Shown: positions 1 through 49,863 of the stretch, in pieces
Layout of the letters: every line of letters starts with the position of its first letter
Numbering within the stretch: position 1 is the stretch's first letter
Source of the DNA: an uncultured Verrucomicrobiota bacterium
GTDB taxonomy: Bacteria; Verrucomicrobiota; Verrucomicrobiia; Limisphaerales; UBA9464
Assembly: GCA_903896505.1 (NCBI GenBank)
Contig: CAITXU010000164.1
Span: 1-49,863 of the forward strand
DNA: 49,863 bases
Direction: 5' to 3'
The notes under the pieces: generated by a model
What the model was told of the DNA's origin: nothing
Databases searched by the model: none
What the model saw: the letters and a program-made list of their open reading frames with translations, nothing else
Position numbers and translations under genes: made by a program

Positions 1-541
1 AGCCTTTGACCAGGGCGACATCGTTATGGGCCACCCGCATTCCGCGCCCTCCACCACCGGCGACGGCTTTGATCATCACGGGATAACCAATCTTGCGAGC
101 AGATGCGAGTGCCTCTTGTTCCGTGGCGACCAATCCATCCGACCCTGGCGGAGTGGGAACTCCGGCTCGTTTCGCCAGATTTCGGCTGGAGGCCTTGTCA
201 CCCAAGGCATTCATCGCTGCTGAACGGGGTCCGATGAACCGAATGTTGCAGCTCTCGCAGACGTCTGCGAAATGAGCATTTTCGCTTAGAAATCCGTATC
301 CGGGGTGGATGGCATCTACGTCGGAGATTTCGGCTGCCGAAACCAAACGGTCGATCCTCAGGTAGCTGTCGGCGCTTGGACCCTCCCCAATGCAAATAGC
401 CTCGTCGGCCACTTCGACATGCATTGAGTTGGCGTCGGCCTTGGAATAAACCGCCACCGTTTTAATGTTGAGCTCTTTGCATGCGCGTATGATGCGCATG
501 GCTATTTCGCCGCGATTGGCGACCAGTATCTTTTCAAACAT
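1..541 (-). CDS. accC: Biotin carboxylase subunit of acetyl-CoA carboxylase (3' part outside window)
   Basis: AccC carboxylates the biotin on BCCP using ATP and bicarbonate, the first half-reaction of acetyl-CoA carboxylase in fatty-acid synthesis. Only the first 180 codons are present; the frame runs off the left edge. The translation starts [14 protein letters not shown], the standard opening of the family, followed by the [10 protein letters not shown] motif near residue 80 and the ATP-grasp glycine-rich loop [12 protein letters not shown] near residue 160. The ATG at 541 is unambiguous because the conserved N-terminus begins there. It lies 76 bp downstream of accB, so the two are probably co-transcribed in the usual accB-accC order. 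Nothing seen suggests damage. Confidence 0.96.
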
Positions 542-617
542 GCGGAATAGGGCCCCCCTTTGGCGGTCGTCCGGCGAGACCAAGTCCCGGGTCGACTCGA
601 AAAGGGGAGCAGAAAGT

Positions 618-1079
618 CTAGAGAGGGCGGATTTTGAACAACGGCTGGCCAAACTCGACAGGCTTGGCGTTTTCAGCCGGGATGGAGGTGATGACGCCAC
701 GGACCTCCGCCTTGACCTCATTCATGACCTTCATGGCTTCAATGATACAGACGACGGTGTCGGGTCCCACTTCAGAACCCACGTCGACATAGGGAGCCGC
801 CTCCGGGGATGGCGAACGATAAAAGGTGCCGATCATCGGGGACTTGATCTCCGAATCATTGGAACCTCCCGAATGGCTTACGGCCGGATGGGCCGCCCGT
901 GCCAAGGGAACATAGGCAGTCAGCTCAGGATCGTCGATGGGCGTTACTCCCACGTTCGAGCTCGTGTTCCCCAATGGGCGTCGGAGTTTGATTTTGAAGT
1001 CGTTCAGCTCAAGTTCGAACTCGGTGAGCGAGTTCTTTTTCATCAAGTCAATGATGGCTTTTATTTCTTTCAGATCCAC
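618..1079 (-). CDS. accB: Biotin carboxyl carrier protein of acetyl-CoA carboxylase
   Basis: BCCP carries the biotin that shuttles carboxyl groups between biotin carboxylase and carboxyltransferase. The C-terminal half is a biotinyl domain with the attachment motif EAMKVMNE, where Lys is the biotinylated residue. It is preceded by a variable Pro/Ala-poor linker. The frame is open back to a TTG at 1124, but a GTG at 1079 is preferred. It is preceded by GGAG at a 6-base spacing, and the protein then begins (M)[15 protein letters not shown], which matches the usual BCCP start. The resulting 153 residues is a normal length. The gene lies between aroQ and accC on the same strand, an arrangement frequent in bacteria. 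Confidence 0.95.
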
Positions 1080-1264
1080 AGAGGGCTCCAGTTTTGCGCC
1101 ACGATTAAGCTCGTGAGCAGTCAATGTTCGGGGAAGGTGTCAACGCGGGCGGCTTGTGAAGTGCCGTTCTTTATTTCAGTCGCGCAGGCTAGGCAGGCAG
1201 TGCGGGGATGGTCAAGTGCGAACAGGAACGTTAATTGGTCGTCAAACAATGGGATAATCGAGGT

Positions 1265-1702
1265 TTACGCAACATTTGTAACGGTAACGCAGGCCTCTAG
1301 TCCCAACAGGTACGAGTGAGCTCCAAATCCAGAGATCTGGCCGCGGCAGACCGCTGCAATCAACGATCGATGTCTGAATTCTTCCCGGGCATGAATATTG
1401 GAGAGATGAACTTCCACCACTGGCAATCCCGTAGCCAGAATGGCATCGCGAAGGGCTACACTGGTATGCGTGTAAGCCGCAGCGTTGAGCAGGATGGCGT
1501 CAAAGTTTCCACGGGCTTCCTGAATCCAGGTCACCAACTGGCCTTCATGGTTACTTTGCCGGAATTCGACTCCCACCCCGAGCTTTACGGCCCTTTCCCG
1601 GACCAACGATTCAAGTCCGGCCAGTGTCAATGTTCCGTAAATTTCAGGCTGGCGTGTTCCCAATAGATTGAGATTGGGTCCGTGAAGTACGAGTACGTTC
1701 AT
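1265..1702 (-). CDS. aroQ: Type II 3-dehydroquinate dehydratase
   Basis: This enzyme converts 3-dehydroquinate to 3-dehydroshikimate, the third step of the shikimate pathway, as a cytoplasmic dodecamer in characterised members. The protein begins [23 protein letters not shown], which contains the flexible loop with the catalytic Arg and Tyr. It also has [16 protein letters not shown] and [16 protein letters not shown], with the active-site His. The ATG at 1702 gives 145 residues, the family norm. The frame is open further upstream to 1765, but those residues do not resemble the family. It lies 185 bp upstream of accB on the same strand. Pairing of aroQ with accBC is common. Confidence 0.95.
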
Positions 1703-2279
1703 CCGCAAATTGGATTCAATCGCCAGGCAGCAACCGGCTGCGAGGGCCATCGAACCCGCTAACATTCCCTTTGAATGACAGCTTTCCAGGCTGCTGTCGA
1801 GAATTCCGTGACCTGGACTGACTACTCGACGGTTGGACCCTTGGTGACGAGGAAGTTACAAATTGGGTAATTCCACTATTGACTTTGGCCGGTCCGAGGA
1901 GCAGGGATAGGTTGTGAGCTCCGATGAGGCGCTCATCCTGCGGAAGGCCGTTCTTCAGCGACCCGTTACCGCGAGGGATATTAACCCAGAAGCTGAACAG
2001 TGACGTCATGGTTAAGACCACTGAAATCATTGCGGAGACTCTCCGTGATGCCAAACACCCGTTCCGCGGTGTCGCGGATCGGCCAAGCAAACCCACAAAA
2101 CACCGGTATGAACGTCGCAAGGCGCGCGCCTGTCTGAAGGGTGTCGATTGGGATGAAATACCGGGCTCAGCCTGAACCAAAACCCACGGAAAAGCCGCCG
2201 CCGACCCGATATCGATTCACGATGGTCGTCGGAATGGAGCAGGCTTGCAGAGGCAGCTCGAACAATGGATAGGTAGTTG
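1703..2279. other. 577-bp divergent intergenic region without a convincing gene
   Basis: This stretch separates leftward aroQ from the rightward beta-propeller gene and must carry promoters for both. A plus-strand frame beginning with ATG at 2009 and ending at 2175 would encode about 55 basic residues. It has no recognisable domain and no clear ribosome-binding site, so it is not called. No riboswitch, tRNA or strong hairpin was recognised. Confidence 0.5.
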
Positions 2280-3641
2280 ATGCTCCGTTCTGTTCTGTCG
2301 GTTTTGTTGATTCTGGCGACGGCGGCTTTTCCCCGAGCCGGGGATTGGCCGTGCTTTCTGGGGCCCAATGGCGACCAGAAGTCCAGTGAGACCGGACTGG
2401 TCTCGAACATCCCTCCGCGGGGCCTTCCCATCGTGTTCGACCGCCCTGTGGGCACAGGTTATAGTGCCCCGTCCGCGGCATTTGGCCGGTTGGTTTTATT
2501 TCACCGTCTGGGTGGAGAGGAAATTGTCGAGGCATGGAATTCCGACACGGCGGTGCCATTGTGGCGGTCCTCCAGTGCCACTGCGTATCAAGACCCCTAC
2601 GGCTACAATAATGGGCCCCGCTGTACCCCATTGCTTACCTCGAATCGAGTCTACACGTTCGGGGCGGAGGGCCGACTCAGCTGTCTGGACCTTGCTGATG
2701 GTTCCGTCATTTGGCGACGCAACACATCGGAGGATGCCGAAGTTCCAGAGGCCTTTTTCGGTGTCGGTAGTACACCGATATTGGAGGGAGGCCGTCTGAT
2801 TGTCCAGGTGGGCGGACAACCGAATTCTGGCGTGATTGCCTATGATCCGAATTCGGGCAAGCCAGTCTGGAGATCTGTGGGTGAAACCAACTGGCAGGGC
2901 CAACCCATGCACGGCTGGCCGGGAGACCGGAAGGTGGAATGGCGGACGTGGGACAAGCAGGCGAGCTATTCTTCGCCGGTGGCAACCACGGTTCAAGGTC
3001 GTCGGGTGGTTTATTGTCTGATGCGTCAAGGGCTCGTGGCACTCGACCCCGCCGACGGAAAGGTCCTATTTTCCCGCTGGTTTCGAGCAAGGGTGGAGGA
3101 ATCGGTAAACGCGGCCAATCCGGTGGTGGCAGGTGCCGAAGTGCTGATATCGAGCGCTTACTACCGGACAGGGTCCGTGTTGCTCGAGTATGTGCCCGGA
3201 CAATCATCGGCGGTGGAGCGTTGGTCAGGGTTGGGACTTGAAGCACACTGGAGCACGCCTGTCTTGCTGGACGGATATTTATTTGGCTTCAGCGGGCGGA
3301 ATGAGCCGGATGCACGCCTCCGGTGCGTTGAATGGAAGACGGGCACTATCGCATGGGATCGCGACGAACACTGGGAAAAGCACAGTTCTGCCCAGCCCTC
3401 CGTTTTTGGACGCGGCTCGTTTCTTTACGCCGACGGCCGATTGTATGCGTTGGGTGAAGGTGGCTTGTTGGGCATCTTCCGACCCAGTCCGACTGCGTGC
3501 GAGGAGATCAGCCGATGGCAGGTCCCGAGTCTACATTATCCCTGCTGGGCAGGGCCTGTCCTATCCAATGGACGCATGTATCTCCGAAGCGAGGACCGAC
3601 TGGTCTGTCTTGATCTTCGAGGAAATGCCAAACTCAAATAA
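2280..3641 (+). CDS. Secreted PQQ-like beta-propeller protein
   Basis: A 453-residue exported protein with a signal peptide (MLRSVLSVLLILATAAFPRAG) followed by WPCFLGPNGDQ, a variant of the 'W-x-x-F-R-G-P-x-G-x-G' opening of planctomycete and verrucomicrobial propellers. Repeated blade motifs are visible: LSCLDLADGSVIWRR, VIAYDPNSGKPVWRS, LVALDPADGKVLF and CVEWKTGTIAWDR. Each has the Asp/Gly-x-x-x-Trp pattern of PQQ-like or BamB-like blades. No PQQ-dehydrogenase active-site signature was seen, so an enzymatic role is not claimed. The ATG at 2280 follows directly on a TTG at 2277 in the same frame; AGGTAG lies just upstream. Its 3' end overlaps the convergent ABC ATPase gene by 8 bp. Function is unknown. 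Confidence 0.85.
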   Translation: MLRSVLSVLLILATAAFPRAGDWPCFLGPNGDQKSSETGLVSNIPPRGLPIVFDRPVGTGYSAPSAAFGRLVLFHRLGGEEIVEAWNSDTAVPLWRSSSATAYQDPYGYNNGPRCTPLLTSNRVYTFGAEGRLSCLDLADGSVIWRRNTSEDAEVPEAFFGVGSTPILEGGRLIVQVGGQPNSGVIAYDPNSGKPVWRSVGETNWQGQPMHGWPGDRKVEWRTWDKQASYSSPVATTVQGRRVVYCLMRQGLVALDPADGKVLFSRWFRARVEESVNAANPVVAGAEVLISSAYYRTGSVLLEYVPGQSSAVERWSGLGLEAHWSTPVLLDGYLFGFSGRNEPDARLRCVEWKTGTIAWDRDEHWEKHSSAQPSVFGRGSFLYADGRLYALGEGGLLGIFRPSPTACEEISRWQVPSLHYPCWAGPVLSNGRMYLRSEDRLVCLDLRGNAKLK

Positions 3642-4506
3642 TGTGGGGACTGGAGCCCGTGACAGAGAGTTGATACCGCTGTCCGACATGTCGAACCCGA
3701 ACTTCTTCACCAAAAACTTCTGACAGGTTTTTGGAGTTCAATTGAGCCGGCAGTAGGCCAATAGCCATGACCATTCCGGCTTTCAAGAGGAGCCCATTCG
3801 TAAACAGTGGGCAAATCTCTTCCACGTGATGCGTCACCAGGATGAGTGTCGGGGCTTCCGGTTGTCGGCCCCAACGCTCAACAAATTTGAGAAATCGGTC
3901 GCGGGCGACCGGGTCAAGACCGGCGCATGGTTCATCGAGAATCAGAATTCGGGGTCTGGCCATCAGAGCCCTGGCGATCAGGACCCGTTGCCGCTCCCCC
4001 TGACTGAGGACAGCCCAAGTTCTGTTTTCCAGATGACTGCCCTCCACCTGGGCGAGGAGTTCGCGAGCGGCTCGTTGATCCTCCCGTGACGGAGTCCCCC
4101 AGAAATCAATCATGGCATAGCGTCCGCTGGCCACGCTGAATAGGGCTGGCTCATCATCGGCCATTCTCTGGCGTAGCGATGAACTGACCAATCCCACCTG
4201 ACACCGGAGGTCACGCCAGTCACTGGCACCAAATCGACGTCCGAGAACTTCGACGCGTCCCGAAGTGGGTGTCAGATAGCCGGTCAGGGCCGAAAGCAGA
4301 GAGGTCTTGCCGGAGCCATTTGCCCCGAGGATGACCCAGTGTTCGCCCGGATTAAGGGTCCAGCTGACCTCGGAAAGGATCAGGGTGGAATCTCGTACGA
4401 TGGTGAGACGGTCGACCTCCAGAACAGGGGGGCGAGGCACCGTTGCGTTGGTGCCAAGCTGGGAAGCCGTGCCTCGGGAAGAAGTCCGATGGGCGGAGGG
4501 CTTCAA
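3634..4506 (-). CDS. ABC transporter ATP-binding protein, ModF/YlmA-like single domain
   Basis: A single nucleotide-binding domain of 290 residues. Visible elements are Walker A GANGSGKTS (residues 61-69), signature LSQGERQR, Walker B RILILDEP, D-loop AGLD and the switch His in VTHHVEE. The central portion resembles stand-alone ModF/YlmA-type ATPases (NPGEHWVILGANGSGKT, LFSVASGR). No permease or binding-protein gene is adjacent, so the substrate is unknown and it might act without a membrane partner. The called start is a TTG at 4506 overlapping the stop of the preceding nucleotidyltransferase gene, consistent with translational coupling. The first 25 residues are low-complexity, so a later start is possible. 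Confidence 0.85.
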   Translation of the reverse strand: MKPSAHRTSSRGTASQLGTNATVPRPPVLEVDRLTIVRDSTLILSEVSWTLNPGEHWVILGANGSGKTSLLSALTGYLTPTSGRVEVLGRRFGASDWRDLRCQVGLVSSSLRQRMADDEPALFSVASGRYAMIDFWGTPSREDQRAARELLAQVEGSHLENRTWAVLSQGERQRVLIARALMARPRILILDEPCAGLDPVARDRFLKFVERWGRQPEAPTLILVTHHVEEICPLFTNGLLLKAGMVMAIGLLPAQLNSKNLSEVFGEEVRVRHVGQRYQLSVTGSSPHII

Positions 4507-5249
4507 TGTCTGCCGAAGATGCGATTGGCTTCCTCGAGGGTCTCCTTGGAACCGATATCAAACCAGAGACCCGGCACGGTCCAGGTGTAGACGGCAGTTC
4601 GAGGATAAAGCCATTGGATCAGCCGTCCCGGTTGGTCGGGATTATTTCCCTCGGCGATGTATTGGCGAATCAAGGGGAGGACGGCTTTGGGATAATAGTA
4701 GAGGGCAATGCCAATCTGGCTGCTGGCGGGATGGGCGGGTTTCTCTTCAAAACTCAGAATTCGACCGGTGTCATCCACATCGACCACTCCGTATTTCCTG
4801 GCCTGATCCATCGATCCCACGTCGTAGATGCCCAGAACGGGTTGATTCTTTTCAACACAGAAGGAACCGAATTCCTGAAGCGTCTGACTGAACAGATTGT
4901 CTCCCGCGACAACGACGATGTCGTCGTCGAGGTTTTCCCGGTTCAGGACCAGATGAAGGTCGCCAATCGCTCCCAGTTTGTTCGTATCATCCGTGGAACC
5001 ATCGTTGACGATGGTAAAGTTCAGCGGAGTTTTTGCGGTCCGATAGTTTTCCGCCCAACGCTCAAAATGCCCCGCAAATTTGGCGTTGGTCACCAGGTAG
5101 ACCCGATCGAGACCAGGAATCGTTGCCAGGTTGTCGAGCACATAGTCCACCATGGGCTTGCCCGCCACTGTGAGCAATGGTTTGGGCTGGGTCAGCGTCA
5201 GCGGATAAAGGCGCGTGGCGTAGCCGGCAGCAAGGATGATGACTTTCAT
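4503..5249 (-). CDS. Sugar-1-phosphate nucleotidyltransferase
   Basis: Activates a sugar-1-phosphate with an NTP, releasing pyrophosphate, to give a nucleotide sugar for envelope polysaccharides. The N-terminus MKVIILAAGYATRLYPLT carries the pyrophosphorylase motif, here with Tyr-Ala in place of the usual Gly-Xaa-Gly-Thr, followed by QPKPLL with the conserved Lys. Later come VVVAGDNLF (metal-binding Asp) and SFEEKP. The 248 residues match the short RmlA/GlmU-N type; no left-handed beta-helix follows. It is closest in look to glucose-1-phosphate thymidylyltransferase-like proteins, but sugar and nucleotide cannot be fixed. It lies 79 bp downstream of ptsI and its stop overlaps the ABC ATPase start. 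Confidence 0.88.
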   Translation of the reverse strand: MKVIILAAGYATRLYPLTLTQPKPLLTVAGKPMVDYVLDNLATIPGLDRVYLVTNAKFAGHFERWAENYRTAKTPLNFTIVNDGSTDDTNKLGAIGDLHLVLNRENLDDDIVVVAGDNLFSQTLQEFGSFCVEKNQPVLGIYDVGSMDQARKYGVVDVDDTGRILSFEEKPAHPASSQIGIALYYYPKAVLPLIRQYIAEGNNPDQPGRLIQWLYPRTAVYTWTVPGLWFDIGSKETLEEANRIFGRH

Positions 5250-5328
5250 TGATTAGCGAAAAGGCTGGAGGAAGAATCTCCATGAATCGGTTCGAAATCA
5301 AAGCCTATACTTTTGCTGGCATAGGATA

Positions 5329-7107
5329 CTAGCGGTCTGAGAAGAGCTCTGGTGCAACGCTCTGGGCAAGAGTCCTGGATTGGCGTTCCACCTCGGCGGC
5401 ACTTCCGTTGGCGAGGGCGGATTCAGCGAGTGCCACCGCCTCGGTGTATTTCAATCGTCGCACCAAGAATTTGGCTTCGGGCAGGACCGATGCCGTTGCG
5501 CTCAATTCATCGACACCCAAACCGACGAACAGCGGAATAAAGGCCGGATCGCCAGCGGCCTCGCCGCAAGCACTGACTCGGCAACCATGGGCGCGGGCCG
5601 CCTGAACTGTCAGAGCAATCAGCCGCAAGACGGCCGGATGACCAAACCGATGCAACGATGCGACCCGCTCGTTCATTCGGTCCACGGCGAGGGTGTACTG
5701 GGTAAGATCATTGGTCCCGAGACTGAAGAAGTCGACATGAGGCGCCAGTTGATTGGCGATGAGGGCGGCCCCAGGTACCTCAATCATCATCCCAACTTGG
5801 AGCTCCTCATCGAAGGGGATGCCATCCTTCCGGAACTCCTGCCGACATTCCTCCAAAATGGCGTTGGCGGCGACGAGCTCCTCCAGACTTGAAATCATGG
5901 GATACATCAACCGCACTTTGCCGAATGCACTGGCCTTCAGGACCGAGCGGATTTGAGCGGCAAACCAATCGCGATGCACGAGGCTGATCCGGATGGCTCT
6001 CCATCCTAAAAAGGGATTTGCTTCGGGCGTGGCTCCCGGGAAAAGTTTGTCGCCCCCAAGGTCCATCGTGCGGATGACCACGGCGTTAGGGGCAGCAGCT
6101 TCCGCAGCGGAGCGATAGGCGGCGGTTTGTGCCTCCTCATCGGGAAGTTCTCCCGGTTTCAGGAATAGGTATTCCGTCCGAAACAGCCCGATACCTTCGG
6201 CACCGACCTGCCGCGCCTCGGCCACATCCCCAGGCTCGTCGATATTTGCTGCCAGGACTATTCGATGTCCATCCAGGGTGACAGCAGGTTGTTCCCGAAG
6301 ATCCAGTAATCGTTGGTCAAGTGCGGCACGGCGTTCGCGAATCTGGCCATATTGAAACAGGGTCGCGTCGGTCGGGTTGATAATCAAAGCCCCACCATGA
6401 CCGTCGATGAGCGCATAGTCGCCACTGTGGACCCGGCGTGTGGCCTCGGAAAGTCCCACGATGGCGGGAATTCTTAGCTTTCGAGCCATGATGGCGGTAT
6501 GGCTGGTGACTCCTCCGGATTCAGTAACAAAGCCCAGCACCACTCTGCGGTCCAGCATTGCCGTTGTGCTGGGAGCAAGATCGTGAGCCACAATGATCGA
6601 CGGCTGCGTCAGGCGCGCCAATCCCTGCTCGGCGGCGAGGCCCATCAAGTTGTTGAGAACTCGGTGGCCAATATCCCGAATATCCGCAGCCCGTTCCCGG
6701 AGATACTCATCTTCGACTGCTTGCAGGGCCGCAGCGTACTGGTTGATGACCTCTTGAAATGCCCATTCTGCATTGACGCGATCGTTCGTCATCCGACGGA
6801 TGACCTGTTGTGTCAGGGTCGGATCTTCGAGCGTGAGCAGATGGGCATCAAAGATTCCGGCCTCCTGCGCCCCCATCGCTTCACTCACCTTGTGTTGTAT
6901 GTTCTGAATCTGTCGCCGCGTCTCGATCAGCGCGTCTTGAAATCGAATTCTTTCTGACTCGACCTGGCTCTCAGGAATGGTCCGCTGGGCCACTTCCGGT
7001 GCCGCCTGGCGAAGCACAAGGATTCGGGCATGGACGACGCCCCCGGCGGCGGGAGTACCGCGATAGATGCGTTCCCCACCAGACGCATTCCGAACTTCGT
7101 CGTTCAT
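5329..7107 (-). CDS. ptsI: Phosphoenolpyruvate-protein phosphotransferase (PTS enzyme I)
   Basis: Enzyme I autophosphorylates from PEP and passes the phosphate to HPr, feeding sugar uptake or nitrogen/carbon regulation. The 592 residues are normal for EI without extra domains. The N-terminal domain carries the phospho-His loop [14 protein letters not shown] (His203). The C-terminal PEP-binding barrel has TEYLFL, the [14 protein letters not shown] motif and [10 protein letters not shown] with the catalytic Cys. No HPr or enzyme II gene is visible here. The ATG at 7107 overlaps the stop of the amidotransferase gene upstream (ATGA), implying translational coupling. This pairing has no obvious metabolic logic. 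Confidence 0.96.
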
Positions 7108-7673
7108 GTGAGTGTGAGGAAATTGCCCAGCAGTTGCCGTCCGTTTTCCGTAAGAATGCTCTCGGGATGGAATTGGACCCCCCAGATGGGCAGATGGCGA
7201 TGACGAAGTCCCATGACCTCATCTTCGTCAGTCCACGCGGTCACCTCCAACTCCGGAGGCAGCGTTTCGCGGCGGACCACCAGGGAGTGATAGCGCGTGG
7301 CCTTGAACGGATTGGGCATCCCGGCAAACAGGAACTGTCCGTCGTGATGAATGGCCGAGGTTTTCCCATGCATCATCCGATGATTGACGACGACGGTTGC
7401 TCCGAAGGTGTGGGCGATGCACTGGTGTCCGAGGCAGACCCCCAGCAACGGCACGCGGCGGTCGGCAAATCCACGGATCAAATCGTTGGAGAGGCCTGCC
7501 TCACGGGGTGAACATGGTCCGGGCGAAATCAGAACCCGTTCCGGATTCAGTGCCATGGCTGCTGCCACGGTAATCTGATCGTTACGGTGCACCTGCATCC
7601 GTGCACCCATCTCTCCCAGATACTGGACCAGATTGAAGGTGAAGGAATCGTAGTTGTCGATGACCAGGAGCAT
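7104..7673 (-). CDS. Anthranilate/aminodeoxychorismate synthase glutamine amidotransferase subunit
   Basis: A class I glutamine amidotransferase that supplies ammonia to a chorismate-using partner (TrpE or PabB). The translation starts [19 protein letters not shown], the TrpG/PabA hallmark. It contains [11 protein letters not shown], the nucleophile elbow GVCLGHQ (Cys80), and the His-Glu pair in VQFHPES (His169, Glu171), completing the triad. TrpG and PabA cannot be separated by sequence alone, and no trpE/pabB lies in the window, so no symbol is given. It sits 20 bp downstream of the EamA transporter gene and overlaps ptsI by 4 bp. Confidence 0.93.
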
Positions 7674-7693
7674 GGCGTTGGACGGTAGGGAAT

Positions 7694-8644
7694 TCAGGCC
7701 GACTTGGAAAGAGATCGGGATGCGATGGATCGACTCGGCCAGACGACGATGGCCACGCCGGTCAGCAAGACCGATGCAGCTACAATCGCGTGCCCGGAAA
7801 GTTCCTCTCCCAACAGGAACCAGCCCAAAAAGACGGCCACAACAGGATTCACGTACGCATAAGTGGAGACGCGCGAGGGCGTGCTGACCTTAAGCAGCCA
7901 GACATAGGCACTGAAGCCAATCCAAGATCCAAACACCACCAGGTAACCAAGGGAAATCCATCCATCCCTGGCCACGGAGTCCGGTCTCCAGTGGTTAAAC
8001 TCCCCATGCAATGCAGCCAGAACCAGCAGAATGACACCGCCGCAGGACATCTGGGCTCCTGACATCATCCATGGAGACGACGGCTTTTCGAGATGCTTGA
8101 CCAGGAGTGATCCGGCAGCCCAACTGATGGTGGCGGTGACGAGCAGCGCAAGCCCTCCAATAGGCACGACCAGGGAACTCGCGTCCCCGGTTCGCGAAAA
8201 TGAGAGATAGGCGACTCCGATGATTCCAAGCATGATACCCATCCACGCGCGGCGGGACGGACGTTGACCTCCGGGACGAATCCAGTCCCCCAAGGCAAAC
8301 CAGACAGGGGTGGTTGCGATGATTAAAGCGGTGATCGACGAAGGAACATCCCTCTCGGCCAGAACCACCAATCCGTTGCCACCCACGAGCATCAATCCGC
8401 CGGTAATCGCGGCGGCCCGCCACTGCTTGAACGTCGGCCAGCTCGCGCCGAAAAGAGCGGCCACCAGCATCAGAACCGGACCAGCAAAGCTGAAGCGACT
8501 TCCCCCGAGTAGAAAGGGCGGGAGAGTCTTCACCCCAATTCTTATGGCAAGATAGGTGGAGCCCCAAATCAAATAGACTGCCGCGAACGCCAGGCAGATG
8601 GCGAATAGCGATGGCGTTCCGGGTCGAGTGGAAGGAGATTTCAT
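7694..8644 (-). CDS. EamA-family (DMT) inner-membrane transporter
   Basis: A ten-helix drug/metabolite transporter of about 316 residues, built from two EamA repeats. The first opens with [22 protein letters not shown], typical of the YedA/RhaT-like group. The second repeat contains [33 protein letters not shown], also characteristic. Substrate is unknown; family members export amino acids or small metabolites. The frame is open to a TTG at 8725, but ATG 8644 is preferred because the longer version would be translated through a strong intrinsic terminator (8682-8716). The following amidotransferase gene begins 20 bp downstream. Confidence 0.88.
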
Positions 8645-8681
8645 ATTGGGAGCAACCCTTGGACCCTGGGACGGGAATACA

Positions 8682-8716
8682 AAAAACCCGCCAACCTGGG
8701 TGGGAGGCGGGTTTTT
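8682..8716 (-). terminator. Intrinsic terminator downstream of the FKBP gene
   Basis: Perfect 11-bp arms (AAAAACCCGCC / GGCGGGTTTTT) flank a 13-base loop. On the minus strand the G+C-rich stem is followed by a run of T. The structure is symmetric and could work in both directions. It would end leftward transcripts from the FKBP gene before the EamA transporter gene. Confidence 0.85.
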
Positions 8717-8815
8717 AGTAAGCAATATCCAGATTCCTAAACTTCAACCCTCCGCCCATCGTGCCAAGTTACCTTGGCCATCGCCTGATGACGCCATGCA
8801 GCCACAGCCAACAAA

Positions 8816-8831
8816 GCTGCCTTCAGGCAGC
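8816..8831 (-). terminator. Possible weak hairpin terminator
   Basis: The sequence GCTGCCTTCAGGCAGC forms a 6-bp stem with a 4-base loop. On the minus strand it is followed by TTTGTT. It lies between the FKBP stop and the stronger terminator at 8682-8716 and may be a first, leaky stop. No gene is supported between 8717 and 8985. Confidence 0.3.
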
Positions 8832-8985
8832 AAGGTTTAACTGAGAGATGATGGATCGTACGACTCACTTTTAAGGAAGGTAGGGGAGTTCTCTGATGGA
8901 AGTCAAGCGAAGCGACTTTCGCCACAAATTTGCCTCTTCAGCCGACTTTCCAATGAGAATGCCACGGATATCGATTTCGAGGCAC

Positions 8986-9690
8986 CTATTTCGAGGCACC
9001 CTCGACAGCGAGCAACTCGACTTCAAAGACCAGGGCGCTGTTGGGGCCGATCTTATCGCCAGCGCCTCGCTCGCCATACGCCAGACTGGAAGGAATAAAA
9101 ATCTTCCATTTATCGCCTTCCTTCATCAACTGAAGGGCCTCGGTCCATCCAGGAATGACGCCGTCCACAGGGAATGAAATGGGCTCACCCCGATCCACCG
9201 AACTATCGAAAACGGTGCCGTCAACCAAGGTGCCATGATAGTGAACCTTGACGGTGTCCTTCTTTCCCGGGGTTTTGCCGGTTCCAGACTTGATCACCTG
9301 GTACTGAAGCCCGCTGGCGGTCGTCTTGACGCCTTCCTTCTTGGCGTTATCGACCAGGAATTGTTCGCCTTTCTTCTGATTTTCGGCCAAAGCCTGCTGT
9401 TGCTTGGCTGCGGCTTTCGTGCGGAACTCGTCTTGAAGCTTGGCCAGAACCTCTTTGAGTTCGGAGTCCGTGAGAGCCAGAGTTCCACCACTGTAGCCGT
9501 CGATCAGACCAGCCGCGATGGCCTTGGCATCAAAATCGATGGGCTGGCGTTTCACGCTTCGACCGATGTCTACGCCGATGGCGTAACTGCTGCGCTGAAG
9601 CGGGTTGGAAAGGTCGGGTTTATCTTCAGCGAGGGCCATGCTGACAATGAGTAAAGGCAAAATCTGACGGGAGACTCGATAGGGATTCAT
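8986..9690 (-). CDS. Exported FKBP-type peptidyl-prolyl cis-trans isomerase (FkpA/Mip-like)
   Basis: A periplasmic or envelope folding helper catalysing cis-trans isomerisation of peptidyl-proline. From ATG 9690 the protein (234 residues) has a signal peptide MNPYRVSRQILPLLIVSMALA. Next is an FKBP_N dimerisation region (SYAIGVDIGRSVKRQ) with a Lys/Gln-rich coiled segment. The C-terminal FKBP domain has VHYHGTLVDGTVFDSS, GVIPGWTEALQLM and IPSSLAYGERGAG. The Asp, Trp and Tyr of the active-site pocket are all present. The stop codon lies across the junction of a 14-bp tandem duplication (8974-9001), so the last residues may have been altered recently. Confidence 0.92.
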   Translation of the reverse strand: MNPYRVSRQILPLLIVSMALAEDKPDLSNPLQRSSYAIGVDIGRSVKRQPIDFDAKAIAAGLIDGYSGGTLALTDSELKEVLAKLQDEFRTKAAAKQQQALAENQKKGEQFLVDNAKKEGVKTTASGLQYQVIKSGTGKTPGKKDTVKVHYHGTLVDGTVFDSSVDRGEPISFPVDGVIPGWTEALQLMKEGDKWKIFIPSSLAYGERGAGDKIGPNSALVFEVELLAVEGASK

Positions 9691-9786
9691 TCCGTGGATG
9701 AGGTGGGACCGCAGCGATGTGCTGAAGCCAGTTGAAGATAGCGTTCCTGAGGAAGCTGCTGGGGTCAAGAAAACCAGCCCGATATT

Positions 9787-11211
9787 TTAATGCTCCGATT
9801 TCTTACGGGCGAAAACGTGGGTGGCGTGACCAAAAAAGACCTCAGCGGCCTCCATGATCGTTTCGGAAAGAGTGGGATGGGGATGGACAATCGCGGCCAA
9901 ATCTTCGGCGGTCGCACCCATTTCGATTGCCACGGCCGCTTCGCCGATCAGTTCGCCCGCTCCATGTCCAACCAGGCCCACTCCAAGAATTCGGTGCGTT
10001 TCAGGCTCCAGAATCAGTTTGGTGAGCCCATCCACGCGGTCGTAGGTCAGCGCTCGTCCGCTGGCACCCCACGGAAATTTGGCCACTTCCACCGTCAGAT
10101 TTTTCTGGCGGGCTTCATTTTCTGTCAAACCCACCCAGGCAATTTCCGGATCGGTAAAGACTACGGCGGGAATGACATAGTCGCGATTGACGGGCTTGCC
10201 TTCACCGTAAATGGCTTCAACAGCGATTCGCGCCTCCTTGCTGGCTTTATGTGCCAACAGGATTCCGCCGGCGATATCGCCGATGGCGGAAATTTTCGGA
10301 TCGGCGGTTTGCATCCGCTCGTCCACCTGAATGAACCCTCGTTCGTCCAGTTTTGCCTGCGTATTCTCCAAGCCCAAGTCGCGACTGTTCGGAGTCCGAC
10401 CTACTGAAACCAGCACGCGATCATACAGCTCCTCGAGCGTGCGCCCCTCGAACTCACTCACGACCTTGATCTGATGCCCCACCGTTTGCATGGATTTGAC
10501 CTTCGCTTTGAGGCGTGTCTCATGAAACGCCTTGCGCGCAAAGGCGACGACGGGACGAATCAAATCAGCATCGGCCCCAGCCAGGATCGATTCCGTCGCT
10601 TCAATCACCGTGACCTTGGAGCCCAAGGTGGCATACACCGTTCCCAATTCCATGCCGATGTAACCTCCACCCACGATGAGGAGAGTGGGTGGGATTTCCG
10701 GTACTTCCAGTGCCTCCGTGGAGGTCATCACTCGGGGGTTCCCCAAGTCAAAGGCAGCCGGCATCGCCGGGCGGGAACCAACTGCAATAATCGCCCGATT
10801 GAATTTAACCAACTGCTGGCCGGAAGCGGTTTCGACCCGAAGGGTATCGGAACCCTCGAAATGGCCGCGTCCCTGAATCACCGTAACGCCGCGCATTTTG
10901 GCCAGACTGGCGATTCCCTGGCCTAATTTGGCAACGATCGAATCCTTCCAGGCCCGCAATTGGTTGACGTCGATGACGGGAGCGCCAAAGGTGATGCCAC
11001 GATGAGCGGATTCTCGCGCCGCCGTGATGGTGTGGGCGGCATTCAGCAGCGCCTTGGATGGAATGCATCCCCGGTTCATGCACACGCCGCCCAGTCGGGC
11101 GTCCTTTTCGACGAGAATCACTCGCTGTCCCAGGTCGGCAGCATAAAACGCCGCCGCATAGCCCCCAGGGCCGCCGCCTACGACGACAATGTCGGTCTGA
11201 ATCGGGTCCAT
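9787..11211 (-). CDS. lpdA: Dihydrolipoyl dehydrogenase (E3)
   Basis: E3 reoxidises the dihydrolipoyl group of E2 with FAD and NAD+ in pyruvate or 2-oxoglutarate dehydrogenase complexes. The 474-residue protein begins with an FAD-binding VVVGGGPGGYAAAFYAADLG. The redox disulfide lies in GGVCMNRGCIPSK (Cys44, Cys49), and Arg replaces the more usual Val between them. A second Rossmann motif GGGYIGMELG binds NAD, followed by the FAD-binding AIGDIAGGILLAHKA. The active-site HPHPTLSET lies near the C-terminus. It starts 14 bp downstream of the E2 gene, so the pair is one transcription unit. Confidence 0.95.
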   Translation of the reverse strand: MDPIQTDIVVVGGGPGGYAAAFYAADLGQRVILVEKDARLGGVCMNRGCIPSKALLNAAHTITAARESAHRGITFGAPVIDVNQLRAWKDSIVAKLGQGIASLAKMRGVTVIQGRGHFEGSDTLRVETASGQQLVKFNRAIIAVGSRPAMPAAFDLGNPRVMTSTEALEVPEIPPTLLIVGGGYIGMELGTVYATLGSKVTVIEATESILAGADADLIRPVVAFARKAFHETRLKAKVKSMQTVGHQIKVVSEFEGRTLEELYDRVLVSVGRTPNSRDLGLENTQAKLDERGFIQVDERMQTADPKISAIGDIAGGILLAHKASKEARIAVEAIYGEGKPVNRDYVIPAVVFTDPEIAWVGLTENEARQKNLTVEVAKFPWGASGRALTYDRVDGLTKLILEPETHRILGVGLVGHGAGELIGEAAVAIEMGATAEDLAAIVHPHPTLSETIMEAAEVFFGHATHVFARKKSEH

Positions 11212-11225
11212 TTTTTGATCAAAGT

Positions 11226-12530
11226 TTAGATCGCTGCGTCCTGCTCCGGGAACTCTTCGATCGCCTTGACCAGATCGACCGTGAATCGAGCGGCTCCGCC
11301 CCCATCGATCACCCGATGGTCGTAGCTGACGGTCAAGGGAAGCAAAGGACGCGCCTCAATGGATCCCGATGCCGTGACCACGGGGGTCAGACGAGTCCTT
11401 CCAAGTCCCAGGATAGCGGTTTCCGGCTTGTTGATCACCGGGGTAAAATGAGCGCCTCCAATCGCCCCCTGATTCGATATTGTGAAAGAGCCTCCCTTCA
11501 TGTCCTCTGCGCTCACTTTGCGTTCGCGAGCCTTTTCAGCCAGAGCGGCAAGGTCGCGGGAAACATCCAGCAGGGACTTTTTGTCGGCATCGCGCAACAC
11601 CGGCACGAGGAGTCCGGCCTCGGTGTCCACAGCGATGCCAATATGGTAGTAGTGCTTCAGGACCAGGGTCTCGGCCACTTCGTTGACGCTGGCATTGAAC
11701 TTGGGATGCCGCTTCAAGGTGTTAACCAGGGCTTTGATGAGAAAGGGCGTCGGGGAAAGTTTGACACCGAGGGCTTCGTACGATGCCTTGAATTTTTTTC
11801 GCAACTCTTCAATTCGGGTCATGTCCGCGTTATCGAACTGGGTCACGTGGGGAAGCGTGACTTTGTTCTCGACCATCCGGGCACTGATGACCTTTCGCAG
11901 TGCACTCAAGGGCTCCGAGGAAACCGGGCCAAACAAACCGAAATCCTGGTTCACCAGCGGGAAAACCAATCCTTTGGGCTCCTCCGCATGGCGGCCTGCC
12001 CGTGCGACCCCCCGTTCGAGGCGCGCAATGTACCGGGCCAAATCCTCAACAACGATGCGTCCGCCGGAAGCGCTTCCACGGACACGTCCCAATTTGATGC
12101 CCAAATCACGGGCCACCTTGCGCACATACGGCGAAGCGACTCCAGCGGTTGCTCCATCGTCTTCCGCGGACTCTGAAGGTTCGTCACCCTCCTCATCCTC
12201 ATCGACTTCGGTTATGGCGACCCGCGCCGGTCGAGCCGTGGACATCGGTCCTGCACCCGGGCTTTTGGCGGCGGGCGGTGCAGCACTCGTTGAGGCGCCC
12301 GTACCTTCCAGGGTCAGGATCACGGCTCCGACCGAAATCTTGTCCCCTTCCTTGACCTTGATTTCCATCACCTTGCCACCAGAACTGGACGGAATGGGCG
12401 CAACCGCCTTTTCCTGTTCCAATTCAATCACGGTCTGGCCTGCGGTGACTGTGTCACCGGGCCTGACAAGGATGCTCACGACAGTGCCATTGTCCGCACT
12501 GTCGCCGATCTTGGGAAGTCGCACGTCCAT
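11226..12530 (-). CDS. Dihydrolipoamide acyltransferase (E2) of a 2-oxo acid dehydrogenase complex
   Basis: E2 forms the core of the complex and transfers acyl groups from lipoyl-lysine to CoA. The N-terminal lipoyl domain starts MDVRLPKIGDSADNG and has the lipoylated Lys41 in ELEQEKA. A charged Ala/Glu linker follows, then a peripheral-subunit-binding domain (SPYVRKVARDLGIKLGRVRG). The C-terminal catalytic domain carries SYDHRVIDGG with the active-site His and Asp. ATG 12530 is chosen because the lipoyl domain begins there; the open frame upstream to 12683 is not conserved-looking. About 434 residues with one lipoyl domain is normal. No E1 gene is adjacent, so acetyl versus another acyl specificity is not fixed. 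It is divergent from mlaE with 114 bp between. Confidence 0.93.
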   Translation of the reverse strand: MDVRLPKIGDSADNGTVVSILVRPGDTVTAGQTVIELEQEKAVAPIPSSSGGKVMEIKVKEGDKISVGAVILTLEGTGASTSAAPPAAKSPGAGPMSTARPARVAITEVDEDEEGDEPSESAEDDGATAGVASPYVRKVARDLGIKLGRVRGSASGGRIVVEDLARYIARLERGVARAGRHAEEPKGLVFPLVNQDFGLFGPVSSEPLSALRKVISARMVENKVTLPHVTQFDNADMTRIEELRKKFKASYEALGVKLSPTPFLIKALVNTLKRHPKFNASVNEVAETLVLKHYYHIGIAVDTEAGLLVPVLRDADKKSLLDVSRDLAALAEKARERKVSAEDMKGGSFTISNQGAIGGAHFTPVINKPETAILGLGRTRLTPVVTASGSIEARPLLPLTVSYDHRVIDGGGAARFTVDLVKAIEEFPEQDAAI

Positions 12531-12644
12531 AAAACGAGTGGCGAATGTGGGGGAAGGGGAGCAGTCGGGGAAGGGGATTTTTTCTGAAACACTCTGGAAC
12601 CCGATGGAAAAGCGATTGGCCCGGCCCTTCAAACCCGCTAGTTT

Positions 12645-13436
12645 TTGCGCAGATTGAGGTTGTTGCCCAAATTCCAACGCCATTTCCGCGAGTTTTTACG
12701 GGAATTGGGGGAATTGTCCGTCCTGGTCATCGAGGCGGCCCGCTCCCTGCGTTACCGGACGCCTTCCTGCCGGGAGGTGCTCGCACAAATGTATTTTGTC
12801 GGTGTCCGGTCCCAAAGTGTCGTCATGACGACCGGAGCCGCCACGGGGATGGTCCTTTGTGCGCAAACCTTTTTCCAATTCCACAAGTTCAAGATGGAGT
12901 CGGCGACGGGAGCGGTTGTCAGCGTGGGAATGAGCAGCGAATTGGGACCGGTCCTTGCGGGCTTGATGTTGACGGCCCGGGTGGGGGCATCGATGGCGGC
13001 CGAACTGGGAACGATGAAGGTGACCGAGCAGATCGACGCTTTGCGAACCTTGGCCACCCATCCGGTCGACTACCTGGTGGTTCCCCGGCTAATCGCCTGC
13101 ACGTTGGCAGCGCCCCTTCTGACAGCGCAGGCGGTCGTGGTCGGCATCGCGGCCAGTTATGCGGTCGGCATCCACCTCCTCGGGATCAGCGGTCCTTATT
13201 ACATGGCAAACATTGATCGCTACACGGACCCCAGCGACGTGATGATCGGGATGATCAAGGCGACGGTGTTTGGCGCCGTCATTGCCCTGGTCAGTTGTTA
13301 CAAGGGATTGACGTGCAGCCACGGGGCCGAGGGAGTCGGACGGGCGACAACCGATGCGGTGGTCGCCGCAAGCATCACCATTCTTGTCAGTAATTTCTTT
13401 CTGACCGTCTTCCTGACACGGTTATTCGCCCCCTGA
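12645..13436 (+). CDS. mlaE: MlaE-family lipid ABC transporter permease
   Basis: Inner-membrane permease of the Mla/MCE phospholipid transporter, which moves lipids between inner and outer membranes. The 263-residue protein has the family motifs ELGPVLAGLMLTARVGASMAAELGTMKVTEQIDAL, the cytoplasmic coupling region, and five or so hydrophobic segments. All candidate starts are TTG (12645, 12654, 12660 and nearby), so the exact N-terminus is uncertain. mlaF begins 6 bp after its stop and mlaD follows, forming an mlaEFD operon. MlaB, MlaC and MlaA are not in the window. Confidence 0.93.
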   Translation: MRRLRLLPKFQRHFREFLRELGELSVLVIEAARSLRYRTPSCREVLAQMYFVGVRSQSVVMTTGAATGMVLCAQTFFQFHKFKMESATGAVVSVGMSSELGPVLAGLMLTARVGASMAAELGTMKVTEQIDALRTLATHPVDYLVVPRLIACTLAAPLLTAQAVVVGIAASYAVGIHLLGISGPYYMANIDRYTDPSDVMIGMIKATVFGAVIALVSCYKGLTCSHGAEGVGRATTDAVVAASITILVSNFFLTVFLTRLFAP

Positions 13437-13441
13437 GTGCC

Positions 13442-14191
13442 ATGATTGAAGTGCGGGACCTTCACAAGACACTCGGGACACAACGAGTGCTATGTGGAAC
13501 CACCTTTTCGATAGAAGAGGGGGAGGCGGTGGTGATTATTGGACGCAGCGGAGGAGGCAAGAGCGTGCTTCTGAAGCATTTGATTGGCCTGATGACTCCG
13601 GACTCGGGAAAGGTTCTGGTCAACGGCGAAGACCTGGCATGCCTCAACGAGCGGTCTCTCCTTCGGGTGCGTCGCCAATTCGGGATGCTCTTTCAAACGG
13701 CGGCACTCTTTGATTCGTTGAGTGTCTTCGACAATGTCAGTTTTCTCCTTCGCCGCGAACGTCGGCAGACAGATGGAGAAATCCGCCGGCTGGTTTCCGA
13801 GGCTTTGGACATGGTGGAACTCGCTGGAATTGAACAAAAAATGCCTGGCGAATTATCGGGAGGAATGCGAAAGCGCGTCGGCCTGGCGCGGGCCATCATT
13901 CACCGTCCCGCAGTGGTGCTGTATGACGAGCCCACCACCGGACTCGACCCCATTGCTGCGGCGCGCATTGATCAGCTCATCCGCCGGGTGTGGGGGCATC
14001 TCAAGGTCACCAGCATCGCTGTCACCCACGACATGAAAAGCGCCCGAACCATCAGTGACCGCATTTTGATGCTGCACGAAGGGGAAATCTACGCCTCCGG
14101 GCCAACAGCCGATATTCTCTCGTCGTCGGATCCCGTGCTCAATCATTTTGTCAACGGTATTGCCGAACCCAGGACCGCACCGATCAATTGA
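13442..14191 (+). CDS. mlaF: MlaF-family lipid ABC transporter ATP-binding protein
   Basis: ATPase driving the MlaE permease. The 249 residues show Walker A GRSGGGKS (residues 34-41), Q-loop MLFQTAALFDSLSVFDNV, signature ELSGGMRKRVGLARA, Walker B VVLYDEP, D-loop TTGLDP and switch His in AVTHDM. The 'SGGMRKR' signature is typical of the Mla/TtgA subgroup. ATG 13442 lies 6 bp after the mlaE stop and mlaD begins 2 bp after its own stop, so the three proteins are probably made in stoichiometric, coupled fashion. Confidence 0.95.
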   Translation: MIEVRDLHKTLGTQRVLCGTTFSIEEGEAVVIIGRSGGGKSVLLKHLIGLMTPDSGKVLVNGEDLACLNERSLLRVRRQFGMLFQTAALFDSLSVFDNVSFLLRRERRQTDGEIRRLVSEALDMVELAGIEQKMPGELSGGMRKRVGLARAIIHRPAVVLYDEPTTGLDPIAAARIDQLIRRVWGHLKVTSIAVTHDMKSARTISDRILMLHEGEIYASGPTADILSSSDPVLNHFVNGIAEPRTAPIN

Positions 14192-14192
14192 T

Positions 14193-15170
14193 ATGGACCC
14201 AAATCACAAAGCCACCAAGGTCGGGGTATTCATGTTCATCGCGCTGGTGCTTATTGCAGCGATGCTCGTCAACTTCAGCAAAGGTGCCAGTTGGTTCCAT
14301 TCCTACTACCGGATTCTGGTCAATAGCCGGAATGTGGGTGGATTGAAAACGGGTGCCACCGTTCTTCTGGCCGGTGTTCCCGTGGGCAGCGTGGAAAGCA
14401 CGGAGTTGGGGCCCCAGGGAACCAATGTCATCATCACTCTCCGGATATTTCGGCGTTTCGGCATCTACGGTGACGCCCGGTTTGAGATTGAGCAGTCGGG
14501 ATTCCTGGGCGATCAATTCATCGGCGTGACTCCCACCCGCAACGCCCTGCCGTTGCTGGAAGACGGGGTCATGGTATCGGCTGAGGCCCCATTTGACATC
14601 CTCGAAGCCGCCCGTTCGGCCATGAGTCTGCTGGGTCGCCTGGATACCACCATTGATCGCATGAATTCTGCCGTGGGACGGCTGGATCAGCAGCTTTTGA
14701 ATGACCAGGTTCTCACCAATCTGGCTGCAGCCTTAATCAATACCCGACGGATTTCCGAGCATGCGGATCAGGTGGTTACCCGCCTCGATCAGCTGGTTGC
14801 CACCAACGAACCGGTGATTGGCGAAGCCATTCGACAGGCCCGGGACGTCGTGGCCAATCTGAATACGACGGTGACCAATCTCGACGCAACCATGAACGGT
14901 CTGCGACCACAACTTCTTGTGGTGGTCAGCAACTCCGCAGCGGCAAGTGCGGACCTTAAGGGCCTTCTGGGAGGCATTCAGGCAGGCGAAGGCGTGGCGG
15001 GCGGCCTTTTCAAGGACCCGGCCATGCGGGCCAAGGTGGATGCCATGTTGACCGATTTGGGTACCCTCAGCAGCAACCTCTCCCGGTTCGGCATCCTTTA
15101 CAAACCAAAGGGTCCGCCCCTTACGAACTCCATTCCACCAGGGCCGCGACCCAGGTGGCATGCAGAATAG
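14193..15170 (+). CDS. mlaD: MlaD/MCE-domain lipid transport protein
   Basis: An inner-membrane-anchored periplasmic protein with an MCE domain that forms a hexameric lipid channel with MlaEF. After a short cytoplasmic start (MDPNHKATKVG) comes one transmembrane segment (VFMFIALVLIAAMLVNF). The MCE domain follows (residues about 38-115: VGGLKTGATVLLAGVPVGSVES, SGFLGDQFIGVTP). The long C-terminal part is rich in Asn/Thr/Asp helices (LDTTIDRMNSAVGRLDQQLL, NLNTTVTNLDATMNGL). This looks coiled-coil and is longer than in E. coli MlaD, more like Gram-negative MCE proteins with helical tubes. ATG 14193 lies just after the mlaF stop. Its end is 1 bp from the convergent gene. Confidence 0.92.
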   Translation: MDPNHKATKVGVFMFIALVLIAAMLVNFSKGASWFHSYYRILVNSRNVGGLKTGATVLLAGVPVGSVESTELGPQGTNVIITLRIFRRFGIYGDARFEIEQSGFLGDQFIGVTPTRNALPLLEDGVMVSAEAPFDILEAARSAMSLLGRLDTTIDRMNSAVGRLDQQLLNDQVLTNLAAALINTRRISEHADQVVTRLDQLVATNEPVIGEAIRQARDVVANLNTTVTNLDATMNGLRPQLLVVVSNSAAASADLKGLLGGIQAGEGVAGGLFKDPAMRAKVDAMLTDLGTLSSNLSRFGILYKPKGPPLTNSIPPGPRPRWHAE

Positions 15171-15171
15171 C

Positions 15172-15882
15172 TTACTGAACCGAAGCCTTCAGGCGTGACT
15201 CAACCAATCGCCTCAGGTCTGTCGCCTGGAGGCCGATCTGGTCGCAGGGGATCGGAGTTGGCTTTCCAATTTTTTCGACAACCCCGGCGGAAACCTGAAA
15301 ATCGCAGGGGCGCGGAAGGGAGGGCAAAGGTCGAATGAACGTATTTGGATGGTTGGTGACGTTGTTCTCAATTCGAATCCATTCCGGGAGCGCATGCCAG
15401 GTCAGGTTCAGCCATGGCCCGACGCAAACATTTCCGGCAACGACATTTCCTTCCGGAGGAATTCCTTTAAAGACTGGGTTCTTCTGATCTTTTGAATCCC
15501 TCGGCGGGTAATACGGATCAAGGCTTCGGATATCCGGGTACCGTTCGCGGTAAAGCGCTGCCGGAACGGCTTCGAGACTGCTGCGCATGGTCGATTCGAC
15601 CATGTTTCTCCACACCGGTGCAGCTTCCAGCCCGCGGCCGTCGATCTCAACGGCGGGTTTGCAGTCGACGAAAACATTGTTCACCACTTTGTGATCGCGG
15701 CCACCTCCAAGAAAGGCGGCCCTTGCGACTTCCAGGGTGGCGAATGGTTTTTCACGGGTTCCGGGATTGTTGTTCGAGCCGTGAGGGTCGACATACCATT
15801 CTGCGGCTACAGATCGGAATGAAAAACCAAGCAGGAATAGTCCTACCCACGTCCATCCCCGGGGAGGTTGCCGATGACCCAT
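15172..15882 (-). CDS. Exported beta-helix-type protein with an apparent in-frame central deletion
   Basis: The protein opens with a signal peptide (MGHRQPPRGWTWVGLFLLGF...VAA), then WYVDPHGSNNNPGTREKPFATLEVARAA. That is the standard beginning of large right-handed parallel beta-helix (pectate-lyase-like) proteins, in which it precedes several hundred residues of helix. Here the next residues are FLGGGRDHKVVNNVFVDCKPAVEIDGRG, which normally lie near the far end of such proteins. About 236 residues remain where 600 or more would be expected. The join lies near 15714. The frame is intact and has no stop, so this is either an internally deleted remnant or a deliberately short form. ATG 15882 is chosen for the signal peptide; ATG 15903 is an alternative. 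Confidence 0.7.
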   Translation of the reverse strand: MGHRQPPRGWTWVGLFLLGFSFRSVAAEWYVDPHGSNNNPGTREKPFATLEVARAAFLGGGRDHKVVNNVFVDCKPAVEIDGRGLEAAPVWRNMVESTMRSSLEAVPAALYRERYPDIRSLDPYYPPRDSKDQKNPVFKGIPPEGNVVAGNVCVGPWLNLTWHALPEWIRIENNVTNHPNTFIRPLPSLPRPCDFQVSAGVVEKIGKPTPIPCDQIGLQATDLRRLVESRLKASVQ

Positions 15883-16045
15883 TCCAATTCGAAGGAAGTC
15901 CATGGGGCAGGCTTGGCTGTTGACGGTCGGTCTGTCAACCCGGAGGTCCATGGAAGCGAGTTCCATCATTTTCTGCTCGAATATCGTCCGAGCTTTGAGT
16001 TAGACCCCTCGTCGTCCCCGCGTTTCAATATCGTCCATTCATTCC

Positions 16046-17593
16046 ATGAAGGCTGCCTCCCGTACTTCTACCAAGTCCTCTCGTGCCCCAAAAACTCCAG
16101 CTTCCTCCGTTCCGCCGACGCCGGAATTGCCCCGTTGGATCCGAGAGCCGAAGCGACTCTTAATTGATGGGAAATGGGTCGGGGCTGCTTCCGGTGAAAC
16201 GTTTGCCACGCTGGACCCGGCTACTGGACATACGCTCTGCGAGGTCGCAGCGGGCGGAAAGGAAGACATCGACCGGGCTGTCGCCGCCGCTCGAACTGCG
16301 TTCGAGAGTGGGCCGTGGAGAAGCATGACGGCCTCTGAACGTGGGCGGCTCATCTGGCGGCTTGCAGACCTCCTGGAGACACATGCCGACGAATTTTCGA
16401 CCCTCGAATCGCTGGACAACGGAAAGCCCAGGGCGGTGGCGCGGGTTGCTGATGTGCCCCTGGCGGTGGACCTCTTTCGCTACATGGCCGGTTGGGCAAC
16501 CAAGATTCATGGCAGCACCTTTCCGATTTCAGTTCCCTATGCTTCCGGTGCCAGATTCTTCAGCTATACTCAACGCGAGCCCATCGGAGTGGTGGGGCAA
16601 ATCATCCCGTGGAATTTTCCGCTGCTGATGGCCGCTTGGAAGCTGGGGCCAGCCTTGGCCACCGGATGCACCGTGGTTCTCAAGCCCGCAGAACAAACGC
16701 CGCTGTCGGCGTTGCGACTCGGTGAGTTGATTCAGCAAGCCGGAATTCCTGATGGCGTGGTCAATATTGTGACCGGCCTGGGAGAAACCGCCGGGGCTGC
16801 CCTGGCCGGACATCCAGGCATCGATAAGGTCGCATTCACAGGGTCAACCGAGGTGGGAAAACTCATCGTCAAGGCGGCGGCCCACGATCTGAAAAAAGTT
16901 TCCCTCGAGCTGGGAGGCAAATCGCCCAACATCGTCCTGGCAGATGCGGACTTGGAAACGGCGATTCCCGGGGCTGCCAGCGCCATCTTTTTCAATCATG
17001 GCCAATGCTGCTGCGCGGGCTCGCGTTTGTACGTCCATAAGAAGCATTTCGACGAGGTCGTTGAGGGGGTCGCATCGGCGGCACGCAAGATCAAGGTTGG
17101 ACCTGGCATGTCTCCGGATACCGAGATGGGACCCTTGGTTTCAGAGGAGCAACTCAATCGCGTCATGGGCCTGTTGAAGGCCGGTCAGTCGGAAGGAGCA
17201 AAGCCGGTGGCAGGAGGGTCACGACACGGAAAGGCCGGTTATTTCGTCCAGCCCACCATCTTGGTGAATACCCAGCCGGGCATGCGGGTGATGGAAGAGG
17301 AAATTTTCGGCCCCGTCGTCTGTGCCGTGCCCTTCACCGACGAAGAGGAGGTCATCCGTTCGGCCAATAACAACATCTATGGACTGGCCGCAGCGGTTTG
17401 GACCTCAAACCTCTCCAAAGCGCATCGGATCGCTTCGGCTTTACGGGCTGGAACGGTGTGGGTGAATTGTTACAACATCTTTGACGCTGCTCTTCCATTC
17501 GGCGGTTACAAGCAGTCCGGTTGGGGCCGGGAAATGGGGGCTGAAGCTCTGGAACTCTACACCGAAACCAAGGCGGTGTGCGTGCGCCTTTAA
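16046..17593 (+). CDS. NAD(P)-dependent aldehyde dehydrogenase
   Basis: Oxidises an aldehyde to the carboxylic acid. The 515 residues contain the family motifs PWNFPLLMAAWKLGPALATG, TGSTEVGK, the general-base Glu288 in SLELGGKSP, and the catalytic Cys322 in NHGQCCCAGSR. The C-terminal EEIFGPVVCAVPF and FGGYKQSGWGRE are also present. It most resembles the broad ALDH1/2 (betaine/acetaldehyde-like) group, but the substrate cannot be assigned. A 30-residue Ser/Thr/Pro-rich extension precedes the core; the ATG at 16046 may be early. It stands alone, convergent with the M13 peptidase gene 72 bp away. Confidence 0.94.
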   Translation: MKAASRTSTKSSRAPKTPASSVPPTPELPRWIREPKRLLIDGKWVGAASGETFATLDPATGHTLCEVAAGGKEDIDRAVAAARTAFESGPWRSMTASERGRLIWRLADLLETHADEFSTLESLDNGKPRAVARVADVPLAVDLFRYMAGWATKIHGSTFPISVPYASGARFFSYTQREPIGVVGQIIPWNFPLLMAAWKLGPALATGCTVVLKPAEQTPLSALRLGELIQQAGIPDGVVNIVTGLGETAGAALAGHPGIDKVAFTGSTEVGKLIVKAAAHDLKKVSLELGGKSPNIVLADADLETAIPGAASAIFFNHGQCCCAGSRLYVHKKHFDEVVEGVASAARKIKVGPGMSPDTEMGPLVSEEQLNRVMGLLKAGQSEGAKPVAGGSRHGKAGYFVQPTILVNTQPGMRVMEEEIFGPVVCAVPFTDEEEVIRSANNNIYGLAAAVWTSNLSKAHRIASALRAGTVWVNCYNIFDAALPFGGYKQSGWGREMGAEALELYTETKAVCVRL

Positions 17594-17665
17594 TGATGCG
17601 CTTGCTGGCCGGTTGGCTATGCAGGTTAAAAAAGAGACGAACTTTCGGCTGGGGAAAACAGGATA

Positions 17666-19741
17666 TTACCACACCTTCACCTGAGACTCGGGTGATCGCC
17701 ACATCGGTTTCCCCGGCCCAACGCCAAAGGCGGCATGGAAATCCGGAATGTTCGATAACGGGCCCAGGACCCGCCATTTTGCCGGAGCATGGACATCACT
17801 CAGCAAGTGTTGGCGCAGGGATTCCTCCCGCTGCTGTGTCAGCCAGCCGAGCGCATATCCCAGGAAATACCGCTGAAGGGGCGTTAATCCTGAAATCGGT
17901 TTTCCCGCCTTATACTGGTCGGTGTCCTTAAAGGCATCCAAGCCCAGCAGCAATCCTCCATAATCTGCCAAATTCTCTCCGAGACTCGCTGCACCGTTGA
18001 TATGAATTCCCGGTAGGGGTTCATACGCGCTGAACTGATCAGCCAGAACGGCCGCCCTTCGTTGGAATTGAGCGGCGTCTTCGGAGGTCCACCAGTTGGT
18101 CAGATTCCCTTTGGCGTCAAATTTGCGACCTTCATCATCAAACCCATGAGTGATTTCGTGACCGATGGTTGAAGCTCCCGCGTAGCCGTAAACGAGCGCG
18201 TCATCCAGTTCCCCATCCCGTGCGTTGGGAACAGCAAAAATAGCGGCGGGAAGGACGATCTCGTTGTTGGCCGGGTCGTAATACGCATTGTAAGTCTGCG
18301 GAGTCATATTCCATTCGGTCCGATCCACGGGCTTACCAAATTTTGAAAGCATGTCCTGAAACTGCCATCGCGAGGCGTTCATCATGTTCAGGGCGAGCGA
18401 CTCGGTGCCGATTTCGAGGGTGGAATAGTCCTTCCAGTGGTCGGGGTATCCCACCTTGGCCGTCAGGGCCTGCAACTTTTCGTGAGCCCTGGCCTTGGTG
18501 GAGCCGCTCATCCAATCCAACCGATCAATCCGATTCGAGTACGCTTGCTGAATGGCCACCACGAGTTCGGCATAGCGCTTCTTGGCCGTTGCAGGGAAAA
18601 ACTCCTCCACAAAGCGTCGGCCTAAAATCATGCCCATCGCTTGTTCCTGGGCGTCCAGTGCCCGTTTCCATTGTGGGCGACGCTCCTTTTGCCCGGCGAG
18701 GACCTGATAGTTGAAAGCAAAATTCTCCTGTTCCCATTCCCCGCCCAGGTACTCCGCATAGGCGGACACCAGCTGGAGCCGAAGATATTCCTTCAAGGTT
18801 TCCACCGGCGTCTTTCGGAGGAGGGTATCCAGCGAATGAAGGAATTCAGGTTGACCCACGATCACATACTCAGGGTGCAGTTGGAAGGTCGACAAGAGTC
18901 GGGTCCATGCAATGCCGGGGGTCTGTGTTCGGGTCAGGTCGTCCGGCGCACTTCGATGGTAATTTTTCTCCGGGTCCCTCAATTCCTCCAGTTTTCGCGA
19001 GGCCTTGGCCAGGCTCGTCTCAAACTGCATCACCCGCTTGGCCATCTTACGAGCATGGCGCTCGGGACGACCCAAAAGCATCAACTCACGGGCGAGATGA
19101 GCGACGTACTCTTCGCGAATGTGGGCGACACCCTTTTCCTTGTTGAAATAAAAATCACGTTCCGGCAACCCCAGCCCCCCCTGGCCGATCTGAACGGCCA
19201 TAACGTCGCTTTGCTTTTGGTCCTGCCCCACCCCGAGAGCCAGGAAGGCATTGATGCCCAGCGGACGCAAGGCAAAGGAGACTTCGATGGCATCGGCCAC
19301 GGAAGTCACTGCCTCGATACGCGCCAACTCCGTCTGAAGCGGTTGCAGTCCAAGACGGGTGGTTCGGTTGGTGTCCATTGCCGTCACCCAAAAGTCCCCA
19401 ATCTTCTTCAGATCAGTTCCGATTTGCCCCCGGTTGGTCGCTGCGGATTGATTGATCAGGCGCAGGCGGTCGTACAACTCGTCCTGCACCAGCTTGGAAA
19501 TGCCCCAATTTGATTCCGAGGCCGGAATGGGATTGCGCCGAAGCCATCCGCCGTTGGCGTAGTCAAAAAAGTCGACGCGAGGATCGACCTCAGGGTTTAG
19601 GTTGGCTGCCAGGATGTCCGTGGCTGGCGGCGGGTTGGTCGAATCCGCCCAAACCCACCGGTCCTGGGTTGCCAACGCCATGAGCGCCACAATCCACCCG
19701 TATTGTTGTGCCCGCTGTCCCCAGAAAACTGTCCTCATCAT
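17666..19741 (-). CDS. Exported M13-family zinc metallopeptidase (neprilysin/PepO-like)
   Basis: A zinc endopeptidase of the neprilysin family acting on peptides, here probably periplasmic. The N-terminus has a cleavable-looking signal segment (WIVALMALATQDRWVWA) and then DPRVDFFDYANGGWLRRNPIP, the family's conserved opening. The zinc motif HEITH (about residue 528) sits in IGHEITHGFDDEGRKFD. The third ligand Glu is in GENLADYGG (about residue 586). NAYYDPANNEIVLPAAI and a C-terminal FGVGPGKPMWRSPE...VW complete the pattern. The 691-residue length is normal. It lies 47 bp downstream of the alpha/beta hydrolase gene on the same strand. Confidence 0.95.
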   Translation of the reverse strand: MMRTVFWGQRAQQYGWIVALMALATQDRWVWADSTNPPPATDILAANLNPEVDPRVDFFDYANGGWLRRNPIPASESNWGISKLVQDELYDRLRLINQSAATNRGQIGTDLKKIGDFWVTAMDTNRTTRLGLQPLQTELARIEAVTSVADAIEVSFALRPLGINAFLALGVGQDQKQSDVMAVQIGQGGLGLPERDFYFNKEKGVAHIREEYVAHLARELMLLGRPERHARKMAKRVMQFETSLAKASRKLEELRDPEKNYHRSAPDDLTRTQTPGIAWTRLLSTFQLHPEYVIVGQPEFLHSLDTLLRKTPVETLKEYLRLQLVSAYAEYLGGEWEQENFAFNYQVLAGQKERRPQWKRALDAQEQAMGMILGRRFVEEFFPATAKKRYAELVVAIQQAYSNRIDRLDWMSGSTKARAHEKLQALTAKVGYPDHWKDYSTLEIGTESLALNMMNASRWQFQDMLSKFGKPVDRTEWNMTPQTYNAYYDPANNEIVLPAAIFAVPNARDGELDDALVYGYAGASTIGHEITHGFDDEGRKFDAKGNLTNWWTSEDAAQFQRRAAVLADQFSAYEPLPGIHINGAASLGENLADYGGLLLGLDAFKDTDQYKAGKPISGLTPLQRYFLGYALGWLTQQREESLRQHLLSDVHAPAKWRVLGPLSNIPDFHAAFGVGPGKPMWRSPESQVKVW

Positions 19742-19788
19742 GTCGACAGATTCACAAAAAGGACCCCGCCTGTCTGCAAAATCGACGA

Positions 19789-20751
19789 CTACTTTGGAGG
19801 CAGTCCCCGCAGGTGTCGGTCAAACCAGTCCGCCATAAAGCCCAAATCTTTGTCAAATCCCTTCCAAATGGCGTGACCTTCCCCGGCTCTTACCACCAAT
19901 TGGACCTGGGCACCCACCGTTTCAGCTTTGGCGGCAAATGTCTGGGATTGCTGAATGGGTACGAGCGTATCCGCATCGCCATGAAGAATCAGGGTGGGCG
20001 GCAGGTTGGTGGTGATGTGATAGATGGGCGAAATTTCCCGTCCCAGTGCCTGGCGACCCTCTGGGGTGTCGGACCTCGGACCGAAGGCGGGCTTGAAATT
20101 TGCAAGAATTCCCACCCCAACCGCATCTTCTCCGGGCTTTCCATAATTCAGGAAGTCGGTTGGAGGGAAGAAGCAGGCGACCGCTTGAACAGCGCTGCTT
20201 TCGCGATTGACCGGGTCCTTGTCGTCCTGGGGGCCAGGACCACCATGAACACCCATCGTCAGGGACAGATGGCCGCCGGCACTGGCACCCAGTATTCCAA
20301 GATGATCGGCGGCAATGCCATAGTGGGCGGCGTTGTGCCGGATGAACCGGATGGAGCGATGAATGTCCTCGGTTATCTCTGTAACGATGTATTTGGGCTG
20401 GGATCCATGGACCACGGCAAAAACCGTGTACCCTCGGTCGAGAAACGGCTTTAGAAACGCCGGATTGATGGATTCGTGGCTCGAAAACCAGCCCCCGCTC
20501 ACCATGAAGGCCAGGCCATAGCCATTGGTCTTGGAAGGCTGAAACACGTCCAATGTCAATGCGACGCCAGGTCTTCTGCCGTAGATGACATCTTCTGTTC
20601 GTACAAAATCGTCGGCCCGTCCGCCTTCCATTCCCAATGGGCCAAGAATCAAGCACAACACGAGAAGGAATCGTCCGGCGATACGATGGTCCCAACGGGT
20701 ATGAGCCTGCATCCTGCCATTGGTCTGAGACGATGATTTCGATGGAAGCAT
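19789..20751 (-). CDS. Exported alpha/beta hydrolase (esterase/BD-FAE-like)
   Basis: A serine hydrolase with an N-terminal hydrophobic segment (GRFLLVLCLILGPLGME), so probably exported. Visible elements are an oxyanion-type VSGGWFSS (in place of HGGG), the nucleophile elbow GASAGG, and LILHGDADTLVPIQQS with the acid Asp. The catalytic His is in GEGHAIWKG. This arrangement fits carbohydrate esterase or BD-FAE/dienelactone-hydrolase-like enzymes; the substrate is unknown. The frame is open to 20871. ATG 20751 is used and ATG 20712 is an alternative that still keeps the signal segment. It is divergent from the sigma-factor gene with 169 bp between. Confidence 0.85.
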   Translation of the reverse strand: MLPSKSSSQTNGRMQAHTRWDHRIAGRFLLVLCLILGPLGMEGGRADDFVRTEDVIYGRRPGVALTLDVFQPSKTNGYGLAFMVSGGWFSSHESINPAFLKPFLDRGYTVFAVVHGSQPKYIVTEITEDIHRSIRFIRHNAAHYGIAADHLGILGASAGGHLSLTMGVHGGPGPQDDKDPVNRESSAVQAVACFFPPTDFLNYGKPGEDAVGVGILANFKPAFGPRSDTPEGRQALGREISPIYHITTNLPPTLILHGDADTLVPIQQSQTFAAKAETVGAQVQLVVRAGEGHAIWKGFDKDLGFMADWFDRHLRGLPPK

Positions 20752-20920
20752 GGTTTGCCGATAACAAAAGCGGGAGCCACTGGCAAGGAGTCTGCGTTTG
20801 CGGACAGAGAGTGATTCTTTGACCCATATCCCGTTTCGTTGGCATGGCCTTCCATTCTGACAGAATGGCAAGTTTCCCGAATTCCTTGATAGATTCTGGT
20901 GTCAATGTCCGAATGATGGG

Positions 20921-21550
20921 GTGTTGGAGAACCCTCCGTCAGAACCTGTTTCGGGGTTGGAAGCGTTGCCGCCCACCCGGCGAAGTCTGTTGAGCCGTCT
21001 CAAAGACTGGGACAACCAGGATTCATGGCGACAATTTTTTGAGCTGTACTGGCGACTGATCTATGACCTGGCGCGCAAGGCCGGCCTGGGAGATGCCGCT
21101 GCCCAGGACGTTGTTCAGGAAACCGTCCTGGCTGCGGCGAAACAACTGCCGAATTTTAAATACGACCGCGCCAAAGGCTCTTTCAAGGGGTGGCTGATGC
21201 AGATCACACGCCGACGGATATCAGACGCCCTTCGGCAGACCTATCGACATCAACCCGGCGGCGCAGAGGCTGAAACAACGGCACTGCCGGATGATGAAGT
21301 GAATCAGTTTGAGGCACTTTGGGATTCCGAATGGCAAGCGCACTTGGCGGATTCCGTACTTTCCCAAGTCAAGGCCAAGTGCAATCCCGTTCACTATCAA
21401 GCGTTTGAATTGTTGACGGTGCAGGGGTGGAGTCCCATGGAGACAGGGAAGGCTCTCGGATTGAACCTCGCTCAGGTCTACCTGATCCGCAGCCGATTGC
21501 GCCGAATGGTGCGGGATGAACTTGGCCGGTTGGAAGCGGAGGGGGTCTGA
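20921..21550 (+). CDS. ECF-type RNA polymerase sigma factor (module 1)
   Basis: A 209-residue sigma-70-family protein with region 2 (FFELYWRLIYDLARKAGLGDAAAQDVVQETVLAAAKQLPNF, KGSFKGWLMQITRRRISDALR) and region 4 (HYQAFELLTVQGWSPMETGKALGLNLAQVYLIRSRLRRMV). The region 2 motif DVVQETVL is standard. It starts at GTG 20921; no strong ribosome-binding site was seen. The kinase gene begins 11 bp after its stop. This adjacency, repeated at 26826-31272, suggests the kinase controls the sigma factor or shares its signal, as reported for planctomycete ECF/kinase pairs. No anti-sigma factor gene is visible. Confidence 0.9.
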   Translation: MLENPPSEPVSGLEALPPTRRSLLSRLKDWDNQDSWRQFFELYWRLIYDLARKAGLGDAAAQDVVQETVLAAAKQLPNFKYDRAKGSFKGWLMQITRRRISDALRQTYRHQPGGAEAETTALPDDEVNQFEALWDSEWQAHLADSVLSQVKAKCNPVHYQAFELLTVQGWSPMETGKALGLNLAQVYLIRSRLRRMVRDELGRLEAEGV

Positions 21551-21561
21551 TCACGTCGGAC

Positions 21562-24500
21562 TTGGCATTGATTCCCCGTTGGGGCAGGTTTCGAGACACC
21601 TTGCCTACCGAGATTCCGGCCATTCCAGACCATGAAATGCTTCGGCTGATTGGCCGCGGCAGCTACGGCGAGGTTTGGATGGCTCGAAATGCCTTTGGTA
21701 CCCTTCGGGCAGTGAAGGTCGTCCGACGTTCCACTTTTGACAGTGATCGGCCATTCGCGCGGGAGTTATCGGGCATCCAACGTTACGAACCTATTTCCCG
21801 GGCGCACGATGGGTTGGTGGACATCCTCCAAGTCGGGCGAAACGAGGTGGCTCAATTTTTCTATTACGTGATGGAATTGGCGGATGACGCCAACACTGGC
21901 CTTCCGGTTGCATCCGACCTTGAATCGATCCTGGTCTATCGTCCCCGCATGCTTTCCTCCGTGGTGGGGGTAGGGGAACCACTAACGCCCCATCAGGCGA
22001 TTCCGTTCTTTTTGACACTGGCGGAAGGAATTGGTCATCTGCATGCAGGAGGGCTGCTCCACCGGGACATCAAGTCTGCCAACGTCATTTTTGTAAACGG
22101 GGTACCCAAACTCGCCGACCTCGGATTGGTGGTGGAGGCCGGAGAGTCGCGGACCTTTGTCGGGACGGAGGGGTTCATTCCGCCCGAGGGGCCGGGAACA
22201 AAGACTGCGGATATCTATGCCTTTGGTAAGCTGATGTACGAGGTGGCAACGGGCCGGGATCGAATGGAATTCCCGACACTTCCACTGAATCGCGTCAGTC
22301 CGGATCAGAATCGAGACCTTTTGGAACTCAACGCAGTTCTGCTTCGGTGCTGTGCTCCTGATTCCAGGGAACGCTATCAATCGACAGCGGAACTGCAGGC
22401 GGACCTGGCCATTCTACGTAGCGGCCAATCAGTTCAGGAACTCCGGTCATTCCAGCGGCGGCTGCGATTAACCCGGCGATTAGGGGTACTCGCAACGCTG
22501 GTGGCCTCGATCCTTTTGGGCGTGATGTTTCTCGTTCGTCGTCAGGCCAAACTGGCCCGCGAGGATTTTAATCGTTCCGAGATTCTCCGAACCCGGTCGG
22601 AAACGGCGGAAAGGGCGGCAAAGGAGCAATTGTTTGCTTCATTGGTGGCTCAAGGTGCTGCGGAGCGGCACTCAGGCCGGGCAGGGGCGCGCCAAAAAGC
22701 TCTGGAGGCACTTTCAGCAGCCGCTGCGCTCTCCCCAGCCACACCCGAGCTTCGGAGCGAGGCCATATCCGCTTTGGCTTTATCGGATTTCACGACCGTT
22801 CGTCGTATTTCGGGTGCCTCCAATTTCGCCTCTTCGATGGTGCTCAGCCCGGACCGTCGAATTTTTGCCCAAAGACTCACTGATGGGAATGTTCAGATCG
22901 GCAGTGCCGAGAATGGTTCAATTCTTGGCGTTCTGCCCACGGCTGCGGGTGCCGTTGGTCCGTTCAGTCGCGACGGGCGATTCCTGATGACTTCGTCTGA
23001 CCATGGGGTTCAGAGAATCTGGGATTTACGCAACGGAAGTCCTACTTTCTCCCTTCCGGAGGACGGCCCAGAACTGTTCGCATTCGGTCCGGAGCCCGGA
23101 CATTTCATTGTCCGGAATGGGCAAGAACTGATTGTCCGATCAACCACAAAAGAATCGATTTCGGCGGTCTTTATTCCCGAGCCTTTTAACCGGCATGCAC
23201 TTTCAGCCGAAGGCGGGTTGCTCGCCTGGACGAGCGAGACGAACCCGGCCATCCGCGTGACGAAGATTCCGGAGGGTACAAATCTGGGCACCCTTCATTT
23301 GAATCCTGACGTGGATGCCATCAGCATGGCTTGGAGCCCGGATCGAAAGACGCTGGCTATCGGGACAACCTCGCATCGGGTGCTTCTCTGGAACCCGGAA
23401 GCAACCAACCGTCCTTCGGAACTTATCGGCCACGGAGCCGAGGTGGTTACTCTGACATGGGCCCCGAGTGGCCGATTCTTGATTTCGGGAAGCTGGGATA
23501 ACACCACGCGTATCTGGAATGTTGAGGAAGGTCGCGAGATGAGCCGCCACCTTGTGTCGTCTTGGGAGAATGGTTTCCTGCCGGACGAAAAGCACATGGT
23601 TCTCTACACCATCGCCAACAACGAGCTGTTGTGGTTTGACGTCCATGTAGACGAGGTTTGCCGTCACCTTCGGGTGCCGGGCACCGACGCAATCAAGTCG
23701 CCCTATCAGTGTGTCTTTTCTGCTGATTCGTCGATTCTCTTCGAAGGATGTCACGACGGCTTTCGAGCATTTCGCCCCAAAGACGGGCAGCAAGTTGGGT
23801 TCCTACCCGGGCAACATATTCGCCGATTGATCGCGATGCCGGGCAATCCAAAGGAACTTGCCGCTGTGACTCGAACGGAACGCGGAATCGTGGCGTGGGA
23901 TGAAGATGGAACCGGTCAGGTTCTCTTCCGATCCTTCACGGCAATGAATCGCTCCGAATTGGCGAGTCATGACACTTTGGGGCGACCCTGGGTCGGTTCG
24001 GATGATTCCGGGTTTTCGTTATATTATACCAACAATCGTGTTGTAGCGTTGCCCGGCAGCAAGGGGGCGGCTATTGCTGCCACCAGTCTCGATGGTCGTT
24101 GGGTCATGGCCTCTCTGCCTGGACGAGCCGGCTACTGGGACATCAGTGGAAAGGATTCCTCCATGGCCATGCATGATCTGGGACCGGCCCGCTCCTATGG
24201 CATCGCCATCAGTCACGACAGCCGCCGATTCTACCACGCCACCCTTCATGAGCTCTGTTGCACCGATGCGGCCACCGGGCGTCGACTCTGGCAAACCCGG
24301 TTAAATGAAAATTCAAACTTTAATGCCGGTATCGTGGAATCCTTTGATGGGAAAATCGTTGCAGTGGGCATTCCCCCGTATGTGGTTTCCTTCGTCGATA
24401 CCGCAACGGGGCAATGGCTGGCCAACCTGGAACACCCTGACCCCCAGCCGTTGAACGATATTGCGTTTAGTCCCGACGGACATTGGTTTGCTGTCGCCTG

Positions 24501-24576
24501 CACTTCTCACGTCACCCAGTTGTGGGACTTGAGAGAGCTTCGTTCCCGGTTGAAAGCAATGAACGCCGATTGGTAG
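21562..24576 (+). CDS. Transmembrane Ser/Thr protein kinase with WD40 repeat domain (module 1)
   Basis: About 1004 residues. An N-terminal Hanks-type kinase domain (residues 25-290) has glycine loop GRGSYG (31-36), Lys52, catalytic loop HRDIKSAN (His167-Asn174), and a DLG metal-binding motif (186-188) in place of DFG. The usual APE is replaced by PPE in GFIPPEG. A single transmembrane helix (about 308-326, LGVLATLVASILLGVMFLV) follows, then a short coiled segment and a C-terminal WD40-like propeller (repeats with LIWNPE, TRIWNVEEG, IAFSPDG, LWDLRE). The kinase therefore faces the cytoplasm and the propeller the periplasm. All candidate starts near 21562 are TTG. It directly follows its sigma-factor partner. 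Confidence 0.9.
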   Translation: MALIPRWGRFRDTLPTEIPAIPDHEMLRLIGRGSYGEVWMARNAFGTLRAVKVVRRSTFDSDRPFARELSGIQRYEPISRAHDGLVDILQVGRNEVAQFFYYVMELADDANTGLPVASDLESILVYRPRMLSSVVGVGEPLTPHQAIPFFLTLAEGIGHLHAGGLLHRDIKSANVIFVNGVPKLADLGLVVEAGESRTFVGTEGFIPPEGPGTKTADIYAFGKLMYEVATGRDRMEFPTLPLNRVSPDQNRDLLELNAVLLRCCAPDSRERYQSTAELQADLAILRSGQSVQELRSFQRRLRLTRRLGVLATLVASILLGVMFLVRRQAKLAREDFNRSEILRTRSETAERAAKEQLFASLVAQGAAERHSGRAGARQKALEALSAAAALSPATPELRSEAISALALSDFTTVRRISGASNFASSMVLSPDRRIFAQRLTDGNVQIGSAENGSILGVLPTAAGAVGPFSRDGRFLMTSSDHGVQRIWDLRNGSPTFSLPEDGPELFAFGPEPGHFIVRNGQELIVRSTTKESISAVFIPEPFNRHALSAEGGLLAWTSETNPAIRVTKIPEGTNLGTLHLNPDVDAISMAWSPDRKTLAIGTTSHRVLLWNPEATNRPSELIGHGAEVVTLTWAPSGRFLISGSWDNTTRIWNVEEGREMSRHLVSSWENGFLPDEKHMVLYTIANNELLWFDVHVDEVCRHLRVPGTDAIKSPYQCVFSADSSILFEGCHDGFRAFRPKDGQQVGFLPGQHIRRLIAMPGNPKELAAVTRTERGIVAWDEDGTGQVLFRSFTAMNRSELASHDTLGRPWVGSDDSGFSLYYTNNRVVALPGSKGAAIAATSLDGRWVMASLPGRAGYWDISGKDSSMAMHDLGPARSYGIAISHDSRRFYHATLHELCCTDAATGRRLWQTRLNENSNFNAGIVESFDGKIVAVGIPPYVVSFVDTATGQWLANLEHPDPQPLNDIAFSPDGHWFAVACTSHVTQLWDLRELRSRLKAMNADW

Positions 24577-24630
24577 CCATCGGCGGTGTCGGGCCGCGGG
24601 ACCGTGCCGGATTACGTTCAGGAGGGGGCA

Positions 24631-25578
24631 TCACTTGTTTAGAAGAATGCTCTCCGCGCGGGTGTGTTGTTTCTTGATACGTCGGTAGGTGTTGTCCATG
24701 AGCAGGATCAGACGCGATGCGACAACAGTAGGGAGTGAGAAAGTGCGTGCGACCCACCGCTCCAATTCTTCAGACGATTGACCATCGAGTTTCAGGACCT
24801 GTCGGCGCAGTTCCGCCCGGCAGGCGTGCTGAAGGACAAGTCGGAATCGGTCTTTGGTTGTGGACGGGGTCAAAGACTGCATTCGCTTGGCCACCTCAAA
24901 CTCGCTGACGACCACTGCTTTTACATCAAACTTGTTTCGAGCGGACGCGCTGAACGGATGCAAACGCTGGCCGCAGAGTGCCGATTGAAGGTGGGGAATG
25001 GTGCGGCGGGATGAGTGGGCAATCATGGACATGAACAAGTGATCGGATTGCTTGAGGTCCTCAAACTCGTAGGGAAGGGGACGATACCGGGTTCGGTAAA
25101 GCGTCGAACAAAGATAGGGGTGATCATTTTCGAGCATGCTTTTGACGTAATCCTGCCAGGTGACCTGCGCTGATAGGCGGCAATGCATTGTTCCCAAACG
25201 AACTCCCTTGGCGTCCATCTGGTAGTGGTCGGTAAATCCGATGTCGGCGTCCGTTTCGACCATGGCCGCGATCAATTGTCGGTAGAACTCGGGGGCGACT
25301 TCGTCGTCCGCCATCAGGAGATGAAGGAAGTCGGCTGAGGACCCCTGTGCCACACACTGGTTGAGATTGGGAACCATCCCCGCATTGGACTCCCTTCCAA
25401 TGACGTCGACATCGTCACCAAAGGACCGGAGAACCTCCAAAGTCCGATCCGTCGAGGCGTTGTCGAACACGACGATTCGGTGATGGTCCATGCGCGCCTT
25501 GAGCACTGATTCAATGGTGTGGGCAATGAACCGTTCGCCATTGAACACGGGAATGGCGGTTATGATTTTTGATGGCAT
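24631..25578 (-). CDS. Family 2 glycosyltransferase
   Basis: Transfers a sugar from a nucleotide donor, probably in surface polysaccharide or glycolipid synthesis. The 315-residue protein starts MPSKIITAIPVFNGERFIAHTIESVL. It then has VVFDNASTDRT and LLMADDEVAPEFY, whose Asp-Asp pair is the likely metal/nucleotide site. The C-terminal half is variable and basic, without transmembrane helices, so the enzyme is probably soluble or peripheral. ATG 25578 is preferred over an upstream TTG (25614). It is divergent from the HAD phosphatase gene (101 bp) and convergent with kinase 1 (54 bp); neither neighbour defines the acceptor. Confidence 0.88.
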   Translation of the reverse strand: MPSKIITAIPVFNGERFIAHTIESVLKARMDHHRIVVFDNASTDRTLEVLRSFGDDVDVIGRESNAGMVPNLNQCVAQGSSADFLHLLMADDEVAPEFYRQLIAAMVETDADIGFTDHYQMDAKGVRLGTMHCRLSAQVTWQDYVKSMLENDHPYLCSTLYRTRYRPLPYEFEDLKQSDHLFMSMIAHSSRRTIPHLQSALCGQRLHPFSASARNKFDVKAVVVSEFEVAKRMQSLTPSTTKDRFRLVLQHACRAELRRQVLKLDGQSSEELERWVARTFSLPTVVASRLILLMDNTYRRIKKQHTRAESILLNK

Positions 25579-25679
25579 TCGGAGGGGACTTGAGTCACAG
25601 GGCGATGACGCCAAAGTATCCTTGTTTTGTCCATTTCGGCGTGACTCTTCCCACTACCAACCGGAAACTGTCTTCTCCG

Positions 25680-26657
25680 ATGAGAACCCGTCATTCCGTG
25701 GCCTGGGCCCTGGTTTTTCTACTCCACGCCGCAGCTCAGACACCCCTTCCTTCGTGGGGCGAAGGGCCTTCGCGAAAAGCCATCGTACATTTTGTCGAGG
25801 AGGTAACCCGCGATAACGGACCGCAGTTTGTGCCTCCCGCAGAGCGAATCGCCGTTTTCGACAACGACGGCACCCTGTGGTGCGAGCAGCCGATGTATGT
25901 CCAACTGGCCTTCGCCCTGGACCGGGTGAAAGCGCTGGCTCCGGGCCATCCCGAATGGAAGACCAAAGCCCCGTTTCACGCGGCGCTCACGGGTGATCTC
26001 AAGGCTCTGGCCTCAGGAGGGGAGCACGCACTGATTGAACTGGTCATGGCCACGCACGCGGGCATGACCACGGAAGAATTCAATATCGTGGTCAAGGATT
26101 GGATGGCGACCGCCCGCCACCCCAAAACAGGTCGGCTCTATACCGAGATGGTCTACCAGCCCATGCTGGAACTGCTGACGTACCTTCGGGAGCACGGGTT
26201 CAAGCCGTACATCGTTTCCGGAGGTGGCATCGAGTTCATGCGCCCGTGGAGTGAACGGGTGTATGGCATTCCCCCGGAACAGGTGATTGGAAGCAGCATC
26301 AAGACCAAATATGAACTTCTGGGTGGAAAGCCATCCATTGTCCGTTTGCCAGAACTCAACTTCATTGACGACAAGTCAGGGAAGCCGGTGGGAATTCAAC
26401 AATATATTGGACGTCGACCCATTGCTGCCTTCGGCAATTCGGATGGCGATTTCCAGATGCTGGAATGGACCACGAGCGGTTCGGGGGCGCGGTTGGGGGT
26501 GCTCGTCCATCATGATGATGCGGTCCGGGAATTCGCCTATGACCGCCATTCGTCGATTGGTCGCCTCGACCGCGGCTTGGATGAGGCTCCCAAGCGAAAC
26601 TGGTTGGTGGTGAGCATGAAGGAAGATTGGAACCAGATTTTTCCGATCTCAAAATAG
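25680..26657 (+). CDS. Exported HAD-superfamily phosphatase
   Basis: A 325-residue haloacid-dehalogenase-fold hydrolase. Motif I is VFDNDGTLWCEQP, with the nucleophile Asp and the general acid Asp two residues on. Motif II is probably YIVSGGGIEF, and the motif IV acidic pair lies in AFGNSDGDFQML. The N-terminal MRTRHSVAWALVFLLHAAAQ looks like a signal peptide, so it probably acts in the periplasm. Substrate unknown; SerB-like phosphoserine and acid phosphatases are the nearest families in appearance. ATG 25680 gives the signal peptide; the frame is open to 25569. It lies between the two sigma/kinase modules with no shared promoter evident. Confidence 0.85.
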   Translation: MRTRHSVAWALVFLLHAAAQTPLPSWGEGPSRKAIVHFVEEVTRDNGPQFVPPAERIAVFDNDGTLWCEQPMYVQLAFALDRVKALAPGHPEWKTKAPFHAALTGDLKALASGGEHALIELVMATHAGMTTEEFNIVVKDWMATARHPKTGRLYTEMVYQPMLELLTYLREHGFKPYIVSGGGIEFMRPWSERVYGIPPEQVIGSSIKTKYELLGGKPSIVRLPELNFIDDKSGKPVGIQQYIGRRPIAAFGNSDGDFQMLEWTTSGSGARLGVLVHHDDAVREFAYDRHSSIGRLDRGLDEAPKRNWLVVSMKEDWNQIFPISK

Positions 26658-26825
26658 GGGAGCCCAATGCCAGCGGGGCAGGTGTCTCTGACGGAGTCGG
26701 GAACAGGATTCGAGGACTGAAGGTCACGGTGGTATTTTGGAGGTTGATCGAGCATTGTCCTTTGACTCCGTGTGGAGGGAGTGGGATACACCCGTCACTC
26801 TCGAACCCGGGAGTCAATTGGTACC

Positions 26826-27572
26826 ATGCAGCAGCACGAGGATTACCCGGAGCCCCCAACGTCCGCCCAGTTTCGAACCACGCGCTGGAGCGTGGTTCTA
26901 CGGGCTGGAGCGGAGCAATTGTCGCCCACGAACGAGCGGCAAGCGTTGGAGGAACTGTGCCGAACTTACTGGTATCCGCTGTATTCCTTCATCAGGCGCA
27001 AAGGGCATGCTCCCGAGGCAGCCGAGGATTTGACTCAGGGCTTTTTCCTCCAGTTGTTCGCTCGCAATTCCTTTGTGTTGGCTTCTGAGGAACGAGGCCG
27101 ATTTCGCACGTTTCTTCTCTGCGCGCTGAATCATTATTTGACCAACCAGTGGCAGATGACACAACGCCAGAAGCGGGGAGGCGGCTCGGTGATTCTATCC
27201 CTGGATGTCGCGTTGGCCGAGGCACGGTTCGGGCTTGAGCCAGTCACTACAGACACACCCGAGCGCGCTTTCGACCGACGATGGGTGGAGGTCCTGCTCG
27301 GAAATGTACTGGCGAGGCTCCGTGCCGAAGCCGAGGCAGACGGGGAGGTCGATCGCTTCGACCGTCTCAAATCCTATCTGGTGGAGGATAGGGGAGAGTC
27401 GACGTTTCAGGAGATAGCCACGTCCATGGGTTGCACAGAGGCTGCAGTGAAAGGGGTGGTCCGTCGGTTACGAGCACGATTTCGGGAGGCCCTGAGGGGA
27501 GAGGTAGCCCACACTGTTGCATCCCCCGACGACGTCGAAGTGGAACTGCGGCACCTCATTGCATCGATTTGA
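26826..27572 (+). CDS. ECF-type RNA polymerase sigma factor (module 2)
   Basis: A 248-residue sigma-70-family protein different in sequence from the one at 20921. Region 2 is TYWYPLYSFIRRKGHAPEAAEDLTQGFFLQLFARN, with GRFRTFLLCALNHYLTNQW; region 4 is GESTFQEIATSMGCTEAAVKGVVRRLRARFREALR. The 'DLTQGFF' and 'CALNHYLTN' words are characteristic of sigma factors paired with Ser/Thr kinases in Planctomycetes and Verrucomicrobia. ATG 26826 is chosen; the frame is open to 26772. It is followed after 43 bp by kinase 2, so the two are likely co-transcribed. Promoters it recognises cannot be predicted. Confidence 0.9.
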   Translation: MQQHEDYPEPPTSAQFRTTRWSVVLRAGAEQLSPTNERQALEELCRTYWYPLYSFIRRKGHAPEAAEDLTQGFFLQLFARNSFVLASEERGRFRTFLLCALNHYLTNQWQMTQRQKRGGGSVILSLDVALAEARFGLEPVTTDTPERAFDRRWVEVLLGNVLARLRAEAEADGEVDRFDRLKSYLVEDRGESTFQEIATSMGCTEAAVKGVVRRLRARFREALRGEVAHTVASPDDVEVELRHLIASI

Positions 27573-27615
27573 AGCAGAAAGTGGTCTGGATCAATGGTTT
27601 TGCGGTAAGTATTGA

Positions 27616-30600
27616 ATGGCAATTTTGAATCGTGAGGTGACCTCCAAACCCCGAATCTGCGCGAAATGTGAACGACAGCTATCGGCGCTGTCGCCTGAAG
27701 GCTTGTGTCCGGGTTGTCTTCTGACTCGTGCCATGATGACCGAAATGGAGGACGACCTGGCGGGAGGGGAAATCCAGCAAATCGGTCAATATGAGCTCCT
27801 AGGTCTCATTGCCCGGGGTGGAATGGGGATTGTTTACCGGGCGCGCCAACGTCGTTTGAACCGATTGGTGGCGTTGAAATTAATTTCAACTGGAGGTTGG
27901 GAGACTCCGGAATTCGTTGAGCGATTTCGTATTGAAGCAGAAGCGGCCGCCAGCCTGGACCATCCCCACATCATTCCCATCTATGAAATTGGGGAGGCTG
28001 AAGGGCGTCATTTTTTCAGCATGCGACTGGCTGAGGGCGGGTCGCTGGCGGACCGCCTGGCATCCGGCAAAAAAATGGATGTGAGCGAGTGCGTACGGCT
28101 TCTGATCAAATTGTCGCATGCGGTGCATTACGCACACCAACGGGGAATCCTGCATCGGGACATGAAACCCAGCAATGTCCTCCTGGATGCCGCAGGCGAA
28201 CCGCTTCTGACCGATTTCGGCCTCGCCAAACTCATTGAAAGGGACATCCGGATCACTCGCACGATGGCCTTGCTGGGTACCCCCGCCTATATTTCCCCAG
28301 AACAGGCGTTGGGGAAGAAGGGATTGACCACCGCGGTTGATGTTTATGGGTTGGGAGCCGTGCTCTATGAGATGCTGACCGGTGTCCCACCGTTTGCGGG
28401 GGGCACAACCATGGCCACGGTGCAGATGGTGCTCAACAAGGAACCGGAGCGACCGTCGAGACGGAATCCCGACTTGGACAAAGACGTTGAGGCCATCTGC
28501 CTCAAGTGTCTGGAGAAGGCGCCAACGCTTCGATATCCATCGGCAGAGGCATTGGCAGAGGACCTCGAACGATGGCTGAATGGGGAATCCATTCTGGCTC
28601 GTCCGTCGACATCCATCACTCGTGCTGTCAAGTGGGTGAGGCGCCGCCCTGCGACCTCCATTGCTGTCTTTGCAGTAACGGTGGCCGTGGTGAGCATCGC
28701 CATTGTATCCAACGTGATGCGGGCACAAGTCACTCGCGCATTGAAGGTCTCCCGGACACAGACCCAACAAATTGCAGCCCAGGAACGGGAATTGGCCCGG
28801 CGCCAATCCGCCACCGAGGCGCAGTTAAGCCGTTCGCTGTTTCTTCAGGGGATTCAATACGCTGAGGACAATCGAACCGGCCCGGCCCTGGCCCATTGGG
28901 CGGAGGCGCTGCGGTTCAAAACCAACAACCACGCCGCCGCTTCTCGAATTTATCACACATTGATTCAAAATCGATTCCTCCAACCGGCATTTGCGCCGGT
29001 CAAGGTGACCAGTTCCGTGGTCATGAGCACATTTAGTCCGGATGGGGCTCGAATGGCAGTGATTGCGGCAGGGGGAGACCGGCAAGTGAGCGTGCGCGAT
29101 GGTTCAACGGGGCGATTGCTTTATTCTAAGAAACTGGGGAAACCAGGATTTTTGGTGACCTTCAGCCCAGATGGACATTATCTGGCGGCCGCGGGCGGTC
29201 TTTGGGGATGGGGGAACGGCCTCGTGTGCATTTATGATGTTGCCTCGGGCGATTCCCCATTTCCCGATTTTGAGACACCCGAAGGAGTGGTTGATCTACA
29301 GTTCAGCCCGGATGGGCAATCGCTGGCGTTTACCGTGATTCACGAGCGACTGCGTGTGGTCGATATGCCAACGGGACGTCTTCGATTCGCATCCCCGGAG
29401 AAGCTGGATCCTGAATTTGTGGAGCGCCGACTGGCTTGGACGCCCGATTCTGGTTCGATTTATGTCCTTTCCAGCAGAGCCAGAATCGTGCGCCTGGATG
29501 CCAAATCCGGTCGCGAACTGGCCAGTTGGAGGCATAGCTTTGAAGCCGGAGGAGGAATTTCGCTGTCGAATGACGGCCGAAAATTAGCCGCCACCCAGGG
29601 AACGTCCGTTCATATTTACTCGGCGGAGAACGGGGCAATTCTTCAGACCTTGACGCACCAACACCTCGTCACGTTCGCAGTGTTTTCACCCGATCAAAGG
29701 CGGGTGGCGACATGCGCCGAAGACGGACAAGTCCGCATCTGGTCGGCTCTCGACGGCAGGTTGATTGCCACCTTCGATGCAGGAACGCCGCAAGTCAGCG
29801 CTGGATTCAATTTTGACGGGTCCCGCCTCGTCTCCCACGGGTTTGACGACGCCGTCCGGGTGTGGGGTGTGGAATTGGGGGAACCGCTCTGCGAGCCGGT
29901 CCGTCACCCATCGAACGTAACAGATGCCCGCTTTAGTCCGACAGGAGAACGCATCCTCGTGAGCACGACGGACGGTAGCGTGGCAGTTTGGAACCTTGAG
30001 ACTTCCCGGGCAAAGGAGATTTGCATTGCCCCCAAAGGAGGCTTCAGCGGGTTTGCCCTTTCGCCCGATGATCACCACTTCGCGGTCGGAAGTCCGGACG
30101 GAACGGTCCGAATCTTCGAGCGATTGAGCGGAGACCAGGTCAAGTGCGGTGATCCAATTGGTTTTCCGATCGAACAATTGCATTACAGCGCCAACAGCTT
30201 GTGGATTCTTGCGATTGGTTTGGAAAGCATGCGGGTGTTGGATGCCCGGGATGGGACCGTGGTTGGCCCCCCCATCGGACACGGAGCCGGTCATTTCGCC
30301 GTCTTCTCACCGGATGGGGATACCGTTGCGGGAGGTGGATTGGACCGCGCCCTCAGCCTCTGGGACTGGCGGTCGGGCAAACTGCGTTGTGAGCCCTTAC
30401 GACATCCGTGGCCGGTCGTCTCGATCGATTTCAGTCCCGACGGAATGCGGATGCTGACCGCATCGAGCGATGATCGGCTTCGCCTTTGGGATGCCCGTAC
30501 CGGCTCCGCGATTCGGGAGATACGACTCGATGGATCACCAACCGCTGTCGGCTTCACCCACAGGGGGCGGCGCATCCAGGTCATCTCTGCCCTGGTTCTG

Positions 30601-31272
30601 CATTTCTATGATGCCACCAACGGCCAACCAATCGGGCCCCGTGTCGCTTTAAGCTCTGGCTCAAGGAACGCCAAAGTCAGCCCTGATGGAACCCGCATCG
30701 TTGTTGCGGGTGACGACAACTTTGTACGGGTGTTCTCGGGAGAGACCGGAGAGCCGATTGTGGAACCCATTCCACGAGGAGCGAGGATTACCGACATGGC
30801 CATCGATGCGTCGGGAAAGCGATTTGCCATTGGGGGATTGAACGGGCGCGCGGAGGTCTTCGATATGGAGAGCGGACGTTCACTCACAGGGCCCCTGTGG
30901 CATGACGACCATCATCGACGAGATTCGGCGATGGCCGTCTCCCATGTCCAGTTTAGCCACGACGAACGCCAGTTGTTGAGCACCGGCGGCGATGGTTCCG
31001 TTCGCCTCTGGGACCTTGGACCTGACCCCAGTGGACCAGTGCCGACTTGGCTTCCAGCACTTGCGGAATCCATCGGAGGGCTCCGCATGCTCAAGACGGA
31101 GGACGCCAGTTCCACGCCCCGCCTGGTCCCTGTTCCGTACGACGAGCGCCTGGCCATTCAAGCACAACTTTCCGGCATGGTTGTAACCAACGGGTGGGGC
31201 CGGTTGGTCGACTGGTTTTTTTCAATTCCGGAACAGCGGGAGTTGAGCCCGCTCCATCAAAAAGCCCATTAA
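27616..31272 (+). CDS. Transmembrane Ser/Thr protein kinase with zinc ribbon and WD40 repeats (module 2)
   Basis: 1218 residues. Two CxxC pairs (Cys15/18 and Cys31/34) form a probable zinc ribbon. The kinase domain (about 58-330) has glycine loop ARGGMG, Lys88, HRDMKPSN (His180-Asn187), DFG (200-202) and SPEQ in place of APE. One transmembrane helix lies near residues 345-365 (TSIAVFAVTVAVVSIAIVS), followed by a coiled region and a large propeller. At least eight blades carry FSPDG-type words such as STFSPDG, VTFSPDG, LQFSPDG, AVFSPDG and IDFSPDG. The catalytic residues are intact, so the kinase should be active. It is the downstream partner of the sigma factor at 26826. Confidence 0.93.
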   Translation: MAILNREVTSKPRICAKCERQLSALSPEGLCPGCLLTRAMMTEMEDDLAGGEIQQIGQYELLGLIARGGMGIVYRARQRRLNRLVALKLISTGGWETPEFVERFRIEAEAAASLDHPHIIPIYEIGEAEGRHFFSMRLAEGGSLADRLASGKKMDVSECVRLLIKLSHAVHYAHQRGILHRDMKPSNVLLDAAGEPLLTDFGLAKLIERDIRITRTMALLGTPAYISPEQALGKKGLTTAVDVYGLGAVLYEMLTGVPPFAGGTTMATVQMVLNKEPERPSRRNPDLDKDVEAICLKCLEKAPTLRYPSAEALAEDLERWLNGESILARPSTSITRAVKWVRRRPATSIAVFAVTVAVVSIAIVSNVMRAQVTRALKVSRTQTQQIAAQERELARRQSATEAQLSRSLFLQGIQYAEDNRTGPALAHWAEALRFKTNNHAAASRIYHTLIQNRFLQPAFAPVKVTSSVVMSTFSPDGARMAVIAAGGDRQVSVRDGSTGRLLYSKKLGKPGFLVTFSPDGHYLAAAGGLWGWGNGLVCIYDVASGDSPFPDFETPEGVVDLQFSPDGQSLAFTVIHERLRVVDMPTGRLRFASPEKLDPEFVERRLAWTPDSGSIYVLSSRARIVRLDAKSGRELASWRHSFEAGGGISLSNDGRKLAATQGTSVHIYSAENGAILQTLTHQHLVTFAVFSPDQRRVATCAEDGQVRIWSALDGRLIATFDAGTPQVSAGFNFDGSRLVSHGFDDAVRVWGVELGEPLCEPVRHPSNVTDARFSPTGERILVSTTDGSVAVWNLETSRAKEICIAPKGGFSGFALSPDDHHFAVGSPDGTVRIFERLSGDQVKCGDPIGFPIEQLHYSANSLWILAIGLESMRVLDARDGTVVGPPIGHGAGHFAVFSPDGDTVAGGGLDRALSLWDWRSGKLRCEPLRHPWPVVSIDFSPDGMRMLTASSDDRLRLWDARTGSAIREIRLDGSPTAVGFTHRGRRIQVISALVLHFYDATNGQPIGPRVALSSGSRNAKVSPDGTRIVVAGDDNFVRVFSGETGEPIVEPIPRGARITDMAIDASGKRFAIGGLNGRAEVFDMESGRSLTGPLWHDDHHRRDSAMAVSHVQFSHDERQLLSTGGDGSVRLWDLGPDPSGPVPTWLPALAESIGGLRMLKTEDASSTPRLVPVPYDERLAIQAQLSGMVVTNGWGRLVDWFFSIPEQRELSPLHQKAH

Positions 31273-31307
31273 ATCTAAGCGTCTGCTGGACTGCAACGCC
31301 CAGATAC

Positions 31308-32663
31308 TCATTGCGGCTTCGATGCAGACGCTTCCACCCGGTAGAGGTGGGTGAGAGTCCGCAAGAACAGAGCTTTCCCCGAAACTCCAGGAGATGCCAT
31401 GAACTCATCGTCCAATTTGTTTGTCGCGACGACCTTCAATTCCCTCCCCGGCTGAATCACGGTGGTCAATCCCGAGCGGTCGAACCAGTAAATGCGCCCG
31501 TCCGCATAAATCGGCGATGCAGCGAATTTTCCTCCAATCCGTTCTGACCAGACTGTCTTGCCGCTGTCCGCCTCCAGGCACGTCAGGAACGCTTCATCAG
31601 CGGCCGTGTAGATCAATCCATCGACGATAATCGGAGAGGCATACCGGCCCGTATGATTCTTGGACTTCCAGACGATACCCGTATCGGTGATGTCTCCATG
31701 GCCATCGGTCTTGACTGCCAGCAGTTCGGCCTTGCTCATCCCGGTGACGAAATAGGCCAGCCCTTTTTCAAAAACAGGACGAGGTGCCGTTGAAAAATCG
31801 GGATACCGAACCGTCCAAAGCTCTTCACCTGTCCGGGGATTGTAACCGAAGGCGGCCTTGGCACCGGCGCTTAACAACAACGGCTTCCCATCAACCGTGA
31901 CCACCAGCGGCGTGCTGTGGGCTTTTCGGAGGTCACCGTCACGGGCCATCGGCCCCGGCACATTTTCATCATTCCACGCCACCGATCGCTTGGTGTTCCA
32001 AACGGTTTCTCCGGTTTTCTTGTCAAGAGCGACGAGGTATTGGAGGTCGGCACCGTCGAAGGTAAGGATGATCAAGTTTTCAAAAGAGACCACCGACGAG
32101 GAAGGACCGCGATAGTGCCGACACCGCAGGTCTTCCCGCTTCCAAAGGATCTTTCCGGTTTTGGTGTCGATGCATGCAGTAAAGGCACTGCCGAAATGGA
32201 CGTAGAGCCGCCCCTCTTCCAAAACGGGGGTCGGTGTGGCGTAACAATTCATCCCCTTTCCGTTACCGAGAGGCTCGGGTTTGTCGGTGTGAAATACCTT
32301 TTCGTTGAAGACGACCTTCCCGGATTCAGCATCGAGCCCGAGAACGTAGAGGTCATTACCCTCCTCAGCCGCCGTTGTCACCCATACCTTGCCTTCGAGG
32401 ATCACGGGGGTGGACTGCCCATGAAACGGAATCGGAGTTTTCCACCGGATGTGATTGGTCTCGCTCCATTCCAGCGGAAGTCCAATCGGTCGGGTTTCTC
32501 CGGGCGCGGATACGTGGCCGTTCCCAAACGGACCACGAAATTCCTGCCATTCGGCACGGATGGACAAGGCGACCGACAAGATGCCTGCGACAAAGAGCAG
32601 AAAGCGACGCGAACGGCTTTGGAAGCCGGAGTGACAAATCGTCGCAGCAAACTCATGATTCAT
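31308..32663 (-). CDS. Exported PQQ-like beta-propeller protein
   Basis: A 451-residue exported protein. After a hydrophobic segment (RFLLFVAGILSVALSIRAE) comes WQEFRGPFGNGHVSA, the planctomycete/verrucomicrobial propeller opening, then LPLEWSETNHIRWKTPIP. Blade motifs recur: LGLDAESGKVVF, ACIDTKTGKILWKR, VALDKKTGETVW, FGYNPRTGEELWTV and TCLEADSGKTVWSE. It is a second family member in the window, different in detail from the one at 2280. No catalytic signature was seen; a role in envelope protein assembly or polysaccharide handling is only a guess. ATG 32663 is preferred to the GTG at 32684. It is convergent with kinase 2 (35 bp). Confidence 0.88.
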   Translation of the reverse strand: MNHEFAATICHSGFQSRSRRFLLFVAGILSVALSIRAEWQEFRGPFGNGHVSAPGETRPIGLPLEWSETNHIRWKTPIPFHGQSTPVILEGKVWVTTAAEEGNDLYVLGLDAESGKVVFNEKVFHTDKPEPLGNGKGMNCYATPTPVLEEGRLYVHFGSAFTACIDTKTGKILWKREDLRCRHYRGPSSSVVSFENLIILTFDGADLQYLVALDKKTGETVWNTKRSVAWNDENVPGPMARDGDLRKAHSTPLVVTVDGKPLLLSAGAKAAFGYNPRTGEELWTVRYPDFSTAPRPVFEKGLAYFVTGMSKAELLAVKTDGHGDITDTGIVWKSKNHTGRYASPIIVDGLIYTAADEAFLTCLEADSGKTVWSERIGGKFAASPIYADGRIYWFDRSGLTTVIQPGRELKVVATNKLDDEFMASPGVSGKALFLRTLTHLYRVEASASKPQ

Positions 32664-32747
32664 ATCCCGAGTGGATATATTCACCGGGCCAAGTCAATCC
32701 GGGAGATGTCCAGCCTTCCATAAGCCACTGAATCGTGCGTATCGTGG

Positions 32748-32802
32748 GACTCCCCTAAAGCCTTGGGCGAGCACAGTCGTGCTTTAAAGCTGGGTGGGAG
32801 TC
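32748..32802 (+). promoter_or_regulatory. Folded leader upstream of the sensor kinase that pairs its ribosome-binding site
   Basis: GACTCCC (32748-32754) can pair with GGGAGTC (32796-32802), which contains the GGGAG in front of ATG 32803. Inside lie two more nested pairings, TAAAGC (32756-32761) with GCTTTA (32781-32786) and AGCAC with GTGCT (32770-32783), which partly compete. The fold could limit translation of the sensor kinase. Only pairing was seen, and the transcription start is unknown. Confidence 0.4.
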
Positions 32803-34146
32803 ATGATTCCTCCGAACCGACCAACGACACTGGTCATCGTTGCTGCCATTGTCGCTGCCATCATATGGACCGAGATGACGACCTGGCAGCACATTCGGAA
32901 GGTGAAGGAGCGCGCGGAGGAGGTTGACTTTGAGCGCTTTCACGACTCCGTCCAACTGGAGGTCAAGTTTCGGGCGCTCCACGACGCAATTCTTCATGAG
33001 TCGAACCATCTGGCTTCGGCGCTAAGCCGCTCGCGGATTTCCGATTGCCGGGGTGAGTTGTCCGAGGCCTATGGACAATCCCTCCATCTGGCTTCCAACC
33101 TTCATGAAAACGATGCCCTTCATCGGGTCGGCACAATCCTCCATCGCTATATCGAGCAGGTGGATTCCATGCTGTCGGAAGAGTCGGGAACCATCGATGC
33201 CTCCCGCCTTCAAGTATGGGAAGGCCCACTGTCTGACCAGATTATTCGAGGGCTGCACGAATTGGCCCTGGCCGAACGAGCAGCGCTCAAGGAGCACCTT
33301 TCGGATTCGCAAGCGCTCGTTCGTTCATTGCATCAACACTTTGTTTTTTCTTCCATCAGCCTAATTGTCCTCGGAGGGACACTAGCCCTCCTGGTCAATC
33401 GTCGAATTGTGGTTCCTCTCCAACAAAGACTGATTCACAGTCAATCCGCCATTGAGCGTCAGGAAAAGCTGTCATCCCTGGGGGTGCTTGCAGCCGGCGT
33501 CGCCCATGAAATTCGAAATCCGCTGACCTCCATCAAAGTGCGGCTGTTTACCCAACAACAGCTTCTCAAGGCGGGTACTGAAGAATGGGAGGACAATCTT
33601 TTTCTGGCAGAGGAGATATCCCGGCTCGAGAAGATCGTGAAGGACTTCCTCGCTTTTGCGCGCCCCGCTGACCCGGAGCTGATTGAAATCCAGGCGTCCC
33701 AGCCCATGAAGGACCTTCTTCCATTGGTCTCCCCCTTGCTGAACAAATCCGGAGTTCAAATTGAGCAGGAATATCTCGAAAATCCCCCGGTGCGTGCCGA
33801 CGCTGCGCAGCTTAAACAGGCGCTGTTGAACCTGACCAAAAACGCTCTTGAAGCCATGCCGACGGGCGGTGTCCTCCGTCTTCGCACACGACTCGAACCA
33901 ACCCGATCGAGCGCCTCTCCTCATGGAGTGGTGATTCTTGAGATTTCGGATACAGGCCAGGGAATGCCACCAGAAATTCAAAAACGCCTGTTCGATCCCT
34001 TTTTCACCACGAAGGCAGGAGGGACCGGACTTGGTTTAAGCATTGCCTCCCGTATCATCGAAAAACATGGAGGATCGCTGGAATTCACAACGCAGGTTGG
34101 AACCGGCACCACCTTTCGAATCCTCCTTCCCGTTGCCTATTCATGA
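32803..34146 (+). CDS. Membrane sensor histidine kinase (NtrB/ZraS-like)
   Basis: The sensor half of a two-component system. Two transmembrane segments (TTLVIVAAIVAAIIW near the N-terminus and FVFSSISLIVLGGTLALLV near residue 185) enclose a periplasmic sensor of about 150 residues with no recognised fold. The transmitter has the H-box GVAHEIRNPLTS, N-box LLNLTKNALEAM, D/F-box ISDTGQGMPPEIQKRLFDPFFTTK and GGTGLGLSIASRII. All residues for autophosphorylation are present. It overlaps the response-regulator gene by 4 bp (ATGA). ATG 32803 is preceded by GGGAG; GTG 32794 is an alternative. Given the pump genes downstream, the signal is probably a metal or envelope stress. Confidence 0.93.
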   Translation: MIPPNRPTTLVIVAAIVAAIIWTEMTTWQHIRKVKERAEEVDFERFHDSVQLEVKFRALHDAILHESNHLASALSRSRISDCRGELSEAYGQSLHLASNLHENDALHRVGTILHRYIEQVDSMLSEESGTIDASRLQVWEGPLSDQIIRGLHELALAERAALKEHLSDSQALVRSLHQHFVFSSISLIVLGGTLALLVNRRIVVPLQQRLIHSQSAIERQEKLSSLGVLAAGVAHEIRNPLTSIKVRLFTQQQLLKAGTEEWEDNLFLAEEISRLEKIVKDFLAFARPADPELIEIQASQPMKDLLPLVSPLLNKSGVQIEQEYLENPPVRADAAQLKQALLNLTKNALEAMPTGGVLRLRTRLEPTRSSASPHGVVILEISDTGQGMPPEIQKRLFDPFFTTKAGGTGLGLSIASRIIEKHGGSLEFTTQVGTGTTFRILLPVAYS

Positions 34147-35585
34147 GCACGCCCAGAGTTCTGATTGTTGAAGATGACGAGAGGTCCGCCCTTTCCCTGG
34201 AGCGCCTTCTGAAATCCCAGGGGTATTCCGTCGCATTGGAATTGCAGGGTGACCGTGGCTTCGAACGGGCGATTCAGGAGTCGTTCGACCTGGTAATCAC
34301 GGATTTCCGAATGCCCGGACTCGATGGTCTCCGGCTCGTTCGACAATTGCATGAACGCAAGCCCCGGTTGCCCATGATATTGATGACAGCGTTCGGCACG
34401 ACGGAAACGGCCATCGAGGCCACCAAGCACGGGGCCTATGAATACATTCTCAAGCCATTTGATGTTGCCGAGATGCTGGAAACAGTGAAACGGGCGGTGG
34501 CAGGTGCCCGATGCATGAGTGAACGGGTGGAGTGGGGCGAAGATACCGGGAATCCGGATGTCGAGGCCATCATCGGCAATAGTCGGCCCATGCAAGCGGT
34601 CTACAAGGAGATTGGCCGGGTGGCGGAGACCACCGCTACAGTCCTGATTCGGGGGGAGACTGGCACTGGAAAGGAATTGGTGGCCCGCGCGATCTATCAG
34701 CACGGAAACCGTGCTGATCGCCAGTTCATTGCCGTCAACTGCGCGGCCATTCCAGAAAATCTGCTGGAGAGCGAACTCTTCGGCCACGAGCGTGGGGCGT
34801 TCACCGGTGCAGATTCCAAGAGGGTCGGACGATTCGAGCAGGCCCATGAGGGAACCCTGTTTCTAGACGAAATTGGGGATATGACCCTCTTTACTCAGGC
34901 CAAGCTTTTGCGTGTTCTCCAAGACAAGGTGGTGCGGCGGGTGGGCGGTCGGGAAAACATCTCCATTGACGTCCGTGTCATTGCCGCCACCCACAGGAAT
35001 TTGGAGCAGATGATCGCGGAACGACAGTTCCGGGAAGACCTTTATTATCGCCTGGGCGCTCTCGTGATCCAACTTCCTCCGCTCCGGGATCGCTCAGACG
35101 ATATTCCAGCACTGTCCCGATATTTTTTGAATCGCTCGCAAAAGGAACTGAACTGCCTCGGCGGTTCATTGGAGCCCGACGCCCTGCAATGGCTTCGTGA
35201 ACAGAAATGGCCGGGAAATGTTCGTCAGTTGGAGAATGTCCTCCGGCAGGCCCTCCTGGCTTCCCACGGATTCCCAATCCGGTCCGAGCTAATTCAGACG
35301 GTTTTTTCCAGGGCGAACGAAAAATCCGTTCATTCCCCCGCCCAAGCGGGTGGTATCGAAGGCCTGATGGACGAACTCCTGGCCCAGGCCAAGGGTGGGG
35401 CCGACCTCGATGTCCATGCCCGTGTCTTCGAGGAAATGGAACGGCAATTGTTTTCCAGGGCCATTCGTTTGGCCCAGGGAAATCAGGCCAAGGCCGCCCG
35501 CTGGTTGAAGATGTCCCGCCAAACGGTCCGAGAAAAGCTTCAGAATTTTGGACTGAAGACATCCAACGACGAAAGCGACACCTAA
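34143..35585 (+). CDS. Sigma-54-dependent response regulator (NtrC family)
   Basis: 480 residues in three parts. The receiver domain (1-120) has acidic pair VEDDE, phospho-Asp in [14 protein letters not shown], and the Lys in ILKPF. The AAA+ activator domain has Walker [14 protein letters not shown] and the GAFTGA loop that contacts sigma-54. It also has Walker [10 protein letters not shown], the arginine-finger region REDLYYRLG and [13 protein letters not shown] Fis-type helix-turn-helix lies at the C-terminus ([26 protein letters not shown]). It should activate sigma-54 promoters when phosphorylated by the adjacent kinase. A palindrome and a -24/-12 promoter directly downstream point to the efflux operon as its target. 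Confidence 0.96.
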
Positions 35586-35621
35586 GATTCCGGTGCCGGT
35601 GCAGGGAGTGGGTGTCGCGAT

Positions 35622-35656
35622 GACCAGTCATTGGGCATCGTGACCAATGACTGGTC
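35622..35656. promoter_or_regulatory. 13-bp perfect palindrome, probable activator binding site
   Basis: GACCAGTCATTGG and its exact reverse complement CCAATGACTGGTC are separated by 9 bases. No T-run follows, so a terminator is unlikely. Its centre lies about 80 bp upstream of the -24 element at 35720, a typical spacing for a dimeric sigma-54 activator site. The response regulator encoded immediately upstream is the obvious candidate to bind it. Confidence 0.7.
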
Positions 35657-35719
35657 TTCCAGAAGCTCGATTCATTCCAGAGACCCGCAAAATGGGGCAA
35701 AATCCGTGTATTTCGCACC

Positions 35720-35734
35720 TGGCACGCCGATAGC
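35720..35734 (+). promoter_or_regulatory. Probable sigma-54 (-24/-12) promoter of the efflux operon
   Basis: The sequence TGGCACGCCGATAGC matches the consensus TGGCAC-N5-TTGC at all but one of the defined positions. The GG and GC dinucleotides are 10 bases apart as required. It lies 30 bp upstream of the TolC-family gene's ATG (35764), leaving room for a start site and the GAAGGA ribosome-binding site. It lies next to a sigma-54 activator gene. Confidence 0.75.
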
Positions 35735-35763
35735 TCTGCGGGCGGCCATCGAAGGAATGCCGC

Positions 35764-37092
35764 ATGTCGAGTGTTGAATCCATCATGTCAGGTGTCCGTG
35801 AATCGGGCTACCGCTGGAAAAGTTGCCAGGAGAAGGCGCGTCGCAGTCTGGCCCTGGTGGCCTTTGGCCTTGCCTCCTGGGTGCAGGCGGAGACGCTCAC
35901 TCTGGACAAGGCCTTGCAACTGGCCGGGGAAGGGCACCCGCGCCTTCAGGCCGGTGTTGCGCAGTGGAGGGCTGCAGGTGCGGCCACGCGGACGGCGCGT
36001 GCCTTTCCCAATCCCGAGGCGGGGGCTTTGGCAGGTACCCAGACCACCCGGATTCCTGGGAATGCCGCCGGTTCGGTGTATTCTTTTAGTCTGACCCAGC
36101 CTCTGGATTTCGGTCCAACCCGGTCTTCGCGCATCGAGATCGCAGATCGGAACCTCGAGGGCAGCTATGCAGCGTTGGACCTGGTCCGCAACGAGGTTTT
36201 GTCCGACGTTCGACGGGCCTTTTTTGAAGCCCTTCGCCGTCAGTCGGAATTGGAACTATTGCTCGAAAGCTTTCGCCTGGTGGAAGATTTACGCCAGCGC
36301 ATTCAGGTGCGCGTGGGAGTGGGGGAGGCGGGGCGGCTGGAATTGGTGCGCACCGATGCCGAACTGGCCACCGCGCGGGCGACCGCCAACGCCGCCCGCC
36401 TTGATTTGACTTCCGCCATCGCCCGCCTGCGCGCCGCAACGGGTGTTGTCCAGGAAGAAGAAATTCATGTTCAGGGAACCTTTGAGGCTGCGGAAGCGGT
36501 GGAACCGCTGGCCGAGATCCGACAGCGGGTCCTGGAGAAGCATCCCTCCCTGCGGCAGGCGCGTGCCGAGGTGGCCCGTGCCCGGGCCAAGGTGCGTCAT
36601 GAACGTTCGCTGCGAATTCCGACGCCATCCTTGCGGGCCGAAATAGACCGCCCTCCCGATACCCCCACCTATCGTTTCGGACTCAGCCTGCCTTTGCCGC
36701 TCTGGGACCGACGTTCAGGCCCCATCGCAGAGGCCACCGCCCAGTTGAATCAGGCCGAGGCGCTTTTGAAATACCAGGAGATACAGATTCATTCCGCCCT
36801 GGTGGGTGCATACGGTCGTTTTCAATCGGCCGGTGAGCAGTTGACCGCGTTTGAGCAGGGGATTGTTCGCGAGGCCGAAGAGGCTCTCAAGGCGTCGGAA
36901 TTGGCATTTCAACTGGGCGAAAGGGGTATTCTGGAAGTCCTCGACGCCCAGCGCATCCTCCGAACCGTGCGCCTCCAGTTCCTGATTGCACGGTACGATC
37001 GCCAGCTGGCTCTGGTGGATATTAATGAACTGAAAGCAACAGCTCCCGCCGCCGACGCGGTCACTGGAGCCCCGTCGGAGACCAGGAAATAG
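35764..37092 (+). CDS. TolC-family outer-membrane efflux protein (CzcC-like)
   Basis: The outer-membrane channel of a tripartite efflux pump. The 442-residue protein has an N-terminal export region (RSLALVAFGLASWVQAE), then TLTLDKALQLAGEGHPRLQAG, the family opening. Two outer-membrane-factor repeats of long helices follow (LVRNEVLSDVRRAFFEALRRQSELELLLES; RTVRLQFLIARYDRQLALVDINELKA). PNPEAGALAG and LSLPLPLWDRRSGPIAEA fit the CzcC-like subset. ATG 35764 has GAAGGA at a 7-base spacing. It is the first gene of a three-gene operon with the adaptor (26 bp on) and the RND pump, probably driven by the sigma-54 promoter just upstream. Confidence 0.93.
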   Translation: MSSVESIMSGVRESGYRWKSCQEKARRSLALVAFGLASWVQAETLTLDKALQLAGEGHPRLQAGVAQWRAAGAATRTARAFPNPEAGALAGTQTTRIPGNAAGSVYSFSLTQPLDFGPTRSSRIEIADRNLEGSYAALDLVRNEVLSDVRRAFFEALRRQSELELLLESFRLVEDLRQRIQVRVGVGEAGRLELVRTDAELATARATANAARLDLTSAIARLRAATGVVQEEEIHVQGTFEAAEAVEPLAEIRQRVLEKHPSLRQARAEVARARAKVRHERSLRIPTPSLRAEIDRPPDTPTYRFGLSLPLPLWDRRSGPIAEATAQLNQAEALLKYQEIQIHSALVGAYGRFQSAGEQLTAFEQGIVREAEEALKASELAFQLGERGILEVLDAQRILRTVRLQFLIARYDRQLALVDINELKATAPAADAVTGAPSETRK

Positions 37093-37118
37093 ATTACCAG
37101 CTTTCCCACCCCTTCAAC

Positions 37119-38309
37119 ATGTCAACCCTTTCATCTCTCAATCTAACGGCCGTCTTTGGAGTCGCACTGGTCACCTTGACGGTGGGCATCGGTTGTGGGC
37201 CTGCCACTCCGGAAAAAAAGCCGGAAGCATCCGTCGCCAAGGAAGTGACCGATCCTTTGAGTATCAAGGCGGAGCCGGGCCTTTTCGAGCGCCTCCGCAT
37301 CGAGGAGCCCACGTGGGCTGAGGTCGGATTGAAGGTAACCGTTCCAGCACATGTTTCGGTCGATGAATCCCGTGTGACCCGGGTGGGCTCTCCCGTCCTC
37401 GGACGCGTCTTGGAATTGCCCGTCCAGGTGGGAATGGAGGTAAAACAGGGACAGGAATTGGCCGTGCTCAACAGCACGGCACTTTCGGATGCTCAGCTGG
37501 CATTTTTGAGAGCGTTTTCGCGTCGTCAGGCTGAGGAGCGGGCGGTCCAACGGGCCAAATCACTTCTTGAGGCGGGTGTGATAGGGACCGTCGAATTGAG
37601 CCGTCGGGAGGCTGAATTTTCCCAGGCAACAGCGGAGATGGATGTCGCACGGGACCAACTGGGACTGCTCGGCATGTCTCGTGAATCCATCGTTCGCCTC
37701 GAGCAAACCCGGCAGATCGATTCAGTATCCCGGGTGCTTGCCGGGATAAACGGGACCGTCATCGAGCGACGGGTCAGCGTTGGCCAGGTTATTCAAGCGT
37801 CTGAAAGTCTTTGCGACATCGTGGATTTGTCGCGGGTCTGGCTGCTTGCGGATGTTCCAGAATTGAAAGGAGGTTCCCTGTCTGTCGGGCAGCCTGTGCG
37901 AGTCCGGGTACCGGCACTACCCGAACTCAGCATCGAAGGTCGGCTGACCTTTGTTTCCGCCACGGTGAACCCAGCCACCCATACAATTCAGGTCCGACTC
38001 GATGTGAAGAACGAGGACCGGAAATTGAAACCGGCCATGCTGGCGACACTGGAATTCACGAACCACGCGGAGAAGAAACTGGTGATCCCCCTGTCCGCCG
38101 TGGTTCGCGAGGACAATCAGGAGCATGTCTTTGTTCAGAAGGAGCCCCAGGTATTCATCCTGCGAAAGGTTTCCATCGGCCACGAAGCGGACAGCAACCG
38201 GGTTTCGGTGGAAGGACTCCGTGAAGGGGAAAAAATTGTCACCGAAGGAGCATTTCATCTGAACAACGAGCGAAGCCGACGTGCGCTCAAAGGAACTGAA
38301 GGATCCTAA
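37119..38309 (+). CDS. RND efflux periplasmic adaptor (CzcB-like membrane fusion protein)
   Basis: Joins the inner-membrane pump to the TolC channel. The 396 residues begin with a hydrophobic export segment ending VGIGCGPATPEKK, which may be a lipoprotein signal (a weak lipobox). Next come a beta-barrel region, the lipoyl-like half-motifs SPVLGRVLELPVQVGMEVKQGQELAVLNS and VLAGINGTVIERRVSVGQVIQASESL, and an alpha-hairpin of about 70 residues between them. The C-terminal region has LVIPLSAVVREDNQEHVFVQ and GLREGEKIVTEGAF, typical of the CzcB/CusB group. No metal-chaperone Met/His cluster was seen. Only 2 bp separate it from the pump gene. Confidence 0.93.
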   Translation: MSTLSSLNLTAVFGVALVTLTVGIGCGPATPEKKPEASVAKEVTDPLSIKAEPGLFERLRIEEPTWAEVGLKVTVPAHVSVDESRVTRVGSPVLGRVLELPVQVGMEVKQGQELAVLNSTALSDAQLAFLRAFSRRQAEERAVQRAKSLLEAGVIGTVELSRREAEFSQATAEMDVARDQLGLLGMSRESIVRLEQTRQIDSVSRVLAGINGTVIERRVSVGQVIQASESLCDIVDLSRVWLLADVPELKGGSLSVGQPVRVRVPALPELSIEGRLTFVSATVNPATHTIQVRLDVKNEDRKLKPAMLATLEFTNHAEKKLVIPLSAVVREDNQEHVFVQKEPQVFILRKVSIGHEADSNRVSVEGLREGEKIVTEGAFHLNNERSRRALKGTEGS

Positions 38310-38311
38310 TC

Positions 38312-41300
38312 ATGGTCAAATCGCTGATAGATGCCTCGCTGAGGCAACGCGTGGTCGTAGTGGTGCTGGCATTCATTGCCCTCGCTGCCGGAATTGACGC
38401 GACACTGAAGCTTTCGGTGGATGCCTTTCCCGACGTCACCAACGTTCAGGTTCAAATCGCCACCGAAGCATCAGGACGCTCGGCAGATGAGGTCGAGCGC
38501 ATCGTGACCGTGCCGGTTGAGATTGGCATGACCGGGTTGCCTGGCATGGTCGAAATGCGGTCACAAAATCAGGCTGGCCTTTCCATCGTCACGCTCGTCT
38601 TCAACGATGCCACACCGGTCTATTTTGCGCGGCAGCTGGTCTCGGAACGCCTTGCAGAGGTTCGAACTCGCCTTCCCCCAGGCCTCAATCCCGTCCTGGG
38701 GCCGGTGTCCACCGCTCTCAGTGAGGTCTATCAATATACGATCGAGAAATCCACCGATGCTGAACGTCCTCTTTCCAAGGAGGAGTTGATTGAGCGCCGA
38801 ACTCTTCAGGATTGGGTGGTTCGCCCGTTGCTTCGATCCATCTCTGGAATTGCGGAAATCAATTCCACCGGTGGCTATGTCAAACAATATCAGGTCGTCG
38901 TGGACCCCATCCGGATGCGTAACTTTGGCATCACCCTCCAGGACGTGCAGGAGGCTCTTGCGCGGAACAACGCGAATTCCAGCGGTGGCATCATTCCGCG
39001 TGGTTCGGAAATTCTTCTCGTGCGCGGCCTCGCCCTCGTTTCCAGCCTCGAGGACATTCGGTCCATCGTTCTCAAGGAAACAAAGGACACCCCTGTTTTT
39101 ATCCGGGACGTGGCCGAGGTGCGGGTGGGTGAGGAAGTTCGTTACGGAGCCATGATCAAGGGCGGCTACACCGAATCTGTTGGAGGCATCCTCCTGATGG
39201 TGGCCGGGGGCAATGCGAAGGAAATCGTGGCACGGGTGAAGGACCGTGTTCAGGAAATCAATTCAAACGGAATGCTGCCGGATGGAATGAAGATTGTCCC
39301 CTACTATGACCGTTCGGAGCTTGTTGATGCCGCACTCATGACCGTCAGCAAGGTACTGATGGAAGGTATTCTTCTGGTCGTGGTGGTCCTTTTCCTTTTC
39401 CTTGGTGATCTTCGCTCCAGCCTGATTGTGATTGGCACGCTGGTCCTGACGCCGGCTCTAACCTTTCTCGTGATGAATTCGTTGGGGATGTCGGCCAACC
39501 TGATGTCGCTGGGTGGTTTGGCCATCGCCATCGGCCTGATGATCGACGGTGCCGTGGTGGTGGTGGAAAATGTCTTTCATCGTCTGGGCCACGACAAATC
39601 AACTCCCCGGCTTAAATTGGTCTTTGATTCAGTGATGGAGGTCGCGACGCCGGTGGTGTTCGGCATTTGCATCATCATCCTCGTTTTTCTGCCACTCATG
39701 ACCCTGGAAGGGATGGAAGGGAAAATGTTTGCGCCGCTGGCGCACACCATTGCCATCGCATTGGCGATTTCCCTGGTCCTCTCCCTCACATTAACTCCGG
39801 TTCTCTCCTATTTCGTCCTGAAACCGGGCAACGATTCGGATACCTGGGTTGTTGCACGCTTGAAATATCCGTACAGGAAGCTCCTGAAATGGGCCACCTC
39901 GAATGAAATCAAAACTGTGGGCGTGACCTTCGCCGTCTTCATTGGTTCCCTGCTTCTTGTGCCGTTCCTGGGAACCTCATTCATTCCCGAATTGAAGGAG
40001 GGTACCATTTCTCCCAACGCCGACCGGGTTCCCAACATTTCCCTCGATGAATCCATCCGCATGGAAATGGAGGCTCAGCAGCTGATTCGAACCGTTCCGG
40101 GCATTCGATATGTTGTTTCCCGTCTGGGCCGGGGTGAATCACCGGTGGACCCTGCAGGGTATCATGAAACGGATATGATCGCCCAGCTGGCGCCCATCAA
40201 GGAGCGCAAAGGCAGAACCCAGGATGATATTGCCGACGAGGTTCGGAAAAAAATTTCCGCGCTGCCGGGAGTCAACCTGGTGATGGCCCAGCCCATCTCC
40301 GATCGCGTCGACGAGATGGTGACCGGCGTCCGTGCCGATATCGCCGTCAAAATCTTTGGAGATGACCTGGATATTCTCCTCAAAAAAGCCACGGAGGTCT
40401 CCAAGCTGGCGCAAAAGATTCGAGGGACCGGCGACGTTAAAATGGATCGTGTCTCGGGACAGCAGAATTTGAACATCACCATCGACCGGCAGGCCATCGC
40501 ACGCCATGGGCTCAATGCATCCGATGTTCATGATGTCATTGAGGCCGCCATCGGTGGAAAGTCATCCACTGAAATCTACGAGGGTGAACGCCGATTTCAG
40601 GCGGCGGTCCGTTATCCGGAATCCCTCCGAAACAGTCCGGAAGCAATACGGAGTATTCTGATCAATGGGCCCGACGGCGAACCGATCCCCCTGGATTCCA
40701 TCGCCAAGGTGGAACTTCGTGAGGGCTATTCCCAAATCAAACGCGAAATGGCCAAACGCCGGGTGGTCATCGGCATCAATGTGCGTGACCGGGACTTGGG
40801 TGGTTATGTCGAGGAGTTGCAATCCCGGGTTCGGGAACAGGTCGTCTTGCCTGCGGGCTACCATTTTGAATGGGGAGGTCAATTTCAGAACATGGAGAGG
40901 GCCTTGAATCGTTTGATGATCATCGTTCCCGTGACCATCGGAGGAATCTTCTTTCTGCTGTTTCTCCTCTTTAATTCCATCCGGTTCGCATCCCTGATCA
41001 TTCTGGTCCTCCCATTTGCCTCCATTGGGGGAATTGCTGGGCTCTTTTTGACGCGGGAGTACCTTTCGATTCCTGCTTCTGTCGGTTTCATTGCACTCTG
41101 GGGAATCGCGGTGCTCAACGGAGTGGTTCTCGTTTCATATATCCGGAGTTTACGTCAGTCGGGTATGTCGCGTCATGAAGCCATTGTTCAGGGGGCATTG
41201 ATGCGATTCCGTCCGGTGATGATGACCGCTTCCGTGGCTGCCCTTGGATTGGTGCCATTCCTGTTTGCCACGGGACCCGGCTCGGAGGTGCAGCGTCCTC

Positions 41301-41479
41301 TGGCCATCGTTGTGATTGGCGGATTGATGACCTCCACATTGCTGACCCTGGTAGTTGTTCCAGCCCTCTATGGGTTCTTTGACGATCTTCCGAAGCAACA
41401 GGCGGGGAGCAAACCGATTGATCCCCACGGTAAACCGGCTCACCTCGACACAGAGCCTTTGCGTGTCTGGCCGGTGTGA
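38312..41479 (+). CDS. Heavy-metal-efflux-type RND transporter (CzcA/CusA family)
   Basis: A proton-driven inner-membrane pump of 1055 residues, the normal length for the HME subfamily. It opens with MVKSLIDASLRQRVVVVVLAFI, and DAFPDVTNVQVQI matches CzcA/CusA proteins. The periplasmic part has GLPGMVEMRSQNQAGLSIVTLVF and SALSEVYQYTIE. Transmembrane helix 4 reads GLAIAIGLMIDGAVVVVENVFHRL near residues 404-427. The Asp and Glu of the proton relay are there, but the Asp-Phe-Gly start of the zinc/cobalt type is Ala-Ile-Gly, so the substrate cannot be named. The C-terminus is PALYGFFDDLP and a short tail. It ends the operon before a hairpin at 41541. Confidence 0.94.
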   Translation: MVKSLIDASLRQRVVVVVLAFIALAAGIDATLKLSVDAFPDVTNVQVQIATEASGRSADEVERIVTVPVEIGMTGLPGMVEMRSQNQAGLSIVTLVFNDATPVYFARQLVSERLAEVRTRLPPGLNPVLGPVSTALSEVYQYTIEKSTDAERPLSKEELIERRTLQDWVVRPLLRSISGIAEINSTGGYVKQYQVVVDPIRMRNFGITLQDVQEALARNNANSSGGIIPRGSEILLVRGLALVSSLEDIRSIVLKETKDTPVFIRDVAEVRVGEEVRYGAMIKGGYTESVGGILLMVAGGNAKEIVARVKDRVQEINSNGMLPDGMKIVPYYDRSELVDAALMTVSKVLMEGILLVVVVLFLFLGDLRSSLIVIGTLVLTPALTFLVMNSLGMSANLMSLGGLAIAIGLMIDGAVVVVENVFHRLGHDKSTPRLKLVFDSVMEVATPVVFGICIIILVFLPLMTLEGMEGKMFAPLAHTIAIALAISLVLSLTLTPVLSYFVLKPGNDSDTWVVARLKYPYRKLLKWATSNEIKTVGVTFAVFIGSLLLVPFLGTSFIPELKEGTISPNADRVPNISLDESIRMEMEAQQLIRTVPGIRYVVSRLGRGESPVDPAGYHETDMIAQLAPIKERKGRTQDDIADEVRKKISALPGVNLVMAQPISDRVDEMVTGVRADIAVKIFGDDLDILLKKATEVSKLAQKIRGTGDVKMDRVSGQQNLNITIDRQAIARHGLNASDVHDVIEAAIGGKSSTEIYEGERRFQAAVRYPESLRNSPEAIRSILINGPDGEPIPLDSIAKVELREGYSQIKREMAKRRVVIGINVRDRDLGGYVEELQSRVREQVVLPAGYHFEWGGQFQNMERALNRLMIIVPVTIGGIFFLLFLLFNSIRFASLIILVLPFASIGGIAGLFLTREYLSIPASVGFIALWGIAVLNGVVLVSYIRSLRQSGMSRHEAIVQGALMRFRPVMMTASVAALGLVPFLFATGPGSEVQRPLAIVVIGGLMTSTLLTLVVVPALYGFFDDLPKQQAGSKPIDPHGKPAHLDTEPLRVWPV

Positions 41480-41540
41480 CATGGCAGAGGACTCGCGCCC
41501 TGAGCGGCCCTGGGAGGGGCTTATCCCTCCTCTCCATTCG

Positions 41541-41565
41541 AACAATCCGGAAATCCCGGATTGTT
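41541..41565 (+). terminator. Hairpin after the efflux operon, possible terminator
   Basis: AACAATCCGG and CCGGATTGTT form perfect 10-bp arms around a 5-base loop, 61 bp after the RND pump stop. No clear T-run follows, so termination would be weak or factor-assisted, or the hairpin may protect the mRNA end. The rest of the 321-bp gap 41480-41800 shows no gene, RNA or other repeat. Confidence 0.5.
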
Positions 41566-41800
41566 GCACTCGGTTCCGACTAAACGCGGCTACCTTCGTT
41601 CGCAGTGAGATATAGAAATTCCTCCGGAGGTGGGCAGTTTTTGGGATGGCTTGAGCAATCGTGGTCCCTCCGTCCAATCAGTTCGGCCCGATGCCATTTT
41701 AGGCCGTTGAGGGCAATGTAAACTCACTTCCGGGTGAGAAGGGTTTGTTGTACGGCTAAGACCTGATGGCATCGCACCAGGGGAAGCGGAATATCCGGGT

Positions 41801-42061
41801 ATGAAGCATCACCATTCACCACAACCCGTCCACACCGTTCCGGTTCCTCGAATCATCGACCTTGCTGAGCGAAAGACGGCTGAAGCGGCATTTGTTCCAT
41901 CGCCCGACGAGGTAGCCCGGCGTGCCTATTTTACCTATTTGAACCAAGGTTCATTGCCCGGACACGAAGTGCAGCGCTGGCTGCAGGCGGAGGCAGAGCT
42001 GATTCATGAGCGGAACCTGACCCGGACGCACGGGATTGAAAAGAGTCCCTCGACCGCCTGA
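41801..42061 (+). CDS. DUF2934-domain protein
   Basis: A small 86-residue protein. Its middle, PDEVARRAYFTYLNQGSLPGHEVQRWLQAEAEL, matches the DUF2934 pattern: Ala-x-x-Ala-Tyr, then Gly, then Trp-x-x-Ala-Glu. This family is frequent in Verrucomicrobia, Acidobacteria and Proteobacteria and its function is unknown. The N-terminal 30 residues are His/Pro-rich and look unstructured. No signal peptide or membrane segment was seen. No strong ribosome-binding site precedes the ATG. It is the only intact gene between the efflux operon and the decayed DUF2141 gene. Confidence 0.75.
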   Translation: MKHHHSPQPVHTVPVPRIIDLAERKTAEAAFVPSPDEVARRAYFTYLNQGSLPGHEVQRWLQAEAELIHERNLTRTHGIEKSPSTA

Positions 42062-42213
42062 AAGCATAACGCATTGGACACACGGCGATGGTTTGAGGAT
42101 GGACTGAAGGTGCGAATCCACATTTGCATTCTTCATTTCGCAGCGATCTCTTGCTGATCGATCATACGCCGATTCTCCAGGCCTTGAATGGCGGAAAACC
42201 AACTGAATCTTAG

Positions 42214-42606
42214 CGAAGAAATATTTCTGCGCAGGCGGAGGAAGTTCGCGTTACCGTCACCGGAATTGACGAGCGCAAGGGAGGGGAGATTGGAATTGCC
42301 CTCTATCCGGGTCCTACCGGATTTCCCATGGATTCATTGAAGGCAAACTGCGTCTGGCTGAAGGCCGACGCCACCAATATCACGCATGCTTTTCGGGAAT
42401 TGAAGTCAGGGACTTATGCCGTCGCGGTTTCCCATGATCTCAACGGAAACCACATCACGGATACCACCTGGGTGGGAATACCCAAGGAACCATGGGGAGT
42501 TTCCAAAAATATCCGGCCCAAGCTGAGGGCACCGCGGTTCGAGGAATGCTCCTTTAGTCTGACGAATTCCGTGCCGCTGTCGTTGGTTATTCCAGTCAAG
42601 CAGTGA
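42214..42606 (+). pseudogene. DUF2141 protein lacking its N-terminal export signal (5' decayed)
   Basis: The frame from 42214 encodes a mature DUF2141 domain. It reads QAEEVRVTVTGIDERKGGEI, then IALYPGPTGFPMD, AVAVSHDLNGNHITDT and GIPKEPWGVSKN, which contain the family's HDxNxN and GIPxExxGxS words. These proteins normally begin with a signal peptide. Here an in-frame TAG (42211) lies just before the mature domain and no start codon precedes it; the first ATG (42328) is inside the domain. No signal peptide was found in other frames upstream. A 5' deletion or frameshift is the simplest reading, or an assembly error. It may still be transcribed: the SDR gene's start overlaps its stop (GTGA). 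Confidence 0.6.
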
Positions 42607-43421
42607 TCCAGCCTATGAAGTTGAACAACAAATTCCTTTCGAAGTATGGAAAATGGGCAGTGGTCACTGGGGCCTCTTCTGGCATCGGACGTGCCATGGT
42701 CCAGGAGCTTGCGGAGGCTGGGTTGAATCTGGTGCTTGTCGCACGACGGGAGGCCGAGTTGAAGCAGCTCGCTGCAGAAATTGCCGCCAGCCATGGGGTG
42801 CAGCTCCGGGTTTTAGCCGCCGACCTGGCCATCCGGGAAGAAGTGCAACGGATCGAGGAAGAAACCGGTGGGCTCGATGTGGGACTCTTGGTGGCGGCGG
42901 CTGGATTTGGCACTTCCGGTGATTTCATCGATGGCAATCTGGAGGACGAATTGTCCATGCTGAATGTCAATTGCAGGGCGGTGATGGAATTGAGCCTGCA
43001 TTTTGGGCGTCGCCTGGTGCAGCGGGGTCGGGGAGGGATCATCCTATTTGGTTCGCTGGTGGGCTATCAGGGAACACCTCGCGCCGCCCACTACGCGGCG
43101 ACCAAGGCCTATATCCAGACGTTTGCCGAGGGGCTGAATCGGGAAATGGCCCCAAAGGGCGTCGATGTTCTCGCGTCAGCTCCCGGACCGGTGCTAAGCG
43201 GTTTTGGTGAACGGGCAAGAATGCAGATGGGGCTTGCCGAAAAACCCGCCCGTGTGGCGCGGGTAACGCTGGCAGCGTTGGGACGGCAGATGACGGTCAC
43301 TCCGGGCCTCATTTCCAAATTCCTCACCTGGTCCCTCATGACGGCACCCCGCAGGCTGCGAGTCAGCATTATGGGGCAGATTATGGGCGGGATGACCCGT
43401 TCCAATTCGCGGCCCATGTAA
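42603..43421 (+). CDS. Short-chain dehydrogenase/reductase (SDR), DltE/YqjQ-like
   Basis: A classical NAD(P)-dependent oxidoreductase of 272 residues. The cofactor motif TGASSGIG is followed by LNLVLVARREAELKQLAAEI with the Arg-Arg pattern favouring NADP. Then come the VAAAGFGTSG segment (a variant of NNAG), the catalytic Ser in LFGSLVGYQGTP, and Tyr-x-x-x-Lys in YAATKAY. The C-terminal tail (LRVSIMGQIMGGM) is hydrophobic and may touch the membrane. The substrate is unknown. GTG 42603 overlaps the stop of the DUF2141 frame; ATG 42615 is an equally good start. It precedes the aldolase gene by 90 bp. Confidence 0.88.
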   Translation: MIQPMKLNNKFLSKYGKWAVVTGASSGIGRAMVQELAEAGLNLVLVARREAELKQLAAEIAASHGVQLRVLAADLAIREEVQRIEEETGGLDVGLLVAAAGFGTSGDFIDGNLEDELSMLNVNCRAVMELSLHFGRRLVQRGRGGIILFGSLVGYQGTPRAAHYAATKAYIQTFAEGLNREMAPKGVDVLASAPGPVLSGFGERARMQMGLAEKPARVARVTLAALGRQMTVTPGLISKFLTWSLMTAPRRLRVSIMGQIMGGMTRSNSRPM

Positions 43422-43460
43422 GCTCGCCCCTTCGGAAGGAGGAAGGAGCTCGTGTTGTAG

Positions 43461-43488
43461 TGGGGCAGGGACTGGAATCTTGGCCCCA
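43461..43488 (+). terminator. Possible terminator after the SDR gene
   Basis: TGGGGC and GCCCCA form a 6-bp G+C-rich stem around a 16-base loop, followed by TTTTC. It lies 40 bp after the SDR stop and before the aldolase gene. The large loop and short T-run make it a weak candidate. Confidence 0.35.
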
Positions 43489-43511
43489 TTTTCAATTGAC
43501 CCGCAGGGCGG

Positions 43512-44378
43512 TTGTCCGTGCAGATTATCGGGGTGAAACTTTATCGGCTGAACCGCCTTTTCAATTCCCGCTCCAACCGCTGCTTCGACGTCGCGGTCGA
43601 CCACGGCTTCTTCAATGAACGGGGCTTTCTCCAGGGCATTGAAAACCTCGAGCAGGCAGTCAAGACCATCGTCGCTGCTGCTCCCGATGCGATTCAACTC
43701 ACGATCGGTCAGGCCCACTACCTTCAATCCCTTCCCGGTAAGGCCAAACCTGCCCTGGTTCTCCGAACCGATGTGGCGAATGTCTACGGCACTCAGTTGC
43801 CTCGGAGCCTTTTCAGCCGGATGATTGACCATCCGGTGGAGCAGGGGCTTCGACTGGATGCCACTTGCGTGGTGGTCAATCTGTTTCGAATTCCTGGCGA
43901 ACCCGAAGTCACCGACCAATGCATTCAAAACATTCTCCGGATTAAGCCGGAATGTGATCGCATGGCCATGCCGCTGATGATCGAACCGCTGGTTTTTCAA
44001 GCCAACACCAAGGCTGGTGGTTACATGGTGGATGGTGACCTGGATAAAATCCTCCCTCTCGTTCGGCAGGCGGTGGAATTGGGGGCTGACATTATCAAAG
44101 CTGACCCAACCGACGACGTCACTTTATACCATCGGGTGGTCGAAATTGCTGGGCGCATCCCGGTACTCGTCCGGGGCGGCGGCAAGGCGGCGGATGCCGA
44201 AATCCTCCAGCGCACCGAAACGCTCATCCAACAAGGGGCAGCCGGTATCGTTTATGGGCGCAACATCATTCAACATGCCAACCCAGCCGGAATGACCCGC
44301 GCGCTCATGGCCATTGTCCATGAAGGAGCCACGGCATTGCAGGCGGCAGAATACCTAACTGTGTCCCCTGCTGTCTGA
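43512..44378 (+). CDS. DhnA/FbaB-type class I aldolase
   Basis: A TIM-barrel aldolase of the DhnA group, which includes class I fructose-bisphosphate aldolase and related enzymes. The 288-residue protein has FDVAVDHGFF, PDAIQLTIGQAHYL, PLMIEPL, the probable Schiff-base Lys196 in GADIIKADPTDD, and the phosphate-binding VLVRGGGKAADAE. GIVYGRNIIQHANP near the end fits the family's C-terminal phosphate loop. Fructose-bisphosphate cannot be confirmed as substrate. The start is TTG 43512 or GTG 43518, with AGGGCGG just upstream. The ferritin-like gene follows 31 bp later, so they are probably co-transcribed. Confidence 0.82.
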   Translation: MSVQIIGVKLYRLNRLFNSRSNRCFDVAVDHGFFNERGFLQGIENLEQAVKTIVAAAPDAIQLTIGQAHYLQSLPGKAKPALVLRTDVANVYGTQLPRSLFSRMIDHPVEQGLRLDATCVVVNLFRIPGEPEVTDQCIQNILRIKPECDRMAMPLMIEPLVFQANTKAGGYMVDGDLDKILPLVRQAVELGADIIKADPTDDVTLYHRVVEIAGRIPVLVRGGGKAADAEILQRTETLIQQGAAGIVYGRNIIQHANPAGMTRALMAIVHEGATALQAAEYLTVSPAV

Positions 44379-44409
44379 GTCGAGTCGACAGTTGTCCATC
44401 GTCCGGAAA

Positions 44410-45900
44410 ATGAACTCCTCTTCGACGGAACGTGCCCGTCAGCACGCAGCCCAGTATCAAACCTATCGGGGGCTTCCTCCCTTGTTAGGATTAAGTAGTT
44501 TCGTGGAGGCCGTCGAACCCGGGATGTCCGTCGAGGAATCGGTCGATGCTCTTAAACGTCATCACTATGCCTTTCGCCGACTGCATCATGTGTTCATCGC
44601 TCGCCTGACCTCGGAGCCGATCTTTGAACTGAAGATGGCCTTCAGCTATCACGCATGGCTCTGTGCGGTGCAGGTGAGTGCCCTCCGGGCGAGGGTGGGT
44701 GAAATGCGCGAGCCGCCTCTGGGGCTTGAGAAAGTGCCTCATCCTGGTCTCGAGCTTGCCTTCGATGAACTCCTTTCCGCAGCCACCACCGAGGAACTGC
44801 TGTTGGGACTCTATGAAGTGGCCTTGCCGACACTTCAAGCCAGGCTGGAACAACATTACCGCCGAGCTCATCCACTTGCGGATCAACCGACCCGACGACT
44901 TTTGAGCGCCGCCAATGCCGACGTACAGGAACAGTTGGATTACGGGCTCCGGGCCATTTCGTGTCTGGTTGAACCCGAGGCCCGTGGTGCGGCCATGGAA
45001 ACTCTGACCACGATGCGGGCGGCATTGGCTGTTGCCGATCATCGCCCTCTTATTGACGCGGTTGCCGGAACACCGGAATCCAACTTCGTTGAGAGTTCCG
45101 GGTTACCGCCCCGCCATCGCTCAAAAACACCCTGGAAATTCGACGGTCAGCCCCGTCGCGATGAGCGGTTTCCCGATCCCTACAACATGGGAGTCAATGC
45201 CGAGGTGTTCCTTTACGAGCCCAGCCTCCCGGCGGAAGCCAAGGTGCTGATGATGTTCTATAAGCGTATCCGTGAGATCGATGTTCCGGAAATGATGGCC
45301 AGCATCCTCGCGGAGACCCCGGGAAAGCCATGGGCCTATTATCACGACATGACCCGTCAATTATGGGACGAGGCCCGGCACGCGATGATGGGTGAAGTGG
45401 GATTTGCGAGTGTCGGGATCGATTGGGCAAAGAATGTCATGGTGAATTTCACCTGGTCCCTGGGACTCAATACCCAGCTGACGGCCAAGGAACGCCACGC
45501 CGTGCTCTATTTCATCGAGCAGGGGCTGATGCCCAAGACGGGAAAACGGCACGAATGGGAAGTCAGCCTGCGGGCAGCGAATCCATTGGCGGCGACCTTC
45601 CAGGACTTTGACTGGGCCGACGAGGTGCTGCATGCCCGGGTGGGCCGCGACTGGTACGTCAGTGACATGCCGAGCCCCTCGGCGGCGGTGGCCTATGGCG
45701 ACGAATGCTGGAGCAAAGTCTTGATCGGTTGGAAATCGTGGAAGGATCAAGGGCTGACAGCGCATCGCAACTGGTGGCCGGGCGCCTACCGGGAGTATTG
45801 CGCCAGCAACGGGCTGGAACCTGACCCCACCGTGGCTGCCTTTCAGGTCACCTACGAGAGCACCCGCGCCGATCTCAAGGACATCTCCGCGTCAGCCTGA
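44410..45900 (+). CDS. Ferritin-like di-iron helical protein (DUF455-like)
   Basis: A mostly helical protein of 496 residues with the pattern of a four-helix ferritin-like di-iron site. One Glu lies in EPIFELKMAFSYHAW and another in RIREIDVPEMMASI. Glu-x-x-His pairs lie in LWDEARHAMMGE and WADEVLHARVG. The length is about twice that of a simple ferritin, and the N-terminal half has its own helical bundle. DUF455-like and other ferritin-like oxidases are the closest families by eye, so an O2-dependent oxidation is plausible but unproved. ATG 44410 is used; TTG 44392 is an alternative. It is tightly coupled to the aldolase gene, which hints at a shared substrate pathway. Confidence 0.7.
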   Translation: MNSSSTERARQHAAQYQTYRGLPPLLGLSSFVEAVEPGMSVEESVDALKRHHYAFRRLHHVFIARLTSEPIFELKMAFSYHAWLCAVQVSALRARVGEMREPPLGLEKVPHPGLELAFDELLSAATTEELLLGLYEVALPTLQARLEQHYRRAHPLADQPTRRLLSAANADVQEQLDYGLRAISCLVEPEARGAAMETLTTMRAALAVADHRPLIDAVAGTPESNFVESSGLPPRHRSKTPWKFDGQPRRDERFPDPYNMGVNAEVFLYEPSLPAEAKVLMMFYKRIREIDVPEMMASILAETPGKPWAYYHDMTRQLWDEARHAMMGEVGFASVGIDWAKNVMVNFTWSLGLNTQLTAKERHAVLYFIEQGLMPKTGKRHEWEVSLRAANPLAATFQDFDWADEVLHARVGRDWYVSDMPSPSAAVAYGDECWSKVLIGWKSWKDQGLTAHRNWWPGAYREYCASNGLEPDPTVAAFQVTYESTRADLKDISASA

Positions 45901-46062
45901 GGACACCTCTTGGAGAAATGGCTTCATCATTCACAGCAAGTCCTCCTACAATATCCAGATGCCGCACGCATCCACGGTAAAGTGGAAGATATGCTGGCGA
46001 TAACGCCAATCACAAACTCGGCGGGAAAACATAAGCCTAATTGCCCCGGAGTCACCTCTTGT

Positions 46063-46296
46063 TCAGCTATTAGAACGAATCTCCGCACCCAAGTAAGCTC
46101 CCCGTTGAAGCGAAAGAGCCCTAGGCGCTAGGTTTCGTGCGCGTCGCAATAGCTGCTCGGCCTGACCTCGATCTAACTGATTGCGCCCCACAACTGGAAG
46201 TCGATCAACCAATTCCGCAAACTTTTCGGCGATCTCTTGCTCTTCTATTAGTTCAACATTTGATCTGAACTCCTGGAGTGAAAAAATAGTTCGCAT
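46063..46296 (-). CDS. Small hypothetical protein downstream of the C39/TIM-barrel gene
   Basis: A 77-residue open frame from ATG 46296. It begins MRTIFSLQEFRSNVELIEEQ, has a helical acidic N-terminal half, and a basic C-terminal half with QAEQLLRRARNLAPRALSLQ. It lies 40 bp after the stop of the large gene at 46337 on the same strand, so the two could be one unit. No domain was recognised and no ribosome-binding site is obvious. A peptide substrate, a regulator or a chance frame are all possible. Base composition is low in GC like its neighbour. Confidence 0.45.
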   Translation of the reverse strand: MRTIFSLQEFRSNVELIEEQEIAEKFAELVDRLPVVGRNQLDRGQAEQLLRRARNLAPRALSLQRGAYLGAEIRSNS

Positions 46297-46336
46297 AATT
46301 TATTCAACTTATTCGTACAAAATAAAATGTGCTTGG

Positions 46337-49300
46337 TCAAGCAAGTTGCTGGTCAGTCCACGCCATAGACTTTTCGACTGTATCGAATCTCTCAGCGAGT
46401 TCAATCTCGACTGAAAACAGAAGTGGCCTTGCCTCGGTCGAACGGCACCCTTGCGTCCGAAGCGAACGAATGATTGATGCAGTCGTGCTAGCTGTAACGC
46501 CCTCCCCGATGGCGAGATCAGCGAAATGACCTTTACCCAGATCGGACACATGAACGTGTACGATGTGATCTATGATACTGCCTCCTTCAGCCCCATTACC
46601 GTGTATATTTAGGGAGGCAGATGTGATCCCTGCGAGAGCCCAGTGCCCAGTGTCGCAGTTGAGGCCGACCGATCTTCCGATTCTTGAATATTCAGTCAAT
46701 TGAGGTAGCAAAGACTTGATATCTGCAAGCTCAGATACAACATAAATGTCACCGGGTTCCAACTCAATTGAAAGCGTGAGCCCCTGGGCCAATTCTGGTA
46801 CAACCTCTTCAAGAGATAACTTGAGGGCAGAGAGCGCCGTCTCTTTCGATGCAAGGCGAGCGGAAAAAGCGGAACCGTCATCATCCCAAAAGACGTTACC
46901 TCCACCACTTATTTCACGTCGAGACTTCGGAAGTGAAGCCACGCGATGCCCGTAAAGCAGCGTACCCGTCACTGTCTCAATAACCTGAATCGACTTCGGC
47001 CGGTTAATATTGATCAGGTTTGCTATTTTCACTACCGCTCGGAGGGCCGAGCAAGAACGTTGGCGCCTGGCCAAGTCTAAGCTCCCGATTCCAGGAAAAA
47101 AAGTGCAGATGGCCGCCAAAGTCGGGCCCTGCGACGAACTTTCCAGAATCCGATTTGCCAATCTCTCCAATGCACTTAAGTTTTTGCAATTCTCTGCAAG
47201 CCAATCTTCAGCCGTGATGATGGGCGGTACATATGGCTCAAGAATCGGCTTTTTGTAGAAAATCTTTTTTGGGCGGTTTCGATCAAAGCGTATCGGGAAT
47301 TGGTTGAAGACAGACTTTACGAATGCAGTCAGGGAAGAGCATTGCTTTGGCAAGCTTCTAATCATCGCCAAAGGTGTTGTCTGTGACGGGCAAAGCATTT
47401 CAACTTCATCGCGCATGAATGCGTAAAGTTCAATGTGGTTACAGTGCCCATTGCTTAGCTTTTTGATTTCGTTAGAGCACAAGCCACGCTCAGTGAATGA
47501 TGTAATTACCCCGACTGAACAGCTGGTTGAGGCATGCGGATTACTCTGAGGAGATGCAACTTGCTGGATCGTCGGTGGTCCTGGGGGCATCGCAGTCTGC
47601 GAGTCGAATACACAATGAGCAGCTTTCCAAGACCATTGTCCATTTGAGATGTACCCCATTCCAACTATTAACGTCTCAATGCTATCACCAATTCTAAGGC
47701 TCGAAAGATCCAACTCCGCATTCCAGGCTCCGCACATGCCAACTCCAATTTCAAGCCAAAGCCATTGGCCAAGTGCCCAGCCCTCCGTCTTCAGAAAGTC
47801 GAAAAAGTTTGATAGGTCGGTTGGTGTTAGTCCGCAGCGTTGAAGGAGTGGATTGTGTTCGAAAAAATCTAAATTTGAATATTCGCCTGCAATCTTTACC
47901 AAAAGGAAGTCCCGATGATCGTTCGGTGGAAGTGCTGACAGACTCCTACCCCAAAAGATCGACCAATCGAAACTTCCAGCAATCTCCACCAGTCCTGGTT
48001 GAAACGCTGAATCAGACTCATCTTCGGGCAATTCCCGACTCCGTTCGACGGATGGTTTTAGTGATAGTAGGGCAGTTTTGACTCTATCAGGAGTAACTGG
48101 AATAAAGAGTGGATAATCTAATGATGAACCAAATTCAATTTCCGCTTCTTTAGCGACTTCCGGTGCAGTGTAGGTGGAATTTCTTAAAATAGCATCGGTT
48201 GACATTTCCACAAAAGGGCGATGCGCCGGATCCTGAACAAGGTACTTATCATCAGTCTCGTGATATCCAAAGACGACCACCATATGCCGACAACTTCTAT
48301 CGGAACGTCCGGCATTTGGGCGATCTCCAGCGAAGTATAGACTCACTGGCTGGATATTGCAGCGACCGGATGTCTTTCCTCTCATGCGATCCGAATCGAC
48401 TCGAAGGAGTATAGGGAACCCTGAGCGGATATAGCCTCTGAGTGCTCGCCCGATTCGATTTCGCGCTAATGTCGTAATTCCGCCTGCTGCGGAAAAATGA
48501 GATTCACGTTCCTTATATCGAACGCGATTGTAGTTGAAGTATTGGGTCTCGGCCCACATACCAATCCGAGGAGCTCGAAAGTAATGGCATACTTCGGTTG
48601 CAGTCAGGCCACCCAGAGGGAAATCTTCATACGGAGTGCGGGTCGCTGAGGGTCGAGCTAGAATCGTAATCTCCGGTAGGGAGACTACAGAAGTGACAAT
48701 GTGGTAGGTAAACATTGTCGCCATGAAGCAGCATGCCTGTGCGCAAAGACCTCCTCCGATCACATCAAGTTGGCGAAGATAAGGAACAAGCACGGGAACA
48801 TCTTGGGGAGGTGCGTCGTGTTCTCCCAAGTGTCGCAAAATCTGCGACGGTAGTCCCAAGACGTGCCAACTATTTGTCTGGTAAATCTTCGGAATTGAAA
48901 GATACGAGTCTGCGATTGAACTTAGTCGGCGCGGTTCCCGTATTGCCCGAACTGAATTAAGCTGAGGCAAAATTCGTCGTAGACGTCGAACATTGACAAG
49001 TCCAAAGTATCCGCCTCCCTTTTGCTGAAATCTTACTCGCCAGGCAAATCGGGGATCGGAAAGACCCAACATCTCGGCTTCCCCTCGGGTTATTATTGAA
49101 GGAGCGAGTCTGGTTTGCCACTCGGTTTGAGGCGTTGACGCTCCGTTGGAAAGAATCGAATTTATGACTCTGAGCTCAGAGATTGCCATCCGCATTACGT
49201 CAGGATGATATTTTGATAGCGATGGACTCCACGATGAATACATGACTTTGGTACAAAACAGCGGTCGGCGGATTGAATTCGGAACCGGGGAACATTGATG

Positions 49301-49558
49301 GAGGGCCGTTTCGTCAAGCAATGAGAAAATGGCAAATCTTGCAGGATGACTATTGGAAATTGGATTTTTGGGAGCGCTATCGCCACCATAAAAGAGCTGA
49401 TGCTCTGACGCGGAGACATTGGCACGACTGCAATAATTAGCTAACGGTTTCTCAACCGGAATTGGTTCGCAAATAAGTCTTTGCCATTGTCCGGCAAAGG
49501 GTCTACCGAAGGTAACCCATTGCGCAACAGGATTTTCATCAGCGTGTTCAGACTGCAT
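46337..49558 (-). CDS. Large fusion of a C39-like cysteine-peptidase domain and a xylose-isomerase-like TIM barrel
   Basis: From ATG 49558 the protein has about 1073 residues; the frame is open to 49831, inside an insertion sequence, so the start is unsure. ATGs at 49243 and 49195 are alternatives. The middle domain (about 245-490) looks like a C39-type papain fold. Cys272 lies in GGGLCAQACCFM, His425 in CRHMVVVFGYHE and Asp443 in YLVQDPAH, with GFPILLRVD between them. The C-terminal domain (about 680-1073) resembles sugar-phosphate isomerase/epimerase barrels: a Glu in IELEPGD, NCDTGHWALAG (Asp969, His972), VHVSDLGKGHFADLAIGEG (His1003, Asp1006) and VEIEL (Glu1051/1053). About 200 residues between the domains are unrecognised. 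GC is clearly below that of the neighbouring genes. Confidence 0.7.
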   Translation of the reverse strand: MQSEHADENPVAQWVTFGRPFAGQWQRLICEPIPVEKPLANYCSRANVSASEHQLFYGGDSAPKNPISNSHPARFAIFSLLDETALHQCSPVPNSIRRPLFCTKVMYSSWSPSLSKYHPDVMRMAISELRVINSILSNGASTPQTEWQTRLAPSIITRGEAEMLGLSDPRFAWRVRFQQKGGGYFGLVNVRRLRRILPQLNSVRAIREPRRLSSIADSYLSIPKIYQTNSWHVLGLPSQILRHLGEHDAPPQDVPVLVPYLRQLDVIGGGLCAQACCFMATMFTYHIVTSVVSLPEITILARPSATRTPYEDFPLGGLTATEVCHYFRAPRIGMWAETQYFNYNRVRYKERESHFSAAGGITTLARNRIGRALRGYIRSGFPILLRVDSDRMRGKTSGRCNIQPVSLYFAGDRPNAGRSDRSCRHMVVVFGYHETDDKYLVQDPAHRPFVEMSTDAILRNSTYTAPEVAKEAEIEFGSSLDYPLFIPVTPDRVKTALLSLKPSVERSRELPEDESDSAFQPGLVEIAGSFDWSIFWGRSLSALPPNDHRDFLLVKIAGEYSNLDFFEHNPLLQRCGLTPTDLSNFFDFLKTEGWALGQWLWLEIGVGMCGAWNAELDLSSLRIGDSIETLIVGMGYISNGQWSWKAAHCVFDSQTAMPPGPPTIQQVASPQSNPHASTSCSVGVITSFTERGLCSNEIKKLSNGHCNHIELYAFMRDEVEMLCPSQTTPLAMIRSLPKQCSSLTAFVKSVFNQFPIRFDRNRPKKIFYKKPILEPYVPPIITAEDWLAENCKNLSALERLANRILESSSQGPTLAAICTFFPGIGSLDLARRQRSCSALRAVVKIANLININRPKSIQVIETVTGTLLYGHRVASLPKSRREISGGGNVFWDDDGSAFSARLASKETALSALKLSLEEVVPELAQGLTLSIELEPGDIYVVSELADIKSLLPQLTEYSRIGRSVGLNCDTGHWALAGITSASLNIHGNGAEGGSIIDHIVHVHVSDLGKGHFADLAIGEGVTASTTASIIRSLRTQGCRSTEARPLLFSVEIELAERFDTVEKSMAWTDQQLA

Positions 49559-49723
49559 GCAGTGGCTGACGTGTGCCTGCCTGTTTGCTCGGTCGTTGGT
49601 TGGTGCTGTGGTCACAGCGAGTTGGAGAGCGTTGGTGCCTGGCGAACTGGGACTTAGTTTTTTAAGTTTTTCTCTTAAGGGCCGTACTTTGTCAATAGAA
49701 ATGCAAAAAAGCGGTGAAATATT

Positions 49724-49863
49724 GCCTCTTCCGACATTTTGGTGGGATTTGTCAGGCCGTGGGATAAAGATTAAGACCCCCGATATGAAAGAGGATATCG
49801 GTCTTGAAGCGTTCTCGATTGCGGTAGCCATAGGCTTTCTTGACCAGGCCAGCGATTCGATTG
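49724..49863 (-). mobile_element. End of a probable ISL3-family insertion sequence (continues past window)
   Basis: The sequence GCCTCTTCCGACATTTTGGT beginning at 49724 looks like the GG/GC-led terminal inverted repeat of ISL3-type elements. It lies 28 bp beyond the stop of a transposase-like frame (49752). The 8 bases before it, GAAATATT (49716-49723), are AT-rich, as ISL3 target duplications usually are. The other end is outside the window, so neither the repeat nor the duplication can be matched. Confidence 0.5.
49752..49863 (-). CDS. C-terminal end of an ISL3-like transposase (partial)
   Basis: The last 36 codons of a gene entering from the right edge. They read NRIAGLVKKAYGYRNRERFK and then TDILFHIGGLNLYPTA before TGA. 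The 'N-R-I-x-x-x-x-K-x-A-Y-G-Y-R-N' pattern is the typical end of ISL3-family (DDE) transposases. The catalytic part is outside the window, so whether it is intact is unknown. The reading frame differs from that of the large C39/TIM-barrel frame, which overlaps it only in its doubtful first 27 codons. Confidence 0.55.
   Translation of the reverse strand, partial: NRIAGLVKKAYGYRNRERFKTDILFHIGGLNLYPTA

Follow-up and report, generated by a model that had tools for sequence, protein, structure and literature searches.

A predicted C39-like cysteine domain joined to a predicted metal-site TIM barrel in a rare mobile protein family

Results

The DNA analysed here (the window) is a stretch of 49,863 nucleotides that makes up the entire contig C164. 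The draft genome to which it belongs (G000) comprises 298 contigs and 5.36 Mb. On its minus strand we found a probable gene (46337-49189(-)) for a protein of 950 amino acids, in which a C39-like cysteine-enzyme domain is followed by a xylose-isomerase-like TIM barrel. The same fusion, or the adjacency of its two halves, recurs in independent genomes with the putative active-site residues conserved, which argues that it results neither from chance nor from an assembly error; these comparisons establish that the predicted C39-like/AP_endonuc_2 fusion is genuine and that it recurs within a mobile family of rare occurrence.

One uninterrupted frame encodes both domains

Counted back from its stop codon at 46337, the frame stays open for 1174 codons and reaches the contig end (46337-49861(-)), in agreement with the single uninterrupted frame described in a previous reading of the sequence without database searches (hereafter the sequence-only reading). 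Within the region 45901-49723 it counts 1128 stop-free codons, whereas first-order simulations of this region, 500 in all, reached 311 at most. The start that had been chosen for a frame of 1073 residues, at 49558, is probably too early. Since the relative from genome G877 aligns from the ATG at 49189 (MAISEL.. in the window, MAIWNG.. at the N-terminus of the G877 protein), this codon is probably the gene start. The residues formerly numbered Cys272, His425 and Asp443 therefore become Cys149, His302 and Asp320. The N-terminal region (residues 1-130; 48800-49189(-)) carries the motif APSxxxR....RFxxRV, common to the G877 and G038 proteins, and no Pfam family matched it.

The two halves are fused in two genomes and overlap in two others

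A search through all 320 genomes of the order brought relatives to light, at first two of them. In G877, a single frame of 881 residues matches both halves of the window protein (33% identity, E=1.4e-25, and 27% identity, E=4e-12) and passes both Pfam cut-offs, so that the fusion proposed in the sequence-only reading is borne out in an independently assembled genome and is not the product of two genes joined by an assembly error. In G749, the halves are separate adjacent genes whose stop and start codons overlap as ATGA. A further member, in G038, was found with a three-member profile (E=3e-14); its C39-like gene (538 residues) lies upstream of the barrel gene (646 residues) and overlaps it by 17 bp. 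The homologues keeping both domains are thus fused in the window and G877, and encoded by overlapping neighbours in G749 and G038. The family is present in 4 of the 320 genomes of the order, belonging to four different families. A four-member profile found no additional member; its other matches in the order were ordinary single-barrel proteins, about 200-310 residues long. Although the relatives are only 24-33% identical, the triad and the metal residues described below are conserved.

Two proteins that are fused in one genome and encoded by adjacent, overlapping genes in another classically take part in one process. The fusion observed twice and the overlap observed twice therefore indicate that the two parts are functionally coupled, and that the predicted C39-like and barrel halves work together in one job.

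Sampling outside the order covered hundreds of genomes. Whole-protein searches of 58 relatives and of 384 genomes from the class, a search of 388 genomes from the phylum with the C39 part alone, and searches of viral contigs, plasmids and phages all gave chance matches only. Two scans of genome contigs, performed with short exact or degenerate peptides only, gave no match; in the second of these scans and in one viral scan the patterns were widened with artificial sequence variants, and the second scan ran on patterns other than those designed for it. In open-licence papers, the combination of C39 and barrel was met only as unrelated neighbours in a Chloroflexi table.

The cysteine domain has a triad in C39 order

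The domain covering residues 131-377 (48059-48799(-)) was assigned from Pfam and from profile-profile alignment. A scan of the whole protein gave Peptidase_C39_2 (PF13529) as the sole and weak match (E=0.021); with the sub-sequence the match reached E=0.0012 and 19.8 bits, below the Pfam gathering cut-off of 24, while the G877 relative scored 24.4 bits, above it. The family profile aligned by hhalign with C39_2 relatives at a probability of 91.7 (E=8e-7), over a stretch that corresponds to the His/Asp half and does not include the cysteine; cross-controls for both domains remained below 10% probability.

The putative nucleophile Cys149 (48743-48745(-)) lies in the motif GGGLCAQACCFM and is kept in G877 and G749; its counterpart in G038 was placed by eye only, the automatic alignment having misplaced it. 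His302 (48284-48286(-), motif HMVVVFGY) and Asp320 (48230-48232(-), motif QDPAHRPF) are invariant in the four homologues, and a proline follows the aspartate in three of the four. The Cys, His and Asp are in the order of C39_2, as had been noted from the sequence alone, and are conserved across the family. The position of the oxyanion-hole glutamine is occupied by Gln140 in the window protein, by Thr in G877 and by Ala in G749. Because two relatives have another residue in place of this glutamine, peptidase activity of the Cys site may not extend to every member; in the C39 domain of CvaB, the Q26A substitution had little effect (PMC3335142).

The barrel carries a conserved putative metal quartet

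The region between the two domains (residues 378-555; 47525-48058(-)) has no Pfam match and contains the motif W.W.....WNAE, kept in G877 and G749. The barrel follows (residues 556-950; 46340-47524(-)). Against the C-terminal 400 residues, AP_endonuc_2 (PF01261) gave E=1.2e-6 and 28.9 bits, below the gathering cut-off of 31.1, and the G877 relative scored 44.8 bits, above it. Alignment by hhalign of the family profile with the AP_endonuc_2 proteins of the same genome reached a probability of 97.7 (E=1.8e-12). A column alignment with these proteins assigns the putative metal ligands Glu809, Asp846, His880 and Glu930 to the catalytic columns of AP_endonuc_2. This quartet is invariant in the four homologues, as are Glu738, His849, Asp883, His888 and Asp891. 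These data uphold the metal-site barrel pattern of the sequence-only reading. The DUF692 type that it had considered found no match in Pfam up to E=10; the predicted barrel belongs with AP_endonuc_2. When the window barrel was compared by BLAST with single AP_endonuc_2 proteins of G000, the top match, a weak one (E=0.006), was an EboE-like barrel protein starting with CTN-V-H-x-G (L025:1078-2253, contig C59).

AlphaFold2 models built from single sequences had pLDDT values of 32 (barrel) and 31, too poor for structure searches, and comparison of the family profiles with solved structures revealed no relative.

The gene lies in a mobile island bordered by an insertion sequence

The fusion gene is located in a horizontally acquired, low-GC island that is absent from a genome of the same genus. 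The GC content of this island (46.0-49.7 kb, 3.7 kb) is 0.486, against 0.573±0.010 (SD) in 3.6-kb windows of the rest. The convergent neighbour (44395-45900) is shared with the same-genus genome (82% protein identity) as far as the last codon, where the similarity stops. These data support the horizontal acquisition suspected previously. An ISL3-family element borders the island upstream.

The right end of this insertion sequence, recognised from its genome copies and terminal repeats, occupies 49724-49863(-) and is cut by the contig end. The copy on contig C187 measures 1480 bp, with terminal repeats and a DDE_Tnp_ISL3 transposase (E=5e-69). The element is present at nine places in the genome, most of them at contig ends. 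An 8-bp target-site duplication (GAAATATT, 49716-49723) recurs at the other end of the element on contig C39 and pairs it with the window; duplications of the same length pair C187 with C139, C268 with C85, C63 with C249, C185 with C184, and C186 with C50. Multiple copies of the element thus break the assembly, and the duplications allow contigs to be paired across the gaps. Read into the C39 flank, the frame meets a stop after 10 codons, and therefore the element lies upstream of the gene, which is unbroken. For this reason an interruption of the gene by the element was rejected. Reading the in-frame extension through the last 140 bases as part of the gene was also rejected, its frame being different from that of the transposase.

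A possible second gene of the island, an ORF of 77 amino acids (46063-46296(-)) defined by sequence and coordinates only, is doubtful because it belongs to no family and has no credible counterpart at the G877, G749 and G038 loci; as a conserved partner it finds no support there. Beside the island, the window region 32794-41479 contains a metal-efflux-like cluster (sensor kinase, sigma-54 regulator, outer-membrane efflux protein, CusB-like fusion protein and RND pump).

Discussion

A candidate two-step enzyme and its rivals

We propose, with a probability of about 0.4, that the protein is a cytosolic mobile two-step enzyme combining thiol chemistry on an acyl or amide group with metal-dependent chemistry of a sugar-like kind. 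The C39-like domain (Cys149-His302-Asp320), with a predicted papain fold, would cleave or transfer the amide or acyl group. Acyl transfer is conceivable because BtrH, a papain-fold relative of C39, is an acyltransferase acting on an aminoglycoside (PMC10318531). After or before this step, the barrel (Glu809, Asp846, His880, Glu930) would isomerise, epimerise or cleave a sugar-like part. We infer the activity of both sites and the order of the steps, and, from the fusion and the overlap only, that both sites act on the same substrate. Pfam gave no transporter or toxin signal in the window protein. Beside the four loci we saw neither a precursor peptide nor a transporter or biosynthetic partner, and no sugar or peptide biosynthesis gene is adjacent to any of them.

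The main rival to the two-step enzyme is a role in conflict or signalling, suggested by the island contexts and by a cyclase-like domain in G038. The barrel and the cysteine domain would then form an effector or sensor pair in an anti-phage system based on nucleotide signalling and carried by defence islands, which we regard as somewhat unlikely. In G038, the 646-residue protein (L117:6920-8860) continues from the barrel into a domain resembling class III nucleotidyl cyclases (PADLOC PycC, E=3.7e-5; adenylate cyclase structures, E=0.011). This domain contains a GDG motif and the first Asp, in VDIGKST, and its catalytic Asn is apparently replaced. The presence of such a domain on the barrel points to signalling rather than metabolism. 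The G038 gene pair is AT-rich (GC 0.427, against 0.48-0.55 around it). In G877, the gene is flanked on one side by a DEAD-box helicase gene and on the other by an integrase next to tRNA-Asn, in an island (L113, L139, contig C244) that carries, further upstream, a second helicase, queC/queE/queD, folE2 and a DpdA-like TGT; a TIR-like effector, related to those of CBASS and Pycsar, is encoded 28 kb from the fusion gene on the same contig. Two large ATPase genes are also present in this tRNA-Asn island. The sporadic distribution, the low GC content and the insertion sequence would fit a conflict system as well. Against it, PADLOC has no model matching the window protein, the G877 protein or the half of the G038 pair that resembles C39. 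The other three loci have no cyclase gene next to them, no toxic domain was recognised, and mobile islands carry plenty besides defence. The more specific idea, that a mobile conflict system so far undescribed is built around the pair and that some of its members are coupled to a class III nucleotide cyclase domain, appears unlikely.

Natural-product tailoring, in which a BtrH-like acyltransferase would be joined to a sugar isomerase, is quite improbable. The window protein shows a weak match to BtrH_N (E=0.12), a family closely akin to C39, with an aminoglycoside as substrate (PMC10318531), and AP_endonuc_2 barrels act mainly on sugars; however, the gene or gene pair stands alone, with no carrier protein, glycosyltransferase, cyclitol synthase, exporter or resistance gene at the four loci. 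Still less credible, and in our view very unlikely, is the maturation of a leader peptide, in which a C39 peptidase would serve a RiPP whose precursor is the 77-residue ORF and whose modifying enzyme is the barrel. The C39-like triad and the position of this small ORF, on the same strand and 40 bp downstream, speak for it, but the ORF has no double-glycine leader and no equivalent at the other three loci, no ABC transporter was found, and DUF692 was undetected. Finally, a chance open frame or an assembly chimera of two unrelated genes, which might be suspected for a gene that first looked orphan and is found, within low-GC DNA, at the end of a contig, is refuted by the fusion in G877, the adjacency in G749 and G038, and a frame far longer than the simulated ones, and can be neglected.

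Whatever its substrate, the proposed two-step enzyme brings together two very common enzyme folds for which no joint work was known before, coupled here in a rare family that travels between bacteria. Since both active sites are conserved and can be separated, their joint function lends itself to a test with two point mutants, and the barrel-cyclase relative of G038 offers a concrete lead toward nucleotide signalling.

Comparison with known systems

The resemblance to Peptidase_C39_2 lies in the helix C[AS]xxxxxM bearing the cysteine, in the strand H-x-V-V-V-x-G-[YF] and in the Asp-Pro of the triad; the window protein also has the glutamine before the cysteine, a position that varies in its relatives. 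The family differs by long insertions between Cys and His, and by the joining of the domain to the N-terminal region, the WNAE extension and the barrel, whereas Peptidase_C39_2 domains are mostly single-domain proteins (PMC10318531). The fusion to an ABC exporter typical of PF03412 is absent, Pfam having detected no transmembrane or ATPase domain in the window protein or in G877. In CvaB, the C39 domain has the triad Cys32/His105/Asp121 with a following Pro, whose order and Asp-Pro pair are essential (PMC3335142); both are the same in the window protein. With BtrH (PF14399) the likeness is that of a C39-related papain fold with a catalytic cysteine, but the match covers the domain end only, and no carrier-protein or aminoglycoside genes are nearby.

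The likeness to PycC of Pycsar is restricted to the G038 relative, with its class III cyclase-like domain and GDG motif, and the domain is absent from the window gene. In G038 the match is weak, the domain shares one protein with a metal barrel, and the place of a known Pycsar effector is taken by a C39-like partner.

Endonuclease IV, which cleaves DNA, has a three-zinc site with extra His ligands. The strand-3 motif of the window family, which reads AFATF in relatives, shows no clear His, in a stretch aligned too weakly to set the family apart from this enzyme. From other AP_endonuc_2 barrels the family is distinguished by its own ELEPG, GHFxD and ELE motifs and long insertions, by the lack of a strong match to the single-barrel members seen, and by the C39-like domain that is fused to it or shares its operon. 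The quartet of metal ligands in ketose 3-epimerases is Glu/Asp/His/Glu (PMC8167858), and the putative ligands of the window barrel follow these enzymes and AP_endonuc_2 in order and in kind, with the Asp-x-x-His pattern in addition.
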